Below, piece by piece: positions 1 to 64,000 of a DNA stretch of 64,000 nucleotides. Under the pieces are notes generated by a model. It saw nothing but the letters and a program-made list of their open reading frames with translations, did no database searches and was not told where the DNA came from. The DNA is from Iodidimonas nitroreducens (GTDB taxonomy: Bacteria > Pseudomonadota > Alphaproteobacteria > Sphingomonadales > Rhodothalassiaceae). Numbering within the stretch: the stretch's first letter is position 1; each line of letters opens with the position of its first letter. Both the position numbers and the translations under genes were made by a program. The stretch covers positions 1 to 64,000 of the forward strand of contig BAYV01000013.1 of the NCBI GenBank assembly GCA_000710935.1, given 5' to 3'.

Positions 1-160
1 GCAACGCTTTGGGAATCCCGTTTATGAGTTTACGGCCTAGCCCATGGAAAGCTTAGATTCTATGGTGAATTTCACGTATTAATTATTTTTTATGCGATAT
101 CTGATCATATTCGCGGGAAAATATATCTCTGATGTCCTTTTCCGACAGTCCCGCAGCCGC
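1..160. other. Intergenic sequence downstream of phoD
   Basis: No gene is supported here. The stretch is AT-richer than the coding DNA beside it and has no tRNA-like fold or clear intrinsic terminator. A short GC hairpin overlaps the end of the phosphatase gene, but no T-run follows it on the minus strand. Confidence 0.5.
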
Positions 161-1999
161 TCAAAGCGGTTTTAACTTTGGCGTGCCGGGATTGATCTGG
201 AAGGCCGGGCCGTCGATCCTTTCATAATCATGGCTGAGCACGGTTGAAACATAATGCCATTGGGCCTTGGCCTCATTTTTGGTCAATTCCAATGAAATCC
301 AGCCGCGATGGCCCGCATCGAAAGCGATCAGTTCGGGATTATGGTTCAAAAACCGGTCTTCCATGATCGCGACCGGGACCGGCAGATATTGCGCAAAGCC
401 GGGCGATGATACAGCCGGGGTCGCCAGTTCCACCGCAATGGGATGGCCCGCCTCATCGGCCAGATCGAAAGCCCAGCTATTATGGCTATCGCCCGCCAGC
501 ACAATGGCATTGCTCTTGTTTTTGCGGATTTCGTCGAATAACCGCTCACGCGCGGCGGGATAGCCATCCCACGCATCCAGATTGAGCGGCAGGCCCATTT
601 TGGCAAGACCGGTGAATTGCTGCGCCTGCTGCTCGCTGATTGCCGCCGGTTTTGTGAAATCGGCAACATCCATCAAATCGGGCGCAACGAGCTTACCCAT
701 CAATAGTTGCTGGCCCAGAATTTGCCATGGGGCCTTGGCGGCCTGCAATTGATCGGCCAGCCAATTTTCCTGCGTTTTCCCCAGCATCGATCTTTCGGGA
801 TTGCCCAAAACATGCTGGCGAAAGGCATCGGCATCGGGCAAAAAGGCGAAGCCTGCGGGCATGTTTTTGGGATCGATTTCTTTGATCGCGGCATAATCGG
901 TGATGGGCTTGGGGTCTTCGCCGGTCATGTCAAAAGGCAGCGGGATCATTTTCACGGCCTGTTCGGGCAGGGCGCTCACCTGTTCCGGGTCCGAAATCAT
1001 CACCGGATTTTCTGGATCGGTGAAATTGAAAGGGGCACTGCGATAGACCAGATCGCGGCCATAAGAAATCTGCTCATCCCGGCCAATGAGGCGGGTATCG
1101 AGCAGGATCAGATCGGCCAGGCCGCCAAAATCATAGGACCGATAGCTGATCAAGGGATCGCCATCGACCGGATCGCGCACCGGCATCCATTCACGCCAGG
1201 CCTTGATCGCGGCATCGCGGCGCACGAAAAAATCCCCCTCTCCCTGATCGGGATCATGATTTTCCGCCCCGCCTTTCCAGGTGTCATTGGCTATTTCATG
1301 ATCATCCCAGATGGCGATCATCGGATGGGCGGCATGAACGGCCTGCAGATCGGGATCGGTTTTATAAAGGGCATGGCGTGTTCGATAATCATCGAGGCTG
1401 ATCAATTCCCCCAACGGTTTCACATGGCGGCCAAGCTCCAAAGCCCGGGGATCGGCATAGGTGCCATCTTGATATTCATAGAAATAATCGCCCAGATGCA
1501 GCACGGCAGCGATGTCCTTTTGCGCCGCTACATCCTTATAAACATTGAAATAGCCTTGGGGATAATTGGCGCAGGAAACGATGGCAAAGCGCAGCTTTTC
1601 CACATCCTGGCGCGGCAGGGTGCGGGTATGGCCGATGGGGCTGGTGGTCTGCTTGCTGCGAAAGCGGAAACTATAGCGCCTGCCGGGTGTGAGGCCGGTG
1701 GCATCGACCTTCACACAATAATCCCGGTCCTGGTCGGTTTGTGTTTCGCCTGAAGACACGATGGTGGAAAAGCTGTCGTCCGTGGCGATGTCCCATGTCA
1801 GTTTGACCGGATCGCCGGTGCTGGCGGCGGGGGTGATCCGGGTCCATAAAATCACCCGATCCGTCAAAGGATCGCCACTGGCCACTCCATGCAAAAAGCG
1901 GGGCTGGGGGGCTTCGCCTGCGGCCGTACAGGCGATGGCTCCGGCAGCAGCGCCCATGCTGCCCAGCATATGGCGGCGTGTTATGGTGATATCGCCCAT
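161..1999 (-). CDS. phoD: Alkaline phosphatase D (PhoD family), Tat-exported
   Basis: This is a 612-residue metallophosphoesterase of the PhoD family, which hydrolyses phosphate mono- and diesters outside the cytoplasm using calcium and iron. The N terminus has a twin-arginine signal (TRRHMLGSMG, residues 7-16) followed by an Ala/Gly-rich stretch, so export folded through Tat is expected. Family motifs are present in order: GDYFYE near 170-175, IWDDHE near 230-235 and LAGDSHN near 505, which supply the metal-binding Asp, Tyr, Asn and His residues. The length fits the family. The ATG at 1999 follows AAGGGGA at good spacing. It stands alone, with no phosphate-regulon gene beside it. Substrate preference cannot be read from the sequence. 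Confidence 0.93.
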   Translation of the reverse strand: MGDITITRRHMLGSMGAAAGAIACTAAGEAPQPRFLHGVASGDPLTDRVILWTRITPAASTGDPVKLTWDIATDDSFSTIVSSGETQTDQDRDYCVKVDATGLTPGRRYSFRFRSKQTTSPIGHTRTLPRQDVEKLRFAIVSCANYPQGYFNVYKDVAAQKDIAAVLHLGDYFYEYQDGTYADPRALELGRHVKPLGELISLDDYRTRHALYKTDPDLQAVHAAHPMIAIWDDHEIANDTWKGGAENHDPDQGEGDFFVRRDAAIKAWREWMPVRDPVDGDPLISYRSYDFGGLADLILLDTRLIGRDEQISYGRDLVYRSAPFNFTDPENPVMISDPEQVSALPEQAVKMIPLPFDMTGEDPKPITDYAAIKEIDPKNMPAGFAFLPDADAFRQHVLGNPERSMLGKTQENWLADQLQAAKAPWQILGQQLLMGKLVAPDLMDVADFTKPAAISEQQAQQFTGLAKMGLPLNLDAWDGYPAARERLFDEIRKNKSNAIVLAGDSHNSWAFDLADEAGHPIAVELATPAVSSPGFAQYLPVPVAIMEDRFLNHNPELIAFDAGHRGWISLELTKNEAKAQWHYVSTVLSHDYERIDGPAFQINPGTPKLKPL

Positions 2000-2119
2000 G
2001 GTGCATTCCCCTTCAAATCATCCTGTCAGGCCATGATCTTACAGCAGAAGATCTGTTTCAGAAGCCTGAAATCATCGCTTTGATCGTGAGGAATTTCTCA
2101 TGGGTTTATGACAGCTATG

Positions 2120-4987
2120 CTATTCAGCCGCCGATCGATCCACTTTGAGCAGTGCCTTTAAATAGGCGCCGGTGTGGCTGGCTTCCACCTCGGCCACGGC
2201 CTCGGGCGTGCCTGCGGCCACCAGCTTGCCGCCGCCATCGCCGCCTTCAGGCCCCATATCGATCAGCCAATCAGCGGATTTGATGATCTCCAGATTATGT
2301 TCGATCACCACCACACTATTGCCCTGATCCACCAGCGCCTGCAACACTTCGAGCAATTTGCGGACATCTTCGAAATGGAGGCCGGTCGTGGGCTCATCCA
2401 GAATATACAGCGTTTTGCCGGTGGCGCGTTTCGATAGTTCCTTTGCCAGCTTCACTCGCTGTGCTTCGCCCCCTGAAAGGGTGGTGGCCGCTTGCCCCAC
2501 CCGCACATAACCAAGGCCAACCCGTTCGAGCATCAGCATTTTGTCTCGAATGGCGGGCACGGCCTTGAAAAAATCTGCCGCCATTTCAACGGTCATATCC
2601 AGAATGTCGGCGATGGAGCGATCTTTGAAGCGGATTTCCAGCGTCTCGCGATTATAGCGTTTTCCCTTGCACTGATCGCAGGTGACATACATATCGGGCA
2701 GGAAATGCATTTCGATCTTCAAAACCCCATCGCCCTGACAGGCCTCGCACCGCCCACCCTTGACATTGAAGGAAAAGCGCCCCGCTTTGTAGCCCCGCAT
2801 CTGGGCTTCCGGCAGCCCGGCAAACCATTCGCGGATGGGGGTGAAGGCGCCGGTATAGGTGGCGGGGTTCGATCGCGGCGTGCGGCCAATGGGGCTTTGA
2901 TCGATATCGACGATTTTATCGAGATGCTGCAGGCCCTTGATGCTGTCATGGGCGCCGGGCTGGAGCCGGGCATGATTGAGATGCCTCGCCACGGCTTTAT
3001 AAAGCGTTTCGATGGTGAGAGTTGATTTGCCTGAGCCGGAAACCCCGGTGATGCAACACAGGGTGCCAAGAGGCAGGCTCACATCCACGGATTTCAGATT
3101 ATTCGCCCGCGCGCCTTTGATGATGAGTGATTTGCCATTGCCCTTGCGCCGTTTTTCGGGGATCGGAATGGCTTTACGGCCGGATAAATAGGCTCCGGTG
3201 AGGGACTGTTCGGCGGCCATGATATCTGCCGGGGTGCCGCTGGCGCACACTGTGCCCCCATGCTCACCCGCGCCCGGCCCCATATCGATCACATAATCGG
3301 CGCTGAGGATGGCATCTTCATCATGTTCCACCACGATCACCGTATTACCCATATCGCGCAGATTGCGCAGGGTTTGCAGCAGTCGATTATTATCGCGCTG
3401 ATGCAGGCCGATAGAGGGTTCATCAAGGACATATAAAACCCCGGTCAGCCCCGAGCCGATTTGCGAGGCCAGCCGGATGCGCTGGCTTTCCCCCCCCGAC
3501 AAGGTGCCCGATGCCCGCGCCAGGGTCAGATATTGCAGTCCCACATTTTTCAAAAAGCCCAGCCGTTCGATGATTTCTTTTAAAATCTTCTCGGCGATGG
3601 TGGCGTGTTTCGCGCTCAGGCTTTGGGGCAGGGCGGAAAACCAATCATAAGCGGCGGTGATGCCAAGGGATGTCACCTCGCTGATATGATGCCCGGCAAT
3701 CTTCACCGCCAAAGCTTCGGGCTTCAGCCGGTGGCCCATACAGCTTTTGCACAAGACGCTCGATTGATAGCGGCTCAATTCCTCGCGCATCCAGGCGCTA
3801 TCGGTTTCCCGCCAGCGCCGTTCGATATTTTTCAAAACCCCTTCAAAAGGCTTGTTGGTTTGAAAGCGCCGCCGGCCATCGGCAAATTCAATGGCGATGT
3901 TCTCGGTGCCCGAGCCATAAAGGATGAGGGATTTTTGGGCATCCGTCAGCTGATCCCAGCGGCTGCGCATGGTAAATCCGGCATGGCGGGCCAGGGCTTC
4001 CAGGGTTTGTTTATAATAGGGCGCGGTGGATTTTGCCCAGGGTGCCACGGCCCCATCGGCCAGTGTCAGCGCGGGATCGGGCACGATCAGTTCGGGATCA
4101 AAGCGCAATTCCAGACCCAGCCCATCGCAAACCGGGCAGGCGCCATGGGGGCTGTTGAAGCTGAACAGCCGTGGCTCGATTTCGGCAATCGTAAAGCCCG
4201 AAACGGGGCAGGCAAAGCGGGCGGAAAAGGTGATCCGCTCTGGCTCGCCTTCCGGTTCATCGCCATCGCGATAGGCATATTCGGCAAAAGCCAGACCATC
4301 GGCGAGGTCCAAGGCGGTTTCAAAGCTATCGGCCAAGCGGGTTTCAAGGCCATCGCGCACTACGATGCGATCCACCACCACATCGATATCATGCTTATAT
4401 TTCTTATCAAGGACGGGGGCATCGGCGATATCATAAAAGTTGCCATCCACCTTCAGACGCTGGAACCCACGCTTTTGCAGATCTTTATATTCTTTTTTAT
4501 ATTCACCTTTGCGACCGCGCACGATAGGCGCCAAAAGATAAAGCCGGGTGCCTTCGGGCAGAGCCATCACCCGATCCACCATTTCCGAGATGGTTTGGGC
4601 GGCAATCGGCTCGCCGGTGGTGGGGGAATAGGGGATGCCTACCCGCGCCCATAAAAGCCGCATATAATCGTAGATTTCCGTAACGGTGCCGACGGTGGAA
4701 CGCGGATTTTTCGATGTTGTTTTCTGCTCGATGGAAATGGCTGGTGATAAGCCCTCGATATGATCGACATCTGGCTTTTGCATCAATTCCAGAAATTGCC
4801 GGGCATAGGCCGAAAGGCTTTCCACATAGCGGCGCTGGCCTTCGGCATAAATGGTATCAAAGGCAAGGCTGGATTTGCCCGATCCCGATAGCCCGGTGAT
4901 CACCGTGAGGCGATCACGCGGAATATCCACATCCACGGATTTCAGATTGTGCTCACGGGCACCGCGAACGGACAGCATTTTCAGCAT
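2120..4987 (-). CDS. uvrA: Excinuclease ABC subunit A
   Basis: UvrA is the damage-sensing ATPase of nucleotide excision repair and loads UvrB onto distorted DNA. Two ABC modules are visible: Walker [10 protein letters not shown] near the N terminus and GVSGSGKST in the second half, with signatures [12 protein letters not shown] and [12 protein letters not shown]. Zinc-binding cysteine pairs occur as CPVC...C and CEAC...CDQC. The frame stays open up to a TTG at 5017, but the ATG at 4987 (protein [16 protein letters not shown]) matches the usual UvrA start, giving about 955 residues. The upstream desaturase gene ends only about 30 bp away on the same strand, so co-transcription is possible. Confidence 0.97.
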
Positions 4988-5018
4988 AAAATCAATATCG
5001 CCTGAGGCATGAGTCAAA

Positions 5019-5969
5019 TCAATCCACAGGCAGGTGGGGCAGGGGTGCGGTCAAGTCAAGCCCCTGGCCATCGCTGGCGGGTTTCGCCGTCTTTTGCTGC
5101 CAGCTTTCCCTGATCTGATCCGATGTTTGACGGCTGCCATCCGGGCTCCAACCCGGGGGGGCGAAAAGATAGCAAAGCCGCTGGTGCAGGCTTGATGCAC
5201 CCTTGATGTCCTGAAAAATCCCCAGCCATTCATGAAAGGCCACCTTCAGGGGATTATAGGTGCCCAATTGCTTGATGATGCCATAGCGGCAGGGCTCATC
5301 ATCATCTTCGCTTACAAAGCTGCCAAACAGGCGATCCCAGATGATCAGCGCTCCGGCAAAATTGGCATCCAGATAGCGTGGATTGGTGGCGTGATGCACA
5401 CGATGATGGCTGGGGGTGTTGAAAATGGCTTCGAACCAGCGGGGCATCCGGTGAATGGCTTCGGTATGAATCCAGAATTGATAGATCAGATTGATTCCGG
5501 AGATGAAGGCGATCATCAAGGGATGAAAGCCCAGGAGGAAAAGCGGCAGGCTGAAAATGAAGGTGAGGGCGGGCACCCCTGTCCATGTCTGGCGGAGCGC
5601 CGTGCTCAGATTGTAATGCTGGCTGCTATGATGGATCACATGCGCCGCCCAGAACCAGCGGATGCGGTGGCTGGCCCGATGAAAAACATAATAGGCAAGA
5701 TCATCAAGGATAAAGGCGGCGATGAAGGCCCACCAGGTAAAGCCGATCTCAAAAAGCCGGGCATGCTCCCAGATATAAAAGCCCACAGCGAGCGCCAGAC
5801 CGCCAAAAATCAGCCCTGAAATCTGGCTGCCCAGGCCCATCACAAGGCTGGTGGCGGTGTCTTTCGGTTCATAGCGGGTGCGGCCGGTGATTTTGCCAAA
5901 GATCATTTCAGCGATGATCAGGATCACGAAAAACGGGATGGCATAGGTGACGGGATTTTCAAGCGTCAT
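5019..5969 (-). CDS. Sterol desaturase / fatty acid hydroxylase superfamily membrane protein
   Basis: This is an integral membrane di-iron oxygenase of the fatty-acid hydroxylase/sterol desaturase superfamily, about 316 residues. The three histidine clusters that bind the di-iron centre are present: HRASH, HVIHH and HHRVHH. Hydrophobic segments surround them. The substrate is unknown; bacterial members act on lipids, carotenoids or hopanoid-type molecules. The ATG at 5969 lies inside the end of the upstream gene (an 11-bp overlap reading ATGACGCTTGA), so the two are probably translationally coupled. A longer reading to 6065 is possible but would run deep into the neighbour and is unlikely. 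Confidence 0.88.
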
Positions 5970-6429
5970 GAGCTTTGAACGCGCCGGGCGCGCCTCCCTG
6001 TGATTGATTTTGGGGGGTGGCGGCCAGATGGCGCAGGCGATTGAGCCAGACAGTCTGATCCGCATCTTCGGGCCATAGGATCAGGGCGCGCTTCAAGGTA
6101 AAATCCCGCAGCCCGATGGCCCAGTCCCCATCCCCTTGGCGGTCGATGCTTAAAAGCGCCGGTCCTTGCAGCCTGCGGGTGACAAAGCCATCCCCCATCG
6201 CCACTACCAGCCCCACAGCCGGGCCGCGCAAGGCCATCAGGGCGGTGCGTCCCTTTTGATCGACCACCGCATCCATGATCTCGTCATGCCAATAATCCTG
6301 CTGATAGCGGGCCATGGCCGCAGCGGTGGATTGCAGGCGCGCGGGCTGCCATCCCCCCATGAAACGATTGAGGGCAATCAGCAGGAGCACGCCAAGAAGG
6401 GCACCAAGGGCAATGAGCGGGTTTTCCAT
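5959..6429 (-). CDS. Uncharacterised single-pass membrane protein
   Basis: A 156-residue protein that I do not recognise. It begins with one strong hydrophobic segment (LIALGALLGVLLLIALNRF, residues about 5-23), followed by a soluble domain with mixed charge and a Pro/Gln/Gly-rich tail. The soluble part (GLVVAMGDGFVTRRL, IGLRDFTLKRALILWPED) suggests a small beta-rich cytoplasmic or periplasmic domain. Its stop overlaps the start of the downstream desaturase by 11 bp, so it may assist or regulate that enzyme; this is inference from position only. Codon use matches the chromosome, which supports a real gene. Confidence 0.72.
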   Translation of the reverse strand: MENPLIALGALLGVLLLIALNRFMGGWQPARLQSTAAAMARYQQDYWHDEIMDAVVDQKGRTALMALRGPAVGLVVAMGDGFVTRRLQGPALLSIDRQGDGDWAIGLRDFTLKRALILWPEDADQTVWLNRLRHLAATPQNQSQGGAPGAFKAHDA

Positions 6430-6518
6430 TAGCCTATCTTTATCGGGATCGGGACCCCAGTTTTTTACGATTTTCCATCAGATGCAAGCCGCAATACTGG
6501 CAGGGTCGCTGAAGGCGT

Positions 6519-8066
6519 TCAGCTCAGGCCGATCTCGCCATCGCAGACCATTTGGCGTGCGGCTTCGATATCCGGGGCGAAATAGCGATCAATCTGATAA
6601 TGGGGCACTTTGGCCCGAATTTTTTGATGAACGGCGGCAAGGGTCGGGGCGGTGGCCAAGGGCAGATGGCAATCAACCCCCTGCGCTGCGGCCAAAAGCT
6701 CGATCCCGATGATGGTGGCACAATTTTTGGCGATCTCGATGGTGCGCCGCGCCCCATGGGTGGCCATGGAAACATGATCTTCCTGATTGGCCGATGTGGG
6801 GACCGAATCCACGCTGGCGGGATGAGCCATCATGCGATTTTCCGCCACCAGCGCCGCCGCGGTCACCTGCGCGATCATAAAGCCGGAATGAAGGCCGCTA
6901 TCCGTTACCAGAAAAGCGGGCAGGCCGCTCATTTTCGGATCAACCAGCAAAGCCAGTCGCCGTTCGCTGATCGCACCGATTTCGCACAGGGCATTGGCCA
7001 AGGCATCAACGGCGAAAGCCACCGGCTCGGCATGAAAATTACCGCCGGAAATGCAGCTGTCTGCCTGTTCATCAGGATCGCAGAAGATCAAGGGATTATC
7101 GGTGACCGCATTGGCCTCGATCAGCAGGCCCCCGCGCACCTGATCGATCACATCAAGGCACGCCCCCATCACCTGCGGCTGGCAGCGCAGGGAATAGGGG
7201 TCCTGCACCTTGTCGCACCCCTGATGCGAGGCATGGATGGCACTGCCATCAAGAAGACGACGCAGGATTTCGGCAACACGGATCTGGCCCGGATGCCCAC
7301 GCACGGCATGAATGCGCGGATCAAAAGGGGCAGTGCTGCCCTTCAGGGCATCCAGCGATAGCGCCCCGCCGATCAGTGCGGCATCAAAAATCCGCTCGGC
7401 ACGAAACAGCGCATCAAGCCCCAAAGCGGTGGATATCTGGGTGCCATTCAAAAGAGCTATGCCTTCCTTGGGGCCAAGCTCGATTGGCGCAAGGCCAAGC
7501 TTGTGCAAGGCCTTTGCGGCGGGAAGGATTTTGCCCCCGATGCTGATCTCACCCACCCCCAGCATGGTGGCTGCCGCCAGATGCGCCAAAGGGGCGAGAT
7601 CGCCCGAAGCCCCCACCGATCCCTGTGCCGGGATCACCGGCATGGCATCGGCCTTGATCAGGTCAATAAGCCGCTCGATCAGGGGGCGGCGCACGCCGGA
7701 ATAGCCGCGTGCCAAGGCGGCCATTTTCATAACCATCGCCAGCCGAACGATGTGATGATCCAGTGCCGGGCCGGTTCCGCAGCAATGGGATAACACCAGA
7801 TTGCGCTGCAAATCCCCCAGCTTTTCGGCGCTGATGCGGCTTTGGGCCAGCAATCCAAAGCCGGTATTCACCCCATAAACGGTTTTCCCCGATTGCAGGA
7901 TGCGGTCAATGGCGGCGGCGGATTGGTCGATGGCATCCCAGCTTTGGGCATCCAGCACCGGCGCACAGGGCTGAGACCAGATGGCGTGCAGATCATCGTG
8001 CTGAAGCTGCCCCGGCATGATGGATAAGGGCGTGATGGATAAGGATGTGGGGGGGAGAGGAGGCAT
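6519..8066 (-). CDS. hutH: Histidine ammonia-lyase
   Basis: HutH deaminates L-histidine to urocanate, the first step of histidine degradation. The Ala-Ser-Gly triplet that cyclises to the MIO cofactor is present in GASGDLAPLAHLAA, and the family motif NPLIF follows in the second half. The protein is 515 residues, near the family norm; the extra N-terminal residues before MPGQLQHDD could mean the true start is slightly downstream. The ATG at 8066 follows AAAGGA. It begins 4 bp after the end of hutU, so the two are one transcript. It is the last gene of the leftward hut unit. Confidence 0.96.
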   Translation of the reverse strand: MPPLPPTSLSITPLSIMPGQLQHDDLHAIWSQPCAPVLDAQSWDAIDQSAAAIDRILQSGKTVYGVNTGFGLLAQSRISAEKLGDLQRNLVLSHCCGTGPALDHHIVRLAMVMKMAALARGYSGVRRPLIERLIDLIKADAMPVIPAQGSVGASGDLAPLAHLAAATMLGVGEISIGGKILPAAKALHKLGLAPIELGPKEGIALLNGTQISTALGLDALFRAERIFDAALIGGALSLDALKGSTAPFDPRIHAVRGHPGQIRVAEILRRLLDGSAIHASHQGCDKVQDPYSLRCQPQVMGACLDVIDQVRGGLLIEANAVTDNPLIFCDPDEQADSCISGGNFHAEPVAFAVDALANALCEIGAISERRLALLVDPKMSGLPAFLVTDSGLHSGFMIAQVTAAALVAENRMMAHPASVDSVPTSANQEDHVSMATHGARRTIEIAKNCATIIGIELLAAAQGVDCHLPLATAPTLAAVHQKIRAKVPHYQIDRYFAPDIEAARQMVCDGEIGLS

Positions 8067-8070
8067 GGGT

Positions 8071-9759
8071 TCAATCCTTTAGGCCGGGATCAAGAAAAGG
8101 CAGATCAAGCTGATATTCGCGGGCGCAGGTGATCGCCGTTTCATAGCCGGCATCGGCATGGCGCATCACGCCGCTGGCTGGATCATTCCACAAAACACGT
8201 TGCAATCGCTTGTCGGCCTGCGGGGTTCCATCACACAGGATCACCATCCCCGCATGTTGGGAAAAGCCCATGCCCACGCCGCCGCCATGATGGAGCGAGA
8301 CCCATGTGGCGCCCGAAGCAGTATTCAAAAGGGCATTGAGCAAGGGCCAATCAGAGACCGCATCCGAACCATCGCGCATGGCTTCGGTTTCGCGATTGGG
8401 GCTGGCCACCGAGCCGGAATCGAGATGATCGCGACCGATCACCACGGGGGCTTTCAATTCGCCATTGCGCACCATTTCATTGAAGGCAAGGCCCAAACGA
8501 TGCCGCTGGCCAAGCCCCACCCAGCAGATGCGGGCGGGCAGCCCTTGGGGGGCGATGCGCGCGGCCGCCATATCCAGCCAGCGATGGAGATGGGGATCAT
8601 CGGGGATCAGGTCCTTCACCTTTTGATCGGTGCGGGCGATATCGTCTGCATCGCCCGAAAGCGCTACCCAGCGAAAAGGCCCGATGCCCCGGCAGAAAAG
8701 CGGGCGGATATAAGCGGGTACGAAACCCGGAAAATCAAAGGCGCGATCAACGCCTTCCTCTAGCGCGATCTGGCGGATATTATTGCCATAATCAAATGTG
8801 GGGATGCCCTGATCATGAAAGGCGAGCAGCGATCTGACATGGCTGGCGATGCTTTTGCGGGCGGCTTTGGCCACGGCTTTGGGATCGGTTTCGCGCATTC
8901 TGATCCATTGATCGGCGCTCATGCCCTGCGGCAGATAGCCATTGGCGGGATCATGGGCCGATGTTTGATCGGTCACCGCATCGGGCCTGATCTTTCGGCG
9001 CAACAGCTCGGGCAGGATATCCGCCGCATTACCCAAAAGCCCGATTGAAACCGGGCGGGATGTGCTTTTGGCTTTGGCCAGCAGATCGAGGGCGTCATCA
9101 AGGCTATCGCTGTGGCAATCCAGATAGCCGGTTTGCAGGCGTTTTTCGATGCGATCGGCCTGACATTCAATGGCAAGGCAGCTAGCCCCCGCCATGGTGG
9201 AAGCCATTGGTTGGGCACCGCCCATGCCGCCCAATCCGGCGGTTAAAATCCAGCGCCCGGCCCAGCTTCCGTGATAATGCTGGCGGGCCAGTTCCATGAA
9301 GGTTTCATAGGTGCCCTGAACGATCCCCTGACTGCCGATATAAATCCACGATCCGGCGGTCATCTGGCCATACATCATCAGGCCCAATCGATCGAGATGA
9401 TTGAAATGATCCCATGTTGCCCAATGGGGCACCAGATTGGAATTGGCGATCAGCACCCGGGGGGCATCGGCATGGGTTTTGAACACCCCCACCGGCTTTC
9501 CCGATTGCACCAGCAGGGTTTCATCATCCTCCAGCCGTTTCAGTACGGAAATGATCTGATCATAGGCATCCCAATTCCGGGCCGCCCGCCCGATGCCGCC
9601 ATACACCACAAGCTGTTCGGGATGTTCCGCCACATCGGGATCAAGATTGTTCATCAACATGCGCAAGGGGGCTTCGGTCTGCCAGCTTTTGGCCGATAAG
9701 GTTGTGCCCCTTGGGGCGCGAATGATTTTGCTGTTCGACAGGCGCTGAAAGCTAGGCAT
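8071..9759 (-). CDS. hutU: Urocanate hydratase
   Basis: HutU converts urocanate to 4-imidazolone-5-propionate using tightly bound NAD+ as an electrophile. The 562-residue length and the motifs [28 protein letters not shown] and [12 protein letters not shown] are typical. The conserved catalytic cysteine region reads [17 protein letters not shown]. The ATG at 9759 follows AAGGA at about 8 nt. Gene order is hutC, a 126-bp gap, hutU, then hutH. The gap carries the element CTGTATAGATT that also occurs in the hutI-hutG divergent region, so this promoter is probably repressed by HutC as well. Confidence 0.97.
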
Positions 9760-9801
9760 GGGGCTGATCCTTTAGGGGCGTTCGGCCTATCCTGTCTGTA
9801 C

Positions 9802-9812
9802 CTGTATAGATT
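9802..9812. promoter_or_regulatory. Candidate HutC operator upstream of hutU
   Basis: The 11-mer CTGTATAGATT occurs here in the hutC-hutU gap and again, in reverse orientation, at 12029-12039 between hutI and hutG. The preceding bases CTGTCTGTAC give a TGTA-rich context like the TGTA/TACA operators known for GntR-family HutC in Pseudomonas. Binding by the local HutC is inference. Confidence 0.5.
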
Positions 9813-9885
9813 TTCAAGAGTTTTATAAATTGGGGTAGGGTCACAAATGCTTTAGCGGCGCATCATGGAAAGGTTCAGGGGCCCA

Positions 9886-10611
9886 TTACGGCTTGAAGCG
9901 GCCGGTGATATCATAGCGCGATCCGGCATGGATAAGATCGACACAGGAGGCCACCATGCCCCCTGTCCATGTGCGGCGGCGGATCAGCAGGCAGGGCTCA
10001 TTGGGGGCAAGAGCCAAAAGCAGGCGCAGATCATCGCTGGCCGGGATCGCACTGATGCGATGCTCCACTTCCTGCAAAGGAGCAACATCGACCAGATAGC
10101 GATAAGAGGTCATTTTTTCGAGATCGAGGCTCAGATAATCAGGGGCGATCTGCGGCTGTACATAGCGATCTTCCAGTAAGATCGGCTGATCATTTTGCAG
10201 ATGCAGGATTTCGGCATGAAACAAGGGGCTGCCCACGGCCATGCGAAAGCGTGCGGCAATTGTCTCGCTGGCGGGCTCTTTTATCTGGCGCAACACCCTG
10301 GCATGATGCTGATTGCCGCCTTCGGAGAGTTCATCGGCAATATCGCGGATGGTGAGCAGGGTGCCATGGGTCCGGCGTTCGGCAACAAAGGTGCCTAGGC
10401 CGGGAACGCGTGTGACAAATCCGGCTTCGCTCAATTCCTTCAAGGCCCGGTTCGCGGTCATCCGCGAAACCCCAAGGGATTGCACCAGTTCGCTTTCCGA
10501 AGGGGCGCGATCATTGGCTTTCAGGCGGCCATCCTCGATCATCGACAGCACATGCGCCTTGACCATTTTATAAAGCGGTTGCGCGGAGGGCAGGGCTTTT
10601 TTCGCAATCAT
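9886..10611 (-). CDS. hutC: Histidine-utilisation repressor (GntR/UTRA)
   Basis: HutC is the urocanate-responsive repressor of hut genes. The N-terminal winged helix-turn-helix of the GntR family covers roughly residues 12-75 (ESELVQSLGVSRMTANRALKEL), and a UTRA ligand-binding domain follows. The frame runs back to a GTG at 10638, but the ATG at 10611 has AGGA at about 8 nt, so I place the start there, giving about 241 residues. The gene lies between hutI and hutU on the same strand and is probably autoregulated. Pairing with the repeated 11-mer near hutU and hutG is inferred. Confidence 0.93.
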   Translation of the reverse strand: MIAKKALPSAQPLYKMVKAHVLSMIEDGRLKANDRAPSESELVQSLGVSRMTANRALKELSEAGFVTRVPGLGTFVAERRTHGTLLTIRDIADELSEGGNQHHARVLRQIKEPASETIAARFRMAVGSPLFHAEILHLQNDQPILLEDRYVQPQIAPDYLSLDLEKMTSYRYLVDVAPLQEVEHRISAIPASDDLRLLLALAPNEPCLLIRRRTWTGGMVASCVDLIHAGSRYDITGRFKP

Positions 10612-10748
10612 CGGGCCATTCCTGATGGCAGGTGGCACAGGATGAACCGGTATCGATAGGCTGAAGATTTTGTCATGCCCCCCTCATTCTTTTTCTGATG
10701 GTTTTACCAAACCGATCCCGATGCCATTTGATTGGCTTTAAAAACCCA

Positions 10749-12008
10749 TCAGATGGCTTCCCCCCGCAGCACCATAGCATGAAGGGGGCTTGCGCCAATC
10801 CAATAACTCAATTCCGCCGGGTGGCCGATGGTCCAGATCGCCAGATCAGCGCTGAAGCCTTCGCGCAGCATCCCGGTTTCATGCTGAAGGCCAAGGGCCC
10901 GGGCGGCCTGTCGGGTCATTCCGGCCAGGGCATCGGCGGGGCTAAGCTGAAACAGTGTTGTGGCCATGTTCAGGGTGATCAGGGGTGACAGCAGCGGCGA
11001 GGAACCGGGATTGCAATCCGATGCGATGGCCATCGGCACGCCATGGCGCTTCAACGCAGCAATGGGCGGCAGGCGGGTTTCGCGCAGGGTATAAAAGGCC
11101 CCGGGCAGCAAAACCGCCACCGTGCCAGCCTCGGCCAAAGCTTTGGCATCCTCATCCTTGAGATATTCCAGATGATCGGCTGAAAGCGCCCCATGGCGGG
11201 CAGCAAGGGCGGCACCGCCCTGATGGCTTAATTGTTCGGCATGCAGCCTGACCGCCAGACCATGGGCGCGGGCACGGCGAAAAAGCCGATCAATCTGCCC
11301 CGGGGAAAAGCCGATGCTTTCGCAAAAACCATCCACCGCATCGGCAAGCTGCTCGGCGGCGATCAGGGGGATCATCTCGTCACACAGCCAATCGATATAG
11401 CTGTCATGATCGCCATCATGATCCGGCGGCAGGGCATGGGCCCCCAGAAAGCTGCGGCTGACCCGTATCGGGCGGGCATTTTGGATGCGATCCATTACCC
11501 GCAGCATTTTCAGTTCGTTTTCGCGATCAAGCCCATAGCCGGATTTGATCTCGATAGTGCCCAAACCTTCGGCCTGCATCAGATCGAGCCTTTGAAGCGC
11601 TGATGCCAAAAGTGTTTCCTCAGTGGCCGAACGGGTGGCGCGCACGGTGGCGGCAATGCCACCCCCTTGTTTGGCAATTTCGGCATAGGGGATGCCCTTG
11701 AGCCTGAGATTAAATTCCGCAACCCGGTTGCCGCCAAAAATGAGATGGGTGTGGCAATCGATCAGCGCCGGGGTGATCCAGCGCCCATCACAGGCGATGA
11801 TCTGGCGGGCCAGCTTTTCCGGACTTTGGGGAAGATTTTTGCGCGGCCCGAGCCAACGGATTCTGCTCCCCTCGATCGCAATGGCGGCATCGGGGATGAT
11901 CGCAAAATCATCTGCCTCTTCGGCACCTGTTTCACGGATGCGCGCCGGGTCCATGCTGGCGAGATGACAGTGATGATAAAGTCTGTCCCACATCGGAAAG
12001 GGATGCAC
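10749..12008 (-). CDS. hutI: Imidazolonepropionase
   Basis: HutI opens the imidazolone ring to give N-formimino-L-glutamate, the third step of the pathway. It is an amidohydrolase-superfamily metalloenzyme: the metal-binding HTH motif (DCHTHLIFGGNR) lies near residue 85, and the later motifs RLHAEQL, SADHLEYL and IASDCNPGSSP are present. The length of 414-419 residues fits. The start is uncertain: the GTG at 12008 has a purine-rich stretch almost touching it, and an in-frame ATG at 11993 gives MWDRLYHHCH. It heads the leftward hut unit and faces hutG across a shared regulatory gap. Confidence 0.95.
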   Translation of the reverse strand: MHPFPMWDRLYHHCHLASMDPARIRETGAEEADDFAIIPDAAIAIEGSRIRWLGPRKNLPQSPEKLARQIIACDGRWITPALIDCHTHLIFGGNRVAEFNLRLKGIPYAEIAKQGGGIAATVRATRSATEETLLASALQRLDLMQAEGLGTIEIKSGYGLDRENELKMLRVMDRIQNARPIRVSRSFLGAHALPPDHDGDHDSYIDWLCDEMIPLIAAEQLADAVDGFCESIGFSPGQIDRLFRRARAHGLAVRLHAEQLSHQGGAALAARHGALSADHLEYLKDEDAKALAEAGTVAVLLPGAFYTLRETRLPPIAALKRHGVPMAIASDCNPGSSPLLSPLITLNMATTLFQLSPADALAGMTRQAARALGLQHETGMLREGFSADLAIWTIGHPAELSYWIGASPLHAMVLRGEAI

Positions 12009-12028
12009 CTTCTCTGTTTCACGATAAT

Positions 12029-12039
12029 AATCTATACAG
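12029..12039. promoter_or_regulatory. Candidate HutC operator in the hutI-hutG divergent region
   Basis: This is the second copy of the 11-mer, read as CTGTATAGATT on the minus strand (AATCTATACAG on plus). It sits between the divergent starts of hutI and hutG, where one bound repressor could control both. The sequence identity is seen directly; the role is inference. Confidence 0.5.
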
Positions 12040-12087
12040 CTTGGGTGAAACAGGCGGATGATGCAAGCATCGAAAGGGGATAAGGGG

Positions 12088-13026
12088 ATGATGTCGGATC
12101 AATCGGAATGCCGGTCATGGCGGTCTGTGGCGTCTTTATTGGGGGATGATCCCCATGCCTCCATCGCCCTATTAGGGCTGCCTTTGGGGGAAAAATCCCT
12201 CACCCCCGGGCGCTGCGATCTGGCGCCATCGGTGGTGCGGAAAGCGCTTTTGCGGCTATCCACCTATGATCTGGAGCGTGATCTTTCCCTTGATCATCTG
12301 AAGATATTGGATGGCGGCGATCTGATGCTGAAGGCGATGAGCCCGGCTGAGGCCTATCAACCCATCGCCGACAGGCTGGCCGAACTGGCGCATAAGCGCG
12401 ATCTGACGCTCGTGCTCGGCGGCAATAATGCCATCACCCGGCCAGCCCTTGCGGGATTGGCAAAAGCCCGGGGTTTGGGTCTTGATCGGGTGGGGCTGTT
12501 GACATTGGATGCCCATTTCGATCTGCGCGATACCGATTGCGGCCTCAATAATGGCAATCCGGTGCAGGGTTTGCTTGATGATGGGCTGCCCGGTAACCAG
12601 ATCGCTCAGATCGGCCTGCAGCCTTTTGCCAATACCAAACGCATGGCCGATAAGGCGCGGCAGGCAGGCATTGCTGTGTATCCCATGGCCCGGGTGATGG
12701 AGCGGGGGTTGGCGGCCTCTATCGATGCGGCTTTGGCCGGATTGCAAGAGCGGGTGGACGTGATTTATGTGGATTTCGACATTGATGTGATCGCCCGCCA
12801 TGAAGCCCCCGGTGCCCCCGGTGCCCGCCCGGGCGGGGTATCGGCCCATGATTTTTTCGCCGCCGCCTGCCAGATTGCCCGGCATCCCAAAGTGGCGATG
12901 GTGGATCTGTGCGAATTTGATCCTGCCCTTGATATGAGCGACATCACAGCCCTGGTGGCGGCCCGCTGGATGGCGGAAATTCTGATGGGCTATGGCTTGC
13001 GACACAGAATGGTTACGGATTGTTAA
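12088..13026 (+). CDS. hutG: Formimidoylglutamase (arginase family)
   Basis: This ureohydrolase-family enzyme most likely splits formiminoglutamate into glutamate and formamide, the last step of the four-enzyme hut route. Binuclear Mn-binding motifs are visible: GGNNAITRP, LDAHFDLRD (DxHxD) and VDFDIDVIARHEAPG (DxD with the following E). The frame opens at 12058, but the ATG at 12088 follows AAGGGG at a better distance and gives about 312 residues. No hutF (formiminoglutamate deiminase) is present, which supports the formamide-releasing branch. Transcription diverges from hutI. Confidence 0.87.
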   Translation: MMSDQSECRSWRSVASLLGDDPHASIALLGLPLGEKSLTPGRCDLAPSVVRKALLRLSTYDLERDLSLDHLKILDGGDLMLKAMSPAEAYQPIADRLAELAHKRDLTLVLGGNNAITRPALAGLAKARGLGLDRVGLLTLDAHFDLRDTDCGLNNGNPVQGLLDDGLPGNQIAQIGLQPFANTKRMADKARQAGIAVYPMARVMERGLAASIDAALAGLQERVDVIYVDFDIDVIARHEAPGAPGARPGGVSAHDFFAAACQIARHPKVAMVDLCEFDPALDMSDITALVAARWMAEILMGYGLRHRMVTDC

Positions 13027-13081
13027 ATTATTCGATGAGGGGGGTTGATTATATCAGCCAAATATAGTCATCATCCCGTTA

Positions 13082-13115
13082 GCAGAGAATAAAATCACTT
13101 TATTCGCAACTCTGC
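13082..13115. repeat. Imperfect inverted repeat upstream of the M16 peptidase gene
   Basis: GAATAAA and TTTATTC form a perfect 7-bp inverted repeat with a 5-nt centre. An outer pair GCAGAG / CTCTGC encloses it with a small bulge. It lies about 40-70 bp before the start codon. No T-run follows in either direction, so it is not a standard terminator; a leader hairpin or an operator is possible. Confidence 0.5.
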
Positions 13116-13152
13116 AAAAACCCAATGGGGCTGCCAAAAAGAGGGGTCATTC

Positions 13153-15894
13153 ATGACATTTCCTGGATTCTTGAAACGGGCGCTGATCGCAGCGTCTTTT
13201 TGTTTTGGGGGGGCGGCGCTGGCTGTTGAGATGCCAGCCGTCGATATCCCTTATGAAAGTTTTACGCTTGAAAATGGCCTGCGGGTCGTTGTGCATGAAG
13301 ATAGAAAAGCGCCGGTTGTGGCGGTTTCTGTCTGGTATCATGTGGGTTCAAAGAATGAACCGGTTGGAAAAACCGGCTTTGCCCATTTGTTCGAACATCT
13401 GATGTTCAATGGCTCTGAAAATTATGACGGCGAATTCTTCGAGCCATTGCAAGAAGTGGGGGTGACCGATATCAATGGCACCACATGGCTTGATCGCACC
13501 AATTATTTCGAAACGGTGCCAACGCCTGCGCTGGAGCGGGCTTTGTTTCTGGAATCGGATCGCATGGGCCATCTGCTCGGCGCGGTGACACAGGAAAAGC
13601 TCGATAATCAGCGCGGTGTGGTGCAAAATGAAAAGCGCCAAGGCGAAAATCAGCCCTATGGGCGGGCCTTTGAAGCTTTGCAAAAAGGCGTGTTTCCAGT
13701 TGGCCATCCCTATCATCATTCCACCATCGGATCGATGGCAGATCTCGATGCGGCCTCTTTGGATGATGTGAAGGAATGGTTCAAAACCTATTATGGCCCG
13801 AATAATTCCGTGCTGGTTTTGGCGGGCGATATTAATGTGGCTCAGGCCCGCGATCTGGTGACCCGGTATTTCGGCGATATTCCCGCCGGGCCGCCTTTGA
13901 GCCAGGCCAAGGCCGCAATTCCTGAACTCAACTCGAATGTCCGCGAAGTGATGGAAGATCGTGTGCCTCAGGCCCGTGTCTATCGGGTGTGGGCGGTGCC
14001 GGGGCGGACCACGCAATCTGCTGCCGTACTCGATGTGGCGGCGGAAATTCTGGGCGGCGGCAAAACCTCGCGCCTTTACCGCGATCTTGCCTATGATCGC
14101 CAGATTGCCACCAATATTCAGGTGGGTTTGTTTCCCTTTGAATTATCGAGCCTGTTTTTCATTCAGGCGGATGTGAAAGATGGCGAATCTGTTGCCGAAG
14201 TCAGCAGCCGCATCGATCAGGTGGTTGCCGATTTTCTGGCTAAAGGTCCGACCAAGGCTGAATTGGAGCGGGCCCAGATCGGCCTCATCGGTGAAGATGT
14301 GCGGGCCTTGGAAAAGGTTGGCGGTTTTGGCGGCAAGGCTGTGACTTTGGCTGAAGGCGCGCTTTATGCCGGCGATCCGGGCTTTTACAAAACCCGGCTG
14401 CAGCGCATTGCCGGGGCTTCGATCAATGATGTCAAAACGCAATCCGCCCAATGGCTGTCGCGTCATCATTATCAGCTTGAAGTCACCCCCTTTGGTGAAT
14501 TTACGGCAGCAGCCGGTGGAATCGATCGCACGGGAGGATTGCCGGGTGTGGATGAAAGCCCCGAGCTTGATTTCCCCGCCATCGAAACCGCAACCCTTTC
14601 CAATGGGATCGAAGTGGTTCTGGCCAATCGCGCCACAGTTCCTATCGTCAATATATCGGTGATGTTTGATGCCGGGTTTGCGGCGGATCGGGGCCTGAAG
14701 CTGGGCAGTGCGTCTCTGACCCTTGAAATGCTTGATGAAGGCACGAAAAAGCGCTCGGCGCTCAAGATCGCGGAAGAACTGGAATCATTGGGTGCCCAAT
14801 TAAATACCGGCTCCAATCTCGATGTTTCAACCGTGGCGCTCAATGCCCTCAAAACGGAATTGGCGGGTTCGGTGGATATTCTGGCCGATGTGGTGCGCAA
14901 TCCGGCTTTTTCCGCGACCGAACTGGAACGCTTGCGTCAGCAAAGGCTGGCCCGGATCCGGCAGGAAGAAAGCCAGCCGGTGTCTATCGCTTTGCGGCAA
15001 TTGCCTCCGATCCTTTATGGTGATGATCATGCCTATGGTATTCCCTTCACCGGGTCTGGCACGCTTCAATCGGTGGCATCGATCAGCCGTGATGATCTGA
15101 TCGCCTATCACCAAAGCTGGTTGCGGCCCGATAATGCCAGGATTTTCGTTGTGGGGGATAGCACCATGGCGGACATCAAGCCCATTCTGGAAAAAGCCTT
15201 TGGCGATTGGAAAGCCACAGGGGCCAAGGCGCCTGAAAAAGCCATCGATCAGGTGGATTTGCCAAAAACCGGCAAGATCATCATCGTTGATCGCCCGGGT
15301 TCGCCGCAATCTCTGATCCTTGCGGGCCATCTGGCACCCGCAACCGGGGCTGAAAACAATATCGCCATCACCACGATGAACGATATTCTGGGCGGCCAAT
15401 TCACAGCGCGGGTGAATATGAACCTGCGGGAAGAAAAAGGCTGGGCCTATGGCGCCTATACCTTCATGCAGGATGCCCGTGGGCAGCGGCCTTTCTTTGT
15501 TTATGCGCCAGTGCAAACCGATAAAACGGCGCTGTCCATGGCGGAACTGGTGGTGGAATTAAAAGCCATCACCGGCGATAAGCCTGCGACCGAGGATGAA
15601 CTGGTGATGGCGGTGCGCAATAATGTGCGCAGCCTGCCCGGTCAGTTTGAAACCGCGCGGGATGTTTTGGGGGCGATGCTTGCCAATGCCCGTTTTGGTC
15701 GGGCGCTTGATTATGAGGAAAGCCTCAAGCAGCGCTATGAACAGCTTGATCTTGCGGCAATCGAGCAAGCCGCCAATCAGGTTCTGCACCCTGATCAACT
15801 GGTGTGGATGGTGATTGGGGATCGGGCTAAGATCGAGGATGAAATCCGTGCCCTTGATTTGGGTGAGGTGATCGTCCAAGGCGGCCAGAACTAA
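13153..15894 (+). CDS. Periplasmic M16 family zinc metallopeptidase (two-unit)
   Basis: A 913-residue M16 (pitrilysin-type) peptidase. An N-terminal Sec signal is clear (FLKRALIAASFCFGGAALA, residues about 6-24). The inverted zinc motif HxxEH appears as HLFEH at residues 78-82, with the distal glutamate in VVQNEKRQ. A second M16 unit begins around residue 480 and lacks the HxxEH motif, as expected for the structural half of fused enzymes. Its likely job is degradation of peptides or signal peptides in the periplasm; the substrate is unknown. The ATG follows GAGGGG. The gene is monocistronic, with a strong intrinsic terminator 25 bp after the stop. Confidence 0.93.
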   Translation: MTFPGFLKRALIAASFCFGGAALAVEMPAVDIPYESFTLENGLRVVVHEDRKAPVVAVSVWYHVGSKNEPVGKTGFAHLFEHLMFNGSENYDGEFFEPLQEVGVTDINGTTWLDRTNYFETVPTPALERALFLESDRMGHLLGAVTQEKLDNQRGVVQNEKRQGENQPYGRAFEALQKGVFPVGHPYHHSTIGSMADLDAASLDDVKEWFKTYYGPNNSVLVLAGDINVAQARDLVTRYFGDIPAGPPLSQAKAAIPELNSNVREVMEDRVPQARVYRVWAVPGRTTQSAAVLDVAAEILGGGKTSRLYRDLAYDRQIATNIQVGLFPFELSSLFFIQADVKDGESVAEVSSRIDQVVADFLAKGPTKAELERAQIGLIGEDVRALEKVGGFGGKAVTLAEGALYAGDPGFYKTRLQRIAGASINDVKTQSAQWLSRHHYQLEVTPFGEFTAAAGGIDRTGGLPGVDESPELDFPAIETATLSNGIEVVLANRATVPIVNISVMFDAGFAADRGLKLGSASLTLEMLDEGTKKRSALKIAEELESLGAQLNTGSNLDVSTVALNALKTELAGSVDILADVVRNPAFSATELERLRQQRLARIRQEESQPVSIALRQLPPILYGDDHAYGIPFTGSGTLQSVASISRDDLIAYHQSWLRPDNARIFVVGDSTMADIKPILEKAFGDWKATGAKAPEKAIDQVDLPKTGKIIIVDRPGSPQSLILAGHLAPATGAENNIAITTMNDILGGQFTARVNMNLREEKGWAYGAYTFMQDARGQRPFFVYAPVQTDKTALSMAELVVELKAITGDKPATEDELVMAVRNNVRSLPGQFETARDVLGAMLANARFGRALDYEESLKQRYEQLDLAAIEQAANQVLHPDQLVWMVIGDRAKIEDEIRALDLGEVIVQGGQN

Positions 15895-15918
15895 ATAGCG
15901 CGATGCTGAAAAAATGGG

Positions 15919-15955
15919 CCCCCGGTCTCCTTATCAAGGGTGCCGGGGGTTTTTG
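15919..15955 (+). terminator. Intrinsic terminator after the M16 peptidase gene
   Basis: A stem of CCCCCGG (15919-15925) with CCGGGGG (15943-15949) is followed directly by TTTTT and further T-rich sequence. Confidence 0.85.
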
Positions 15956-15979
15956 TTATGGGATCAGAAAGAATAGCCG

Positions 15980-16600
15980 ATGGGTTTTTATGCAACATAT
16001 CTTTTGCCGCATCTGATCGAACGTGCCTGTGGCGCCCCGCAGATCAAGGCGCAAAGGCAAAGGCTGATCCCGCAGGCCTCAGGCCGGGTGGCCGAAATCG
16101 GTTTGGGAACCGGCCATAATCTGCCCTTTTATGATGCGCAAAAAGTGGATCATCTCATCGGGGTTGACCCTGCGGGGGCGATGCTGGGCCGGGCCAAAAA
16201 ACGCGCAGCAGGGCTTGGTTTTCCCATTGAAATCATGGCCTTGGATGGCGAAAATCTGCCTTTTGATGCGGCCAGCCTTGATAGTATCGTGGTCACCTAC
16301 AGCTTATGCACCATTCCCGATCCGGCCCGCGCCATCCGGGAAATGCGCCGGGTTTTAAAGCCTGATGGCAGGCTTTATTTTGCCGAACATGGCCGCGCGC
16401 CGGATGATGCGGTTTCGCGCTGGCAGCAACGGCTCGATCATTGGCTGTGGCCAAATATTGCGGGGGGCTGCCATCTCAGTCGGCGACCCGATCTGCTTTT
16501 GCGTACGGCAGGCTTTGAATTTGATTGGCTCGATCGCGGCTATTTGGCCGGTATCCCCCGCATTCTGGGCTATCATTTTTGCGGTGTTGCGCGGCCCTGA
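15980..16600 (+). CDS. Class I SAM-dependent methyltransferase
   Basis: A 206-residue Rossmann-fold methyltransferase. Motif I reads VAEIGLGTGHNLPFY (residues about 37-51), motif II LIGVDP, and the post-motif region has LCTIPDPARAIREM and the proline-rich VLKPDGRLYFAEHG. The overall pattern resembles the Methyltransf_11 group that includes METTL7-like and phospholipid N-methyltransferase-like proteins, so a small-molecule or lipid substrate is plausible, but it cannot be assigned. The gene starts just after the M16 terminator and may be transcribed on its own or with the downstream GNAT gene (164-bp gap). Confidence 0.82.
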   Translation: MGFYATYLLPHLIERACGAPQIKAQRQRLIPQASGRVAEIGLGTGHNLPFYDAQKVDHLIGVDPAGAMLGRAKKRAAGLGFPIEIMALDGENLPFDAASLDSIVVTYSLCTIPDPARAIREMRRVLKPDGRLYFAEHGRAPDDAVSRWQQRLDHWLWPNIAGGCHLSRRPDLLLRTAGFEFDWLDRGYLAGIPRILGYHFCGVARP

Positions 16601-16764
16601 GGCCCCTCACCTTACCGCAGATCTATCCTTTTTGAAGATTATGACCGATCTTGACAGATTGGGTCTGGACGCTGTGCCCGCTGCTCGTGCAGGGTGGCGC
16701 CTTCCCGCGATGGCAGCGAACCTGACCATTTCATTTCAGATGATTGCAGATGAGGCGACGCCTG

Positions 16765-17895
16765 ATGACGATCACTATTCGGACCGTTGAACCCGGCAAG
16801 GCGCTGAAAGATTTCATAGAATTTCCAGAAACATTGTATCGCGGCGATCCGGGCTGGGTGAGCCCTTTGCGGATGGAGGTCCGAAAACGTTTGTCGCCAG
16901 ATAAGAACCCATTTTTCGCTCATGCCGATGTGGCCTTGTTCACCGCATGGTCTGATGGCCGCATGGTGGGGCGCTGTTCGGCGCAGATCGATCATGAACA
17001 TTTGCGCGTGTATCAAGATGAAACGGGCTTTTTCGGTTTTTTCGATACGATCGATGATCCGGCTGTGGCCCAGGCACTTTTAAAGGCGGCGGGGGATTGG
17101 TGCGCGGCGCGTGGGATGCGGCAGATGCGGGGGCCTTTTAGCCTTGGTATCAATGAAGACATTGGCGTTATGAGCGAAGGTTTTGATGCCCATTCGGTGA
17201 TGCTCACCCCCTATCATCGCCCCTATCAGGCGGGTTTGATCGAGGCTTGCGGCTTTTCTCAGGTAAAAGAGATCATCAATTGGCGCTATCTGTGCCATGA
17301 TTTGGCCCCCCGGGCGCAAAAAGGCTATGATATCATCAAGGATCTGCCCGAAGTGCGGATCAGGCAGATCGATAAAAGCCGCCTTGATGACGAAATGGCC
17401 ATCGTGCGCAGTGTGTTCAATGATGCCTGGAGCGATAATTGGGGCTATGTGCCCTGGACCGATGCGGAATTTGCCAAGGCCGTCGAAGAATTTCGGATGA
17501 TTTTGGAGCCTCGGCTTGCCCTGATCACCGAGGTGGATGGCGTGCCCATGGGGATTGCCATTTGCCTGCCCAATTTGAATGAGGCCATCGCCGGTTTCGA
17601 TGGGCGGCTGGGGCCGATCAATCTGTTGAAGCTGGTGTGGCGGATCAAAAGAAATCAATGCGTGACCGCGAAATTGCCCCTGATGGGCATCCGCAAGGAA
17701 ATTCAGCGCAAGCGCCGCTATGGGGGGCTGGCGATTGCGATGTGCGTGCGCATTGCCATGGCTTTGGACGAATTGAAATTTGAAGAAGTGGAACTGGGCT
17801 GGACGCTTGAGAACAATCACCCCATCAATGCGGTGATCACCCGCATGGGGGCCACCCCCTATAAGCGCCACCGCATTTATCAAAAGGCGCTTTAG
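16765..17895 (+). CDS. GNAT-fold acyltransferase-like protein
   Basis: A protein of about 376 residues with a GNAT-like C-terminal half. The region LALITEVDGVPMGIAICLPN followed by RRYGGLAIAMCVRIAMAL and VELGWTLENNHPINAVITRMG is the beta4/acetyl-CoA loop/beta5 pattern of N-acetyltransferases. The N-terminal half (FIEFPETLYRGDPGWVSPL) is a conserved bacterial extension that has been annotated inconsistently in databases. The substrate is unknown. The frame opens at 16744, but the ATG at 16765 follows GAGGCG at about 7 nt. The next gene region begins with a sigma-54 promoter, so this gene is not part of the flagellar unit. Confidence 0.78.
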   Translation: MTITIRTVEPGKALKDFIEFPETLYRGDPGWVSPLRMEVRKRLSPDKNPFFAHADVALFTAWSDGRMVGRCSAQIDHEHLRVYQDETGFFGFFDTIDDPAVAQALLKAAGDWCAARGMRQMRGPFSLGINEDIGVMSEGFDAHSVMLTPYHRPYQAGLIEACGFSQVKEIINWRYLCHDLAPRAQKGYDIIKDLPEVRIRQIDKSRLDDEMAIVRSVFNDAWSDNWGYVPWTDAEFAKAVEEFRMILEPRLALITEVDGVPMGIAICLPNLNEAIAGFDGRLGPINLLKLVWRIKRNQCVTAKLPLMGIRKEIQRKRRYGGLAIAMCVRIAMALDELKFEEVELGWTLENNHPINAVITRMGATPYKRHRIYQKAL

Positions 17896-17921
17896 CCGCC
17901 AATTCCCTCTCTGCCCTTATT

Positions 17922-17936
17922 TGGCACGATCATTGC
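17922..17936 (+). promoter_or_regulatory. Sigma-54 (-24/-12) promoter of the flgK-flgL unit
   Basis: TGGCACGATCATTGC matches the RpoN consensus TGGCAC-N5-TTGC at every fixed position, with 10 nt between the GG and GC dinucleotides as required. Transcription would start near 17948, giving a leader before the small ORF at 17979 and flgK. Class-specific control of hook-associated protein genes by sigma-54 is known in several alphaproteobacteria. Confidence 0.85.
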
Positions 17937-17978
17937 TTCTACTTGGCTGTCATGATGCAGTCGCAAAGGTCGTGAGCG

Positions 17979-18134
17979 ATGATCGAGCAGAGAAAAACCA
18001 TTAGAATTGATGCCTTTGGCCGGGATTTAGGGCCATCGGGCCTTGCTGGTGATCGGCAAGCCCGGTTCGGCAGAACTTGCCGTGCTCATATCCAAAATCT
18101 GGCTGCATCCCTTTTGGTGCGGAGGGTTGGCTGA
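17979..18134 (+). CDS. Small ORF (51 aa) translationally coupled to flgK
   Basis: This short frame, MIEQRKTIRIDAFGRDLG at its start, lies just downstream of the sigma-54 promoter and ends at TGATG, where its stop shares one base with the flgK start codon. AAAGG lies about 9 nt before its ATG. The peptide is basic and Arg-rich with no membrane segment. It may be a real small protein, or a leader whose translation opens the flgK ribosome-binding site. I do not recognise the sequence; it is too short to judge by codon use alone. Confidence 0.45.
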   Translation: MIEQRKTIRIDAFGRDLGPSGLAGDRQARFGRTCRAHIQNLAASLLVRRVG

Positions 18135-20290
18135 TGTCTTTGGGGGCCATTGTTTCGTCATCCTTGAGCGGCTTGTTTGCAAGCCAGGAAGCCCTGCGGG
18201 TAACCGGCACCAATATCGCCAATGTCAATACCCCCAATTATGCGCGGGAGCGGGTGACCGTTGCCGCCGATATTCAAAATGATCGCTCGGTTGGGGTAGA
18301 GGTCGAGGCTATCGAGCGGGTGGTCAATCGCTTTTTGGAAACCGCAAGTTTGGGGGCGCGATCTGATACCGGGCGGACGGAAGCCATCAATACAATTCAT
18401 GATCGCCTGCAATCTTCTTTGGGGCGGCCGGATTCAGCGAATACGCTCACCGGGCGGATGAACGCGGTATTTGCGGCCTTGGGCGATCTGGCGCAGGCCC
18501 CTGCCGACACCGTGGTGCGCCAGCAATTCCTGTCAGAATTACAAGGTTATAGCGGCGAAATTTCGCGGATTTCAGATACGATCCAAAGCCTGCGCGAGGA
18601 TGCCAGCATCGAGATTGAATCGCGGATGGGCGCCATCAATGATGCAATCCGTCAGGTGCATGAGCTTAATCAGCAGATTGCCCAACAAAAGTCATTCGGG
18701 GGGCAAACCGGCGGGCTGGAGAATGTCCGGCAATCCGCCCTGGATGTGATTGCGGAAAATATCGATATCCGAACCATTGAAAACAGTGATGGATCGGTGG
18801 ATGTGAGCACCACCACCGGGGCCCAATTGATTAACAGGGCCAGCTTTTTCCAGCTTGATTATACCAATCCCGGCGGGGTGAGCGCGGCCAGCACCTTTCC
18901 GCCGATCACCTTGCAATTTTATGATCAGCGCCTGGGGGAATTGTCTGGCCCCACGCGACCAATCAATGGCGATATTCGCTCAGGCGCTTTGCGCGGGCTG
19001 ATGGATATGCGTGATGGGCAGCTTGTGGATTTATCCGTCTCTTTGGGCGAATTGGGGGCGCGTGTTGCCGATGAGTTGAATGCCATCCACAATCAAAACA
19101 GCCCCATTCCCGGGCCCAACAGCCTGACCGGTAAAACCACGCCTTTCAATGGCACGGACCCCCATAATTTTACTGGCGAGACCACCTTTGCCATTGTGGA
19201 TGCGCAAAACCGTGTCGTTGCGACCACGACCTATGATTTTGGTGCCAATCCCAATGCCAGCATCAATGATGTGCTGACTGCGGTGAATGGCCCTTTGCCT
19301 ACTGGCCTTGGCGGGGCGGGCGGGGCGGGCACATTGAGCTTCACCAATGGGGTGATGAGCCTGACGGCCACGGCACCCGGCAATGGCGTTGTTATCACCG
19401 AAGATCCCGCAACAGCCAGCGACCGGGGCGGGCGATCCTTTTCGCATTTTTTTGGCATGAACGATCTGATCGAAGCACGCTCGTCGGGCCTGTTTGAAAC
19501 CGGCGTGCAGACCACCGATGCCCATCCCTTCACGCCGGGGGAAACGGCTGAATTTGTGATCACCGATCGCTTTGGCAAGGAAATCCGCAGTTTTGAATTA
19601 TCGATCCCGCCCGCGACCACGCCTCCCGCCGCAGCCGTCAGCTATGGGGATCTGGTTGCCCAATTAAATACCGGCCTCAATGGGGTGATGAGCTTCAGCC
19701 TCGATGGCAATGGCCGCCTTGTTACCCAGCCGGCACCGGGGCAAAGCGGGCTGGTGCTATCGGTGCGCAATGATGGAACCGATGCATCGGGCAATGGGAT
19801 TTCGATTGCTGAAATGTTTGGCATTGGCAGCCGCTTTCGGGCCGAAGCCGCAACAGATATGCAGCTTGTGGGGGGGCTGGATGGCAATGCGGGCAATCTG
19901 GCCACCGCGCGTTTTGATCTTTCGGCGGCGGTGGGCGCAGTCGCGCTGGCGGTGGGGGATCAAAGCGGGGTTCTGGATTTTCAAAAGCTGGAAACATCCA
20001 TTATCTCAACCGACAAGGCTGGCGAGATTTCAGCCCAGAAGCGCACCTTAACAAGCTTTAATGGCGCGGTGCTGGGCACCTTTGGCCTGATGGCGGATCG
20101 CGCCGCCACCGCTGCCGAAGATACCGCCAATCTGGAAACAGAGCTGGATCAGCGCCGACAGGCGGTTTCGGGCGTGAATATCGATGAAGAGCTATCAAAT
20201 CTGATCATCTACCAGAATTCATATAATGCCGCTGCACGCATTTTGTCTTCGGTACAGGAACTTTATGACTCACTGCTCAATGCCGTTTAA
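18134..20290 (+). CDS. flgK: Flagellar hook-associated protein 1
   Basis: FlgK joins the hook to the filament. The 718-residue protein has the conserved N-terminal rod/hook helix (LFASQEALRVTGTNIANVNTPNYARERV) and the C-terminal helix (VNIDEELSNLIIYQNSYNAAARIL) that pack in the tubular core. The central variable region is Gly/Ala/Thr-rich. The start is the ATG at 18134, preceded by GGAGGG at 7 nt; an upstream in-frame ATG at 18077 would add residues unlike the family. Transcription is from the sigma-54 promoter at 17922. flgL follows after 29 bp. Confidence 0.95.
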   Translation: MSLGAIVSSSLSGLFASQEALRVTGTNIANVNTPNYARERVTVAADIQNDRSVGVEVEAIERVVNRFLETASLGARSDTGRTEAINTIHDRLQSSLGRPDSANTLTGRMNAVFAALGDLAQAPADTVVRQQFLSELQGYSGEISRISDTIQSLREDASIEIESRMGAINDAIRQVHELNQQIAQQKSFGGQTGGLENVRQSALDVIAENIDIRTIENSDGSVDVSTTTGAQLINRASFFQLDYTNPGGVSAASTFPPITLQFYDQRLGELSGPTRPINGDIRSGALRGLMDMRDGQLVDLSVSLGELGARVADELNAIHNQNSPIPGPNSLTGKTTPFNGTDPHNFTGETTFAIVDAQNRVVATTTYDFGANPNASINDVLTAVNGPLPTGLGGAGGAGTLSFTNGVMSLTATAPGNGVVITEDPATASDRGGRSFSHFFGMNDLIEARSSGLFETGVQTTDAHPFTPGETAEFVITDRFGKEIRSFELSIPPATTPPAAAVSYGDLVAQLNTGLNGVMSFSLDGNGRLVTQPAPGQSGLVLSVRNDGTDASGNGISIAEMFGIGSRFRAEAATDMQLVGGLDGNAGNLATARFDLSAAVGAVALAVGDQSGVLDFQKLETSIISTDKAGEISAQKRTLTSFNGAVLGTFGLMADRAATAAEDTANLETELDQRRQAVSGVNIDEELSNLIIYQNSYNAAARILSSVQELYDSLLNAV

Positions 20291-20319
20291 TGCGGTTCAG
20301 GGCGGATTAGGAGAGAGCA

Positions 20320-21264
20320 ATGGAACGGATTTCGAGTTTCGGCCAATCCACGGTTTTGCTGCAAAATACGATGCGCAATCAGCAGCGTCAGTTCATTGCC
20401 CAGCAGCAGATTTCCAGCGGGAAAAAGGCCAATGATTTTCAAAGTCTGGGGCCGCAAATTCAGGAGGCGCTCAGCGCCCGGCAGGCCCGCGATGGGGTGA
20501 ACAGCTTTCGCGATACCATCAGCAGCGTTAAGCTTTCGGTGGATGTTTTTGATATTCAGCTCACATCCATTGTGGATTCGGCACGCGGGCTGAAAGAGAC
20601 TGTGCTCGATGCCATCAGCCAGGATGATGCCAGCGGCTTCATGCCCTTTCTCGAACAAAGCTTTGGGCTGATCACCGCAGCGCTCAATAGTCAGGTGAAT
20701 GGGCAATATCTGTTTGCCGGGGCGCGCACGGATCAACCGCCGATCACGGTCGGCAGCCTTGCCGAACTGGAAGCGCTGGCCACCCCACAAGATGCCTTTG
20801 GCAATGATCAGATGAAAAAACAGGCCATCGTCGCCGAGGGTGTGCAGGTTGAATTCGGCATTCTGGCAGACGAAGTGGCCGATGAAATCATGGCCTCGAT
20901 GAAGCGATTGGCCGAGTTCAATACGCTCAGCCCCCTTGATGGTACCCTGAAAGATGGCGATCCTGGGCCACCGCCCATCCCCGATCAGCGCGAATTTCTC
21001 ATCGCGGAACTTGAGAAGATCGAAAGTGCCGTGCAGAAGGCGCAATCGGCCCAGACCAACAATGCCCTTGTGGGCAATCGCCTTGATAGCATCGATGAGC
21101 AACATGCCACGGCGCAGATTTTTCTGGAAGGACTGGTTTCGGATATCGAAGATGTCGATCTCGCCGAAGCCATCACCCGGCTTAATCAGGATCAAACCGC
21201 TCTCCAAGCCTCCTTTCAGGTGCTGGGCAGCCTGTCCCGGTTGAGCTTGTTGAATTTCTTGTAA
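20320..21264 (+). CDS. flgL: Flagellar hook-associated protein 3
   Basis: FlgL is the second hook-filament junction protein. The 314-residue protein has the flagellin-type N-terminal helix (QQRQFIAQQQISSGKKANDF) and a matching C-terminal helix ending LGSLSRLSLLNFL. The central LNSQVNGQYLFAGARTDQPP is the usual FlgL signature. The ATG follows TAGGAGAG. It is the second gene of the flgK unit. About 150 bp separate it from the DUF2336 gene, so it is unclear whether transcription continues. Confidence 0.94.
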   Translation: MERISSFGQSTVLLQNTMRNQQRQFIAQQQISSGKKANDFQSLGPQIQEALSARQARDGVNSFRDTISSVKLSVDVFDIQLTSIVDSARGLKETVLDAISQDDASGFMPFLEQSFGLITAALNSQVNGQYLFAGARTDQPPITVGSLAELEALATPQDAFGNDQMKKQAIVAEGVQVEFGILADEVADEIMASMKRLAEFNTLSPLDGTLKDGDPGPPPIPDQREFLIAELEKIESAVQKAQSAQTNNALVGNRLDSIDEQHATAQIFLEGLVSDIEDVDLAEAITRLNQDQTALQASFQVLGSLSRLSLLNFL

Positions 21265-21416
21265 TTTTTCTAAAATTTAGTGTGTATCCATATTTAAATT
21301 GGTAATTAAGTCTTCCTTAATCCCCTGCGATCAGTCTAGATTGATTGATGTGGGCTGATATGAAGGGGGCTTTGAGTGGCAGGGCTTTGCTTGGGCTTTG
21401 ACACGATGCTTGATTG

Positions 21417-22529
21417 ATGGGTGATCGTATTCATGATCTCGTCACTTTGGCACGTGAAAAAACGGCCGAAGGGCGACGCAAATTATTTGAAAATATGACA
21501 GATCTGTTCCTCTCGGAAGAGGGACGGCTATCTGAGCATGAACGCGCCCTGATGTCAGATATTCTGGCAAAGCTGATCCGGACCGTTGAAAAAAGCCTGC
21601 GGCAGGAATTGGCGGAATTTTTTGCCCGCACCGATATCGATCTTCCTGATATTGTTCGCCTTTTATCCAATGATGAAATCGAGGTGGCGCGCCCGCTTTT
21701 GGAAAAAAGCCGGCTTTTGCGCGATGAAGATCTGGTCGAGATCATCAAGATGCGCACCGATGAGCATCGCCTGGCCATTGCCCTGCGGGATGAGCTGAGC
21801 GAAGACGTTGCCAATGCTTTGGTGGAATATGGCAATAGCGATGTGATCGAAACCCTGTTGCGCAATGCGGATGCCAGCCTATCGCAGCGGGCGATGGAAT
21901 ATCTTGTTGCCGAATCGCGGCGCAATGATCGCTTTCAGGAACCCTTGGTCAATCGCGATGATCTGCCCTCGGAACTGGCCTATCGCATGTATTGGTGGGT
22001 GGCGGCCTCACTGCGCAAGCGGATTTTGAGCGAATTTGACGTTGACCCCCTCGTGATCGATGAAGCCATGCGGCAGGCATCTCGCGGGCTGATGGCACAG
22101 CAGCAATCGCTGGAGGGCACCTATCTCAAAGCCCAAAGGCTGGTGCGCAGATTGTCGGAAACCGGGGATTTGACGATTGAATTTCTGATGGGTAGCCTGC
22201 GCCAGCGCCGGATTGCGGTTTTTGTGGCCGGGCTTGCGGAATTGGGCGGCATCGATTTCAGAACCGCCTGGCGGATTTTTAGCGATCGCGGCGGCGAAAG
22301 CCTTGCAGTGCTGGCCAAGGCGATTGGCATGGAGCGCAGCCAGTTTACCTCTGTCTATCTTTTGATCAGTCAGGCGCGCGATGGCGGGCGGGCCCGTGGG
22401 CCGGGGGTTTTGAAACGCATTTTAGAGCTGTTTGATCAGGTGAGTGCGGCCAATGCCCGGGGGGCATTGCAATATTGGCAAAGAGACAGCGCCTATCAGA
22501 TGGCGCTGGAGGAATTGCAAAATGTCTGA
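21417..22529 (+). CDS. DUF2336 family protein
   Basis: A 370-residue, mainly helical soluble protein of the alphaproteobacterial DUF2336 family. Charged helical repeats occur throughout (MSDILAKLIRTVEKSLRQEL, RLLSNDEIEVARPLLEKS, ALVEYGNSDVIETLLRNAD), resembling HEAT-like solenoids. The function is unknown for the family. The start is taken at the ATG at 21417; a TTG one codon earlier is possible and no good Shine-Dalgarno is seen. Its last 8 bp overlap the start of the PAS histidine kinase, so the two proteins are probably made together and may interact. The position after flgL hints at motility or cell-cycle control. Confidence 0.85.
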   Translation: MGDRIHDLVTLAREKTAEGRRKLFENMTDLFLSEEGRLSEHERALMSDILAKLIRTVEKSLRQELAEFFARTDIDLPDIVRLLSNDEIEVARPLLEKSRLLRDEDLVEIIKMRTDEHRLAIALRDELSEDVANALVEYGNSDVIETLLRNADASLSQRAMEYLVAESRRNDRFQEPLVNRDDLPSELAYRMYWWVAASLRKRILSEFDVDPLVIDEAMRQASRGLMAQQQSLEGTYLKAQRLVRRLSETGDLTIEFLMGSLRQRRIAVFVAGLAELGGIDFRTAWRIFSDRGGESLAVLAKAIGMERSQFTSVYLLISQARDGGRARGPGVLKRILELFDQVSAANARGALQYWQRDSAYQMALEELQNV

Positions 22530-24336
22530 TGATGTTAGACAGCAGATGATCGATGATGATCATGAGGATCTGACCCATTGGGCCCAAAAAATGCGCAAGG
22601 AGCCCGCGCCGCCATCCCCACATCAGCCTCGGCTGAAGCCCCAATCAAAAATACGGGGCAAAGCCCGGACCGCTCGCCTCGTTAAAACCGATGATCCGGA
22701 AATGGCTTCAAAAGAGGATGACACGCCCGGAAAACGAGGGGAAAAAGCCCGCCCCACAGCGGCGGCAAACGATAGCTTGAAAGCTTTGCAGGGGCGTTTG
22801 ATCGTTGATGAAAGCCAGCCCTTTTACCTTCTCAGCCCGGAAGGATTGGTTTTACTGGTCAATGAGGCTTATCAGAAATTGCTGTCGGCCTGTGATGGCC
22901 GGAAGCCAGGCCCGGGGATGATCAAAAGCGGTGCTTTTGTGCCATCGGATTATCTGGATTTGCTGGATCGGGTGCTTTCAGCCCGCGAAACCCTGATGAC
23001 CGAAGATTGGCTGAGCCTTGATGGTAAAAGCCGCTGCTGGCGGGGGCGTCATTTCCCGCTTTGCGATGATGCGGGCCATGTGCAGGCGGTTGGCGGCGTT
23101 TATACGGATGTAACGGCGGATCTGGGCTTGCGGCGGGATGCGGTTTTATCGCGTCAGCGGTTCAATGATTTCGCCCGTGCCACTTCCGATTGGTTTTGGG
23201 AAACGGATCGCGATGGGCATCTGACCTTGCTGTCGGATCGCTTCGTGGCATCCATCGGCTATCCTTCTGCGGCATTTTATGGTCGCCCATTGGCGGCACT
23301 GGCATCATTGGATGATGAGGATGCATCAGCCTATGATCTGGTCGAAAATCTGGAGAAGGCCTTGGAAAGTCGGGCGCCTTTTCGCGGATTGGAATTGGAA
23401 GCGCAAGCCGCAGATGGCCGGAAATTACGCTTCAGCCTTTCTGCCGTGCCGATTTTCGATTCCCTTGATGGGGCCTTCATGGGCTATCGCGGTGCTGGGA
23501 TGGATGTCACCGATCTTTATCATAAATCTGTTCAAAGCCTTGAGATGCAGCGCGATCTTGAAGCTACCCTTGAAGAATTGACCCGGAAAAATCTGGAGCT
23601 TGATATCGCATCGGCGCAGGCCGAAAGCGCCTTGCGGGCGAAAAATGAATTTCTGGCGGCCATGAGCCATGAATTGCGCACGCCCCTGAATGCCATCATT
23701 GGCTTTGCCGAAAGCATGGAAATGGCTGTTTTTGGGCCTTTGGATGCAAAATATCGCACCTATAGCAAGGATATCGTAGGCGCGGGTCGCCATTTGCTGA
23801 GCCTGATCAATGATGTGCTTGATGTGGCCGTGCTTGATAGCGATGGGGTGAGCCTTCATATCGAACCGCTGTCCCTGAAACAGCTTTTAGAGCAGGCTGC
23901 AAGCCTTGTGGCGATCAGGGCAAAGGATCGCAAGCTCGATTTGAGCGAACTTGCCCTTGAAAGCGATGCGATCATTGCCTGCGATGATCGGCGGACCACT
24001 CAGATCCTGCTCAATCTTTTGACCAATGCTTTGAAATTTACGCCCGAAGGGGGGCGGATCGGTGCTGATTTGGAATGCCGGGATGGCAAGGCGATGCTCA
24101 TCATCTGGGATACCGGGATCGGTATTGCCCCTGCGATGCAGGATAAGGTTTTTGATAAATTCCAGCAGGTTGCCGAAACCATTTATAGCCGGAAAAGCGA
24201 TGGTGCGGGGCTGGGCCTCCATATCAGCCGTGAACTGGCACGCCTGATGGGGGGTGATATCACCTTGCAATCCAAAGAAGGCAGCGGCTCACGATTTACG
24301 ATTATCCTGCCCTTAGCCGATACTGAACAGCCCTGA
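22522..24336 (+). CDS. PAS-domain sensor histidine kinase
   Basis: A hybrid-free, apparently soluble histidine kinase of 604 residues. The first 80 residues are charged and probably disordered. Two PAS-like domains follow (about 85-205 and 210-345), then a coiled linker, the HisKA phospho-acceptor SHELRTPLNAIIGFAES with His383, and the HATPase domain with N box Asn502, G1 box DTGIGI (Asp530) and SDGAGLGLHISRELARLMGG. The arrangement resembles PleC/DivJ-type kinases. The ATG at 22522 follows GGAGG and overlaps the DUF2336 stop. No response regulator is adjacent. The signal is unknown. Confidence 0.9.
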   Translation: MSDDVRQQMIDDDHEDLTHWAQKMRKEPAPPSPHQPRLKPQSKIRGKARTARLVKTDDPEMASKEDDTPGKRGEKARPTAAANDSLKALQGRLIVDESQPFYLLSPEGLVLLVNEAYQKLLSACDGRKPGPGMIKSGAFVPSDYLDLLDRVLSARETLMTEDWLSLDGKSRCWRGRHFPLCDDAGHVQAVGGVYTDVTADLGLRRDAVLSRQRFNDFARATSDWFWETDRDGHLTLLSDRFVASIGYPSAAFYGRPLAALASLDDEDASAYDLVENLEKALESRAPFRGLELEAQAADGRKLRFSLSAVPIFDSLDGAFMGYRGAGMDVTDLYHKSVQSLEMQRDLEATLEELTRKNLELDIASAQAESALRAKNEFLAAMSHELRTPLNAIIGFAESMEMAVFGPLDAKYRTYSKDIVGAGRHLLSLINDVLDVAVLDSDGVSLHIEPLSLKQLLEQAASLVAIRAKDRKLDLSELALESDAIIACDDRRTTQILLNLLTNALKFTPEGGRIGADLECRDGKAMLIIWDTGIGIAPAMQDKVFDKFQQVAETIYSRKSDGAGLGLHISRELARLMGGDITLQSKEGSGSRFTIILPLADTEQP

Positions 24337-24348
24337 AAAGGCAAGCTT

Positions 24349-25119
24349 TTAGGGGGCGAATTGCTCTAACAGCATGCGTTCGTCCAGATTATGTTCCGGG
24401 TCAAACAGCAATTTGATGCTGATCTTGGGATCATTTTCCACCTCAACCGCCTTGATATCGCGCACTTCGTGGAAATCGGCCGTGGCTGAAACCGGCCTTT
24501 TTCGGCTTTCCAGAACGGTAAACAGAATGCGGGCATCCGCTTCTAAAAGCGCGCCTCGCCAGCGTCGGGGGCGAAAGGCACTGATTGGTGTGAGCGCCAG
24601 AATATCGGAACCAATGGGCAGAATAGGGCCATGTGCCGATAAATTATAAGCGGTGCTGCCAGCCGGTGTTGCTACCAGAATGCCATCACACACCAGTTCT
24701 TCCATCCGGACCTTGCCATCGATGGTAATACGGATCTTGCCGGCCTGCCGGGTTTCCCGCAACAGCGCCACTTCATTGAAGGCCAGATATTCCCGCACAT
24801 CCCCTTCCGGGCCGAAAGCCCGCATCCGCAGAGGATGCAGATTGACGCTATCGGCTTGGGACAAACGATCAGGCAGGTCTTCAAGGAAAAATTCATTCAT
24901 CAAAAAGCCCACCGTGCCCCGGTTCATCCCAAAAATCGGGACATTATGGTGGATCATTTTATGCAGGGTTTGCAGCATGAAACCATCGCCCCCCAAAGCC
25001 ACGATGACATCGGCGTCCTGGGGCCCACAATTGCCATAGCGTGCTTCCAAAGCCTGGGCAGAGCTTTGCGCTTCGGGGCTGCTGCTGGCAATAAAGGCAA
25101 TGCGGGGGGAAATGACCAT
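24349..25119 (-). CDS. nadK: NAD kinase
   Basis: NadK phosphorylates NAD+ to NADP+. The 256-residue protein has the [11 protein letters not shown] motif (residues about 43-53), [10 protein letters not shown] and the later SLSAHGPI-type NAD-binding loop ([11 protein letters not shown]). The length suits the short bacterial form. The ATG at 25119 follows AGGA. It converges with the histidine kinase gene (12-bp gap) and is followed upstream by a 132-bp spacer to the end of moaA on the same strand. Confidence 0.95.
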
Positions 25120-25251
25120 AAATCCTGTGTGCTCTTGCTATCGGGAAGGCATCTAATCAGAGCCGCATAGGGTCTGGCAAGCTTTCTGCTTTGGCAGGGA
25201 TGATAGAGCGCAGCAATCATGGTTGATCCCGAGTACGCCCAAGCTCCATCT

Positions 25252-26328
25252 TCAGCCCCCGGTCACACTCATATGGCGGGAAAGGGCGGGGCCTTCGCCC
25301 TTGCGTTCGATCACGAAATCATGGCCTTTGGGTTTGCGGCTGATGGCTTCATCAAGGGCCAGATCAAGGGCGGCATCAAGGGCGCGGGGATCATTGGCAT
25401 AGGTTTTATCGCGCAGTACGCGGCGCAGATCGGCTTTGTCGTCCTGGCCCAAACACAGATATAAAAGCCCGGTACAGGTCAGCCGCACGCGGTTGCAGCC
25501 TTCGCAGAAATTATGGGTGAGGGGGGTGATGAAGCCAAGCTTGCGCCCGGTTTCCTTGATGATCATGTAGCGGGCCGGGCCGCCGGTGCGATAGGCACTA
25601 TCGGTCAGGGTCCAGCGGCTTTCCAGATCAGCGCGCACCGCGCTCAGGGGCAGATAACGATCGGTGCGGTCTTCTTCGATTTCCCCCAATGGCATGGTTT
25701 CAATCAGGGTGAGATCAAAACCATGGATGCCGCAAAAGCGGATCATCTCATCAAATTCCTGATCATTGATGCCGCGCAGGGCCACGGCATTGATCTTGAT
25801 CTCTAATCCGGCTTTTTTGGCGGCCTTAAGCCCATCCAGAACCTGTTCGAGCCGCCCGCGCCGGGTGATGGCAGCAAATTTCGCCCGATCAAGGGTATCA
25901 AGGGACACATTCACCCGCCGCACCCCGGCGGCATAAAGCTGCGGCGCATAATGTGTAAGCTGGCTGCCATTGGTAGTCAGCGTCAGATCATCAAGGGCCC
26001 CGGCTTCCAGATGCCTGCCCAGGCGCTGAAACAGCCATAAGATATTCTTGCGCACCAGCGGCTCGCCGCCGGTGATGCGCAGTTTTCGCACACCCCGGGC
26101 AATGAAGGCGCTGCACAGGCGATCCAGTTCTTCCAGCGACAGCACCTCACGCTTGGGCAGAAAGGTCATGGTTTCCGCCATGCAATACACGCAGCGAAAA
26201 TCGCATCGGTCAGTAACGGAAACCCGCAAATAATCCACATGCCGCCCGAAAGGATCGACCAACTGGCTCTGGCTTTGGTTGGGGCTTTTGCTGGGGCTTT
26301 GCGGGCGGATGGGATGAAGTGCAGACAT
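25252..26328 (-). CDS. moaA: GTP 3',8-cyclase (molybdenum cofactor biosynthesis)
   Basis: MoaA is the radical-SAM enzyme that starts molybdopterin synthesis from GTP. The N-terminal cluster motif is CDFRCVYC (CxxxCxxC); the C-terminal cluster has [14 protein letters not shown] with the third cysteine in LYLCLG. The protein ends in the conserved double glycine (MSVTGG) needed with MoaC. The start at 26328 (MSALHPIRP) follows AAGG; an upstream ATG at 26346 lacks a ribosome site. It faces a molybdenum-hydroxylase operon across a 193-bp gap, which suggests coordinated cofactor supply. Confidence 0.95.
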
Positions 26329-26383
26329 GATCGGCCTTATCGCCATGGCAGGCTGGTTTGAGACATTGATCGAGGCGAACGCT

Positions 26384-26403
26384 ATGGCTGACTATATAGC
26401 CAT
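26384..26403. repeat. Inverted repeat between moaA and the aldolase operon
   Basis: ATGGCT (26384-26389) and AGCCAT (26398-26403) are perfect 6-bp arms around an 8-nt AT-rich centre. It lies 56 bp before the moaA start and 118 bp before the aldolase start. It could be an operator for either divergent gene; no regulator can be named. Confidence 0.35.
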
Positions 26404-26521
26404 CATCGCCTTCTTTACCAGATCGGCGGCCAGATATGAAATCGCTATTTTGGCGGGGTTTATTTTTTGATGAAATGCGCCGATGTTATAAACAAGGCTG
26501 AAATGCATGAGAGGATATGAG

Positions 26522-27313
26522 ATGTCGGATCGATTGCAAGCGGTGGATCAAGGCCCAAAATCGCCGGATGGCCTGCGGGATCAGGTGAGCAAGGAAGAAT
26601 GGGCCGCGCGTGAGGATCTGGCGGCCGCTTATCGGCTGGTGGCTCATTTTGGGTGGGATGAATTGATTTTCACCCATCTGACAATGCGGGTGCCGGGGCC
26701 GGAGCATCATTTTCTGATCAATCCGCTTGGCCTGTTTTTCGATGAGGTGACGGCCTCATCACTGGTCAAGATCGATCTGGCGGGTAAGAAGGTGATCGAT
26801 AGCCCCTATGCCATCAATCCCGCAGGCTTTGTCATTCATTCTGCGCTTCATGAAAGCCGCGATGATGCGCGCTGCGTTTTGCATGTACACACGGTGGCGG
26901 GCACGGCGGTGGCAAGCCAGCGAGACGGGCTTTTGCCGCTCACGCAGGATGCCCTCACCCAATGGGGCGATATCAGCTATCATGATTATGAAGGCTTGGC
27001 CCTGGAAGCCGGAGAAAAAGAGCGGTTGGTTGCGGATATGGGCACGCGCCATCTGATGATCCTGCGCAATCATGGTCTTTTGACTATCGGCGAAACCGTG
27101 GGGGCGGCTTTTCTGCGCCTGTTTTTCCTGCAGCGTGCCTGTGAAATGCAGATTGCCGCGCAATCGGGCGGGGTGCCCCTTCTCGTGCTTGATGAAGCCA
27201 TGGGCCAGCGTGTTTTCCATCAGGCAGCGACCGGCTTTGACCAACCGGCGGCCCTAAGTTGGGCGGCTTTGCGGCGCAAAGCGGATCGCCTTGATCCCGG
27301 CTATCGAAATTGA
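26522..27313 (+). CDS. Class II aldolase/adducin family protein
   Basis: A 263-residue member of the class II aldolase/adducin family, whose zinc enzymes cleave or epimerise sugar phosphates or related hydroxy acids. The zinc ligands are visible as HVHT (residues about 119-122) and RNHGLL later. Many bacterial relatives of this type have no proven substrate. The ATG at 26522 follows AGAGGAT. The next gene, a molybdenum-hydroxylase subunit, starts 46 bp downstream, so the two probably form one unit acting on the same small organic substrate; this is inference. Confidence 0.83.
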   Translation: MSDRLQAVDQGPKSPDGLRDQVSKEEWAAREDLAAAYRLVAHFGWDELIFTHLTMRVPGPEHHFLINPLGLFFDEVTASSLVKIDLAGKKVIDSPYAINPAGFVIHSALHESRDDARCVLHVHTVAGTAVASQRDGLLPLTQDALTQWGDISYHDYEGLALEAGEKERLVADMGTRHLMILRNHGLLTIGETVGAAFLRLFFLQRACEMQIAAQSGGVPLLVLDEAMGQRVFHQAATGFDQPAALSWAALRRKADRLDPGYRN

Positions 27314-27359
27314 TGAAATACAGCTATCTATAAAGTTCAGACGGCGGAAAGGAAGCGAT

Positions 27360-29672
27360 ATGCGGCAGTTCGGGATCGGTCAATCCATGCGGCGGGTGGA
27401 AGACCAGCGCTTTATCAAAGGCGCGGGGCGCTATACCGATGATCTCAGCTTTGATGGCCAGCTTTATGCCGCCTTTTTGCGCGCGCCCTTGGCGCATGGC
27501 GATCTGGTGGCTTTGGATGTGGCGGCGGCGCGCAGTTTTCCCGGTGTGGAACTGGTGCTGACCCATGAGGATATGACCGCCGCCGGGATCGGACCGGTGC
27601 CCTGCCATGTCAAACTGCCGGGCATGGTGAAAAAAGATCGCCCGATTTTCGTTTCCGGGCGGGTGCGCTATGCTGGCGAGCCGGTGGCGATGGTGGTGGC
27701 CACAAGCTTTGCCGCCGCGCGCGAAGCTGTGGATCTGATCATTGCCGATTATGATGATCGCGATGCCGTGGCCGATTGTGAGCAGGCTTTGTTGGAAACC
27801 GCCCCGCAGCTTTATGAAGATGCGCCCGGCAATCGCAGCTTTACATGGGAAACCGGCGATCCGGCGCTTGTGGAGCAGGCTTTTGAGCAGGCCGCCCATA
27901 TTTCAACCATAGAAATCACCAATAATCGTGTGGCCCCCAATTCCATGGAGCCTCGGGCGATCAATGCCCGCTTTGATGAGGCTTCTGGGTTTGAAGTGCA
28001 CATAGGCACCCAAGGGGTGGCGGGCATTCTCAATGGATTTTGCAATCTTTTGGGGATTGATGCCGATCGGATCAGGGTGTGTACCCCCGATGTGGGCGGC
28101 GGCTTTGGCATGAAAGCCTTCATGTTTTCGGAATATCTGCCGGTGATGCAGGCGGCACGCCTGCTGCAAAAGCCGTTGAAATGGACCTGTGATCGCTCGG
28201 AAGCCTTTTTATCCGATACCCATGGCCGCGATCTTAAAAGCACCGCCGATATGGCTTTTGATCCAGAGGGCCGGATTTTGGGCTATCGCATCCGCACGAT
28301 TGCCAATATGGGGGCATGTTTATCGAATTTTGGCCCGGCGATTGCCACCCTTGCCCCCTTGCAGGTGGCCCCCGGACCCTATCATATCCCGGCTTTTCAT
28401 CAGCAGGTGACCGGGGTTTATACCAATAGCGCTCCGGTGGATGCCTATCGGGGTGCGGGTCGGCCGGAAGCGGCTTATCTGTTGGAACGTTTGATCCATC
28501 AGGGCGCGATGGATCTGGGCTTATCGCAGGATGAAATCCGCCGCCGCAATTTTGTTCGTGCCGATCAGATGCCCTATAAAAATGTGACCGGGGCGATTTA
28601 CGATAGCGGCGATTTTACCGGCAATATGCATGATGCTATGGCGCGCGCTGATTGGGCGGGCTTTGCCACACGGCGTCAGCAGGCCACTGAGCACGGGCTT
28701 TTGCGGGGTCTGGGGATGGCCTATTATGTGGAATGCACCCTTGGCGACCCGATGGAAGAGATCGATATCAGCTTTGATCCCAAGGCGGGCCGGGTATCGG
28801 TGAGCGTGGGCACCCAATCCAATGGGCAGGGGCATGAAACCGCCTATGCGCAGGTTTTTGCCGATCGCCTGGGGATCGATCCCTATCAGGTGGATATTCT
28901 GCAAGGGGATAGCGCCATCAAAAACACCGGGGGCGGCACCGGGGGCTCGCGCTCCTTGCAGATGATCGGCAATGCCTGCATCGCCGCGGGTGATAGCGTG
29001 ATCGAGCGGGGCAAGGAAGTGATGGCGCATCTTTATGAGGCAAGCCCCGATGATATCCGCTTTGAAGATGGATTTTTCGAGCTTTCAGGCACCAATCGCC
29101 GTTTGGGAGTTTTTGAACTGGCCGATGAAGCCGCCAAAGCCGATCTGCCCCAAGCTTTGGCGCGGGGGCTCGATCTGTCGGCAAGCTATACCAAATCCGC
29201 ATCCACATTTCCCAATGGCTGCCATATCGCCGAGGTGGAAATCGATCCCCAAACCGGTGTTGTGGCGGTCAAGCGCTATACGGTGGTGGATGATTTCGGA
29301 ACCGTTATAAACCCCATGCTGGTTGCCGGGCAGGTCCATGGCGGGGTGGTGCAGGGGATCGGGCAGGCTTTGGGTGAAGATGTGATCTATGATGAAAATG
29401 CCCAGCTTTTGAGCGGTAGTTTCATGGATTATCCCATGCCCAAAGCGGGCGATATGCCGGTGATCGATTTCAGCTATAATGAAATTCCATGCCAAACCAA
29501 TCCTTTGGGCCTGAAGGGCTGTGGCGAGGCGGGAACCATCGGGGCCTGCCCCTCGGTGATGATTGCCATCCTTGATGCGCTGGCTCCAAAAGGGGTTAAG
29601 GCATTGGATATGCCGGCCACGCCTTTTGCCATTTGGTCAGCAATCAACAAGGCCGAGGCCAAAGCCGCCTGA
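27360..29672 (+). CDS. Molybdenum hydroxylase large subunit (CoxL/xanthine dehydrogenase family)
   Basis: A 770-residue molybdopterin-binding subunit of the xanthine dehydrogenase/aerobic CO dehydrogenase family. The N-terminal domain opens with GQSMRRVEDQRFIKGAGRYTDD, cofactor-binding glycine motifs follow (GGGFGMKAF, GTQSNGQGHETAYAQ), and the catalytic glutamate is in GCGEAG (Glu723). The active-site loop reads AYRGAGR (residues 362-368), the form II type, and not the AYxCSFR of true CO dehydrogenase. The usual FAD (CoxM) and 2Fe-2S (CoxS) partners are not adjacent. The ATG at 27360 follows AAGGAAG. The substrate is unknown. Confidence 0.9.
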   Translation: MRQFGIGQSMRRVEDQRFIKGAGRYTDDLSFDGQLYAAFLRAPLAHGDLVALDVAAARSFPGVELVLTHEDMTAAGIGPVPCHVKLPGMVKKDRPIFVSGRVRYAGEPVAMVVATSFAAAREAVDLIIADYDDRDAVADCEQALLETAPQLYEDAPGNRSFTWETGDPALVEQAFEQAAHISTIEITNNRVAPNSMEPRAINARFDEASGFEVHIGTQGVAGILNGFCNLLGIDADRIRVCTPDVGGGFGMKAFMFSEYLPVMQAARLLQKPLKWTCDRSEAFLSDTHGRDLKSTADMAFDPEGRILGYRIRTIANMGACLSNFGPAIATLAPLQVAPGPYHIPAFHQQVTGVYTNSAPVDAYRGAGRPEAAYLLERLIHQGAMDLGLSQDEIRRRNFVRADQMPYKNVTGAIYDSGDFTGNMHDAMARADWAGFATRRQQATEHGLLRGLGMAYYVECTLGDPMEEIDISFDPKAGRVSVSVGTQSNGQGHETAYAQVFADRLGIDPYQVDILQGDSAIKNTGGGTGGSRSLQMIGNACIAAGDSVIERGKEVMAHLYEASPDDIRFEDGFFELSGTNRRLGVFELADEAAKADLPQALARGLDLSASYTKSASTFPNGCHIAEVEIDPQTGVVAVKRYTVVDDFGTVINPMLVAGQVHGGVVQGIGQALGEDVIYDENAQLLSGSFMDYPMPKAGDMPVIDFSYNEIPCQTNPLGLKGCGEAGTIGACPSVMIAILDALAPKGVKALDMPATPFAIWSAINKAEAKAA

Positions 29673-30213
29673 TATTCTGGATCATCAGGGCTCTTATCGT
29701 CAGCCCGGGCTACGATTTGTGCCACCTCGACCCGCGATTTCCATCACCCCGGCCCGCCTTTTATTCGTCATCCCGGGCCACAAATATCGTCATCCCGGGC
29801 CCCTTTTTCGTCATCCCGGGCTTGACCCGGGGTCCACCCTTTCCCATTCTCAGCCCTTGAGAGATGGATATGGCTCCCCGGATTAAGTCTGGAACAGGTA
29901 AGCCCGTGGCGACCAAAATTCGCCGACTGGCACCGGGTCCAATTAGCGTCGCTGAACAGCTTTCGTCTCAAGCCGAGCGAGCGTCGGTTAAGTCAGTTTT
30001 TTAGAAATTCAAGAGCTTAGAACAGGTTATCTGCCTGTTCATCCAGTGCTTTCTACGAATCTTTTCCGGCTGGCGTGCTCATCTGGAAACCTGATGTAGG
30101 CGCAGCAGCAGGAGCAAAGCGTAATGGCTAGATGATCTCTGCGGAGTCTGATAAACATCGACATATAGTAGGGATGCGCATCACGAATTGCGAGCTTGGA
30201 GGGGGTCGGGGAA
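29673..30213. other. Repeat-bearing spacer before the dGTPase island
   Basis: This 541-bp stretch holds no clear gene. Its first part carries CCCGGG-rich repeats. The second part (about 29890-30213) is AT-richer and lacks the chromosomal codon signature. A 44-codon frame at 29870-30004 (+) starting MAPRIKSGTGK has a weak ribosome site and no recognisable relative; I do not call it a gene. The junction between chromosomal and foreign-looking DNA probably falls here. Confidence 0.5.
29766..29831. repeat. Cluster of GTCATCCCGGGC repeats with palindromic end
   Basis: CGTCATCCCGGGC occurs at 29766-29778 and 29788-29800, and again to 29821, about 21-22 bp apart. The last copy extends into CCCGGG-CTTGA-CCCGGG, a perfect 6-bp-arm hairpin. 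This sequence type (read in translation as ...GWTPGQARDD on the other strand) is a familiar dispersed intergenic repeat of alphaproteobacteria. Confidence 0.75.
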
Positions 30214-31737
30214 ATGGTGGACTGGTCGCAATTGCTTCTCGCGGGACGCTTTAGGGATTTGCTTAATCACCCGACGCCGACGCCTAATGACAAGCCGAAG
30301 GGGCCAGACTTTGCCGAAGGGCAGTTCCGTCTGCCTCAGGAACGCGATCACGACCGCATCTTGTTCTCCACTCCCTTTCGCCGGATGGGCGATAAGACTC
30401 AAGTGTTTCCGCTTGAAAGCATCGAGAGCATCAGAACCCGATTAACCCATTCTTATGAAGTCGCGAACCTTGCAAGGTCGTTGGGAGTTGAAATTGCGGT
30501 TTCGCTAAAAGATAAACTGCCTGATGATGCAATCAGGTCCATCCCAGCAACGCTTGCTGCCGTTGGTCTCGCGCATGATATTGGCAATCCACCCTTTGGG
30601 CATCAGGGGGAAAATGCCATTCGCGCATGGTTCAAAAGGAATTCGAACGTTCTTTTTGTACCAATGGATTCCGATAGTCCGGAAATTACGAAAGATGTTT
30701 CTCGGCTGGCAGAGCAGCATAAGAATGACTTCCTTCTATTTGAAGGCAACGCTCAAACGCTTCGTGTGCTCACGAAACTGCAGGTCATTGGTGACGACCT
30801 TGGCCTTAATTTGACGCTAGGCACGCTGGCCGCCCTTATGAAATACGTCGCGTCGTCTGACAAGATCAACAAGGGCGTACAGGCGCGCAAAAAAGTTGGA
30901 TTTTTCGCCTCTGAACAGAAATTAGTTGGTCGAATCCGGAGTAAAGTTGGCTTGGAGGGCGACGCTCGTCACCCGCTCGCACTGGTGATGGAGGCATGTG
31001 ATGACATCGCGTACTCCGTGCTTGACGCGGAGGACGCGATCAAGAAGGGACTGGCGTCCCTCAATGACCTTTTGACCTCCCTCAGCTACCTCAAGGATGA
31101 AGAAGGCAACCCTGACCTGGTTGTAAGCCATCTTTGCAAACTATCGCGTTGGGAGTATGATCAGATCCGCAAGCAGAAGCTGCACCCCAGCGAGTTGCAG
31201 GACGTGGCGACGCAAAAGTTCCGAGTGAATGCAATTCACCTAATGGTTTCCGCTGTCGCGGACGCGTTCAAAAAGAACTATGATAATATCGTCAATGGAG
31301 ATTTTGACGGAGAACTGATCAAAGTCTCTCAAGCCGCGGCTTTGTGCAATGCCCTGAAAGAGTTCGACCGACAGAATGCGTTTAGCCACAAGACAGTTCT
31401 CGAGATTGAACTGAATGGATATAATACGCTCAACCGCCTGATGGATTTTCTGTGGATCGGAATAAGTGACCGCAAAGACTACGAGAACCTCGACAGCAAG
31501 CGGAACTCGCCATTCTCCGCCTATGTATATAGCCGGATTTCTATAAATTATCGCCGAATTTTTGAGGGCAAGATCGAGCAATATCACCCTAAAGCTAATC
31601 TGCCGATCCGGTACAAGGAAATGCAACTTTTGACCGACATGGTGTCGGGAATGACGGATCAGTTTTGTATTGATCTGCATGATGACTTCTTGAAACACTA
31701 TCGTGAAATGCACCCGGTCAATGGAACACCTTCTTGA
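30214..31737 (+). CDS. dgt: dGTP triphosphohydrolase-like HD-domain protein
   Basis: A 507-residue HD-superfamily dGTPase homologue. The metal site is complete: His79 in RTRLTHSYEV, His121-Asp122 in AHDIGNPPFGHQGE and the distal Asp in EACDDIAYSVLDAED. Such enzymes split dNTPs into nucleoside and triphosphate; some protect against phage by draining dNTPs. The ATG at 30214 follows GGAGGGGG (a TTG at 30196 is less likely). Codon use is unlike the surroundings (GAC, TTC and AAG common) and GATC is rare, pointing to horizontal transfer. Its end overlaps the start of a nucleotidyltransferase gene by 17 bp, so they form a two-gene unit. Confidence 0.88.
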   Translation: MVDWSQLLLAGRFRDLLNHPTPTPNDKPKGPDFAEGQFRLPQERDHDRILFSTPFRRMGDKTQVFPLESIESIRTRLTHSYEVANLARSLGVEIAVSLKDKLPDDAIRSIPATLAAVGLAHDIGNPPFGHQGENAIRAWFKRNSNVLFVPMDSDSPEITKDVSRLAEQHKNDFLLFEGNAQTLRVLTKLQVIGDDLGLNLTLGTLAALMKYVASSDKINKGVQARKKVGFFASEQKLVGRIRSKVGLEGDARHPLALVMEACDDIAYSVLDAEDAIKKGLASLNDLLTSLSYLKDEEGNPDLVVSHLCKLSRWEYDQIRKQKLHPSELQDVATQKFRVNAIHLMVSAVADAFKKNYDNIVNGDFDGELIKVSQAAALCNALKEFDRQNAFSHKTVLEIELNGYNTLNRLMDFLWIGISDRKDYENLDSKRNSPFSAYVYSRISINYRRIFEGKIEQYHPKANLPIRYKEMQLLTDMVSGMTDQFCIDLHDDFLKHYREMHPVNGTPS

Positions 31738-32491
31738 AAAAAGAGTTCGATACTTTCTGAATTCGCCGTATCGTGGGCGCGAGGATGTGCGACGCACGCT
31801 TAAGGAGCTTCGCATTCACGGTCATCTTGTGCTCATCGGTGGCATGTTGCGCGATGTTGCTATGTTCGGGAATGCCGGGTTCAAATCCGATCTCGATTTC
31901 GTCATCGATCCATATAATTTAGCGACGTTCGAAAAACATATGCATGCGATGGGTGCGCGTGTGAATCGTTTTGGTGGTTATGCGCTTCCATCTAAGAGAT
32001 GGCAAATAGATGTATGGCCCCTGCAGCGCACCTGGGCCCATCTACAAGAGCATGTTCGGGTCCTTACGGTAGGAGATTTGCGAAAGGTCACGTTCTTTAG
32101 TTGTGACGCTATCATCTATAATCTTACGCATAAAAAATTGTGTGCAAGGCCCGGTTACTTTGATGATCTGGGCCGAAAGATTTTGGAGATCAATCTTCGA
32201 CCCAATCCAAACCCCAAGGGAAATGCAGTTCGAGCATTTCGGTATGCGTTGATCAAAGGCTTCCAATGGGGACCAAACCTTTCGCGTTTCGTGGCTGAGA
32301 TAATTGACGAAATCGGATGGGATGCACTCCGAGATAAAGAGCTCCGATCATTCAAGACCGGGTACCTTGAAACTATTGAAATAGACGCGTTGAAGCGAGA
32401 GTTGAATCATCATTTGTCAGAGGGCGATGGCCTGTTCGACCCATCGGCCTTCCAACGGAATGTTCAGTTACAACTCCCGTACGCACAATAA
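31721..32491 (+). CDS. Nucleotidyltransferase-fold protein (poly(A) polymerase head-like)
   Basis: A 256-residue protein with a pol-beta-type nucleotidyltransferase core. Residues 38-63 contain LIGGMLRDVAM and SDLDFVID, giving the Gly40-Gly41 motif and catalytic Asp57 and Asp59; a third Asp is probably Asp97 in QIDVWPL. This resembles the catalytic head of class II CCA/poly(A) polymerases, but the tRNA-binding neck and tail domains are absent. The start is the ATG at 31721 inside the end of dgt (a GTG at 31703 is also open). The substrate could be RNA, tRNA or a protein. It shares the foreign composition of dgt and is probably its partner. Confidence 0.75.
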   Translation: MEHLLEKRVRYFLNSPYRGREDVRRTLKELRIHGHLVLIGGMLRDVAMFGNAGFKSDLDFVIDPYNLATFEKHMHAMGARVNRFGGYALPSKRWQIDVWPLQRTWAHLQEHVRVLTVGDLRKVTFFSCDAIIYNLTHKKLCARPGYFDDLGRKILEINLRPNPNPKGNAVRAFRYALIKGFQWGPNLSRFVAEIIDEIGWDALRDKELRSFKTGYLETIEIDALKRELNHHLSEGDGLFDPSAFQRNVQLQLPYAQ

Positions 32492-32657
32492 TATAACTGT
32501 TGCGGATTACTTCTTATGACCTGCCACAGAACTTTCATCCAGTTCGGACCAGTGCTTTTTGGGGTTGATAGCGGTCGTTATTGGGTTGGGCAAGAGCGGC
32601 GGGCTGACGAATAAAGTGGGGGAAGGCGTAGTGGCGGCTTCGTGACCTTGGATGGCC

Positions 32658-32876
32658 TTAGACAAGGATGCCGGGGCGGTCATCGTCCTGATCATTTTGG
32701 GCCTTGTTCATCACATAAAGCAACTTTTGCACCGCGAGTTTAGAAAGCGCATCGCGGCTCATTTTAGGATCACCAACGATGCTGGCTTCCGTGCCGCTTT
32801 CAGGATCAACGGCGGTGACCTTCAAGGCTTTGCCCGATGAGATAAATTCAATCAGATAGGACTCAGATTTTCCCAT
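32658..32876 (-). CDS. Small conserved alphaproteobacterial protein (DUF6898-like)
   Basis: A 72-residue protein beginning MGKSESYLIEFISSGKALKV. The pattern (V-x-A-V-D-x-E-S-G-T-E, I-V-G-D-P, then a short helix with KLLYVMNKA) matches a small protein often found beside hemA in alphaproteobacteria and sometimes misnamed serine hydroxymethyltransferase. It has no known function and no membrane segment. It starts 18 bp after the end of hemA on the same strand, so it is the second gene of that transcript. Confidence 0.7.
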   Translation of the reverse strand: MGKSESYLIEFISSGKALKVTAVDPESGTEASIVGDPKMSRDALSKLAVQKLLYVMNKAQNDQDDDRPGILV

Positions 32877-32894
32877 CGGGGTTTTCCAAAAAAA

Positions 32895-34130
32895 TCAGGC
32901 AGCGCGTCGCAGCTTCAAACGCTCCCAGATGATGCCAAGGGCCGAGACCAGATCATCCATCATGGCTTCACTATGCATCGGGCCCGGGGTGAGCCGCAAG
33001 CGTTCCGTGCCCCGGGGGACCGTGGGATAGTTGATCGGCTGCACATAAATGGCAAATTCATCCAGCAGATAATCGGTGACATGCTTGGTCATCACCGGAT
33101 CGCCCACCATCAAAGGCACGATATGGCTTTCCGATGGCATCACCGGCAAACCCGCATCAGCCAGCTTTTGCTTTAACAGAGCGGCCTGCTTTTGATGCTT
33201 TTGACGCTCGATCCCGCTGTTTTTCAGGTGCCTGACACTCGCCAAAGCGCCCGCCGCCAAAACCGGGGCAAGGGCCGTGGTGAAAATGAAGCCTGAAGCA
33301 TAAGACCGCACCACATCCACCAAAGCCTGGCTGGCTGCGATATAGCCACCCATGACGCCAAAAGCCTTGCCCAGCGTGCCTTCGATCACATCCAGCCGAT
33401 GCATCACCCCATCGCGATCGGCAATTCCGCCGCCACGGGGGCCATAAAGCCCGACGGCATGAACCTCGTCCAGATAGGTCATGGCCCCATATTTTTGGGC
33501 CAGATCGCAAATGGCCCCAATGGGCGCAATATCGCCATCCATGGAATAAACGGATTCAAAGGCCACCAGCTTGGGCCGGGCCGGATCGGCGGCAGCGAGC
33601 AAATCTTCAAGATGTTCCAGATCATTATGGCGAAAGATGTGTTTTTCCGCACCGGATTGGCGAACACCCTGGATCATCGAGGCATGGTTGAATTGATCGG
33701 AAAAAACGATGCAGCCGGGCAAAAGCCGGGCAAGGGTGGACAGCGTGGCTTCATTGGAAATATAGCCCGATGTAAAGAGCAGGGCGGCTTCTTTTCCATG
33801 CAGATCGGCCAGTTCCTGTTCCAGCATCACATGATAATGATTGGTGCCCGCGATATTGCGGGTGCCACCGGCACCGGCACCACAATGATCCAGAGCTTCG
33901 TGCATTGCCCTGAGCACCGTTTCATGCTGGCCCATGCCCAGATAATCATTGGAACACCACACCGTAACCGGACGGGCATTATCGCCCAGCGGGCGGCCAT
34001 CATCGCCAGCGCCAAAGCGATCAGCGCGGGGGAATTCGCCGCGCCGGCGGACGATATCGGCAAAAACACGATAGCGGCCTTCTGCCTTCACGGCAGAAAT
34101 CGCATCCGAGAATATCCGCTCATAATCCAT
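32895..34130 (-). CDS. hemA: 5-aminolevulinate synthase
   Basis: HemA condenses glycine and succinyl-CoA to 5-aminolevulinate, the C4 route of haem synthesis typical of alphaproteobacteria. The 411-residue PLP enzyme shows the substrate motif [10 protein letters not shown], the glycine-rich [23 protein letters not shown] with the PLP-contacting Asp, and the Schiff-base lysine in [14 protein letters not shown]. The C-terminal motif [13 protein letters not shown] is intact. A small conserved protein follows it, and a 207-bp upstream spacer separates it from the MarR gene. Confidence 0.97.
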
Positions 34131-34337
34131 TGTCTTGCCCGCTTTATCGGCTGCTTTATTGGCGGCATGTTTGGGGCTGGCCAGCTTTTATGCAGGGGCC
34201 AGACTATGGCCCTAGCATGCAGCTTATCCGTCAACACAAACATGATCAGCCATCATATAATCATAAAGCAATGATGGGAAACAAGGGCGCAAAGCACCCT
34301 CGGATCAATTGTCGCAGCCAGGCCTTTTGTGGTGGGC

Positions 34338-34850
34338 TTAAATGGCAAAGCGCAGGCGATCGCTCCAGAAGCGCTCCAGATTGCGCAGATTGCGGCGCAG
34401 TGCGATCATTTCATCGGAATTGATCAGCCCATCCTGCAGCAGTTCATCAAGCTGTTCCAGATACATGGAATCGATCAGCTTGCGGATTTTATAGCCGCGA
34501 TCGGTAAGTGAAATGCGCACGGCCCGGCGATCATGCTCGGCGCGCTGATGATCGATATAGCCCATCTCAACCAGTTTTTTGAGATTATAAGACACATTGG
34601 AGCCCTGATAATAGCCCCGGCTTTTCAATTCACCGGCGGTCATTTCATGCTCGCCGATATTATAAACCAAAAGCGCCTGTACCGGATTGAGATCGGAACA
34701 GCCTTCGCGATCAAGATGATCTTTCAGCACATCGAGCAGCCGCCTATGCAAGCGCTCGACCAATGCCAAACAATCGAGGAAAAGGGCCTTTGTCTGGGCT
34801 TCGGGTGTTTCGTCGCCGATCAATCCCGCCGTGCCCGGCTGCATGGTCAT
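34338..34850 (-). CDS. MarR-family winged-helix regulator
   Basis: A regulator of about 170 residues. The winged helix spans roughly residues 55-125: LNPVQALLVYNIGEHEMTAG, then the recognition-helix region GYYQGSNVSYNLKKLVEMGY and the wing EHDRRAVRISLTDRG. The family resemblance is to MarR proteins conserved in rhizobia and relatives (LdtR-type). The frame reaches a TTG at 34886, but the ATG at 34850 has AGGAGA at 8 nt. It lies between hemA and the valine-catabolism genes and might control either; no operator was identified. Confidence 0.85.
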   Translation of the reverse strand: MTMQPGTAGLIGDETPEAQTKALFLDCLALVERLHRRLLDVLKDHLDREGCSDLNPVQALLVYNIGEHEMTAGELKSRGYYQGSNVSYNLKKLVEMGYIDHQRAEHDRRAVRISLTDRGYKIRKLIDSMYLEQLDELLQDGLINSDEMIALRRNLRNLERFWSDRLRFAI

Positions 34851-34960
34851 GCCGTCTGTCTCCTGAGAATCCAAAGTTTCCAGCAAAATTTAGGAGTAAA
34901 ACTACAAAAAAGACTTAATCCTTATGATGGTTTTGCTGGAAATTTAGCGATATTTTTATT

Positions 34961-35848
34961 CTATTTCTCTTTTTCAATCATGGGAAAGATGGCTGAAAAG
35001 TCACGTCCGCCTTGCCCATCTGCCGAGAGTTTAGAATAAATATCGAAGGCATGAATACCCAGTTTCGCATCAGTTGCAGTCGCTTCGATGGCTTCTTTAG
35101 CAAGTTTTAAATCTTTGAGCATCATATCCACGGCAAAGCCCGGCTGATAATCGCGATTGGCGGGCGAAGAGGGAACAGGGCCGGGAACCGGGCAATAGCT
35201 GCTCAAAGACCAGCACTGACCCGATGATGTATTGGCGATATCGAAAAATTTCTGATCCGGCAGCCCCAGCCTGCGGGCAAGGGAAAAGGCTTCGGAAACG
35301 CCGATCATGGAAATAGCCAGCAGCATATTATTGCATAATTTGGCCGCCTGCCCATTGCCGGGGTCGCCCGCATGAATGATTTTGGCCCCCATGATCGATA
35401 AATAGGGCTGGGCGGCATCAAAAGCCGTTTCATTACCCCCCACCATGAAGGTAAGGGTGCCCGCCTGCGCCCCGGCCACACCGCCTGAAACCGGGGCATC
35501 GATCATTTTAAGCCCGGCTTTGGTGGCGTTTTCAGAGACCGCGCGCGCGGTTTCAACATCAATGGTCGAGCTATCGATCAGCAGCGTATCGGGGGCGGCA
35601 TGGGCGATCAGCCCATTCTCGCCCAGATAAACTTCGCGGACATGCTTACCCGCTGGCAGCATGCTGATGATCACCGGGCAGGTGGCGATCATGGCGAGAT
35701 CGGCCGCCGCCTTGCCGCCCGCATCCACGAGGGCTTTGGTCTGGCTGGGGCTAAGATCGAGCCCCAGAACCTCGTGCCCCGCTTTTACCAGATTGAGCGC
35801 CATCGGCAGGCCCATATTCCCAAGCCCGATGAATCCGATTTGTGTCAT
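34961..35848 (-). CDS. mmsB: 3-hydroxyisobutyrate dehydrogenase
   Basis: MmsB oxidises 3-hydroxyisobutyrate to methylmalonate semialdehyde in valine breakdown. The 295-residue protein has the Rossmann motif GFIGLGNMGLPMA at residues 5-17, the substrate-binding DAPVSGGVAGAQAGTLTFM and the catalytic lysine in GNGQAAKLCNNML. It is the third gene of a leftward valine set after the isobutyryl-CoA dehydrogenase and 3-hydroxyisobutyryl-CoA hydrolase genes. The methylmalonate-semialdehyde dehydrogenase gene mmsA is not in this window. Confidence 0.93.
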   Translation of the reverse strand: MTQIGFIGLGNMGLPMALNLVKAGHEVLGLDLSPSQTKALVDAGGKAAADLAMIATCPVIISMLPAGKHVREVYLGENGLIAHAAPDTLLIDSSTIDVETARAVSENATKAGLKMIDAPVSGGVAGAQAGTLTFMVGGNETAFDAAQPYLSIMGAKIIHAGDPGNGQAAKLCNNMLLAISMIGVSEAFSLARRLGLPDQKFFDIANTSSGQCWSLSSYCPVPGPVPSSPANRDYQPGFAVDMMLKDLKLAKEAIEATATDAKLGIHAFDIYSKLSADGQGGRDFSAIFPMIEKEK

Positions 35849-35860
35849 TGTTCACTCCCC

Positions 35861-35903
35861 ATAAGCAGTTAGGCCATAAGCAGTTAGGCCATAAGCGGTC
35901 AGG
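35861..35903. repeat. 15-bp tandem repeat between mmsB and the hydrolase gene
   Basis: ATAAGCAGTTAGGCC is repeated exactly at 35861-35875 and 35876-35890, with a degenerate third copy (ATAAGCGGTCAGG) to 35903. It lies in the 65-bp gap between two co-directional genes and may be a simple slippage product. Confidence 0.85.
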
Positions 35904-35913
35904 TTTTTATTGA

Positions 35914-37017
35914 TCAGGATAAGATCAGTTCGCGCGGCCCCAGATCGGCAAAATGAGCCTCGATGCCCTTTGGATCGATGTCTGCAAGACGGGCGGGCGA
36001 CCAGTGCGGCTTGTGATCCTTTTCGATAAGAAGGGCGCGTACGCCTTCAAAAAAATCGTCGTCCATGGATAGAATGCGATTGACGATGCGATATTCCATG
36101 CGCAGGCAATCATCGAGGTTGAGATCCTTGCCCTGATGAAAGGCCTTGAAGCTCAGTTCCAGCGAGGTGGGCGATTTTTTGAGCAGATCAGCATAGATTT
36201 CCTGCGCCCATTGGGATTGATCCTGCTCCAAAGAATCGATGATCTCGCCCACGCTGGAGAGGCTGAAATGGCGGGCAATCTGGGCATGGCGGCCGGAAAG
36301 GGGGGCGGGGTCCTGTGGGGTGATCGCCAGATCATCAAGGGTCACACCGGTTTCCGCGAGGCCCAAAGGCCCTTTGGATTCCACCAGCCGGGCCTTCAGA
36401 TCGATCAGCCGTTCATGGGGGATGATATGGGTTACTAGCCCCAGATGCAGGCAATCGTCCGCTTTCAGGCGATGCCCGCCAAGGGCCAGATAAAGCCCGG
36501 TGAAATCGGGCAGGCGCGGCAGAAAAAAGGAGCCGCCCACATCGGGGATCAGCCCCAGCCCGGTTTCAGGCATGGCAAAAAGCGTGCGATCCGTTGCCAC
36601 ACGATAAGCGCCATGCACTGAAATGCCCACGCCGCCACCCATGGTGATGCCATCGAGAAAAGAGATGATCGGTTTTTTGAAATGGCCGATAGCACTGTTC
36701 ATCTGATATTCGTCATGGAAAAAGCGCCAGCTTTCGCTATCCGCATCCGCCTCAGACAAGCCCTTGCGTTCGGCCTGAGCGGCCCGGGCCACCTGCACCA
36801 CATCGCCGCCCGCGCAAAAGGCCTTTTCGCCTTCGCCCTCGATGATCACCGCATCGACGGCGGGATCATTGGCCCAAAGATCAAGCTGATGCCTGATCAT
36901 CACGCACATATCGCGGGTAAGGGCATTGAGGGCGCGGGGGCGATTGAGCAGGATGAAGCCAATTCGACCGGCTTTTGAAAAGACGACATCGAGGCTTTCT
37001 GGAGGGGTTGAATTCAC
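35914..37017 (-). CDS. 3-hydroxyisobutyryl-CoA hydrolase (enoyl-CoA hydratase family)
   Basis: A 367-residue crotonase-fold enzyme of the HIBYL-CoA hydrolase group, which removes CoA from 3-hydroxyisobutyryl-CoA in valine catabolism. Diagnostic segments are NRPRALNALTRDM, AFCAGGDVVQVAR (oxyanion loop), GGGVGISVHGAYRVATDRT and FAMPETGLGLIPDVGGSFFL, which carry the acidic catalytic residue. It is longer than simple enoyl-CoA hydratases, as expected for this group. It lies between the acyl-CoA dehydrogenase and mmsB genes, which supports the assignment. Confidence 0.9.
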   Translation of the reverse strand: MNSTPPESLDVVFSKAGRIGFILLNRPRALNALTRDMCVMIRHQLDLWANDPAVDAVIIEGEGEKAFCAGGDVVQVARAAQAERKGLSEADADSESWRFFHDEYQMNSAIGHFKKPIISFLDGITMGGGVGISVHGAYRVATDRTLFAMPETGLGLIPDVGGSFFLPRLPDFTGLYLALGGHRLKADDCLHLGLVTHIIPHERLIDLKARLVESKGPLGLAETGVTLDDLAITPQDPAPLSGRHAQIARHFSLSSVGEIIDSLEQDQSQWAQEIYADLLKKSPTSLELSFKAFHQGKDLNLDDCLRMEYRIVNRILSMDDDFFEGVRALLIEKDHKPHWSPARLADIDPKGIEAHFADLGPRELILS

Positions 37018-37060
37018 GCTATGTCCTCATGATTACAAAGATAAAAGAAGTGGCTGGCGA

Positions 37061-38203
37061 TCAGCCGAGCAATTTGCGGGCAATGATCACCCGCATGATT
37101 TCATTGGTGCCTTCCAAAATCTGATGGACCCGCAGATCGCGCAAGATCCGTTCAATGGGATAATCCATCAGATAGCCATAGCCCCCATGCAATTGCAGGG
37201 CATCATTGGCGATGCGGGTGCCGGTATCGGTGGCCAGCCGCTTTGCCATGGCCGCATATTGGGTGGCATCATGGGCTTTATCCGTCACCTTTTGGGCCGC
37301 AGCATAAAGCAAAAGGCGTGCGGCTTCCAGATCGGTGGCCATATCCGCAAGCTTGAAGCCGGTGGCCTGAAATTCGGCAATGGGCCGACCGAACTGATGG
37401 CGTTCCTTTACATAATCAAGGCTTTTATCGAGGGCGAATTGCGCCCCGCCCAATGAACAAGCGCCGATATTGAGGCGGCCACCATCCAGCCCTTGCATGG
37501 CGATTTTAAAGCCATCCCCCTCAGCCCCGATGCGATTGGAAACAGGCACCGCGCAATCATCGAAATTGACCGTGGCTGTTGGTTGGGAATGCCAGCCGAG
37601 CTTCCGTTCCTGCGCCCCAAAGCTCAAACCCTTTGTGCCCTTTTCCACGATAAGGCACGAAATGCCGCCGGGCCCCTGATCGCCGGTGCGCACCATCACC
37701 ACATAGACATCCGAACCCGCATCGCCCGCCCCGGAGATAAAGGCTTTCGCGCCATTGAGGATATAGTGATCGCCCTGGCGCACGGCTCGGGTTTTGAGCG
37801 CCGCCGCATCCGAACCGGACGAGGCTTCGGTGAGGCAATAGCTGGCGAACTTTTTCATGCTTGAAAGATCGTCCGTCCAACGCGCCCGCTGATCTTCGGT
37901 GCCAAAATGGGCGATCATCCAGTTGGCCATATTATGGATCGAGAGATAAGCCGCCGTTGAGGGACAGCCATATGCGAGCTGCTCGATGATGAGGGCAGCT
38001 TCCACCCGGCCCAAGCCTACGCCGCCATGGGCTTCATCAATATAAATTGCGGCAAAACCAAGCTCTGCTGCCTGACGCAGAGCATCGGTGGGGAAAATTT
38101 TCTCTTCATCCCAGCGGGCTGCGAAGGGCAGCAGAGTGTTCAGGGCAAATTGCCGGGCGGTTTCTTTGATCAGCTCTTGTTCTTCGCTCAGCCTGAAATC
38201 CAC
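37061..38203 (-). CDS. Acyl-CoA dehydrogenase (probable isobutyryl-CoA dehydrogenase)
   Basis: A 380-residue FAD enzyme of the acyl-CoA dehydrogenase family. Motifs include the FAD region SYCLTEASSGSDAAALKTRA, QFGRPIAEFQ, DALQLHGGYGYLMDYPIERI and the C-terminal EGTNEIMR. Clustering with a 3-hydroxyisobutyryl-CoA hydrolase and mmsB points to isobutyryl-CoA (ACAD8-like) as substrate, but sequence alone does not prove it. The frame opens with a TTG at 38224, but the GTG at 38203 has AGAGGT at 5 nt and gives the standard VDFRLSEEQ start. It is the first gene of the leftward valine set. Confidence 0.92.
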   Translation of the reverse strand: MDFRLSEEQELIKETARQFALNTLLPFAARWDEEKIFPTDALRQAAELGFAAIYIDEAHGGVGLGRVEAALIIEQLAYGCPSTAAYLSIHNMANWMIAHFGTEDQRARWTDDLSSMKKFASYCLTEASSGSDAAALKTRAVRQGDHYILNGAKAFISGAGDAGSDVYVVMVRTGDQGPGGISCLIVEKGTKGLSFGAQERKLGWHSQPTATVNFDDCAVPVSNRIGAEGDGFKIAMQGLDGGRLNIGACSLGGAQFALDKSLDYVKERHQFGRPIAEFQATGFKLADMATDLEAARLLLYAAAQKVTDKAHDATQYAAMAKRLATDTGTRIANDALQLHGGYGYLMDYPIERILRDLRVHQILEGTNEIMRVIIARKLLG

Positions 38204-38350
38204 GATACACCTCTGATCCGGCAAAAAGCCATATGATCAGTGGACCATAGCCAACCGAACGCCAAGGTCAATCCCGGCCGATGCTTAAAGCACGGCATGG
38301 AATGATCAGGGGGTATTTAGGGTAATGATGCGCAATTTTACGCCCAGTTT

Positions 38351-38836
38351 TTAGACTTTTTTGCGACCGCCGCCCCGGCCGCCCAGCCCCAGGCCGATAT
38401 CCTTGGCGAATTGCGAACGCCTTTTGGCATAGTTGGGGGCTACCATGGGATATTCCGGCGGCAAATTCCATTTCGCCCGATAATCTTCGGGGGTCATGTC
38501 ATATTTTGACCTGAGATACCGCTTGAGCATCTTGAGCTGTTTTCCATCTTCCAGACAAATGATATAATCATCAGTCACGGATTTTTTGATGGGCACAGCC
38601 GGCTTCAAACTATCCGCGGTCATATGGCCGCTGTCCTGACCCAAATTGATCAGGCTTTGATGGACGGTTTTAATGACATCGGGAATTTGCGAAGCGGGCA
38701 ATGTATTATGGGCTACATAGGCTGTGACGATATCCGCAACCATCTGCATTGCGGCGTCTGGCGACAAACCATTAATTCTTTTGTCGTCAATTCTTTTGTC
38801 GTCAATTCTTTTGTCGTCCATGGATTGTTTCCGCAT
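38351..38836 (-). CDS. mucR: MucR/Ros-family transcriptional regulator lacking zinc histidines
   Basis: A Ros/MucR homologue of about 161 residues. The C-terminal DNA-binding domain is clear (MTPEDYRAKWNLPPEYPMVA, PNYAKRRSQFAKDIGLG). In the finger, Cys94 and Asp97 remain (CLEDGK), but the two positions that are His in Ros read Tyr107 and Tyr112, with Lys111 between. The fold would have to form without zinc, as reported for some Mesorhizobium homologues. The N terminus begins with three RIDDK-type repeats encoded by a 15-bp tandem. The start is uncertain (38836, 38821 or further upstream) because no Shine-Dalgarno is clear. Confidence 0.9.
   Translation of the reverse strand: MRKQSMDDKRIDDKRIDDKRINGLSPDAAMQMVADIVTAYVAHNTLPASQIPDVIKTVHQSLINLGQDSGHMTADSLKPAVPIKKSVTDDYIICLEDGKQLKMLKRYLRSKYDMTPEDYRAKWNLPPEYPMVAPNYAKRRSQFAKDIGLGLGGRGGGRKKV
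38774..38818. repeat. 15-bp in-frame tandem repeat in mucR 5' coding region
   Basis: AATTCTTTTGTCGTC is repeated three times without mismatch. On the minus strand it encodes DDKRI units near the protein N terminus, so copy-number change would add or remove five residues without shifting the frame. Confidence 0.95.
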
Positions 38837-39190
38837 TTTGTACAATAACATCCGATTACATGGCAGCAAATTATACAATAATCAAGATTAATTCGATATT
38901 TACATAAATATTAATCAATTAATAGAATTTAACCATGATAAAATGGAAAAAATCTTACTGTCTGTTTGTATTTGATCAGTTTATATATTTAAAATCATCA
39001 GCTTTGATGGCTTGATCTTTTTTGCCGGTGCGTTTGTTCACAAACTGCCATGATCGCCCGATGCATTTTGTCGGGCTGCCGTCTTGGCGGCTGTGATCTG
39101 CCTGTGCTATGAGGCACTGTGCCTCAGGTCAGTGCCCATGAAGCACGTCCGCGCGGCTTCAAATTAAATCTGTCTTTCAGGATAATGCTC
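38837..39190. promoter_or_regulatory. AT-rich divergent region between mucR and rpiB
   Basis: This 354-bp spacer is the most AT-rich part of the window, notably 38870-39000, with many TA steps (for example TTTATATATTTAAAAT). MucR-type proteins bind AT-rich DNA with T-A steps, and mucR genes are commonly autorepressed, so this is the probable site. No gene is seen. Confidence 0.45.
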
Positions 39191-39649
39191 ATGGCCGAGA
39201 CGATCATTGCTCTTGCCGCCGATCATGCCGGTTTCGATCTCAAGGAATATTTGCGCACGCATCTGCGAGACAAGGGCTTTAAGATTGAGGACCTGGGAAC
39301 CTTTAATGGGGCATCGGTGGATTATCCCGATTTTGGCTATGCATTGGCGCAGGCCATTATTGATGGTCGGGCAATCAAGGGCGTGGCGGTGTGCGGCTCG
39401 GGGATCGGCATTTCGATTGCCGCCAATCGCCATCCCGGGGTGCGTGCGGCCTTGTGTCACGAGCCCTTGTCAGCCAGGCTCGCCCGGCAGCATAATGATG
39501 CCAATATCCTGGCACTGGGCGCCCGTTTGATCGGACCTGCGATGGCCAGCGAAATTCTTGACGTCTTTCTGAAAACGGACTTTGAAGGCGGGCGGCATCA
39601 GCTTCGGGTCGATAAGCTGGGCGCGCCTCCCGATGGATCGGCAGAGTGA
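39191..39649 (+). CDS. rpiB: Ribose-5-phosphate isomerase B
   Basis: RpiB interconverts ribose 5-phosphate and ribulose 5-phosphate. The 152-residue protein starts AETIIALAADHAGFDLKEYL and has the active-site segment VAVCGSGIGISIAANRHPGVRAALC with the catalytic Cys, plus RQHNDANILALGARLIG. The ATG at 39191 has AGGA at 8 nt; longer frames to 39119 have no good start. It precedes glyA by 111 bp, an arrangement common in alphaproteobacteria. Confidence 0.95.
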   Translation: MAETIIALAADHAGFDLKEYLRTHLRDKGFKIEDLGTFNGASVDYPDFGYALAQAIIDGRAIKGVAVCGSGIGISIAANRHPGVRAALCHEPLSARLARQHNDANILALGARLIGPAMASEILDVFLKTDFEGGRHQLRVDKLGAPPDGSAE

Positions 39650-39760
39650 TCGTTGATGCCCGTGACTGTATCAAAGGTCCCAAGCGCTTTTTCACCGGCT
39701 GAATGATCAGCCTGGTCTCCATCTTCATCCTGATCTTCGGCCAATAAGGAATTGCTTATC

Positions 39761-41098
39761 ATGTCATCCGCCCCGAAAGAGACTGCAAGCCGCCCTGCGG
39801 ACCGCCGCACAGATGCTCTGGCGCAAAATGGCTTTTTTACCACCCCTCTGGCGCAGGCCGATCCCGCAATTGCCGGGGCCATCGCAAAGGAATTGGAGCG
39901 CCAGCAAAGCCAGATCGAGTTGATCGCATCTGAAAACATCACAAGCCTTGCGGTTTTAGAAGCGCAAGGCTCGGTGCTGACCAATAAATATGCCGAAGGC
40001 TATCCCGGAAAGCGTTATTATCAGGGCTGCGAATTTGTCGATATCGCGGAATCTTTGGCGATTGAGCGGGCCTGCCAGCTTTTCAATTGCAGTTTTGCCA
40101 ATGTGCAGCCCCATTCCGGCGCTCAGGCCAATAGTGCGGTGATGCTGGCTTTGGTCAAGCCGGGTGAAACGATTTTGGGCATGTCCCTCGATGCAGGTGG
40201 CCATCTTACCCATGGAGCAAAGCCCAGCCTTTCGGGAAAATGGTTTCATGCCGTGCAATATGGAGTGCGGCGCGCCGATGGGCTGATCGATTATGATGAG
40301 GTGGAAAGCCTTGCCAAAGAACACAAGCCAAAGCTGATCATTGCGGGCGGATCGGCCTATTCCCGGCAGATCGATTTTGCCCGCTTCCGCGCCATTGCCG
40401 ATAAAGTGGGGGCTTATCTTATGGTGGATATGGCGCATTTTGCCGGTTTGGTGGCCGGTGGGGTGCATCCCAGCCCCTTGCCCCATGCTCATGTGGTGAC
40501 CACCACCACCCACAAAACCCTGAGGGGCCCGCGTGGCGGCATGATCCTGTCGCAGGATGCCGAATTGGGGAAAAAGATCAATTCGGCGGTTTTCCCAGGT
40601 TTGCAGGGCGGACCTTTGATGCATGTGATCGCGGCCAAGGCGGTGGCTTTTGGCGAGGCTTTGCAGCCCGGTTTCAAGCGCTATGCGCAGGCGGTGATCG
40701 ATAATGCCCGTGCTTTGGGGGCAAAGCTGCAAGGAGCCGGTTTTGATCTGGTGGCCGGCGGCACGGATACGCATCTGGTGCTGGTGGATTTGCGGCCCAA
40801 GGGATTGACCGGCAAAGCCGCCGATGAATCCCTGGAGCGCTGCGGGATTACCTGTAACAAGAATGGCGTGCCATTCGATCCTGAAAAGCCGTTCATCACC
40901 TCGGGCATTCGTTTGGGCTCACCGGCCTGCACCACGAGGGGATTTTCCACCGCAGAATTTGAATTGGTGGGAGATTGGATTTCAGAAGTGCTCGATGGCC
41001 TGGCCAGGAAGGCTGATGACAATCAGGCTTTGGAATCGGATATTCGCCGAAGAGTGCGCGATTTATGTGATCGTTTTCCCATTTATCCGGGGCTTTAG
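39761..41098 (+). CDS. glyA: Serine hydroxymethyltransferase
   Basis: GlyA converts serine and tetrahydrofolate to glycine and methylene-tetrahydrofolate. The 445-residue PLP enzyme shows [47 protein letters not shown] and the PLP lysine in [14 protein letters not shown]. The start at 39761 (MSSAPKE) follows AAGGAA. It begins the glyA-nrdR-ribD-ribE-ribB-ribH-nusB-thiL run typical of alphaproteobacteria. Confidence 0.98.
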
Positions 41099-41190
41099 GT
41101 CCGCAGGTCGAAAGGCTCTGGGCCAAGCCTGACCCGAAAGCAGTTCCAAAAAGGTTCAAGGGATACCGGTCTTGAAACGAGAGGGGTGAG

Positions 41191-41676
41191 ATGCGCTGTC
41201 CGTTTTGTGGGAATGAGGATACGCAGGTCAAGGATTCGCGCCCGACCGATGATCGCTCGGCGATCCGGCGGCGACGCTTTTGCGCGGGATGCGGGGCGCG
41301 GTTCACCACCTTTGAACGGGTGCAATTGCGTGAATTGGTGGTTTTGAAGCGCAATGGCCGAAGGGTGCCTTTCGAGCGGGATAAATTACAAAGATCCATC
41401 GATATTGCCATGCGCAAGCGTCCGGTAGAGCCGGAGCGGGTGGAACGCATGGTCAATGGTTTGGTGCGCCGCCTTGAATCCCAGGGTGATAATGAGGTGA
41501 AGGCCGATCATATCGGGCAATTGGTGATGGATGCGCTCTCGAGCCTCGATCAAGTGGCTTATGTGCGCTATGCCTCGGTTTATCGCAATTTCCGCGAGGC
41601 TCAGGATTTCGAGAATTTTCTCTCCACCATGCAAGGGGATGAGGGATTGGTGCGGGATGAGGATCGGGATGAATGA
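41191..41676 (+). CDS. nrdR: Transcriptional repressor NrdR
   Basis: NrdR senses ATP/dATP and represses ribonucleotide reductase genes. The N-terminal zinc ribbon reads CPFCGNED...[12 protein letters not shown] (four Cys within residues 3-34), followed by the ATP-cone [18 protein letters not shown]. The 161-residue length is slightly above the norm because of an acidic tail. The stop overlaps the start of ribD in ATGA. Confidence 0.97.
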
Positions 41677-42686
41677 CCGTCCGCACGCATTTCATGGATA
41701 TGGCCTTGCGGCTGGGGCGGCGGGGTTTGGGCCGGGTTGCCCCCAATCCGGCGGTGGGCTGTGTGCTGGTCAAAGAAGATCGGATCATCGGCCGGGGGTG
41801 GACTCAGCCCGGCGGCCGCCCTCATGCCGAAACTCAGGCCCTGCAATCGGCAGTTGAGAATATGGCGGGGGCCACGGCTTATGTCAGCCTTGAGCCCTGC
41901 GCTCATCAAGGGGCAACGCCATCTTGCGCCACGGCCCTGATCGATGCCGGGATTGCGCGCGTGGTGGTGGCCATGGAAGATCCCGATCCGCGCACGGCAG
42001 GGCAGGGGGTGGCGCGGATGCGCGCGGCAGGGCTGCAGGTGGATTTGGGGATTCTGGCCGAACAGGCACAGCGCGATCATCAGGGCTTTGTGCTCAGGCT
42101 GACCCGGGACCGGCCTTTGGTCAGTGGCAAGATCGCGCATTCCGCCGATGGCCGCATTGCCAGCGCCACAGGCCATAGCCAATGGATCACCGGCTCTTTG
42201 GCCCGCGCCCATGGCCATGCCCTGCGCGCGCATCATGATGCGATCCTGATTGGCGGCGGCACATGGCGCGCCGATCATCCCCGGCTGGATTGTCGGCTGC
42301 CGGGCTTAGCTGATCGCAGCCCGCAAAAGGTGCTGTTGTCGCATGGGGTTCCTGAAGATCAGCCCGATGGCTGGTGGACATCGGCCGGGCTTCTGCCTGA
42401 TCATCAGCCCCCTTATGATCTGGATGATCTGCTCGCCGCTTTGGCCCGGCGCGGCATCACCCGCCTTTTGGTGGAAGGCGGGGCGGCCACCATCGCCGCA
42501 TTTATGCGGGTGGGGCTGATGGATCGCCTTTATCTTTACACCGCGCCCAAGCTGATTGGCGAGGATGGCCGGGCATCGGTCGGGGCTTTGGGGGTGCGGG
42601 ATGTGATGGCCGATGCCCCCTATTTGAAGGTGATTGAAACGCGCACCCTTGGCGAAGACGCTCTGGCAGTTTATGAACGCGGCTGA
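41673..42686 (+). CDS. ribD: Bifunctional diaminohydroxyphosphoribosylaminopyrimidine deaminase/reductase
   Basis: RibD performs the second and third steps of riboflavin synthesis. The N-terminal deaminase has the zinc motif [11 protein letters not shown] and [12 protein letters not shown]; the C-terminal reductase starts near residue 145 ([17 protein letters not shown]) and has [14 protein letters not shown]. The length of 337 residues is slightly short but both domains are complete. It overlaps nrdR by 4 bp and is followed by ribE after 30 bp. Confidence 0.96.
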
Positions 42687-42716
42687 AGAGGCAGAGCGGG
42701 CTTTGAAGGAGCGACC

Positions 42717-43376
42717 ATGTTTACGGGGATCATCACCGATATCGGGCATGTGCAAACCCTGATGCGCGGCGGAAAGCCGATCGATGCCGCAAGCCCCGGA
42801 CAGGGGGAAAGCGATACGCGGATCATTCTGGAGACCAGCTATGATCCGAAAAGCATTGATCTGGGGGCCTCCATCGCCTGTGCGGGGGTGTGCCTGACGG
42901 TGGTAGATAAAGGCGCGGCGAGCAAGGATCAGGCGGGCGGCTGGTTTGCCGTGGATGTGAGCGATGAAACCCTGCGCTGCACGAATTTAGGGGATTGGCG
43001 GCCCGGCACCCCCGTTAATCTGGAACGATCCCTGCGCGTGGGTGATGAAATGGGCGGACATATCGTCTCGGGCCATGTGGATGGTGTGGGGGTGATTCTT
43101 GAAATTATCGAGCGGGCAGGCTCGCGGGAATTTGTCATCGGCCTTCCCGATGATCTGGCCCCTTATGTGGCCCGCAAGGGATCGCTGGCGATCAATGGTA
43201 CCTCGCTGACGGTGAATGCCGTGGGTGATCTGCCCGATGCCACGGCCTCGGTCAATCTCATCCCTCATAGTCTTGAGGAAACCACCTTTGGCAGGGCGGT
43301 GCAGGGGGATCGGGTTAATCTTGAAATCGATCTGCTTGCCCGTTATCTGGCGCGATTGATGGAACAGCGCACATAA
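42717..43376 (+). CDS. ribE: Riboflavin synthase alpha chain
   Basis: This enzyme dismutates two lumazines to riboflavin. The protein begins with the invariant [10 protein letters not shown] and consists of two lumazine-binding repeats, the first with [14 protein letters not shown] and the second with [15 protein letters not shown]. The 219-residue length fits, with a small N-terminal insertion (residues 18-30). Start ATG follows GAAGGAG. It lies between ribD and ribB. Confidence 0.96.
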
Positions 43377-43416
43377 AAACCCGTTAGAACAGCCTTCACA
43401 GAAAGAAAGGCCCGAC

Positions 43417-44538
43417 ATGACTGAAGCTTTTTTGTCGCGCATCGAGGATGTGATCGAAGATGCGCGCAATGGCCGCATGTTCATCCTTGTCGATGATGAA
43501 GACCGCGAAAATGAAGGGGATCTGGTGATCCCCGCCCAGATGGCAACGCCCGAAGCGATCAATTTCATGGCGAAATTCGGTCGGGGGCTGATCTGTCTCA
43601 CCCTTACCCGAAAGCGGGCAGATATTTTGGGCCTGTCTTTGATGAGCCAGGAAAATGCCAGCCGCCATCAAACCGCCTTCACCGTTTCCATCGAAGCCCG
43701 TGAAGGGGTGACCACGGGCATTTCCGCCGCCGACCGGGCACGGACCATTCAGGTGGCCATCGATCATGGAAAAAGCCGCGATGATCTGGCAACGCCGGGC
43801 CATGTTTTTCCTTTGGTGGCGCGCGATGGCGGGGTTCTGGTGCGGGCAGGCCATACCGAAGCATCGGTGGATATTTCCCGCCTTGCGGGCCTGAATTCTT
43901 CCGCGGTGATCTGCGAAATCATGAACGAAGACGGCACCATGGCCCGCTTGCCTGATCTTATTCCCTTTGCCCGGAAACATGGTTTGAAGGTGGCGACCAT
44001 TCGCGATCTGATCGCCTATCGGCTGAAGAATGATAGCCTGGTGAAAGCGGTTGATGAAACCATCATGAACAGCCTTTATGGCGGTGAATGGACCTTGTTT
44101 GCTTATGTGAATACCGCTGAATATGCCGAGCATATGGTGCTGGTGAAGGGCGATCTGCGGGGCGATGATCCGGTTCTGGTGCGGATGCATGCGATCAGCC
44201 TGTTTGATGATATTCTGGCAGAAAATAATGGCCGCGCCGGGCAATTGAATCAATCAATGCGGGTGATCGGAGAGGCCGGACGGGGGGCGGTAGTGATCAT
44301 CCGCGATACCCGCCCTGATCGGCTGACGCAGGAATTGAAAATGCGCCATATCCCCGCGCGAAAACAGGATAAAGAAAGCACGGCGGCCCTGCGTGATTAT
44401 GGGATCGGTGCCCAGATTCTGCTTGATCTGGGTGTCAGGAATTTGATTTTGCTGTCAAATACAAAACATAATATCGTTGGGCTTGAGGGCTATGGCCTTA
44501 ATATCGTAGAACAACGCACCATTCCCACCGACGATTGA
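43417..44538 (+). CDS. ribB: 3,4-dihydroxy-2-butanone-4-phosphate synthase with degenerate GTP cyclohydrolase II-like domain
   Basis: The N-terminal 205 residues are a normal Rib[31 protein letters not shown] and [14 protein letters not shown] are intact, so it makes the four-carbon unit of lumazine from ribulose 5-phosphate. The C-terminal half has the GTP cyclohydrolase II fold ([14 protein letters not shown] is recognisable), but the zinc-binding segment, normally with three Cys, reads [19 protein letters not shown] with none. The second domain is therefore probably inactive, as in RibBX-type proteins. A separate functional RibA must exist elsewhere. ribH follows by 7 bp. Confidence 0.92.
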
Positions 44539-44545
44539 TCATAAC

Positions 44546-44998
44546 ATGACCCCATCCCAGACGATTTTGATTGTAGAGGCCCGCTTCTACGAAGATCTAG
44601 CCGATGAACTTTATGCCGGAGCCGAGGCGTTTCTGACTGCCAGCGGCTTTAAGGTGGACCGCTTGAGCGTGCCCGGAGCCTTTGAAATTCCGGCGGCTAT
44701 TGCCATGGCGGCCAAAGCCGGGCGGGCGGGCCATTGCGAGGAATTTGCTGGCTATGTTGCCTTGGGCGTGGTTATTCGCGGTGAAACCAGCCATTATGAT
44801 TATGTTTGCGGCGAAAGCGCGCGGGGCCTGCAGGATCTGGCGGTGCGGGATCAACTGGCCATCGGCTATGGCATCCTGACCACCGAAAATGGCGAGCAGG
44901 CCTGGGCGCGGGCAGATCGCAAGCGGGGGAACAAGGGCCGGGCGGCAGCAAAAGCCTGTGTGGATATGATCGGCATCAAACAGCGTTTTGGAGTATAA
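44546..44998 (+). CDS. ribH: 6,7-dimethyl-8-ribityllumazine synthase
   Basis: RibH condenses the pyrimidine and butanone-phosphate precursors. The 150-residue protein has ARFYEDLADELYAGA, VPGAFEIPAAIAMAAK, the phosphate-binding VIRGETSHYDYVCGESARG with catalytic His, and the typical YGILTTEN. It is tightly packed between ribB and nusB (2-bp gap), as in other alphaproteobacteria. Confidence 0.97.
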   Translation: MTPSQTILIVEARFYEDLADELYAGAEAFLTASGFKVDRLSVPGAFEIPAAIAMAAKAGRAGHCEEFAGYVALGVVIRGETSHYDYVCGESARGLQDLAVRDQLAIGYGILTTENGEQAWARADRKRGNKGRAAAKACVDMIGIKQRFGV

Positions 44999-45000
44999 CC

Positions 45001-45498
45001 ATGCCGCAAAAGCAGGCACCCTCGCCCGCGCGTACGCGTAAAAACAAAAAACCTACCGGCGGTGCCCGGGCGGCGGCCCGTTTGGGGGCTGTGCAGGCCC
45101 TTTATCAGCTTGAACAAAACAGCGATGCCGATCCCCGCCATGTGGTGACCGAATTTCGCGCCTTTCGTTTGGGGCGTGAAATCGAAGGGGATCAATATGC
45201 CCCGGCGGATCAGGATTTATTTGCCGATATCGTTTTAGGCACCATCGAACGGGTGCATGAGATCGATGAAAAACTAAAGCAGGTTCTGGCCGCCAATTGG
45301 CCCCTTGATCGGCTGGAATCGGTTTTGCGCGCCATTTTACGGGCGGCAAGCTATGAATTGATGGCCCGGCCCGATGTGCCCACGGCGGTGGTGATCAATG
45401 AATATATGGATGTGGCCCATGCCTTTTTCGATGGGGCGGAGCCGGCTTTTGCCAATGGCGTGATTGATCGACTGGCGCGCGAAATCCGCACGTCTTAG
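45001..45498 (+). CDS. nusB: Transcription antitermination factor NusB
   Basis: NusB binds boxA RNA with NusE in rRNA antitermination. The 165-residue all-helical protein shows AARLGAVQALYQLEQ, WPLDRLESVLRAILRAASYEL and PTAVVINEYMDVAHAFF. The start at 45001 follows the ribH stop directly; upstream in-frame codons to 44806 overlap ribH and are not used. The N-terminal 20 residues are basic and probably disordered. Confidence 0.96.
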   Translation: MPQKQAPSPARTRKNKKPTGGARAAARLGAVQALYQLEQNSDADPRHVVTEFRAFRLGREIEGDQYAPADQDLFADIVLGTIERVHEIDEKLKQVLAANWPLDRLESVLRAILRAASYELMARPDVPTAVVINEYMDVAHAFFDGAEPAFANGVIDRLAREIRTS

Positions 45499-45518
45499 GC
45501 GGATGGGGGGAGCAGTTT

Positions 45519-46517
45519 TTGGATGAATTTGGCCTCATAAAATCCTGTTTTGCCGCTTTGGCTGGTGCGGGTGCCCCGGCTTATGGCCTGGGGGATGATG
45601 CGGCTGTGCTCGCGCCGCCCGCGGGCTGCGATCTGGTTTTTACCAAGGATATGATGGTTTCGGGCAGGCATTTTTTTGCCGATGATCCCGCCGATCTGGT
45701 GGCGCGCAAGCTTTTGCGGGTGAACCTGTCTGATCTGGCGGCAATGGGGGCGCGGCCTTTGGGATATTTGCTGGGCTTTGCCTTTCCCGATCATCTGGAT
45801 GAGGCTTTGGCGCGGGATTTTTGCCGGGGCCTCGCGCAGGATCAGGCGGAATTCGGGCTTCGGCTCTATGGCGGCGATACCGTTTCCGGGGCTGGATCGC
45901 TGATCTTATCGCTCACGGCCATCGGGGCTGTTGGGCAGGGTCGGGCCCTGCGGCGCAAGGGCGCACAGCCGGGCGATGATGTGTATGTGAGCGGTGCGAT
46001 CGGCGAAGCGGCTTTGGGGTTAAAAGCCCTTTTGGGCACATTGCCCCCCGCTGTGGCCCGCATCCCGGATTTTGCCGCAATAAAGGATGCCCTGATCAAT
46101 CGCTATCATTTGCCCCGGCCACGGGTGGCATTGGGCATGGCTTTGGCGGGTCATGCTTCTGCCGCAATTGACATATCGGATGGGCTGTTGGCCGATCTGG
46201 GTCATATTTGTGAACAAAGCGATTGCGCGATGGAGATCGAGGCCGGGCAGGTGCCTTTATCGGATGGCGGGCGGATGGCGGTTCATCATGCGCCCGAATT
46301 GTGGATGGATATTCTCACCGGCGGTGACGATTATGAACTGGCCTTTACCGCCGCCACCGATGAGGCTGATCAGCTTGCGGCGCTGGCTCATGAAGCCGGG
46401 GTTGCCATCAGCCGGATCGGCCGGGTGAAGCCGGGGGCAGGGCTCGCGGTGATCGCCCATGATGGCACGCCTTTGCCCCGCGATGCCTGGGGGGCGGGTG
46501 GCTTTCAGCATCAGTGA
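45519..46517 (+). CDS. thiL: Thiamine-monophosphate kinase
   Basis: ThiL phosphorylates thiamine monophosphate to the active diphosphate. The 332-residue protein has GLGDDAAVL, TKDMMVSGRHF, KLLRVNLSDLAAMGARP and YGGDTVSG, the ATP and metal-binding motifs of the AIR-synthase-like fold, plus DISDGLLADLGHI. The start is a TTG at 45519 with GGGGGAG at about 6 nt; no upstream ATG fits the frame. It ends the riboflavin/nusB run. Confidence 0.96.
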   Translation: MDEFGLIKSCFAALAGAGAPAYGLGDDAAVLAPPAGCDLVFTKDMMVSGRHFFADDPADLVARKLLRVNLSDLAAMGARPLGYLLGFAFPDHLDEALARDFCRGLAQDQAEFGLRLYGGDTVSGAGSLILSLTAIGAVGQGRALRRKGAQPGDDVYVSGAIGEAALGLKALLGTLPPAVARIPDFAAIKDALINRYHLPRPRVALGMALAGHASAAIDISDGLLADLGHICEQSDCAMEIEAGQVPLSDGGRMAVHHAPELWMDILTGGDDYELAFTAATDEADQLAALAHEAGVAISRIGRVKPGAGLAVIAHDGTPLPRDAWGAGGFQHQ

Positions 46518-46563
46518 TGTGGCGGACGCGATCAGAAGAAACCGGGAATGAGGAACAGGCTTT

Positions 46564-47088
46564 ATGGTTGATGACGATCCCATTGAATTGCCGGCATCCG
46601 GCAAGCGTCGCGGCGTGCTGATGATCATCATTGGTGTGGTCGTGGGTTTGCTGATCGGCGGCGGTGCGGTTTATCTGCTGGTTTCCGGCTCCGCTAAGGC
46701 GCCGACAGATGCCGAGCAGACCGAAGCCGAGGCCGCGCCCGAGGAGGCTGCGCCCGATCTGCCCAAAATTGATCTGCTGGTGGTGCCGGTGCGCCGCTTT
46801 GCGGTGCCTTTGATTGATCATGATGGTGATGTTCTGGGCTATATGTGGGTGGATCTGGCTTTCGAGGTGGATGGCCCCGATCATCAATCCTATGTCGCTG
46901 CCCGAATTCCAGAATTGCGCGATGCCTTTCTGCGCGATCTCAATGCCCGGCAAACCACACAAAAAGACAAACCCGGTGCCCTTGATTTTGAGCTTTTGCG
47001 CGAACGCCTTGATGCGGTGAGCAAGCAGGTTATGGGCCCGGATCGGGTTTTAAGGGTGCGGATCACCAATGCCCAAAGGGTTCCCTGA
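46564..47088 (+). CDS. FliL-like membrane protein
   Basis: A 174-residue single-pass protein: short cytoplasmic N terminus, membrane segment at about 18-42 (VLMIIIGVVVGLLIGGGAVY), an acidic Ala/Glu/Pro linker, then a FliL-type domain (MWVDLAFEVDGPDHQSYVAA, RIPELRDAFLRDLNAR). FliL proteins sit around the flagellar stator; more distant homologues have other roles in membrane complexes. Here the gene is far from flgK-flgL and lies 47 bp after thiL, an arrangement seen in other alphaproteobacteria. The start has GAGGAA upstream. The flagellar link is inference. Confidence 0.7.
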   Translation: MVDDDPIELPASGKRRGVLMIIIGVVVGLLIGGGAVYLLVSGSAKAPTDAEQTEAEAAPEEAAPDLPKIDLLVVPVRRFAVPLIDHDGDVLGYMWVDLAFEVDGPDHQSYVAARIPELRDAFLRDLNARQTTQKDKPGALDFELLRERLDAVSKQVMGPDRVLRVRITNAQRVP

Positions 47089-47102
47089 TCCTATCGGCCC
47101 GT

Positions 47103-47121
47103 CCGGGCCTAAAAAGCCCGG
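47103..47121. repeat. GC hairpin downstream of the FliL-like gene
   Basis: CCGGGC and GCCCGG form a perfect stem around CTAAAAA. No T-run follows, so termination would be weak or protein-dependent. It could also mark an mRNA end. Confidence 0.5.
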
Positions 47122-47296
47122 CGGGGCTCCGATTATTCCACAGATGCGTTTGGTGGCTTGCGTGATCCATAAGCGACCCTTAAGCTTTTGAAACTGAAAA
47201 GACCGCGCAGAAGAATAAAAAGCGGTCATGGGCTGATTTGTGCGCCAACATGCGCCCTGATCTGCCCGTCGGATTCAAAAGAAGGGGATATCGTTT

Positions 47297-49390
47297 ATGC
47301 AAGTTTTGTATGTTTCGATCGCTGCGGGTGTTTTGGCCATTCTTTATGGCATATGGGCAACGCGATCAGTTTTGTCGGCCAGTCCTGGCAATGAACGCAT
47401 GCAGGAAATCGCCGGATATATTCAGGAAGCGGCGGGGGCTTATCTCAATCGCCAATATCGGGCCATTGCCATTGTCGGGGTGGTGGTCGCGGCTTTGCTG
47501 TTCTTTTTTCTCGAACCCTGGGCGGCCTTCGGCTTTGTTTTAGGGGCGGTTTTGTCAGGCGCGGCAGGCTATATTGGCATGCTGATTTCTGTGCGGGCCA
47601 ATGTGCGCACGGCGGAAGGTGCGCGCGAAAGCCTGCAAAGGGGCCTGTCGATTGCCTTTCGGGCGGGCGCGGTCACCGGGATGCTGGTGGCGGGCCTCGC
47701 CCTGCTGGCGGTGGCGGGCTATTATACCTTTCTTACTGTGGGTCTGGGCTTTGAAGCCACCGGGCGCACGGTGATCGATTCCCTTGTTTCTTTGGGCTTT
47801 GGGGCATCGCTGATTTCGATCTTCGCCCGTTTGGGAGGCGGTATCTTTACCAAGGGCGCGGATGTGGGCGCTGATCTGGTGGGCAAGGTTGAAGCCGGTA
47901 TTCCCGAAGATGATCCCCGCAATCCGGCGGTGATCGCCGATAATGTGGGCGATAATGTGGGCGATTGCGCCGGGATGGCGGCGGATCTGTTTGAAACCTA
48001 TGTGGTGACTGTGGGTGCCACCATGGTCTTATCGGCTTTGTTTTTGAAAACAGGGGCCGCCGATCTGATGGCTTTGCCCCTGATCATCGGCGGGGTGTGC
48101 ATCGTCACCTCGATCATCGGAACCTTTTTCGTGCGGTTGGGATCAAAGCAATCGATCATGGGGGCCCTTTATAAAGGCTTTCTGGTCACCAGTGTTTTGT
48201 CTCTCATTGCGATTTATTTCGCCATGGATTGGGCTTTGGGGGCGGAAGGCCTTGATACGGCGTTCACCACCGCAGATGCGGGCCGCTTTACCGGCATGGA
48301 TCTTTATTTATGCGGTGTGGTGGGGCTGGCTGTGACCGGGCTTTTGATCTATGTCACGGAATATTATACCAGCACCGAATATCGCCCCGTGCGGTCGATT
48401 GCCAAGGCATCGGAAACCGGCCATGGCACCAATGTCATCCAGGGGCTGGCCATTTCCCTTGAAGCCACAGCCATTCCCGTGCTGATCATTTCCGCCGGGA
48501 TCATCGTGGCGTATAGCCTGGCCGGTGTTTTGGGCTTAGGCTTTGCGGCCACGGCGATGCTCGCTTTGGCGGGCATGGTGGTGGCGCTTGATGCCTATGG
48601 CCCGGTCACCGATAATGCTGGCGGCATCGCTGAAATGGCCAATCTGGATGAAGATGTGCGGTCGCGCACCGATGCTTTGGATGCGGTGGGCAATACCACG
48701 AAGGCGGTGACCAAGGGCTATGCCATCGGCTCGGCGGGCTTGGCGGCTTTGGTGCTGTTCTCGGCTTATACCGCTGATATCGGAATCTATTTTTCTGAAG
48801 TGGTCGTCGATTTCAGCCTGTCCAATCCTTATGTTGTGGTGGGCCTGTTTCTGGGGGCCATGCTGCCTTATCTTTTTGGGGCCATGGGGATGACGGCGGT
48901 GGGCCGTGCCGGTGGTGCGGTGGTTGAGGAAGTACGTCGTCAGTTTCGTGAAAAGCCGGGGATTATGGATGGGACGGAAAAACCCGATTATGCCCGTTCG
49001 GTCGATCTTTTGACCAAGGCGGCGATCCGGGAAATGATCATTCCATCCTTATTGCCGGTGTTGGCGCCGTTGGTGGTCTATTTCGTGATCAATGCCATTG
49101 CCGGGCAGGGGCAGGCCTTTTCGGCTGTTGGCGCCCTGCTTTTGGGGGTGATCGTTTCAGGGCTGTTTGTTGCTATTTCCATGACTGCCGGTGGCGGGGC
49201 TTGGGATAATGCCAAGAAATATATCGAGGATGGCCATCATGGCGGCAAGGGATCAGAAGCCCACAAAGCCGCGGTGACCGGCGATACGGTGGGCGATCCC
49301 TATAAGGATACGGCGGGCCCGGCGGTGAACCCGATGATCAAGATCACCAATATCGTGGCGCTTTTGCTGCTGGCCTTTCTGGCCCACTGA
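47297..49390 (+). CDS. hppA: Membrane proton-pumping pyrophosphatase (K+-independent)
   Basis: HppA couples pyrophosphate hydrolysis to proton export. The 697-residue protein is highly hydrophobic with about 16 predicted membrane segments. The pyrophosphate-binding motif is [13 protein letters not shown], followed by [20 protein letters not shown]. The ion-dependence motif is GNTTKA with Lys469, which marks the K+-independent H+-pumping class. The C-terminal repeat of the acidic motif ([20 protein letters not shown]) is intact. Start ATG follows AAGGGG at about 9 nt. It is monocistronic and shares a bidirectional terminator with the convergent BamE gene. Confidence 0.97.
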
Positions 49391-49410
49391 GCGCGGCTGA
49401 TCAGAAAAAA

Positions 49411-49438
49411 ACGGCATGCCCTTTGCGGGGCGTGCCGT
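49411..49438. terminator. Bidirectional intrinsic terminator between hppA and the BamE-like gene
   Basis: ACGGCATGCCC and GGGCGTGCCGT pair along 11 positions (one G-T). A-rich sequence precedes it and T/A-rich sequence follows, so it can work in both directions. Confidence 0.85.
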
Positions 49439-49475
49439 TAATTAATTGCTTAGAGATCGAGAGGGATATCAGGTT

Positions 49476-49991
49476 TCAGCGGCCGCCGGGGCCACGACCG
49501 CCGCCGGGGCCACCCGCACCGCCGGGGCCCGCCGGGCCAACCCGCCCGATGCCACGCAAAAGCTGCTCGAAAAAGCCCAGGGTTTTGCCGCGGATGGGCG
49601 TGATGTTATCAACCGGATCGATTTCCTGCGCATCGGCAAGGCCATAGCGCTTGACGTTTTGAACCGCCCCGCCATCATCGAACTGCACTTCCACAACGGT
49701 TTGTGTGAGCGGGCGTTCTTCGATGAAGCCACGGCTAACTGTATCGCGGGAGACATAAAACCATGTTTCATTGCCAAAGGCGCTGACGATTGATGGGGTA
49801 CCCAGCATATCGGCAACAGAATTTCTGTTGTCAACGCCGGGGGAAATGGCCTTCATCAGGTCTTCATCAACCACATAACCGCGGGTTTGGGTGGATGTGG
49901 TGCAGGCCGGGAGCAGCAGCGCTATGGCCATGCACCCCAATAAAGCGCCCTTCGACGATTTTGATTTCAGAGAACCCATTCTAGCAATCAT
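49476..49991 (-). CDS. bamE: BamE/SmpA/OmlA-like outer-membrane assembly lipoprotein
   Basis: A lipoprotein of about 171 residues. The signal ends in a lipobox (LLLPAC, Cys near residue 30). The BamE domain follows: MKAISPGVDNRNSVADMLGTP, FGNETWFYVSRD and VVEVQFDDGGAVQNVKRYGL, the short beta-rich fold that supports the BAM complex. The last 20 residues are an unusual Gly/Pro-rich tail (GPAGPGGAGGPGGGRG...), not part of the standard domain. Start ATG at 49991, or 49979 one Met further in; no clear ribosome site. The divergent neighbour is the bc1 chaperone gene. Confidence 0.88.
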   Translation of the reverse strand: MIARMGSLKSKSSKGALLGCMAIALLLPACTTSTQTRGYVVDEDLMKAISPGVDNRNSVADMLGTPSIVSAFGNETWFYVSRDTVSRGFIEERPLTQTVVEVQFDDGGAVQNVKRYGLADAQEIDPVDNITPIRGKTLGFFEQLLRGIGRVGPAGPGGAGGPGGGRGPGGR

Positions 49992-50090
49992 TTGGAAACA
50001 AAGCCTGTGCTTGATTTTTTGCCGATAAGCGGCGAATGATCACTGATACAGTCATCTCTTATTCACCGCGTCAAGTCAACAAGCGTGCCC

Positions 50091-50687
50091 ATGTCCTCAT
50101 TGATCCATTTTCTGAAAAATCTTTTTGCCGCCTCACCCGGCCGCGAAACCGCGATTGCCCTTTATAGCGGGGCCGTGGGACAGGCCCGACAGCCTGCTTT
50201 TTTTACCCACTATAAAATCCCCGATACATTGGATGGGCGTTTCGATCTCGTTGTTTTGCATCTGTATTTAGTTTTGCACAGGCTGAGCGCGATCAAACCC
50301 CCCTGCAATGACGTGCAGATGATTTTGCAAGAGGCTTTTTTTGCCGATCTCGATCGCTCGATGCGTGAAATAGGGGTGGGGGATCTGGCTGTTGGCAAGC
50401 ATGTCAAAGAGATGGCATCGGCCTATTTCGGGCGCTTGCAGGCTTATGATCATGCCCTTGATTCGGGGGATGAGGCAGCGCTTATGGATGTTTTGGCGCG
50501 CAATATTTATCGTGGGCAGCTCCCTTCAGGGGATTGCGTGGAGCGTTTGGCCTCTTATGTGAGGCGTCAGGCTGCGCATCTGGAAGCCATCAGCGACGAG
50601 GATATCTGTGCTGGCCGCGTGCATTTTCTAAGCCCTGAAATTTCCGAAACCACCAAAAGCCGACATGAGGATGACCCCCGGGCATGA
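50091..50687 (+). CDS. Cytochrome bc1 assembly chaperone (Cbp3/UQCC1 family)
   Basis: A 198-residue protein of the ubiquinol-cytochrome c chaperone family. Characteristic segments are PDTLDGRFDLVVLHLYLVL, DLDRSMREIGVGDLAVGKHV and MASAYFGRLQAYDHAL. Mitochondrial relatives bind newly made cytochrome b. The start is taken at the ATG at 50091; a GTG at 50085 is in frame. The gene overlaps the DUF177 gene by 4 bp (ATGA). This pairing next to plsX-fabH is a common alphaproteobacterial order. Confidence 0.9.
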   Translation: MSSLIHFLKNLFAASPGRETAIALYSGAVGQARQPAFFTHYKIPDTLDGRFDLVVLHLYLVLHRLSAIKPPCNDVQMILQEAFFADLDRSMREIGVGDLAVGKHVKEMASAYFGRLQAYDHALDSGDEAALMDVLARNIYRGQLPSGDCVERLASYVRRQAAHLEAISDEDICAGRVHFLSPEISETTKSRHEDDPRA

Positions 50688-51208
50688 CCGTCTTTCACCA
50701 TATCATCAGCCGCGACAGCCTCGATAAAGAGCCGCTTTTTCTCGATCTGAAGGCAGATGAGGCCATTCGTGAGGCCTTGTCTCAAAGATTTGAACTGCCT
50801 GCGATCAATGCCCTTGAGGGTGATGTGGAAATCAATGCTATTGAGGGGGGAATGAAGCTGAGCGGCCAGTTACGGGCCGATCTGGTGCAGCAATGTGTGC
50901 TCACTTTACAACCCATTGTCGTTCGGCTGGATGAGCCTTTCGCCATTTATTATCTTGCTGATGACTTGCCCGAAGAGGATGGAGAGGCGATTGTGGATGC
51001 AGAGCATGAGGATGTGGTTGCTTTGATCGATGGCAAGGTGGATGTGGGCGAAGCTCTGGCGCAAACCCTGTCCTTGGCGCTTGATCCTTTTCCGCGTGCC
51101 GAAGATGCCGTTTTACCACAGGGGGTGATCAGCGAAGACGAACTGAAGATAAGCCATCGTCGCGATAATCCATTCTCGATTCTTGAAAAACTTCGCGACA
51201 AGACTTGA
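50684..51208 (+). CDS. DUF177 (YceD) family protein
   Basis: A 174-residue protein of the YceD/DUF177 family, small acidic proteins often encoded with plsX and linked in other bacteria to 23S rRNA processing. Typical features are GQLRADLVQQCVLTLQPI with the conserved Cys, VRLDEPFAIYY and the C-terminal NPFSILEKLRDKT. The usual rpmF (L32) gene is absent from the gap before plsX, which is 109 bp. It overlaps the bc1 chaperone gene by 4 bp. Confidence 0.9.
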   Translation: MTVFHHIISRDSLDKEPLFLDLKADEAIREALSQRFELPAINALEGDVEINAIEGGMKLSGQLRADLVQQCVLTLQPIVVRLDEPFAIYYLADDLPEEDGEAIVDAEHEDVVALIDGKVDVGEALAQTLSLALDPFPRAEDAVLPQGVISEDELKISHRRDNPFSILEKLRDKT

Positions 51209-51317
51209 AGCAATATCATTTGCCGGTATTTTGCACGGCGCATCAGGGTGTGGCAGAAGTGTAGCTTGCCGGTGTTATGATGTGTTGAATGGTAAATAGA
51301 TCCTGGGGCAGGCATAG

Positions 51318-52397
51318 TTGAAAAAACATCTGACAATTGCGCTCGACGCCATGGGTGGTGATCAAGCTCCGGCGGTGGTTGTTCATGGCGCGCATCTCGC
51401 CCGCGAACGCTATCCCGATGTCCATTTCGTCTTTTTCGGGCGCAGCGATGATGTGCAGCCCTTGCTCGATGCCGCACCTTTGCTAAAAAAGGTCAGCCGC
51501 TTTGTGCATACCGATGATGTGGTGCAGGCCGAAGACAAGCCCGGCAAAGCCCTGCGTCGCAGCCGCCAATCCTCGATGGCGCTGGCCATCGAATCCGTGA
51601 AGGCGGGGGAGTGCGATGTGGCGGTATCAGCCGGCAATACCGGGGCTTTGATGGCGCTTGCCAAATTCATCCTGCGCACCTTGCCATCCATTGATCGCCC
51701 TGCTTTGGCCTCACTTCTTCCCACTTATAAGGGCGAATGTGTGATGCTGGATCTGGGCGCGAATGTGGAATGTGATGCCTCTAATCTTGTTGAATTTTCA
51801 GTGATGGGCGCGGCTTTTGCCCGCACGGTCTTGGGATTGCAGCGGCCGCGCGTGGGGCTGCTCAATATCGGGGTCGAGGAACTGAAGGGCAATGAAGAGG
51901 TAAAAGAAGCTGCAGAAATCCTGCGGACGTCTGATCTGCCGATGGAATTTTGCGGCTTTATCGAGGGCAATATGATCGGAGCCGGCGAAACCGATGTGGT
52001 GGTCACCGATGGCTTTACCGGCAATGTTGCCCTGAAAGCGGTGGAAGGCACGGCGCAGTTGATTGGCCGCCTGGTGGGCGATGCCTTTCGCTCTTCATGG
52101 CGTGCCCGGCTGGGTTATTTGCTGGCCCGGCGCGGTATGAATGGTTTGCGCGATCATCTCGATCCGAATCATCATAATGGTGCCGTTATGTTGGGCCTGA
52201 ATGGGCTTGTGGTGAAAAGCCATGGCGGGGCAACGGTTGAAGGCTATGCCACGGCCATCGGCGTGGCGATCGATATGGCGCATCATAATCTGATCCATCT
52301 GATCACCAAGGATCTGGGCGGGGTGGCCATGGACCGTCAGGAGAGTGAGCCCCTGACATTGGAAACAGATAAACAGGCAGAGAGCAAATCAGCGTGA
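51318..52397 (+). CDS. plsX: Phosphate acyltransferase
   Basis: PlsX makes acyl-phosphate from acyl-ACP for phospholipid synthesis. The 359-residue protein starts [20 protein letters not shown] and has [18 protein letters not shown] and [20 protein letters not shown]. The start is a TTG at 51318 with GGCAGG upstream. Its stop overlaps the GTG start of fabH by 4 bp, so lipid synthesis genes are coupled. Confidence 0.97.
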
Positions 52398-53371
52398 GCA
52401 CGATCCGATCCATTATCAAAGGCTGCGGCAGCTATCTACCCGAACGGATCATGACCAATGCCGATATGGCCCGGTTCGTTGAGACGAGCGACGATTGGAT
52501 TTCCGAACGCACGGGGATCCGGCAACGCCATATCGCCGCCGATGATGAAAAAACATCCGATCTTGCCATAAAGGCGGCCGAAAGGGCGCTGGATATGGCC
52601 GGGATTGCCGCATCTGATCTGGATATGATCGTGCTGGCCACCGCCACGCCGGACCAAACCTTTCCCGCCACGGCCACAAGTGTTCAACATGCTTTGGGGA
52701 TGCACAAGGGCTTTGCATTTGATTTGCAGGCGGTGTGTTCGGGCTTTGTTTATGCGCTTAATACCGCCGATAATTTCATCAAGGCGGGGCAGGTGAAGCG
52801 GGCTTTGGTGATCGGTGCCGAAACCTTTACCCGGATTCTTGACTATGAGGATCGCACAACTTGCGTGCTTTTTGGCGATGGTGCCGGGGCCGTGGTGCTG
52901 GAAGCGGGCGAGGGGGCGGGCCAGCCTCAGGATCGCGGCATTCTGGCCAGCAGGCTTCATTCGGATGGCCGCTATGGCGATATGCTTTATGTGGATGGCG
53001 GGCCTTCATCCACCGGCACCACCGGTCATGTACGCATGAAGGGGCGCGAGGTTTTTCGCCATGCTGTGGTTAATCTGGCGGCGGTAATGGAAGAAATTCT
53101 GGCGGATGTGGGGCTGACTTCCCAAGACGTAGATTGGGTGGTGCCGCATCAGGCCAATCGTCGCATTCTTGAAGGCACAGCGAAAAAGCTCGCCCTTAGC
53201 CCAGATAAGGTGATCATGACTGTGGATCGCCATGCCAATACCTCTGCCGCCTCGATCCCCCTTGCCCTTGATGAAGCGGTGCGCGATGGGCGCATCAAAT
53301 CCGGCGATCTCTTGATGCTGGAAGCCATGGGCGGCGGCTTTACATGGGGTGGGTGTCTGGTCCGCTGGTAG
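52394..53371 (+). CDS. fabH: Beta-ketoacyl-ACP synthase III
   Basis: FabH starts fatty-acid chains from acetyl-CoA and malonyl-ACP. The 325-residue thiolase-fold protein has Cys115 in [13 protein letters not shown], His in [10 protein letters not shown] and Asn in [15 protein letters not shown], the full catalytic triad. The start is a GTG overlapping the plsX stop (GTGA). ihfA follows after 137 bp. Confidence 0.97.
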
Positions 53372-53508
53372 ATTAGCGGTTTCGCCTGATGGCTGTGATC
53401 CGCTCATCAGCTTTGAGACTAAGACATTGCCAGCTATTCGCTAAGACATTGATTGACATGAAATCTTTTGCGATCTAGACTGCTTCATCATCTGACAGGG
53501 GAATGGCC

Positions 53509-53823
53509 ATGTCGAAGCACACCGTGACGCGCGCTGAATTATCGGAAGCTGTTTATCAGGAAGTGGGCTTGTCGCGGAATGAGTCTGCGGATCTTGTGGA
53601 GCAGGTGCTCGATACCATCAGCGATGCTTTGGTCGCGGGAGAGAATGTGAAGGTCTCGTCTTTTGGCAGTTTCATCCTGCGTGACAAGGGCGGGCGCATT
53701 GGTCGCAATCCCAAAACGGGCGAGGAAGTTCCCATTGAACCCCGGCGCGTGCTGGTTTTTCGCCCAAGTCAGGTGATGAAAGATCGGATCAATGGCGCGC
53801 TCAAGGGAAAAGGCGGGGCTTGA
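53509..53823 (+). CDS. ihfA: Integration host factor subunit alpha
   Basis: A 104-residue HU/IHF-family DNA-bending protein. The arm region [23 protein letters not shown] contains the minor-groove-inserting proline, and the N-terminal helices [16 protein letters not shown] fit the alpha subunit. IHF commonly bends DNA at sigma-54 promoters such as the flgK one here. Of two in-frame ATGs (53503 and 53509), the second has GGGGA at 6 nt. The merR gene follows, in the standard order. Confidence 0.95.
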
Positions 53824-53986
53824 TCGGTCTTTGGCCATCATCTTGTCGTTTATTGGCGCTATGCACTTCTTGCTCTGTTTCTCCAAGGCCTTAAAGCGGA
53901 TCGCCTTTTTCGGTCGATTGCTCATACAGCTTAGCGGAACTCGGAAGTGGCGGAATTTGATGCCGATTGAAACGATGGGCGGATAG

Positions 53987-54658
53987 ATGGTGTCTGGATA
54001 TTCAGATATGGCAGCGGATGGCCCCATGCGGCCCCATGATGACGAAAATGATGCCCGAATGATGCCCCGGTCCGGGTCTTTGGACACAGGAGAGAGCGGA
54101 TCGGAAAAATCTGATCGCGCCTTTCGGACCATTGGCGAGGTATCCGAGCTTCTTGATCTGCCACAGCATGTCTTGCGCTTTTGGGAAACCCGTTTCACCT
54201 CCATCCGCCCTATGAAGCGAGGGGGCAATCGTCGCTATTATCGGCCGCAGGATATTGCTCTTTTGCGGACAGTGAAGCATTTGCTCCATGAAGATGGGAT
54301 GACCATCAAGGGCGTGCAAAAGCGCTTTCGGGAGCAGGGCGTGAAGGCCACCATTGATGATGTGCTGGCTATGGCGGAGCCGGATGACCTTGGTCGCAGC
54401 TCTTTGGAGCGGCCGATGGCGGCGGCGGCGGCGGGAGATCGTCCGATGGCAGGACATGCGACGCCTGATGGATCAAAGCCCGATCAAAATAAACCAGATG
54501 CCGATGGGGCTGGCTTGCATCATATTGAAGATACGTCTGATGATCAGCCCATCAATCCGTCTTTAGCGGAGCCGGGCCGGGCGGAAAAGGCCCCGATGCG
54601 CGCAACATTGGCTCACATTCTGGATGAACTGCGCACCCTGCGCCAAATGCTGGATTGA
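53987..54658 (+). CDS. MerR-family transcriptional regulator
   Basis: A 223-residue MerR-type regulator. After an acidic leader of about 45 residues, the winged helix is clear: [40 protein letters not shown] and [20 protein letters not shown]. The C-terminal part is long, low-complexity and acidic, ending in a short helix ([13 protein letters not shown]). It has no metal-binding Cys set. A MerR gene after ihfA is conserved in alphaproteobacteria; its target is unknown. Confidence 0.88.
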
Positions 54659-54715
54659 GGCACGGATCATCCCAAGGCGGCAAAGATTGTGAAACAACCA
54701 ATTTTTTGCCATGTC

Positions 54716-54729
54716 TTGATCTGGATCAG
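54716..54729. promoter_or_regulatory. FNR/FixK-like box upstream of the cytochrome b561 gene
   Basis: TTGATCTGGATCAG matches the FNR/FixK consensus TTGAT-N4-ATCAA at 9 of 10 fixed positions, 81 bp before the start codon. GATC is unusually frequent in this genome, so a chance match is possible. Confidence 0.4.
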
Positions 54730-54809
54730 GGGCAAAGGCCCATATTTCACACAATAATAGCCATAATCATCGACATCATGATTTTTCAGGAATCTGAAGG
54801 GAGACGATC

Positions 54810-55544
54810 ATGGCTTTAGACGTTTATCAGCGTTTGAAAATCTGGGATCGCCCGGTTCGGCTCTTTCATTGGATCAATCTGCTTTGTTTTCTGGGCCTGC
54901 TTGGGGTGGGTCTGGTGATTTTTTATGGGGGCGATCTGGGGATCAGCAATGATGGCAAGATCGCGCTGAAACAGATCCATGTTTTGATCGGCTATGTGTT
55001 TGCAGCCAATCTGCTGGTTCGAATCATCTGGGGTTTTGTGGGAAGTCCCCATGCCCGCTGGCGACATCTGTTTGCATTCGGGCCGCGCTATCGCGAACGA
55101 TTGGCGCGCTATTTAAGGAAGGATGGGGATACCGATCCCCTGCACAATGCCGGGCATAATCCTTTGGGGCAGCTATCGGTTTTCGTGCTGTATCTGCTTT
55201 TGCTTTCCCAGGCTGTTACGGGCCTTTTTCTGGCGGGCAGCGATCTGTTCTGGCCGCCCGTGGGTCACTTGATCGCTGAATGGATTGCGGCACCGGGGGT
55301 GGCCCCTGCAGATCTGGTGCCTTATGCCAAGCCCCTTTATGACCCTGAACACTATGCCGAGATGCGATCCTTGCGGGCACCCTTCATCAGCCTTCATGTC
55401 TATGGATTTTATGCCCTGATAGGGATGGCTGTTTTGCATAGTGCGGCGGTTGTTCGGGCTGAAATCCGGCAGGGGGGATCATTGGTTTCCGCCATGATCA
55501 CGGGCTATAAAATGCTTCCCCAAAAAAATAAGAAAAACCAATGA
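54810..55544 (+). CDS. Cytochrome b561 / Ni-Fe hydrogenase-type b cytochrome
   Basis: A 244-residue di-haem membrane cytochrome. Four membrane segments carry candidate haem-ligand histidines in RLFHWINLL, KQIHVLIGYVFA, SLHVYGFYALIG and VLHSAAVV. Such proteins pass electrons between the quinone pool and partner redox proteins. No partner dehydrogenase or soluble cytochrome is adjacent. The basic C terminus (KNKKNQ) is probably cytoplasmic. Start ATG follows GAAGGGAG. An FNR-like box upstream hints at oxygen control. Confidence 0.88.
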   Translation: MALDVYQRLKIWDRPVRLFHWINLLCFLGLLGVGLVIFYGGDLGISNDGKIALKQIHVLIGYVFAANLLVRIIWGFVGSPHARWRHLFAFGPRYRERLARYLRKDGDTDPLHNAGHNPLGQLSVFVLYLLLLSQAVTGLFLAGSDLFWPPVGHLIAEWIAAPGVAPADLVPYAKPLYDPEHYAEMRSLRAPFISLHVYGFYALIGMAVLHSAAVVRAEIRQGGSLVSAMITGYKMLPQKNKKNQ

Positions 55545-55646
55545 TGCCCGATCAGGTGCAAGGCGCTTTGCAGTTGATTTGGCAGTATGCGTTTTCTTGG
55601 TTGCATCAAGGGTCGGTTCCCGCCTATAACGGCGCCCGTTGCAATG

Positions 55647-55723
55647 CGGAGCGTAGCGCAGTCTGGTAGCGCACTACACTGGGGGTGTAGGGGTCGTGGG
55701 TTCAAATCCCGCCGCTCCGACCA
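55647..55723 (+). tRNA. tRNA-Pro (anticodon GGG)
   Basis: The cloverleaf is complete: acceptor CGGAGCG/CGCTCCG, D arm GCGC...GCGC, anticodon stem CTACA/TGTAG with loop CTGGGGG (anticodon GGG) and T arm GTGGG-TTCAAAT-CCCGC. The 3' ACCA is encoded. Confidence 0.95.
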
Positions 55724-55756
55724 TTGCAAAGACAAACGGGTTTGCCCGCTTCATTC

Positions 55757-55831
<75 letters not shown>

Positions 55832-55839
55832 ATAAAAAC

Positions 55840-55873
55840 AAGCACTTGGCCAGATATGGTCAGGTGCTTTTTT
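55840..55873 (+). terminator. Intrinsic terminator after the tRNA pair
   Basis: AAGCACTTGGCCA and TGGTCAGGTGCTT form a 13-position stem (two G-T pairs) with a GATA loop, followed by TTTTT. It closes the tRNA transcript. Confidence 0.85.
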
Positions 55874-55952
55874 CTTGCGCCCAACAATCCTGCGGGGCCA
55901 CACTCAGGCGAGGGGCTGCGAAGGTCGCTAAATGTGCGCAAAGAGAGGTTCT

Positions 55953-56519
55953 ATGAGATTGATCATCGGTATGGGCGGGGCCAGCGGCATCATCCACGGC
56001 ATTCGGCTTTTGGAAATTTTGCAGCCGATGGCCGATGTTGAAACGCATCTGGTGATGAGCAAAACCGCCCGCATCACTTTGGCTGTGGAAACCGAATACA
56101 GCCTTGATAGGGTGGAAGCCATGGCCGATCATGTCCATAAAATCGGCAATGTGGCGGCCAGCATTGCCAGTGGCTCCTTTCAAACCGATGGGATGATTCT
56201 GGCTGCCTGCTCCATGAAGAATTTGTCGGCGGTTGTGCATTCCATGGCCGATGATCTGCTGACCCGGGCGGCGGATGTGTGCCTGAAAGAACAGCGCAGG
56301 CTGGTTTTGATGCCGCGCGAAACCCCGCTTCATGCCGGACATTGCGCTTTGCTGCTTGATGCCGCGCGCTTGGGGGCGATCATTGCCCCGCCCATGCCCG
56401 CTTTTTATATCAAGCCGCAAACGATCGATGATCTGGTGGATCACAGTGTGGGCCGGGTGCTCGATCTGTTTGGCATTGATAGCCAAGGGGTGAAACGCTG
56501 GACGGGGCCCCATGGCTGA
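55953..56519 (+). CDS. ubiX: Flavin prenyltransferase
   Basis: UbiX prenylates FMN to make the cofactor of UbiD decarboxylases, needed in ubiquinone synthesis. The 188-residue protein has the flavin-binding IIGMGGASGIIHGIRLLE, the Ser/Met region ILAACSMKNLSAVVHSMADD and RRLVLMPRETPLHAGH. The first residues of the longer frame (55932) are unlikely; the ATG at 55953 has AGAGAGG at about 4 nt. No ubiD is adjacent. It overlaps the next gene by 8 bp. Confidence 0.93.
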   Translation: MRLIIGMGGASGIIHGIRLLEILQPMADVETHLVMSKTARITLAVETEYSLDRVEAMADHVHKIGNVAASIASGSFQTDGMILAACSMKNLSAVVHSMADDLLTRAADVCLKEQRRLVLMPRETPLHAGHCALLLDAARLGAIIAPPMPAFYIKPQTIDDLVDHSVGRVLDLFGIDSQGVKRWTGPHG

Positions 56520-57096
56520 AGACTATACTGACGAAACGGTGGATCAGGACGCATCGGCATTCTGGGCGTTTTCCCTGGCCCTTTATGGCCGGGATGATGT
56601 GGCCGAAGCCTGCCTTTATCTGCAGGATCATCTGGGGGCCAATGTCAATCTTATCTTGTATCTTTGTTTTCGCTGGCGGGCGCATCAATTGGTTTTAAGC
56701 CCGGATGATCTGGCGATCCTGCGCGCGGCCATGGATCATTATGATGCGGCGATCCTGCGCCCCTTGCGGGCGGTTCGGCGCGGGCTGAAGCCGATGATCG
56801 GTGATGATCCGGATCTGGCCGCAGCCTATGAAGCGCTGAAAGCCGCCGAACTCTCCAGCGAAAAAGCGCAGCAAAGGCGGCTGGTCGCCAGCGGGCGATC
56901 CTTGGGCGCGCGGCCATGCGATGGGCAGGCACAATCGCCTTTGGCCAAGGCCCTTGAAGACGATCTGATGCCTTTGTTAAAGGATGCGCCTAAGGATTTT
57001 GCCCCCAAAAAGGCGCTGGCGATGGCGGCACGGATCGCCGATGCTGCCTGCCGGATGCCGCTCACCCACGTTTTTCTTTCCACTAAACACGCATAA
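56512..57096 (+). CDS. DUF2390 (TIGR02444) family protein
   Basis: A 194-residue soluble helical protein of the TIGR02444/DUF2390 family. It shows FWAFSLALYGRDDVAEACLY, LQDHLGANVNLILYLCFRW and RPLRAVRRGLKP, the conserved parts. Function is unknown. The start overlaps ubiX by 8 bp, so it is co-translated with it. The C-terminal region (residues 120-150) is low-complexity. Confidence 0.83.
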   Translation: MAEDYTDETVDQDASAFWAFSLALYGRDDVAEACLYLQDHLGANVNLILYLCFRWRAHQLVLSPDDLAILRAAMDHYDAAILRPLRAVRRGLKPMIGDDPDLAAAYEALKAAELSSEKAQQRRLVASGRSLGARPCDGQAQSPLAKALEDDLMPLLKDAPKDFAPKKALAMAARIADAACRMPLTHVFLSTKHA

Positions 57097-57120
57097 AACC
57101 GGATGATAAAGGAGACAGCC

Positions 57121-57438
57121 ATGCCCAAAATTTATGTGACCGATTGGTCAGGTGACACCCATGAAATAGAAGGAAGGCCGGGCGCAACCCTGATGGAGAC
57201 GATCCGCAAAGCCGGCATCGATGATCTGGCCGCCATTTGTGGTGGTTGCTGTTCTTGTGCGACCTGTCATGTCTATGTGGATGAGGCTTGGCTGGGAAAA
57301 TTGCCGGATCGCGAAGACGATGAATATGAACTGCTATCCGATAGCGTGCATTATCAGGAGCAGTCGCGGCTATCATGCCAGATCCCGCTCTCGGATGCAT
57401 TGGATGGCTTGAAGGTGACCGTCGCCCCGGAAGAATGA
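57121..57438 (+). CDS. 2Fe-2S ferredoxin (adrenodoxin type)
   Basis: A 105-residue ferredoxin with the cluster ligands Cys40, Cys46, Cys49 and Cys86 (C-x5-C-x2-C...C), as in vertebrate-type and ISC ferredoxins. The first part, IYVTDWSGDTHEIEGRPGAT, is the usual beta-grasp. The start at 57121 has GGAG at 6 nt. It may feed electrons to a cytochrome P450 or another oxygenase; none is adjacent. Confidence 0.93.
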   Translation: MPKIYVTDWSGDTHEIEGRPGATLMETIRKAGIDDLAAICGGCCSCATCHVYVDEAWLGKLPDREDDEYELLSDSVHYQEQSRLSCQIPLSDALDGLKVTVAPEE

Positions 57439-57470
57439 TCCCCATCGAGCACAAAATTGAAAGGCAATGA

Positions 57471-58649
57471 ATGAATACCCAACGCGATTATGATCTGGTG
57501 CTTTATGGTGCCAGCGGATTTACCGGTAAGCTGGTGGCCGAATATATTGCCAAAAACTATGGCGAAACAGATGTGCGCTGGGCTTTTGCCGGCCGCAATG
57601 CACAAAAGCTATCGGATGTGCGCGATGAACTGGGCTTGCCCGCTGATTTTCCGCTGATCCTTGCCGATGCCGATGATCCCCAATCCCTGCACGATATGGT
57701 GGCGAAAACCCGGCTGGTGATCACCACGGTGGGGCCCTATCAGCTTTATGGCGAAGGGCTGTTGGCAGCCTGTGCCAAGGCGGGCACCGATTATGTGGAT
57801 CTGTGCGGTGAACCGGCCTGGATGCGCCAGATGATTGATGCTTATGAACAAACCGCCCAACAATCGGGAGCACGGATTGTTTTTTCCTGCGGCTTCGATT
57901 CCATTCCTTTCGATTTGGGCGTGTTGTTTTTGCAATCGGAAGCGCGTCGGCAAACCGGGGCGCCTTTGCGGCAGGTTCATGGCCGGGTGCGAAGCATGAA
58001 GGGGGGTTTTTCCGGCGGCACGGCAGCCAGCCTGAAGGCCACATTGGCAGCGGCAGCAGAGAATCCCGATATTCTGGCATTGCTGCGCGATCCCTTTGCT
58101 TTGGTGCCGGATTTCGATGGCCCCAAACAGCCTTCGGGCATGAAGCCGCTTTTTGATGAACAGTGCCAATCCTGGGCCGCTCCTTTCATCATGGCGCCGA
58201 TCAATACTCGCAATGTGCATCGCAGCCACGCGCTTTTGGGGCATCCCTGGGGCCGCGATTTCACTTATGATGAGATGATCCTCACCGGCCCCGGCGATAA
58301 GGGCGAGGCGGTGGCAAAGGCCGTGGCCGAAGATAAATCGATGATGAAGGAAGATGGTCTGAAGCCCGGCGAGGGGCCAAGCCGTGAAGAGCGGGAAAAT
58401 GGCTCTTATGATGTTTTGTTCATAGCGCCCACGGATGATGGCCAATCGGTGCGGGTTTCGGTGAGCGGGGATCGCGATCCCGGCTATGGCTCCACATCGA
58501 AAATGATCACCGAAGCCGCCCTTTGTCTTTTGCACGATTGCCCTGATGTAAAGGGCGGCATCTGGACCCCCGCAGCCGCCATGGGCACGGCATTGATCAA
58601 GCGCCTTGAAGCGCGGGCGGGCCTGCGCTTTCGGGTGGAGCAGGGCTGA
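57471..58649 (+). CDS. Saccharopine dehydrogenase-like NADP-binding protein
   Basis: A 392-residue protein of the saccharopine dehydrogenase superfamily. The N-terminal Rossmann motif is YGASGFTGKLVAEYIA and WAFAGRNAQKL; the central block has VDLCGEPAWMRQMIDAYE and RIVFSCGFDSIPFDLGVLF. This matches the group that includes trans-acting enoyl reductases of lipid synthesis and mammalian SCCPDH, not true lysine enzymes. The substrate is unknown. It starts 33 bp after the ferredoxin gene and ends before a strong terminator. Confidence 0.87.
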   Translation: MNTQRDYDLVLYGASGFTGKLVAEYIAKNYGETDVRWAFAGRNAQKLSDVRDELGLPADFPLILADADDPQSLHDMVAKTRLVITTVGPYQLYGEGLLAACAKAGTDYVDLCGEPAWMRQMIDAYEQTAQQSGARIVFSCGFDSIPFDLGVLFLQSEARRQTGAPLRQVHGRVRSMKGGFSGGTAASLKATLAAAAENPDILALLRDPFALVPDFDGPKQPSGMKPLFDEQCQSWAAPFIMAPINTRNVHRSHALLGHPWGRDFTYDEMILTGPGDKGEAVAKAVAEDKSMMKEDGLKPGEGPSREERENGSYDVLFIAPTDDGQSVRVSVSGDRDPGYGSTSKMITEAALCLLHDCPDVKGGIWTPAAAMGTALIKRLEARAGLRFRVEQG

Positions 58650-58681
58650 TCGCGCTTTTAATCAATCGATAAGCCAATAAA

Positions 58682-58715
58682 AACAGGGAAGCCGCGCGGG
58701 CTCCCCTGTTTTTTT
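58682..58715. terminator. Intrinsic terminator between the saccharopine dehydrogenase-like and TonB receptor genes
   Basis: AACAGGG pairs with CCCTGTT and an inner AGCC pairs with GGCT around GCGC; a run of seven T follows on plus and A's precede it, so it serves both converging genes. Confidence 0.85.
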
Positions 58716-58748
58716 GTTTAAAAGACGCGGATGGCCTTAGGGATCGGC

Positions 58749-61700
58749 TTAAAACGTCCCATTAAAGCCGATGAAGAAGGATCGACCCACAAAGCTGACT
58801 GGCCGGACCAGATTGCTCAGGAAGGGCTTGCGGTCGGCGATATTGTTGATGCCCCCATAAATCTGGAAGCGATCCGTGATGTCATAGCTGGCCGAAAGAT
58901 CATGGACAAAGGCATTGCCGGATTCGAAAGGATCGGCAAAGAGCGGATCGCTTTCAATGCTCAGATTTTCCACATTGGGGAGCAACTGGCTGCTTTGGAA
59001 ACGGGTTTGCCAGGACAGGCTGTATTGATCGACCTGCCAGGTGGCTGTGGTATTGACAATCCATTTGGGGAAGGTGTTTTCCCCCAGTTGATTATCGAAT
59101 TGATCAGAAAATTCCTGAAAATCGAAATCCCGGCGCCGCAGATTGCGGGTGCCATTGGTGCGGATATCGATGCTGCCCCAATTGCCCGATAGGCCCAGAT
59201 CGGCCAGATCAAAGCCGTAGCTGACTTCAAAATCGATCCCACGGGCCTCCAACGCCGCCACATTCTGCTGACCGGATTCAAAGAAAGTGATATTGCGATT
59301 GACCGGATCGCGGGTGACGAGAGCGCAGAATTCATTATCAAGGCTGGGGGCATCCACGCAATTCTCGATGATCCGCTCAGCGCTGACCACGATGATGGCA
59401 TCGGAAATTTCCACATCATAAAAATCGACCGTAGCCGATAAGCCGGGAATCCAGCGCGGGGTGATCACGGCCCCTATGGTCAGAGTATCGGCTTCTTCTT
59501 CGGCCAGATCAGGATTGCCGCCCGCCCGTCCGGTGACGAAGGCGGAATTGAAATTAGTGGAATTGAAATTATCGCCCACCAATGCCTGGCAGTTCTGGGC
59601 CCGAAATTCGGTTCCCGCATTGACCCGGTTGGCATTGCAGGGATCGAAATCGGCATCGATGAAAATGGGTTGGGGGGGTGAAAACAGCTCGTTGATATTG
59701 GGGGCGCGCACCGAACGGCCAAAGGTGCCGCGAAAGCGGATATCATCCACCGGCGCATAAGAGCCGCCCACATTCCACGAAACGGTTGATCCCACTGTGC
59801 TGTAATCGGCATAGCGCACCGCACCATCGATGCTCAGATCCTTGATGAAAGGCACATCGCTGATGATCGGGATATTGACTTCGCCAAAAACTTCCCAAAC
59901 ATCGAAACGGCCATCCACCGGCTCGGAACTCGTGGTGACGGAATTAAAGCTCAGGCCGGCAGTTTCAAAGGCATTGGGTTCAAATTCGCTTTTTTCTTCG
60001 CGATATTCCGCACCCGCTGCAAAGCCGATGGCCCCACCCGGTAACTCGATGAAGCCAGCGGTGTCACCCGAAATAAAGCCGGAAATCACCTGCTGTGTCA
60101 GCTCGGAATTTTCCACCGAACGCTGGAAGATGAAATCTTCTGCCGCCTCGCTCGTGGTATTGGCGCCAAAAATATTGATCGGCGCGCATTGCCCGCTCCC
60201 CGGATTAAAGCTTAAAAAACCTTCCCGCGCGGCAGGGAAAGGGGAAATGGGCGGGATCGCCGTAGGGTCGAGATCAGACCGACACACCACCTCGCCACTA
60301 TCGGGATCGATTACGGAATCAACGGCGGCAAAGAACCGATCCTCAATGCGGGTTTTCAGATTGGTGAAATTGCGTTCGGTTCGGCCAAAATTATACGAAA
60401 CTTCATAGCTCCAGCCATTGTCGAACTCGCCATCGATGCCGGTAACCACCCGGAAGCTGTATTGATCGGCCTGGGTTTGGGCGGGCACATCGAGATTATC
60501 GCGGGAAACCGTCAGCACCGGGGTGATCCCCTGACCGATCAGGCTATCGATCTGGCTGCGCAGAGCGGTTGGGATAAAGCCATTATCGAGGGAAATGGGG
60601 ATATCGTCATTGAAGCCATTGACCTGATCCACCGATTTCGTGGCGTTATAGGAAAATTTCGATTCAATGAAGAAATTGAGCTGATCAAGGACTTTATAGT
60701 TCACATTGCCATTGACATTGACCCGATCGAGCTTGGGCTGCAGCCAGCCGATATTGGGCAGGCCGGGCACCGCATCGCCGCCGATACCATTGAACAGATC
60801 AAGGAAAATATCGGCGGGATTGAAAGCGCGCAAAGTGCCGGTTTCATCCACGATCTGGGCAATGGGAAAGCCGCCAACAGTGGCACCGGGATCAAGCAGA
60901 TTGATGAAGCCGGGATCGTTGAAATTATTCTGATCCTGCAGCCAGATGATGCCAAAAGGGCTGGAAACCGGCAGCCGCGCATTTTGCGCAAAGCTATTCA
61001 CGGCATCGGGATTGACGCCTAGCCTTGCGGCCAGTTCAGGGGAATTGGGCACGAAAGCGGCAAAGCCGAGACCGGCGATATTGGGTCGATCTTCAACCTT
61101 GATATTGCCGGTCTGGGTATATTCCACGCTGACCACGGCATTGCCGCGACCATCGGCAAAATTGGTGCCGCCGGTTGCAGACAAAAATAAATCTTCGGAA
61201 TCGCCCCGTTCGCTGATGCCGAATTGCGAGCGCACATCAAGCCCTTCAAAATCATCGCGCAGGATGAAATTAACCGCCCCGGAAACGGCATCCGCACCAT
61301 AAATGGCCGATGCGCCGCCGGTCAGCGTTTCCACCCGCTCGATGAGGGCGACGGGTATGCTGGTCACATCCACCGCTGCTGTGCCCGCAACGCCCGAGAC
61401 ATGACGACGACCATTGATCAGAACCAGAGTCCGCTCGCTCCCAAGCCCCCGAAGATCGAGAAGACCAACCCCCGCAGGCGCGCCATTCTGATCAGATTGA
61501 TTGGCAGGCAAAGAGCTATTGAGCGCCGGAATTTCGCGCAACAGAGAAGAAATATCAGTTTCCCCCGATCTTTTGATATCGGTGGCATCGATCGTGGTGA
61601 CCGGGCTGGGGCTGCTGAGATTGCTGCGGGCAATGCGCGAGCCGGTGACGACGATTTCTTCAACAGCCTCATCAGGGGCTTCGGTTTGGGCCTGGGCTTC

Positions 61701-61802
61701 GGTTTGGGCTTGGGCGCTGGCCGGCAGGACAAGGCTGGCAGACAGAGCAAGACCCGCAGCACCGGCCAGAAGTGCCTGCCGGCGTTGGATGACAGATGGC
61801 AT
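58749..61802 (-). CDS. TonB-dependent receptor
   Basis: A 1017-residue outer-membrane receptor. The signal (RRQALLAGAAGLALSASLVL, residues about 7-26) is followed by an AQTEA-rich stretch and a TonB box (EEIVVTG). The plug domain spans about residues 60-180 (SLLREIPAL, RTLVLINGRRHVSGVAG, IERVETLTGGASAIYGADAV) and the beta barrel fills the rest, ending in the aromatic RSFFIGFNGTF. Extracellular loops are Asn/Asp-rich. The substrate cannot be assigned; no transporter or siderophore genes are near. The first gene upstream on the other strand encodes a DUF4399 protein. Confidence 0.94.
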   Translation of the reverse strand: MPSVIQRRQALLAGAAGLALSASLVLPASAQAQTEAQAQTEAPDEAVEEIVVTGSRIARSNLSSPSPVTTIDATDIKRSGETDISSLLREIPALNSSLPANQSDQNGAPAGVGLLDLRGLGSERTLVLINGRRHVSGVAGTAAVDVTSIPVALIERVETLTGGASAIYGADAVSGAVNFILRDDFEGLDVRSQFGISERGDSEDLFLSATGGTNFADGRGNAVVSVEYTQTGNIKVEDRPNIAGLGFAAFVPNSPELAARLGVNPDAVNSFAQNARLPVSSPFGIIWLQDQNNFNDPGFINLLDPGATVGGFPIAQIVDETGTLRAFNPADIFLDLFNGIGGDAVPGLPNIGWLQPKLDRVNVNGNVNYKVLDQLNFFIESKFSYNATKSVDQVNGFNDDIPISLDNGFIPTALRSQIDSLIGQGITPVLTVSRDNLDVPAQTQADQYSFRVVTGIDGEFDNGWSYEVSYNFGRTERNFTNLKTRIEDRFFAAVDSVIDPDSGEVVCRSDLDPTAIPPISPFPAAREGFLSFNPGSGQCAPINIFGANTTSEAAEDFIFQRSVENSELTQQVISGFISGDTAGFIELPGGAIGFAAGAEYREEKSEFEPNAFETAGLSFNSVTTSSEPVDGRFDVWEVFGEVNIPIISDVPFIKDLSIDGAVRYADYSTVGSTVSWNVGGSYAPVDDIRFRGTFGRSVRAPNINELFSPPQPIFIDADFDPCNANRVNAGTEFRAQNCQALVGDNFNSTNFNSAFVTGRAGGNPDLAEEEADTLTIGAVITPRWIPGLSATVDFYDVEISDAIIVVSAERIIENCVDAPSLDNEFCALVTRDPVNRNITFFESGQQNVAALEARGIDFEVSYGFDLADLGLSGNWGSIDIRTNGTRNLRRRDFDFQEFSDQFDNQLGENTFPKWIVNTTATWQVDQYSLSWQTRFQSSQLLPNVENLSIESDPLFADPFESGNAFVHDLSASYDITDRFQIYGGINNIADRKPFLSNLVRPVSFVGRSFFIGFNGTF

Positions 61803-61924
61803 GATCGTTTCCTCCGTGAATTGGGGGTTATGACCCCTTTAATTGGTTATGAGGTTTCAAACGATTGTATTTTTACAAAACCACTGCTTTTGGAAAGATA
61901 ATTAACCGCGAAGCTCTGTATTTG

Positions 61925-61939
61925 ACATATTAAATATGT
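61925..61939. repeat. Palindrome ACATATT-A-AATATGT
   Basis: Perfect 7-bp arms with a single central A. It is centred 130 bp upstream of the TonB receptor start and could be a dimeric regulator site. Confidence 0.6.
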
Positions 61940-61976
61940 GCACTGCGGCAAAAATGTTTCACTTTATTGCGAATCA

Positions 61977-61991
61977 GCCTAAAATTTAGGC
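61977..61991. repeat. Palindrome GCCTAAA-A-TTTAGGC
   Basis: A second perfect 7-1-7 palindrome, centred 52 bp from the first, or about five helical turns. The arm sequence differs from the first site. Confidence 0.6.
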
Positions 61992-62044
61992 ATTAGATGC
62001 AAGTTGTGGCGGGAATTTGGGCAACGCCCCACGAAGGCCAAAGC

Positions 62045-62072
62045 TTGCTTATGATTTAGCCTTGCTTATGAT
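62045..62072. repeat. Direct repeat TTGCTTATGAT
   Basis: The 11-mer occurs at 62045-62055 and 62062-62072, spaced 17 bp start to start, about 70-100 bp before the DUF4399 gene start. Confidence 0.7.
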
Positions 62073-62140
62073 CAGAACGGTCATACATAGCCTATATGTG
62101 TATAAGCCATGAGGCTTTTTCATCTTGCAGGAGGATTGTT

Positions 62141-62584
62141 ATGTTGTCGTCGTTAAAAGCACATCTCGCCCCCATGGCCGTGGTTGCCCTGATGGCCGGG
62201 GGCTTTGGATCATCTGTGGCGATGGCCGATGATCACAAGGAAAAACCCAAGGCTTATATCGTCAATCTGGAGGATGGGGCCGTTGTTGAAAGCCCGGTTA
62301 AAGTGGTTTTTGGGCTCAAGAATTATGGCGTGGCTCCGGCAGGGGTGGATAAAGAGGGCACGGGTCATCATCATCTGCTGATCAATGCGAGCTTATCTGA
62401 TGAGGATATGACCTATCCCATCCCCGCCGACGATCAGCATCGCCATTTTGGCGGAGGGCAAACGCAGACGACTCTGGATCTGGAACCGGGTGACTATCGT
62501 TTGCAGCTTGTTTTGGGGGATGCCAATCATGTGCCTATTGATCCGCCCATCGTCTCGAAACCCATCACCATCACGGTGAAATAA
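62141..62584 (+). CDS. Periplasmic DUF4399 protein
   Basis: A 147-residue secreted protein. The Sec signal ends near GSSVAMA-DD (residue about 29). The DUF4399 domain follows: YIVNLEDGAVVESPVKVVFG, LKNYGVAPAG and TGHHHLLIN, then a second His-rich segment DDQHRHFGGGQTQT. The two His clusters suggest metal binding, though this is not shown for the family. The ATG at 62141 has AGGAGG at 6 nt; an earlier frame start at 62096 lacks a ribosome site. It diverges from the TonB receptor gene. Confidence 0.9.
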   Translation: MLSSLKAHLAPMAVVALMAGGFGSSVAMADDHKEKPKAYIVNLEDGAVVESPVKVVFGLKNYGVAPAGVDKEGTGHHHLLINASLSDEDMTYPIPADDQHRHFGGGQTQTTLDLEPGDYRLQLVLGDANHVPIDPPIVSKPITITVK

Positions 62585-62682
62585 GCCGCTAAAGGCGTTT
62601 CTAGCGATTGAAACGACAAACGGCCCTTTCATATTTGTGCAAAGTCCTTAAATTGCGCGCAGATGTGAAAGGACGAACCCTC

Positions 62683-64000
62683 ATGACTCTGACCGAAGAT
62701 ATTGGCAATCGCCGCACCTTTGCCATCATCTCTCATCCCGATGCCGGGAAAACCACGCTCACCGAAAAGCTTCTGCTTTTTGGGGGGGCCATTCAGCTTG
62801 CCGGTGAAGTGCGTGCCCGTGGCGAGCGACGCCGGGCGCGATCCGATTGGATGAAGGTGGAGCAGGAGCGTGGCATTTCCGTTGCTTCATCGGTGATGAC
62901 CTATGATTGGGAAGGCTGCACCTTTAATCTGCTGGATACCCCGGGCCATGAGGATTTTTCCGAAGATACCTATCGGGTGCTGACAGCGGTTGATAGCGCG
63001 GTGATGGTTCTGGATGCGGCGAAGGGGATTGAAACCCAAACCCGCAAATTGTTCGAAGTGTGCCGCCTGCGCGATATGCCGATTGCCACTTTTGTGAACA
63101 AGATGGACCGGGAAGCCCGCGATCCTTTTGATTTGCTTGATGAGGTGGAACAAACGCTGGCGCTTGATGTGTCGCCGGCATCCTGGCCGATCGGTATGGG
63201 GCGCGATTTCAAGGGCTGCTATGATCTGATTAATAATCGCCTGATTTTGATGCAGGCCGCCGACAAGAATATCCGCTCTGAGGGGATTTCTCTTTCTGGG
63301 CTTGATGATCCGCGCCTGGCCGATTATCTGCCGGAAGATAGCCTTCAAACCCTGCGCGAGCAGGTGGAAATGGTGCGCGGCCTTTGCAAGCCCTTTGATC
63401 TCCAATCTTATCTGGAAGGGCATTTGACTCCGGTTTTTTTCGGCAGTGCCCTAAACAGCTTTGGCGTGCGCGATCTTTTGTCAGGCCTGCGGGATTTTGC
63501 GCCTCCTCCCCGTTCGCATAAGGCCATTGAACGCCGGATCGAGCCCAACGAGGACAAATTTTCCGGTTTCGTTTTCAAGATTCAAGCCAATATGGACCCC
63601 AAGCATCGGGACCGCATGGCTTTCGTGCGGCTGGTCTCAGGCCGTTTCAAGCGGGGGATGAAGCTGCGCCATGTGCGCTCGGGCAAAACCATATCGGTGC
63701 ATAATGCGCAGCTTTTTCTGGCGCAGGATCGCGAGCTGGCGGAAACCGCAGTGGCCGGTGATATCATCGGCATTCCCAATCATGGGGGCTATAAAATCGG
63801 GGATAGCCTGACCGAAGGCGAAGACATCCGCTTCACCGGCATCCCAAGCTTTGCCCCTGAATTGATGCAGCGGGTGCGCCCCATCGATCCCATGCGCGCC
63901 AAGCATCTGGCCCGTGCTTTGGAGCAATTGGCTGAAGAAGGCGCGGCTTCGGTGTTCAAACCCTATCTGGGGGCCGATTGGATCGTGGGGGTGGTGGGCA
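62683..64000 (+). CDS. prfC: Peptide chain release factor 3 (partial, runs off the window)
   Basis: RF3 is the GTPase that removes RF1/RF2 from the ribosome after termination. The frame from the ATG at 62683 (AAGGA upstream) is open to the window end, about 439 codons. The G domain is typical: IISHPDAGKTTLTEKLL (G1), ERGISVASSVM (G2), LLDTPGHEDFSEDTYR (G3) and FVNKMDR (G4). The RF3-type switch IQLAGEVRARGERRRARSDW separates it from EF-G. Domain II begins near residue 290 (FSGFVFKIQANMDPKHRDRM). The 3' end lies outside the window. Confidence 0.96.
   Translation, partial: MTLTEDIGNRRTFAIISHPDAGKTTLTEKLLLFGGAIQLAGEVRARGERRRARSDWMKVEQERGISVASSVMTYDWEGCTFNLLDTPGHEDFSEDTYRVLTAVDSAVMVLDAAKGIETQTRKLFEVCRLRDMPIATFVNKMDREARDPFDLLDEVEQTLALDVSPASWPIGMGRDFKGCYDLINNRLILMQAADKNIRSEGISLSGLDDPRLADYLPEDSLQTLREQVEMVRGLCKPFDLQSYLEGHLTPVFFGSALNSFGVRDLLSGLRDFAPPPRSHKAIERRIEPNEDKFSGFVFKIQANMDPKHRDRMAFVRLVSGRFKRGMKLRHVRSGKTISVHNAQLFLAQDRELAETAVAGDIIGIPNHGGYKIGDSLTEGEDIRFTGIPSFAPELMQRVRPIDPMRAKHLARALEQLAEEGAASVFKPYLGADWIVGVVG

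Follow-up and report, generated by a model that had tools for sequence, protein, structure and literature searches.

In Caulobacter, flaN and flbG have sigma-54 promoters with downstream ftr2 and ftr3 (title cited in PMC3096577). This arrangement resembles the flgK locus of Iodidimonas nitroreducens in combining a sigma-54 promoter, FlbD and dyads downstream of the promoter. It differs in that flaN and flbG are divergent, whereas flgK in the window is not divergent from hook genes, and the title, on which the comparison draws, does not mention a leader frame. The Caulobacter flaN gene is probably flgK, judging from a Caulobacteraceae genome (G710) in which about 2.7 kb separate flgK from a hook/rod-type frame that diverges from it. 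In Vibrio cholerae, the flagellar regulator FlrC and its site differ from FlbD and the FlbD site. FlrC sites are typically found downstream of the start site and are still true enhancers (PMC6504787), so that the likeness consists of an enhancer within the transcribed region; the relevant passage of that paper, unlike the locus described here, has no leader frame. In the open literature library searched, no report of flgK leader peptides, of frames upstream of flgK or of small proteins near it was found. One study reports 94 new Caulobacter CDSs, some of them apparently leader peptides (PMC4117421), and a Caulobacter flgK leader frame is possibly already among them.

The window, i.e., the whole stretch of 64,000 nt analysed here, is part of a 148-kb contig in a genome of 3.08 Mb, and the features described below lie on its forward strand (+). 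The flgK gene (18134..20290, 718 aa) matches TIGR02492 with 244.5 bits (cut-off 170.75), and its ATG at 18134 is backed by an N-terminus that is conserved in relatives. Downstream follow a gene for a flgL-like hook-associated protein (20320..21264; Flagellin_C 36.1 bits, cut-off 23), which reaches 101.8 bits against TIGR02550, under the cut-off of 127.2, and a DUF2336 gene. An in-frame TTG at 18077 would lengthen flgK to 737 codons (18077-18133 extra), and gene callers favouring long frames could mis-start flgK at this position, masking part of the small frame discussed below. A second flagellar gene set (L133, G000:C106; names by eye) contains a 487-codon FlgK-type frame; TGGCAY-N5-TTGC was not found in the 10 kb inspected there, and a second FlbT-family match occurs on the same contig.

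The predicted sigma-54 promoter core of flgK, TGGCACGATCATTGC (17922..17936), carries the GG of the -24 and the GC of the -12 element and agrees with TGGCAC-N5-TTGC at all fixed bases. It is the only perfect site in the window, which holds nine more with one mismatch (shuffles predict 8.2 sites when a single mismatch is tolerated). Genome-wide, TGGCAY-N5-TTGC has 57 matches and the backwards pattern one; long frames enclose several of the matches among 16 stretches inspected, and the motif is thus weak on its own. The assignment is supported by conservation across 73 flgK loci, all of which have a sigma-54 candidate at -118 to -353 from flgK: 30 are perfect, 38 have one mismatch and 5 have two, i.e., 68/73 with at most one and 73/73 with at most two. 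The genome also has an rpoN gene. Transcription is predicted to start about 11 nt past the GC of the -12 element, near 17947, and the leader counted from this point would measure about 187 nt. Both the perfect promoter and a leader of 186 bp had been given in the preliminary description of this DNA.

Between promoter and flgK lies a frame of 51 codons (17979..18134), beginning with ATG at 17979 and ending with TGA at 18132-18134. It is preceded at a spacing of 9 nt by a Shine-Dalgarno-like site of its own, AAAGG (17965..17969; anti-SD duplex -5.4 kcal/mol). Because flgK starts with ATG at 18134-18136, the junction reads TGATG (18132-18136), stop and start having position 18134 in common, and the frame thus has the overlapping stop of a coupled frame. 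Frame, ribosome site and junction all agree with the earlier account. The Shine-Dalgarno site of flgK, GGAGG (18121..18125; anti-SD duplex -10.0), lies within the small frame; since flgK has this strong site, coupling is plausible but not required. The small frame is not in frame with flgK, and an N-terminal extension of FlgK was therefore rejected in the window. A 7-codon mini-frame (ATG ATG CAG TCG CAA AGG TCG TGA, 17952..17975) stops 3 nt before the ATG of the small frame and may be an extended ribosome site, nothing more. Taken by itself, the window gives no support for a gene, since 18% of dinucleotide shuffles of its leader also contain a frame of such length that extends to flgK (P 0.18).

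In close relatives, breakage of the frame by stops or indels had been proposed as evidence against it. Within the genus no such breakage was found: all three species have the frame, with start context and phase to flgK retained. The TGATG junction, which had been expected to be preserved, is not constant: the last base of the stop is at +1 in the window species, and in G002 and G001 it falls at +10 and +4, respectively. The distance from frame start to flgK is likewise variable, being 155 nt in the window and 131 and 119 nt in the other two species (113 nt with the second ATG of G001). The sister species G002 has an unchanged copy of a promoter-proximal block, ATGCAGTCGCAAAGG, although its leader has diverged elsewhere; this block (window species and G002) and the dyad described below are the most visible conserved DNA in the leaders of the genus. 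Three other members of the family have flgK. One (G003) has a frame of 61 codons, and no convincing frame was seen in the other two (G004, G006), which have the promoter and leaders of 93-94 nt.

The comparison across the order builds on searches with the flgK N-terminus, which gave matches in 49/60 relatives and in 220/396 genomes of the order. From the two flgK searches 90 upstream regions were taken (30 + 60 loci). The 73 loci compared comprise L030 of family f6 and 72 loci from outside that family; they come from 72 genomes, L088 being the second flgK of G062, and the leaders of L017 and L018 are identical. The frame statistics omit 17 f6 loci (L073-L087, L089, L090), and L030 was kept for its perfect promoter. 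Sixteen of these 17 have no sigma-54 site with one mismatch or less (1 one-mismatch site, 2 loci with two-mismatch sites only, 14 with none), while L030, likewise f6, has a perfect one upstream of flgK; control of flgK seems to have changed inside this family. L067, which contains N bases, was left out of the counts over 72 leaders (frames, dyads, open stretches), and tests of open stretches (120 or 140 nt) cover the loci with a leader at least as long as the stretch. The frame called at each locus is the longest that starts past the predicted transcription start and ends at or after -20 relative to flgK.

Of 72 leaders, 67 contain a frame of 30 codons or more that runs to flgK, where shuffles predict 22.8 and the antisense strand gives 21. 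When ATG is the only start allowed, 64/72 leaders have such a frame, compared with 12.2 in shuffles and 11 for antisense. Before L067 was dropped, the total was 68 of 73 loci, the frame being absent in L004, L005, L052, L053 and L060. A per-locus shuffle P of 0.1 or less was obtained for 47/73 loci when ATG, GTG and TTG were allowed (antisense 11/73; 45/72 and 9 in a second run), and for 55/72 with ATG only (antisense 8). Combined as medians of 28 genera, the three-start values give a Fisher probability of 1.4e-9 (antisense 0.95), and ATG starts give 18/28 genera against 1 antisense (Fisher 1.1e-10 against 1), although these values overstate independence because the genera are related. At 61/69 loci a sense frame stays open throughout the 120 nt preceding flgK (31.9 expected, 39 antisense), whereas 120 nt upstream of the promoter, taken as a control, are open at 35/72 (34.0 expected). 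The antisense strand also exceeds the shuffles, with 39 vs. 31.9 over 120 nt and 32 vs. 21.4 over 140 nt.

Pairing with the anti-SD is stronger at the first in-frame ATG, with a mean of -3.1 over 64 leaders, than at the 115 out-of-frame ATGs of these leaders, which average -1.6 (p 4e-5). Called frames begin with TTG or GTG in 28 of 68 cases. At these 68 loci the frames end between -18 and +22, with 53 at +1 or beyond (ends before -20 are barred by the search rule), and by our own reading the conserved first codons of flgK give early out-of-frame stops. The position of the stop is thus partly forced by both and does not constitute independent evidence of coupling. Among the loci with no frame, L004, L005 and L052 have short leaders, as does L053 under a nearer promoter candidate; L060 has a long one. 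An argument from these leader lengths is suggestive, though length itself confounds it.

In the Caulobacterales the excess is weaker. The sample comprised 50 loci, mostly best matches, of 116 genomes with a match, and 48 could be used, L288 and L301 having no promoter candidate. With ATG only, 26/48 loci in 15 genera give a Fisher probability of 3.7e-4, and with all three starts 10/48 give 0.011. Several Caulobacterales have the promoter and dyad-like sites and no frame (e.g., L272-L274, L299, L300, L303). Among 25 loci inspected of at least 80 named, 17 have a promoter with at most one mismatch; these include members of the Minwuiaceae, Sneathiellales and Rhodospirillaceae with frames of 50-66 codons. 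Elsewhere in the genome of the window species, a perfect sigma-54 site precedes flbT (L143, G000:C64; site 3198-3212 minus, FlbT match 2647-3018 minus). A frame of 133 codons (MLKINEERLRADGK...) begins in this flbT leader and extends deep into flbT in another phase; it is possibly a second leader frame of the genome.

Within the frame lies a dyad, CGGCAGAACTTGCCG (18068..18082), adjoined by a degenerate half-site-like stretch, CGGCAAGCCCGGTT (18054..18067; recognized by reading the sequence). The strict form of the dyad, GGCA-N5-TGCC, is present in 50/72 leaders, compared with a mean of 0.29 and a maximum of 3 in shuffles, and a relaxed form in 59/72; upstream controls of the same length have it in 5/72. 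Its median position is 55 nt before flgK, and among 65 half-site pairs separated by no more than 20, five-base spacing is found in 52. Of the 59 loci that have both a relaxed dyad and a frame, 56 carry the dyad within the frame, where it occurs in each of the three codon phases (6, 28, 22). The dyad is therefore a DNA element, and a peptide-coding motif was ruled out. In the genome of the window species, two further sigma-54 promoters of flagellar genes have the same dyad on their upstream side, its end being 86 and 74 nt away from the promoter core; the frames behind these promoters are fliK- and flgF-like by eye, the fliK-like one having no NCBIfam match. No such dyad occurs near the sigma-54 site before flbT. 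A FlbD gene is present (NF050807, 808 bits, cut-off 750), among frames read by eye as fliF, flhA and flhF. Given the promoter-linked dyads, the FlbD and RpoN genes and the precedents for downstream enhancers, the dyad at 18068-18082 is most likely an FlbD (ftr) enhancer inside the transcript. Leaders of family f8 (L049, L050, L061, L069) carry an A/T-centred second dyad (GGGAAAATTTTCCC) directly before the GGCAAGCGTTGCC-type dyad; the centres are about 18 nt apart, which resembles a paired binding site, and paired sites were seen by eye in Caulobacteraceae leaders as well.

A candidate enhancer in the leader would place the promoter far from flgK. The small frame had been offered as the explanation for the 186-bp leader, which holds by half: the frame is there, but so is the conserved dyad, which as a probable enhancer would alone account for the distance between promoter and gene.

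Whether the frame encodes a peptide under selection was judged from codon substitution. In the window genus the peptide is not recognisably conserved across the three species, and dN/dS is 0.93 in the frame and 0.44 and 1.72 in the other two frames, values that are nearly saturated; the synonymous-biased change that had been anticipated is thus missing from this genus. Eighteen pairs of leaders were compared, of which 17 could be evaluated, L022/L045 being saturated. The called frame has the lowest dN/dS in 8 of the 17 (L034/L035, L035/L037, L034/L037, L020/L045, L020/L022, L013/L045, L056/L068, L057/L072), and not in L021/L023, L019/L041, L067/L068, L056/L067, L057/L066, L050/L064, L050/L049, L001/L002 and L051/L054. 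The three pairs among L034, L035 and L037 have a dN/dS of 0.19-0.32 in the frame, compared with 0.52-1.49 when the alternative frames are read. L021 and L023, a close pair from one Kordiimonadaceae genus with them, have a dN/dS of 2.83, with 1 synonymous and 11 non-synonymous changes, and speak against coding.

The family f5, to which these loci would belong, is read here as the Kordiimonadaceae. In seven of ten gapless leaders inspected from this family, the third codon position is the most variable, with an entropy of 1.06 against 0.75 and 0.80 for the other two (p 0.004 by permutation), and nine leaders give a third-position excess with p 0.019. The signal is driven by a block of nine codons, ARSLYRG[QR]K (QRSFYRAQK in L013), with entropies of 0.16, 0.24 and 1.28 by codon position (p 5e-5 for a block picked post hoc). 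Outside this block and the dyad it is not significant (p 0.12). In the Kordiimonadaceae dyad, GCAATTGCT, third positions are identical too in 6/7 sequences, whereas they are free in the ARSLYRG block. With one ARSLYRG-type peptide as query, related peptides were recovered at E<=0.0125 from 7 of the 19 genomes in the genus, the query's own among them, and each lies directly upstream of flgK. Peptides from different families bear no resemblance by eye, and a known family was rejected for them: NCBIfam gave no match at E 1 for six leader peptides, nor did Pfam for the peptide of the window at E 0.001. On the codon evidence, the peptide is likely to have a real function in one Kordiimonadaceae subclade, and the tests in other clades lend no support to one. 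The unannotated small flagellar protein of the preliminary description accordingly finds support in that subclade and none in the window genus, where neither dN/dS nor conservation favours it.

These observations agree best with a translated leader frame that is coupled to flgK and overlies an FlbD enhancer within the gene's transcript, a reading to which we give a probability of about 0.52. The promoter, the frame, the dyad and the conservation of all three are seen directly in the sequences, from which translation, coupling and FlbD binding are inferred. If the frame encoded a functional small protein of the flagellum, e.g., an export or chaperone partner of FlgK produced from the flgK transcript, this would explain the variable third positions of the Kordiimonadaceae leaders, the almost purely third-position variation of their ARSLYRG[QR]K block, the low dN/dS among L034, L035 and L037 and the recurrence of related peptides upstream of flgK in one genus. 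The codon signal does not extend beyond block and dyad, however, L021/L023 points the opposite way, the peptide varies within the window genus, those of other families look unalike, and profile libraries do not recognize them, which makes such a protein rather improbable in the window species. The frame may also be an untranslated product of chance in a leader that serves the FlbD enhancer alone: the enhancer by itself accounts for the spacing, the single-locus P of 0.18 is unremarkable, G004, G006 and several Caulobacterales have the promoter and lack the frame, and codon tests fail in most clades. We consider this rather improbable in view of the surplus of sense frames across the order, for which the antisense and upstream controls stay close to expectation, the better ribosome sites of the in-frame ATGs, and the phase and start context shared by three members of the genus.

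In Caulobacter, FlbT acts on a flagellin 5' UTR, and the genome of the window species has two FlbT-family matches over the cut-off. Control of flgK by a cis-acting RNA leader, i.e., an attenuator, a riboswitch or an FlbT-bound 5' UTR, is nonetheless very unlikely. The window leader has no Rfam match at E 5 and folds no better than average (z -0.15), on which grounds an attenuator or riboswitch was rejected, and the alternative hairpins, terminator or unusual RNA stability of an attenuator-type leader peptide were not found. The genome has no CsrA match, and a CsrA-controlled leader was discarded. Furthermore, the dyad also lies upstream of two flagellar promoters, in DNA that they do not transcribe. 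A last proposal is that enhancer-spanning leader frames form an order-wide class: the FlbD enhancers being inside flgK transcripts, the bacteria would keep the enhancer's RNA copy under translation, and in some lineages an ARSLYRGxK-type peptide would have come to act as a sensor or small protein tying FlgK synthesis to flagellar assembly; this is more speculative, and we regard it as quite doubtful.

Under the preferred reading, a translated and coupled leader frame over an FlbD enhancer, sigma-54 RNA polymerase would start the flgK transcript near 17947, and FlbD would act as enhancer from the dyad (18068-18082), which lies about 147 nt beyond the promoter core. With the enhancer inside the transcription unit, the mRNA would carry a leader of about 187 nt. 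Ribosomes would initiate at the ATG at 17979, pass the RNA copy of the enhancer and stop at the TGA (18132-18134), which adjoins the flgK ribosome site and overlaps the start codon, where they may re-initiate or aid initiation at flgK. Selection in most lineages would then act on the leader being translated up to flgK and not on the sequence of the peptide. The gain from leader translation may be ribosome cover against Rho or RNases, together with a coupled supply of ribosomes; the protective role in particular is conjectural.

If this reading is true, many alphaproteobacteria would have a short overlooked frame as a standard component of their flgK gene, and the locus would illustrate how an enhancer placed within a transcription unit may be handled by the cell. 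It also bears on whether translation of the leader tunes the supply of the hook-junction protein.
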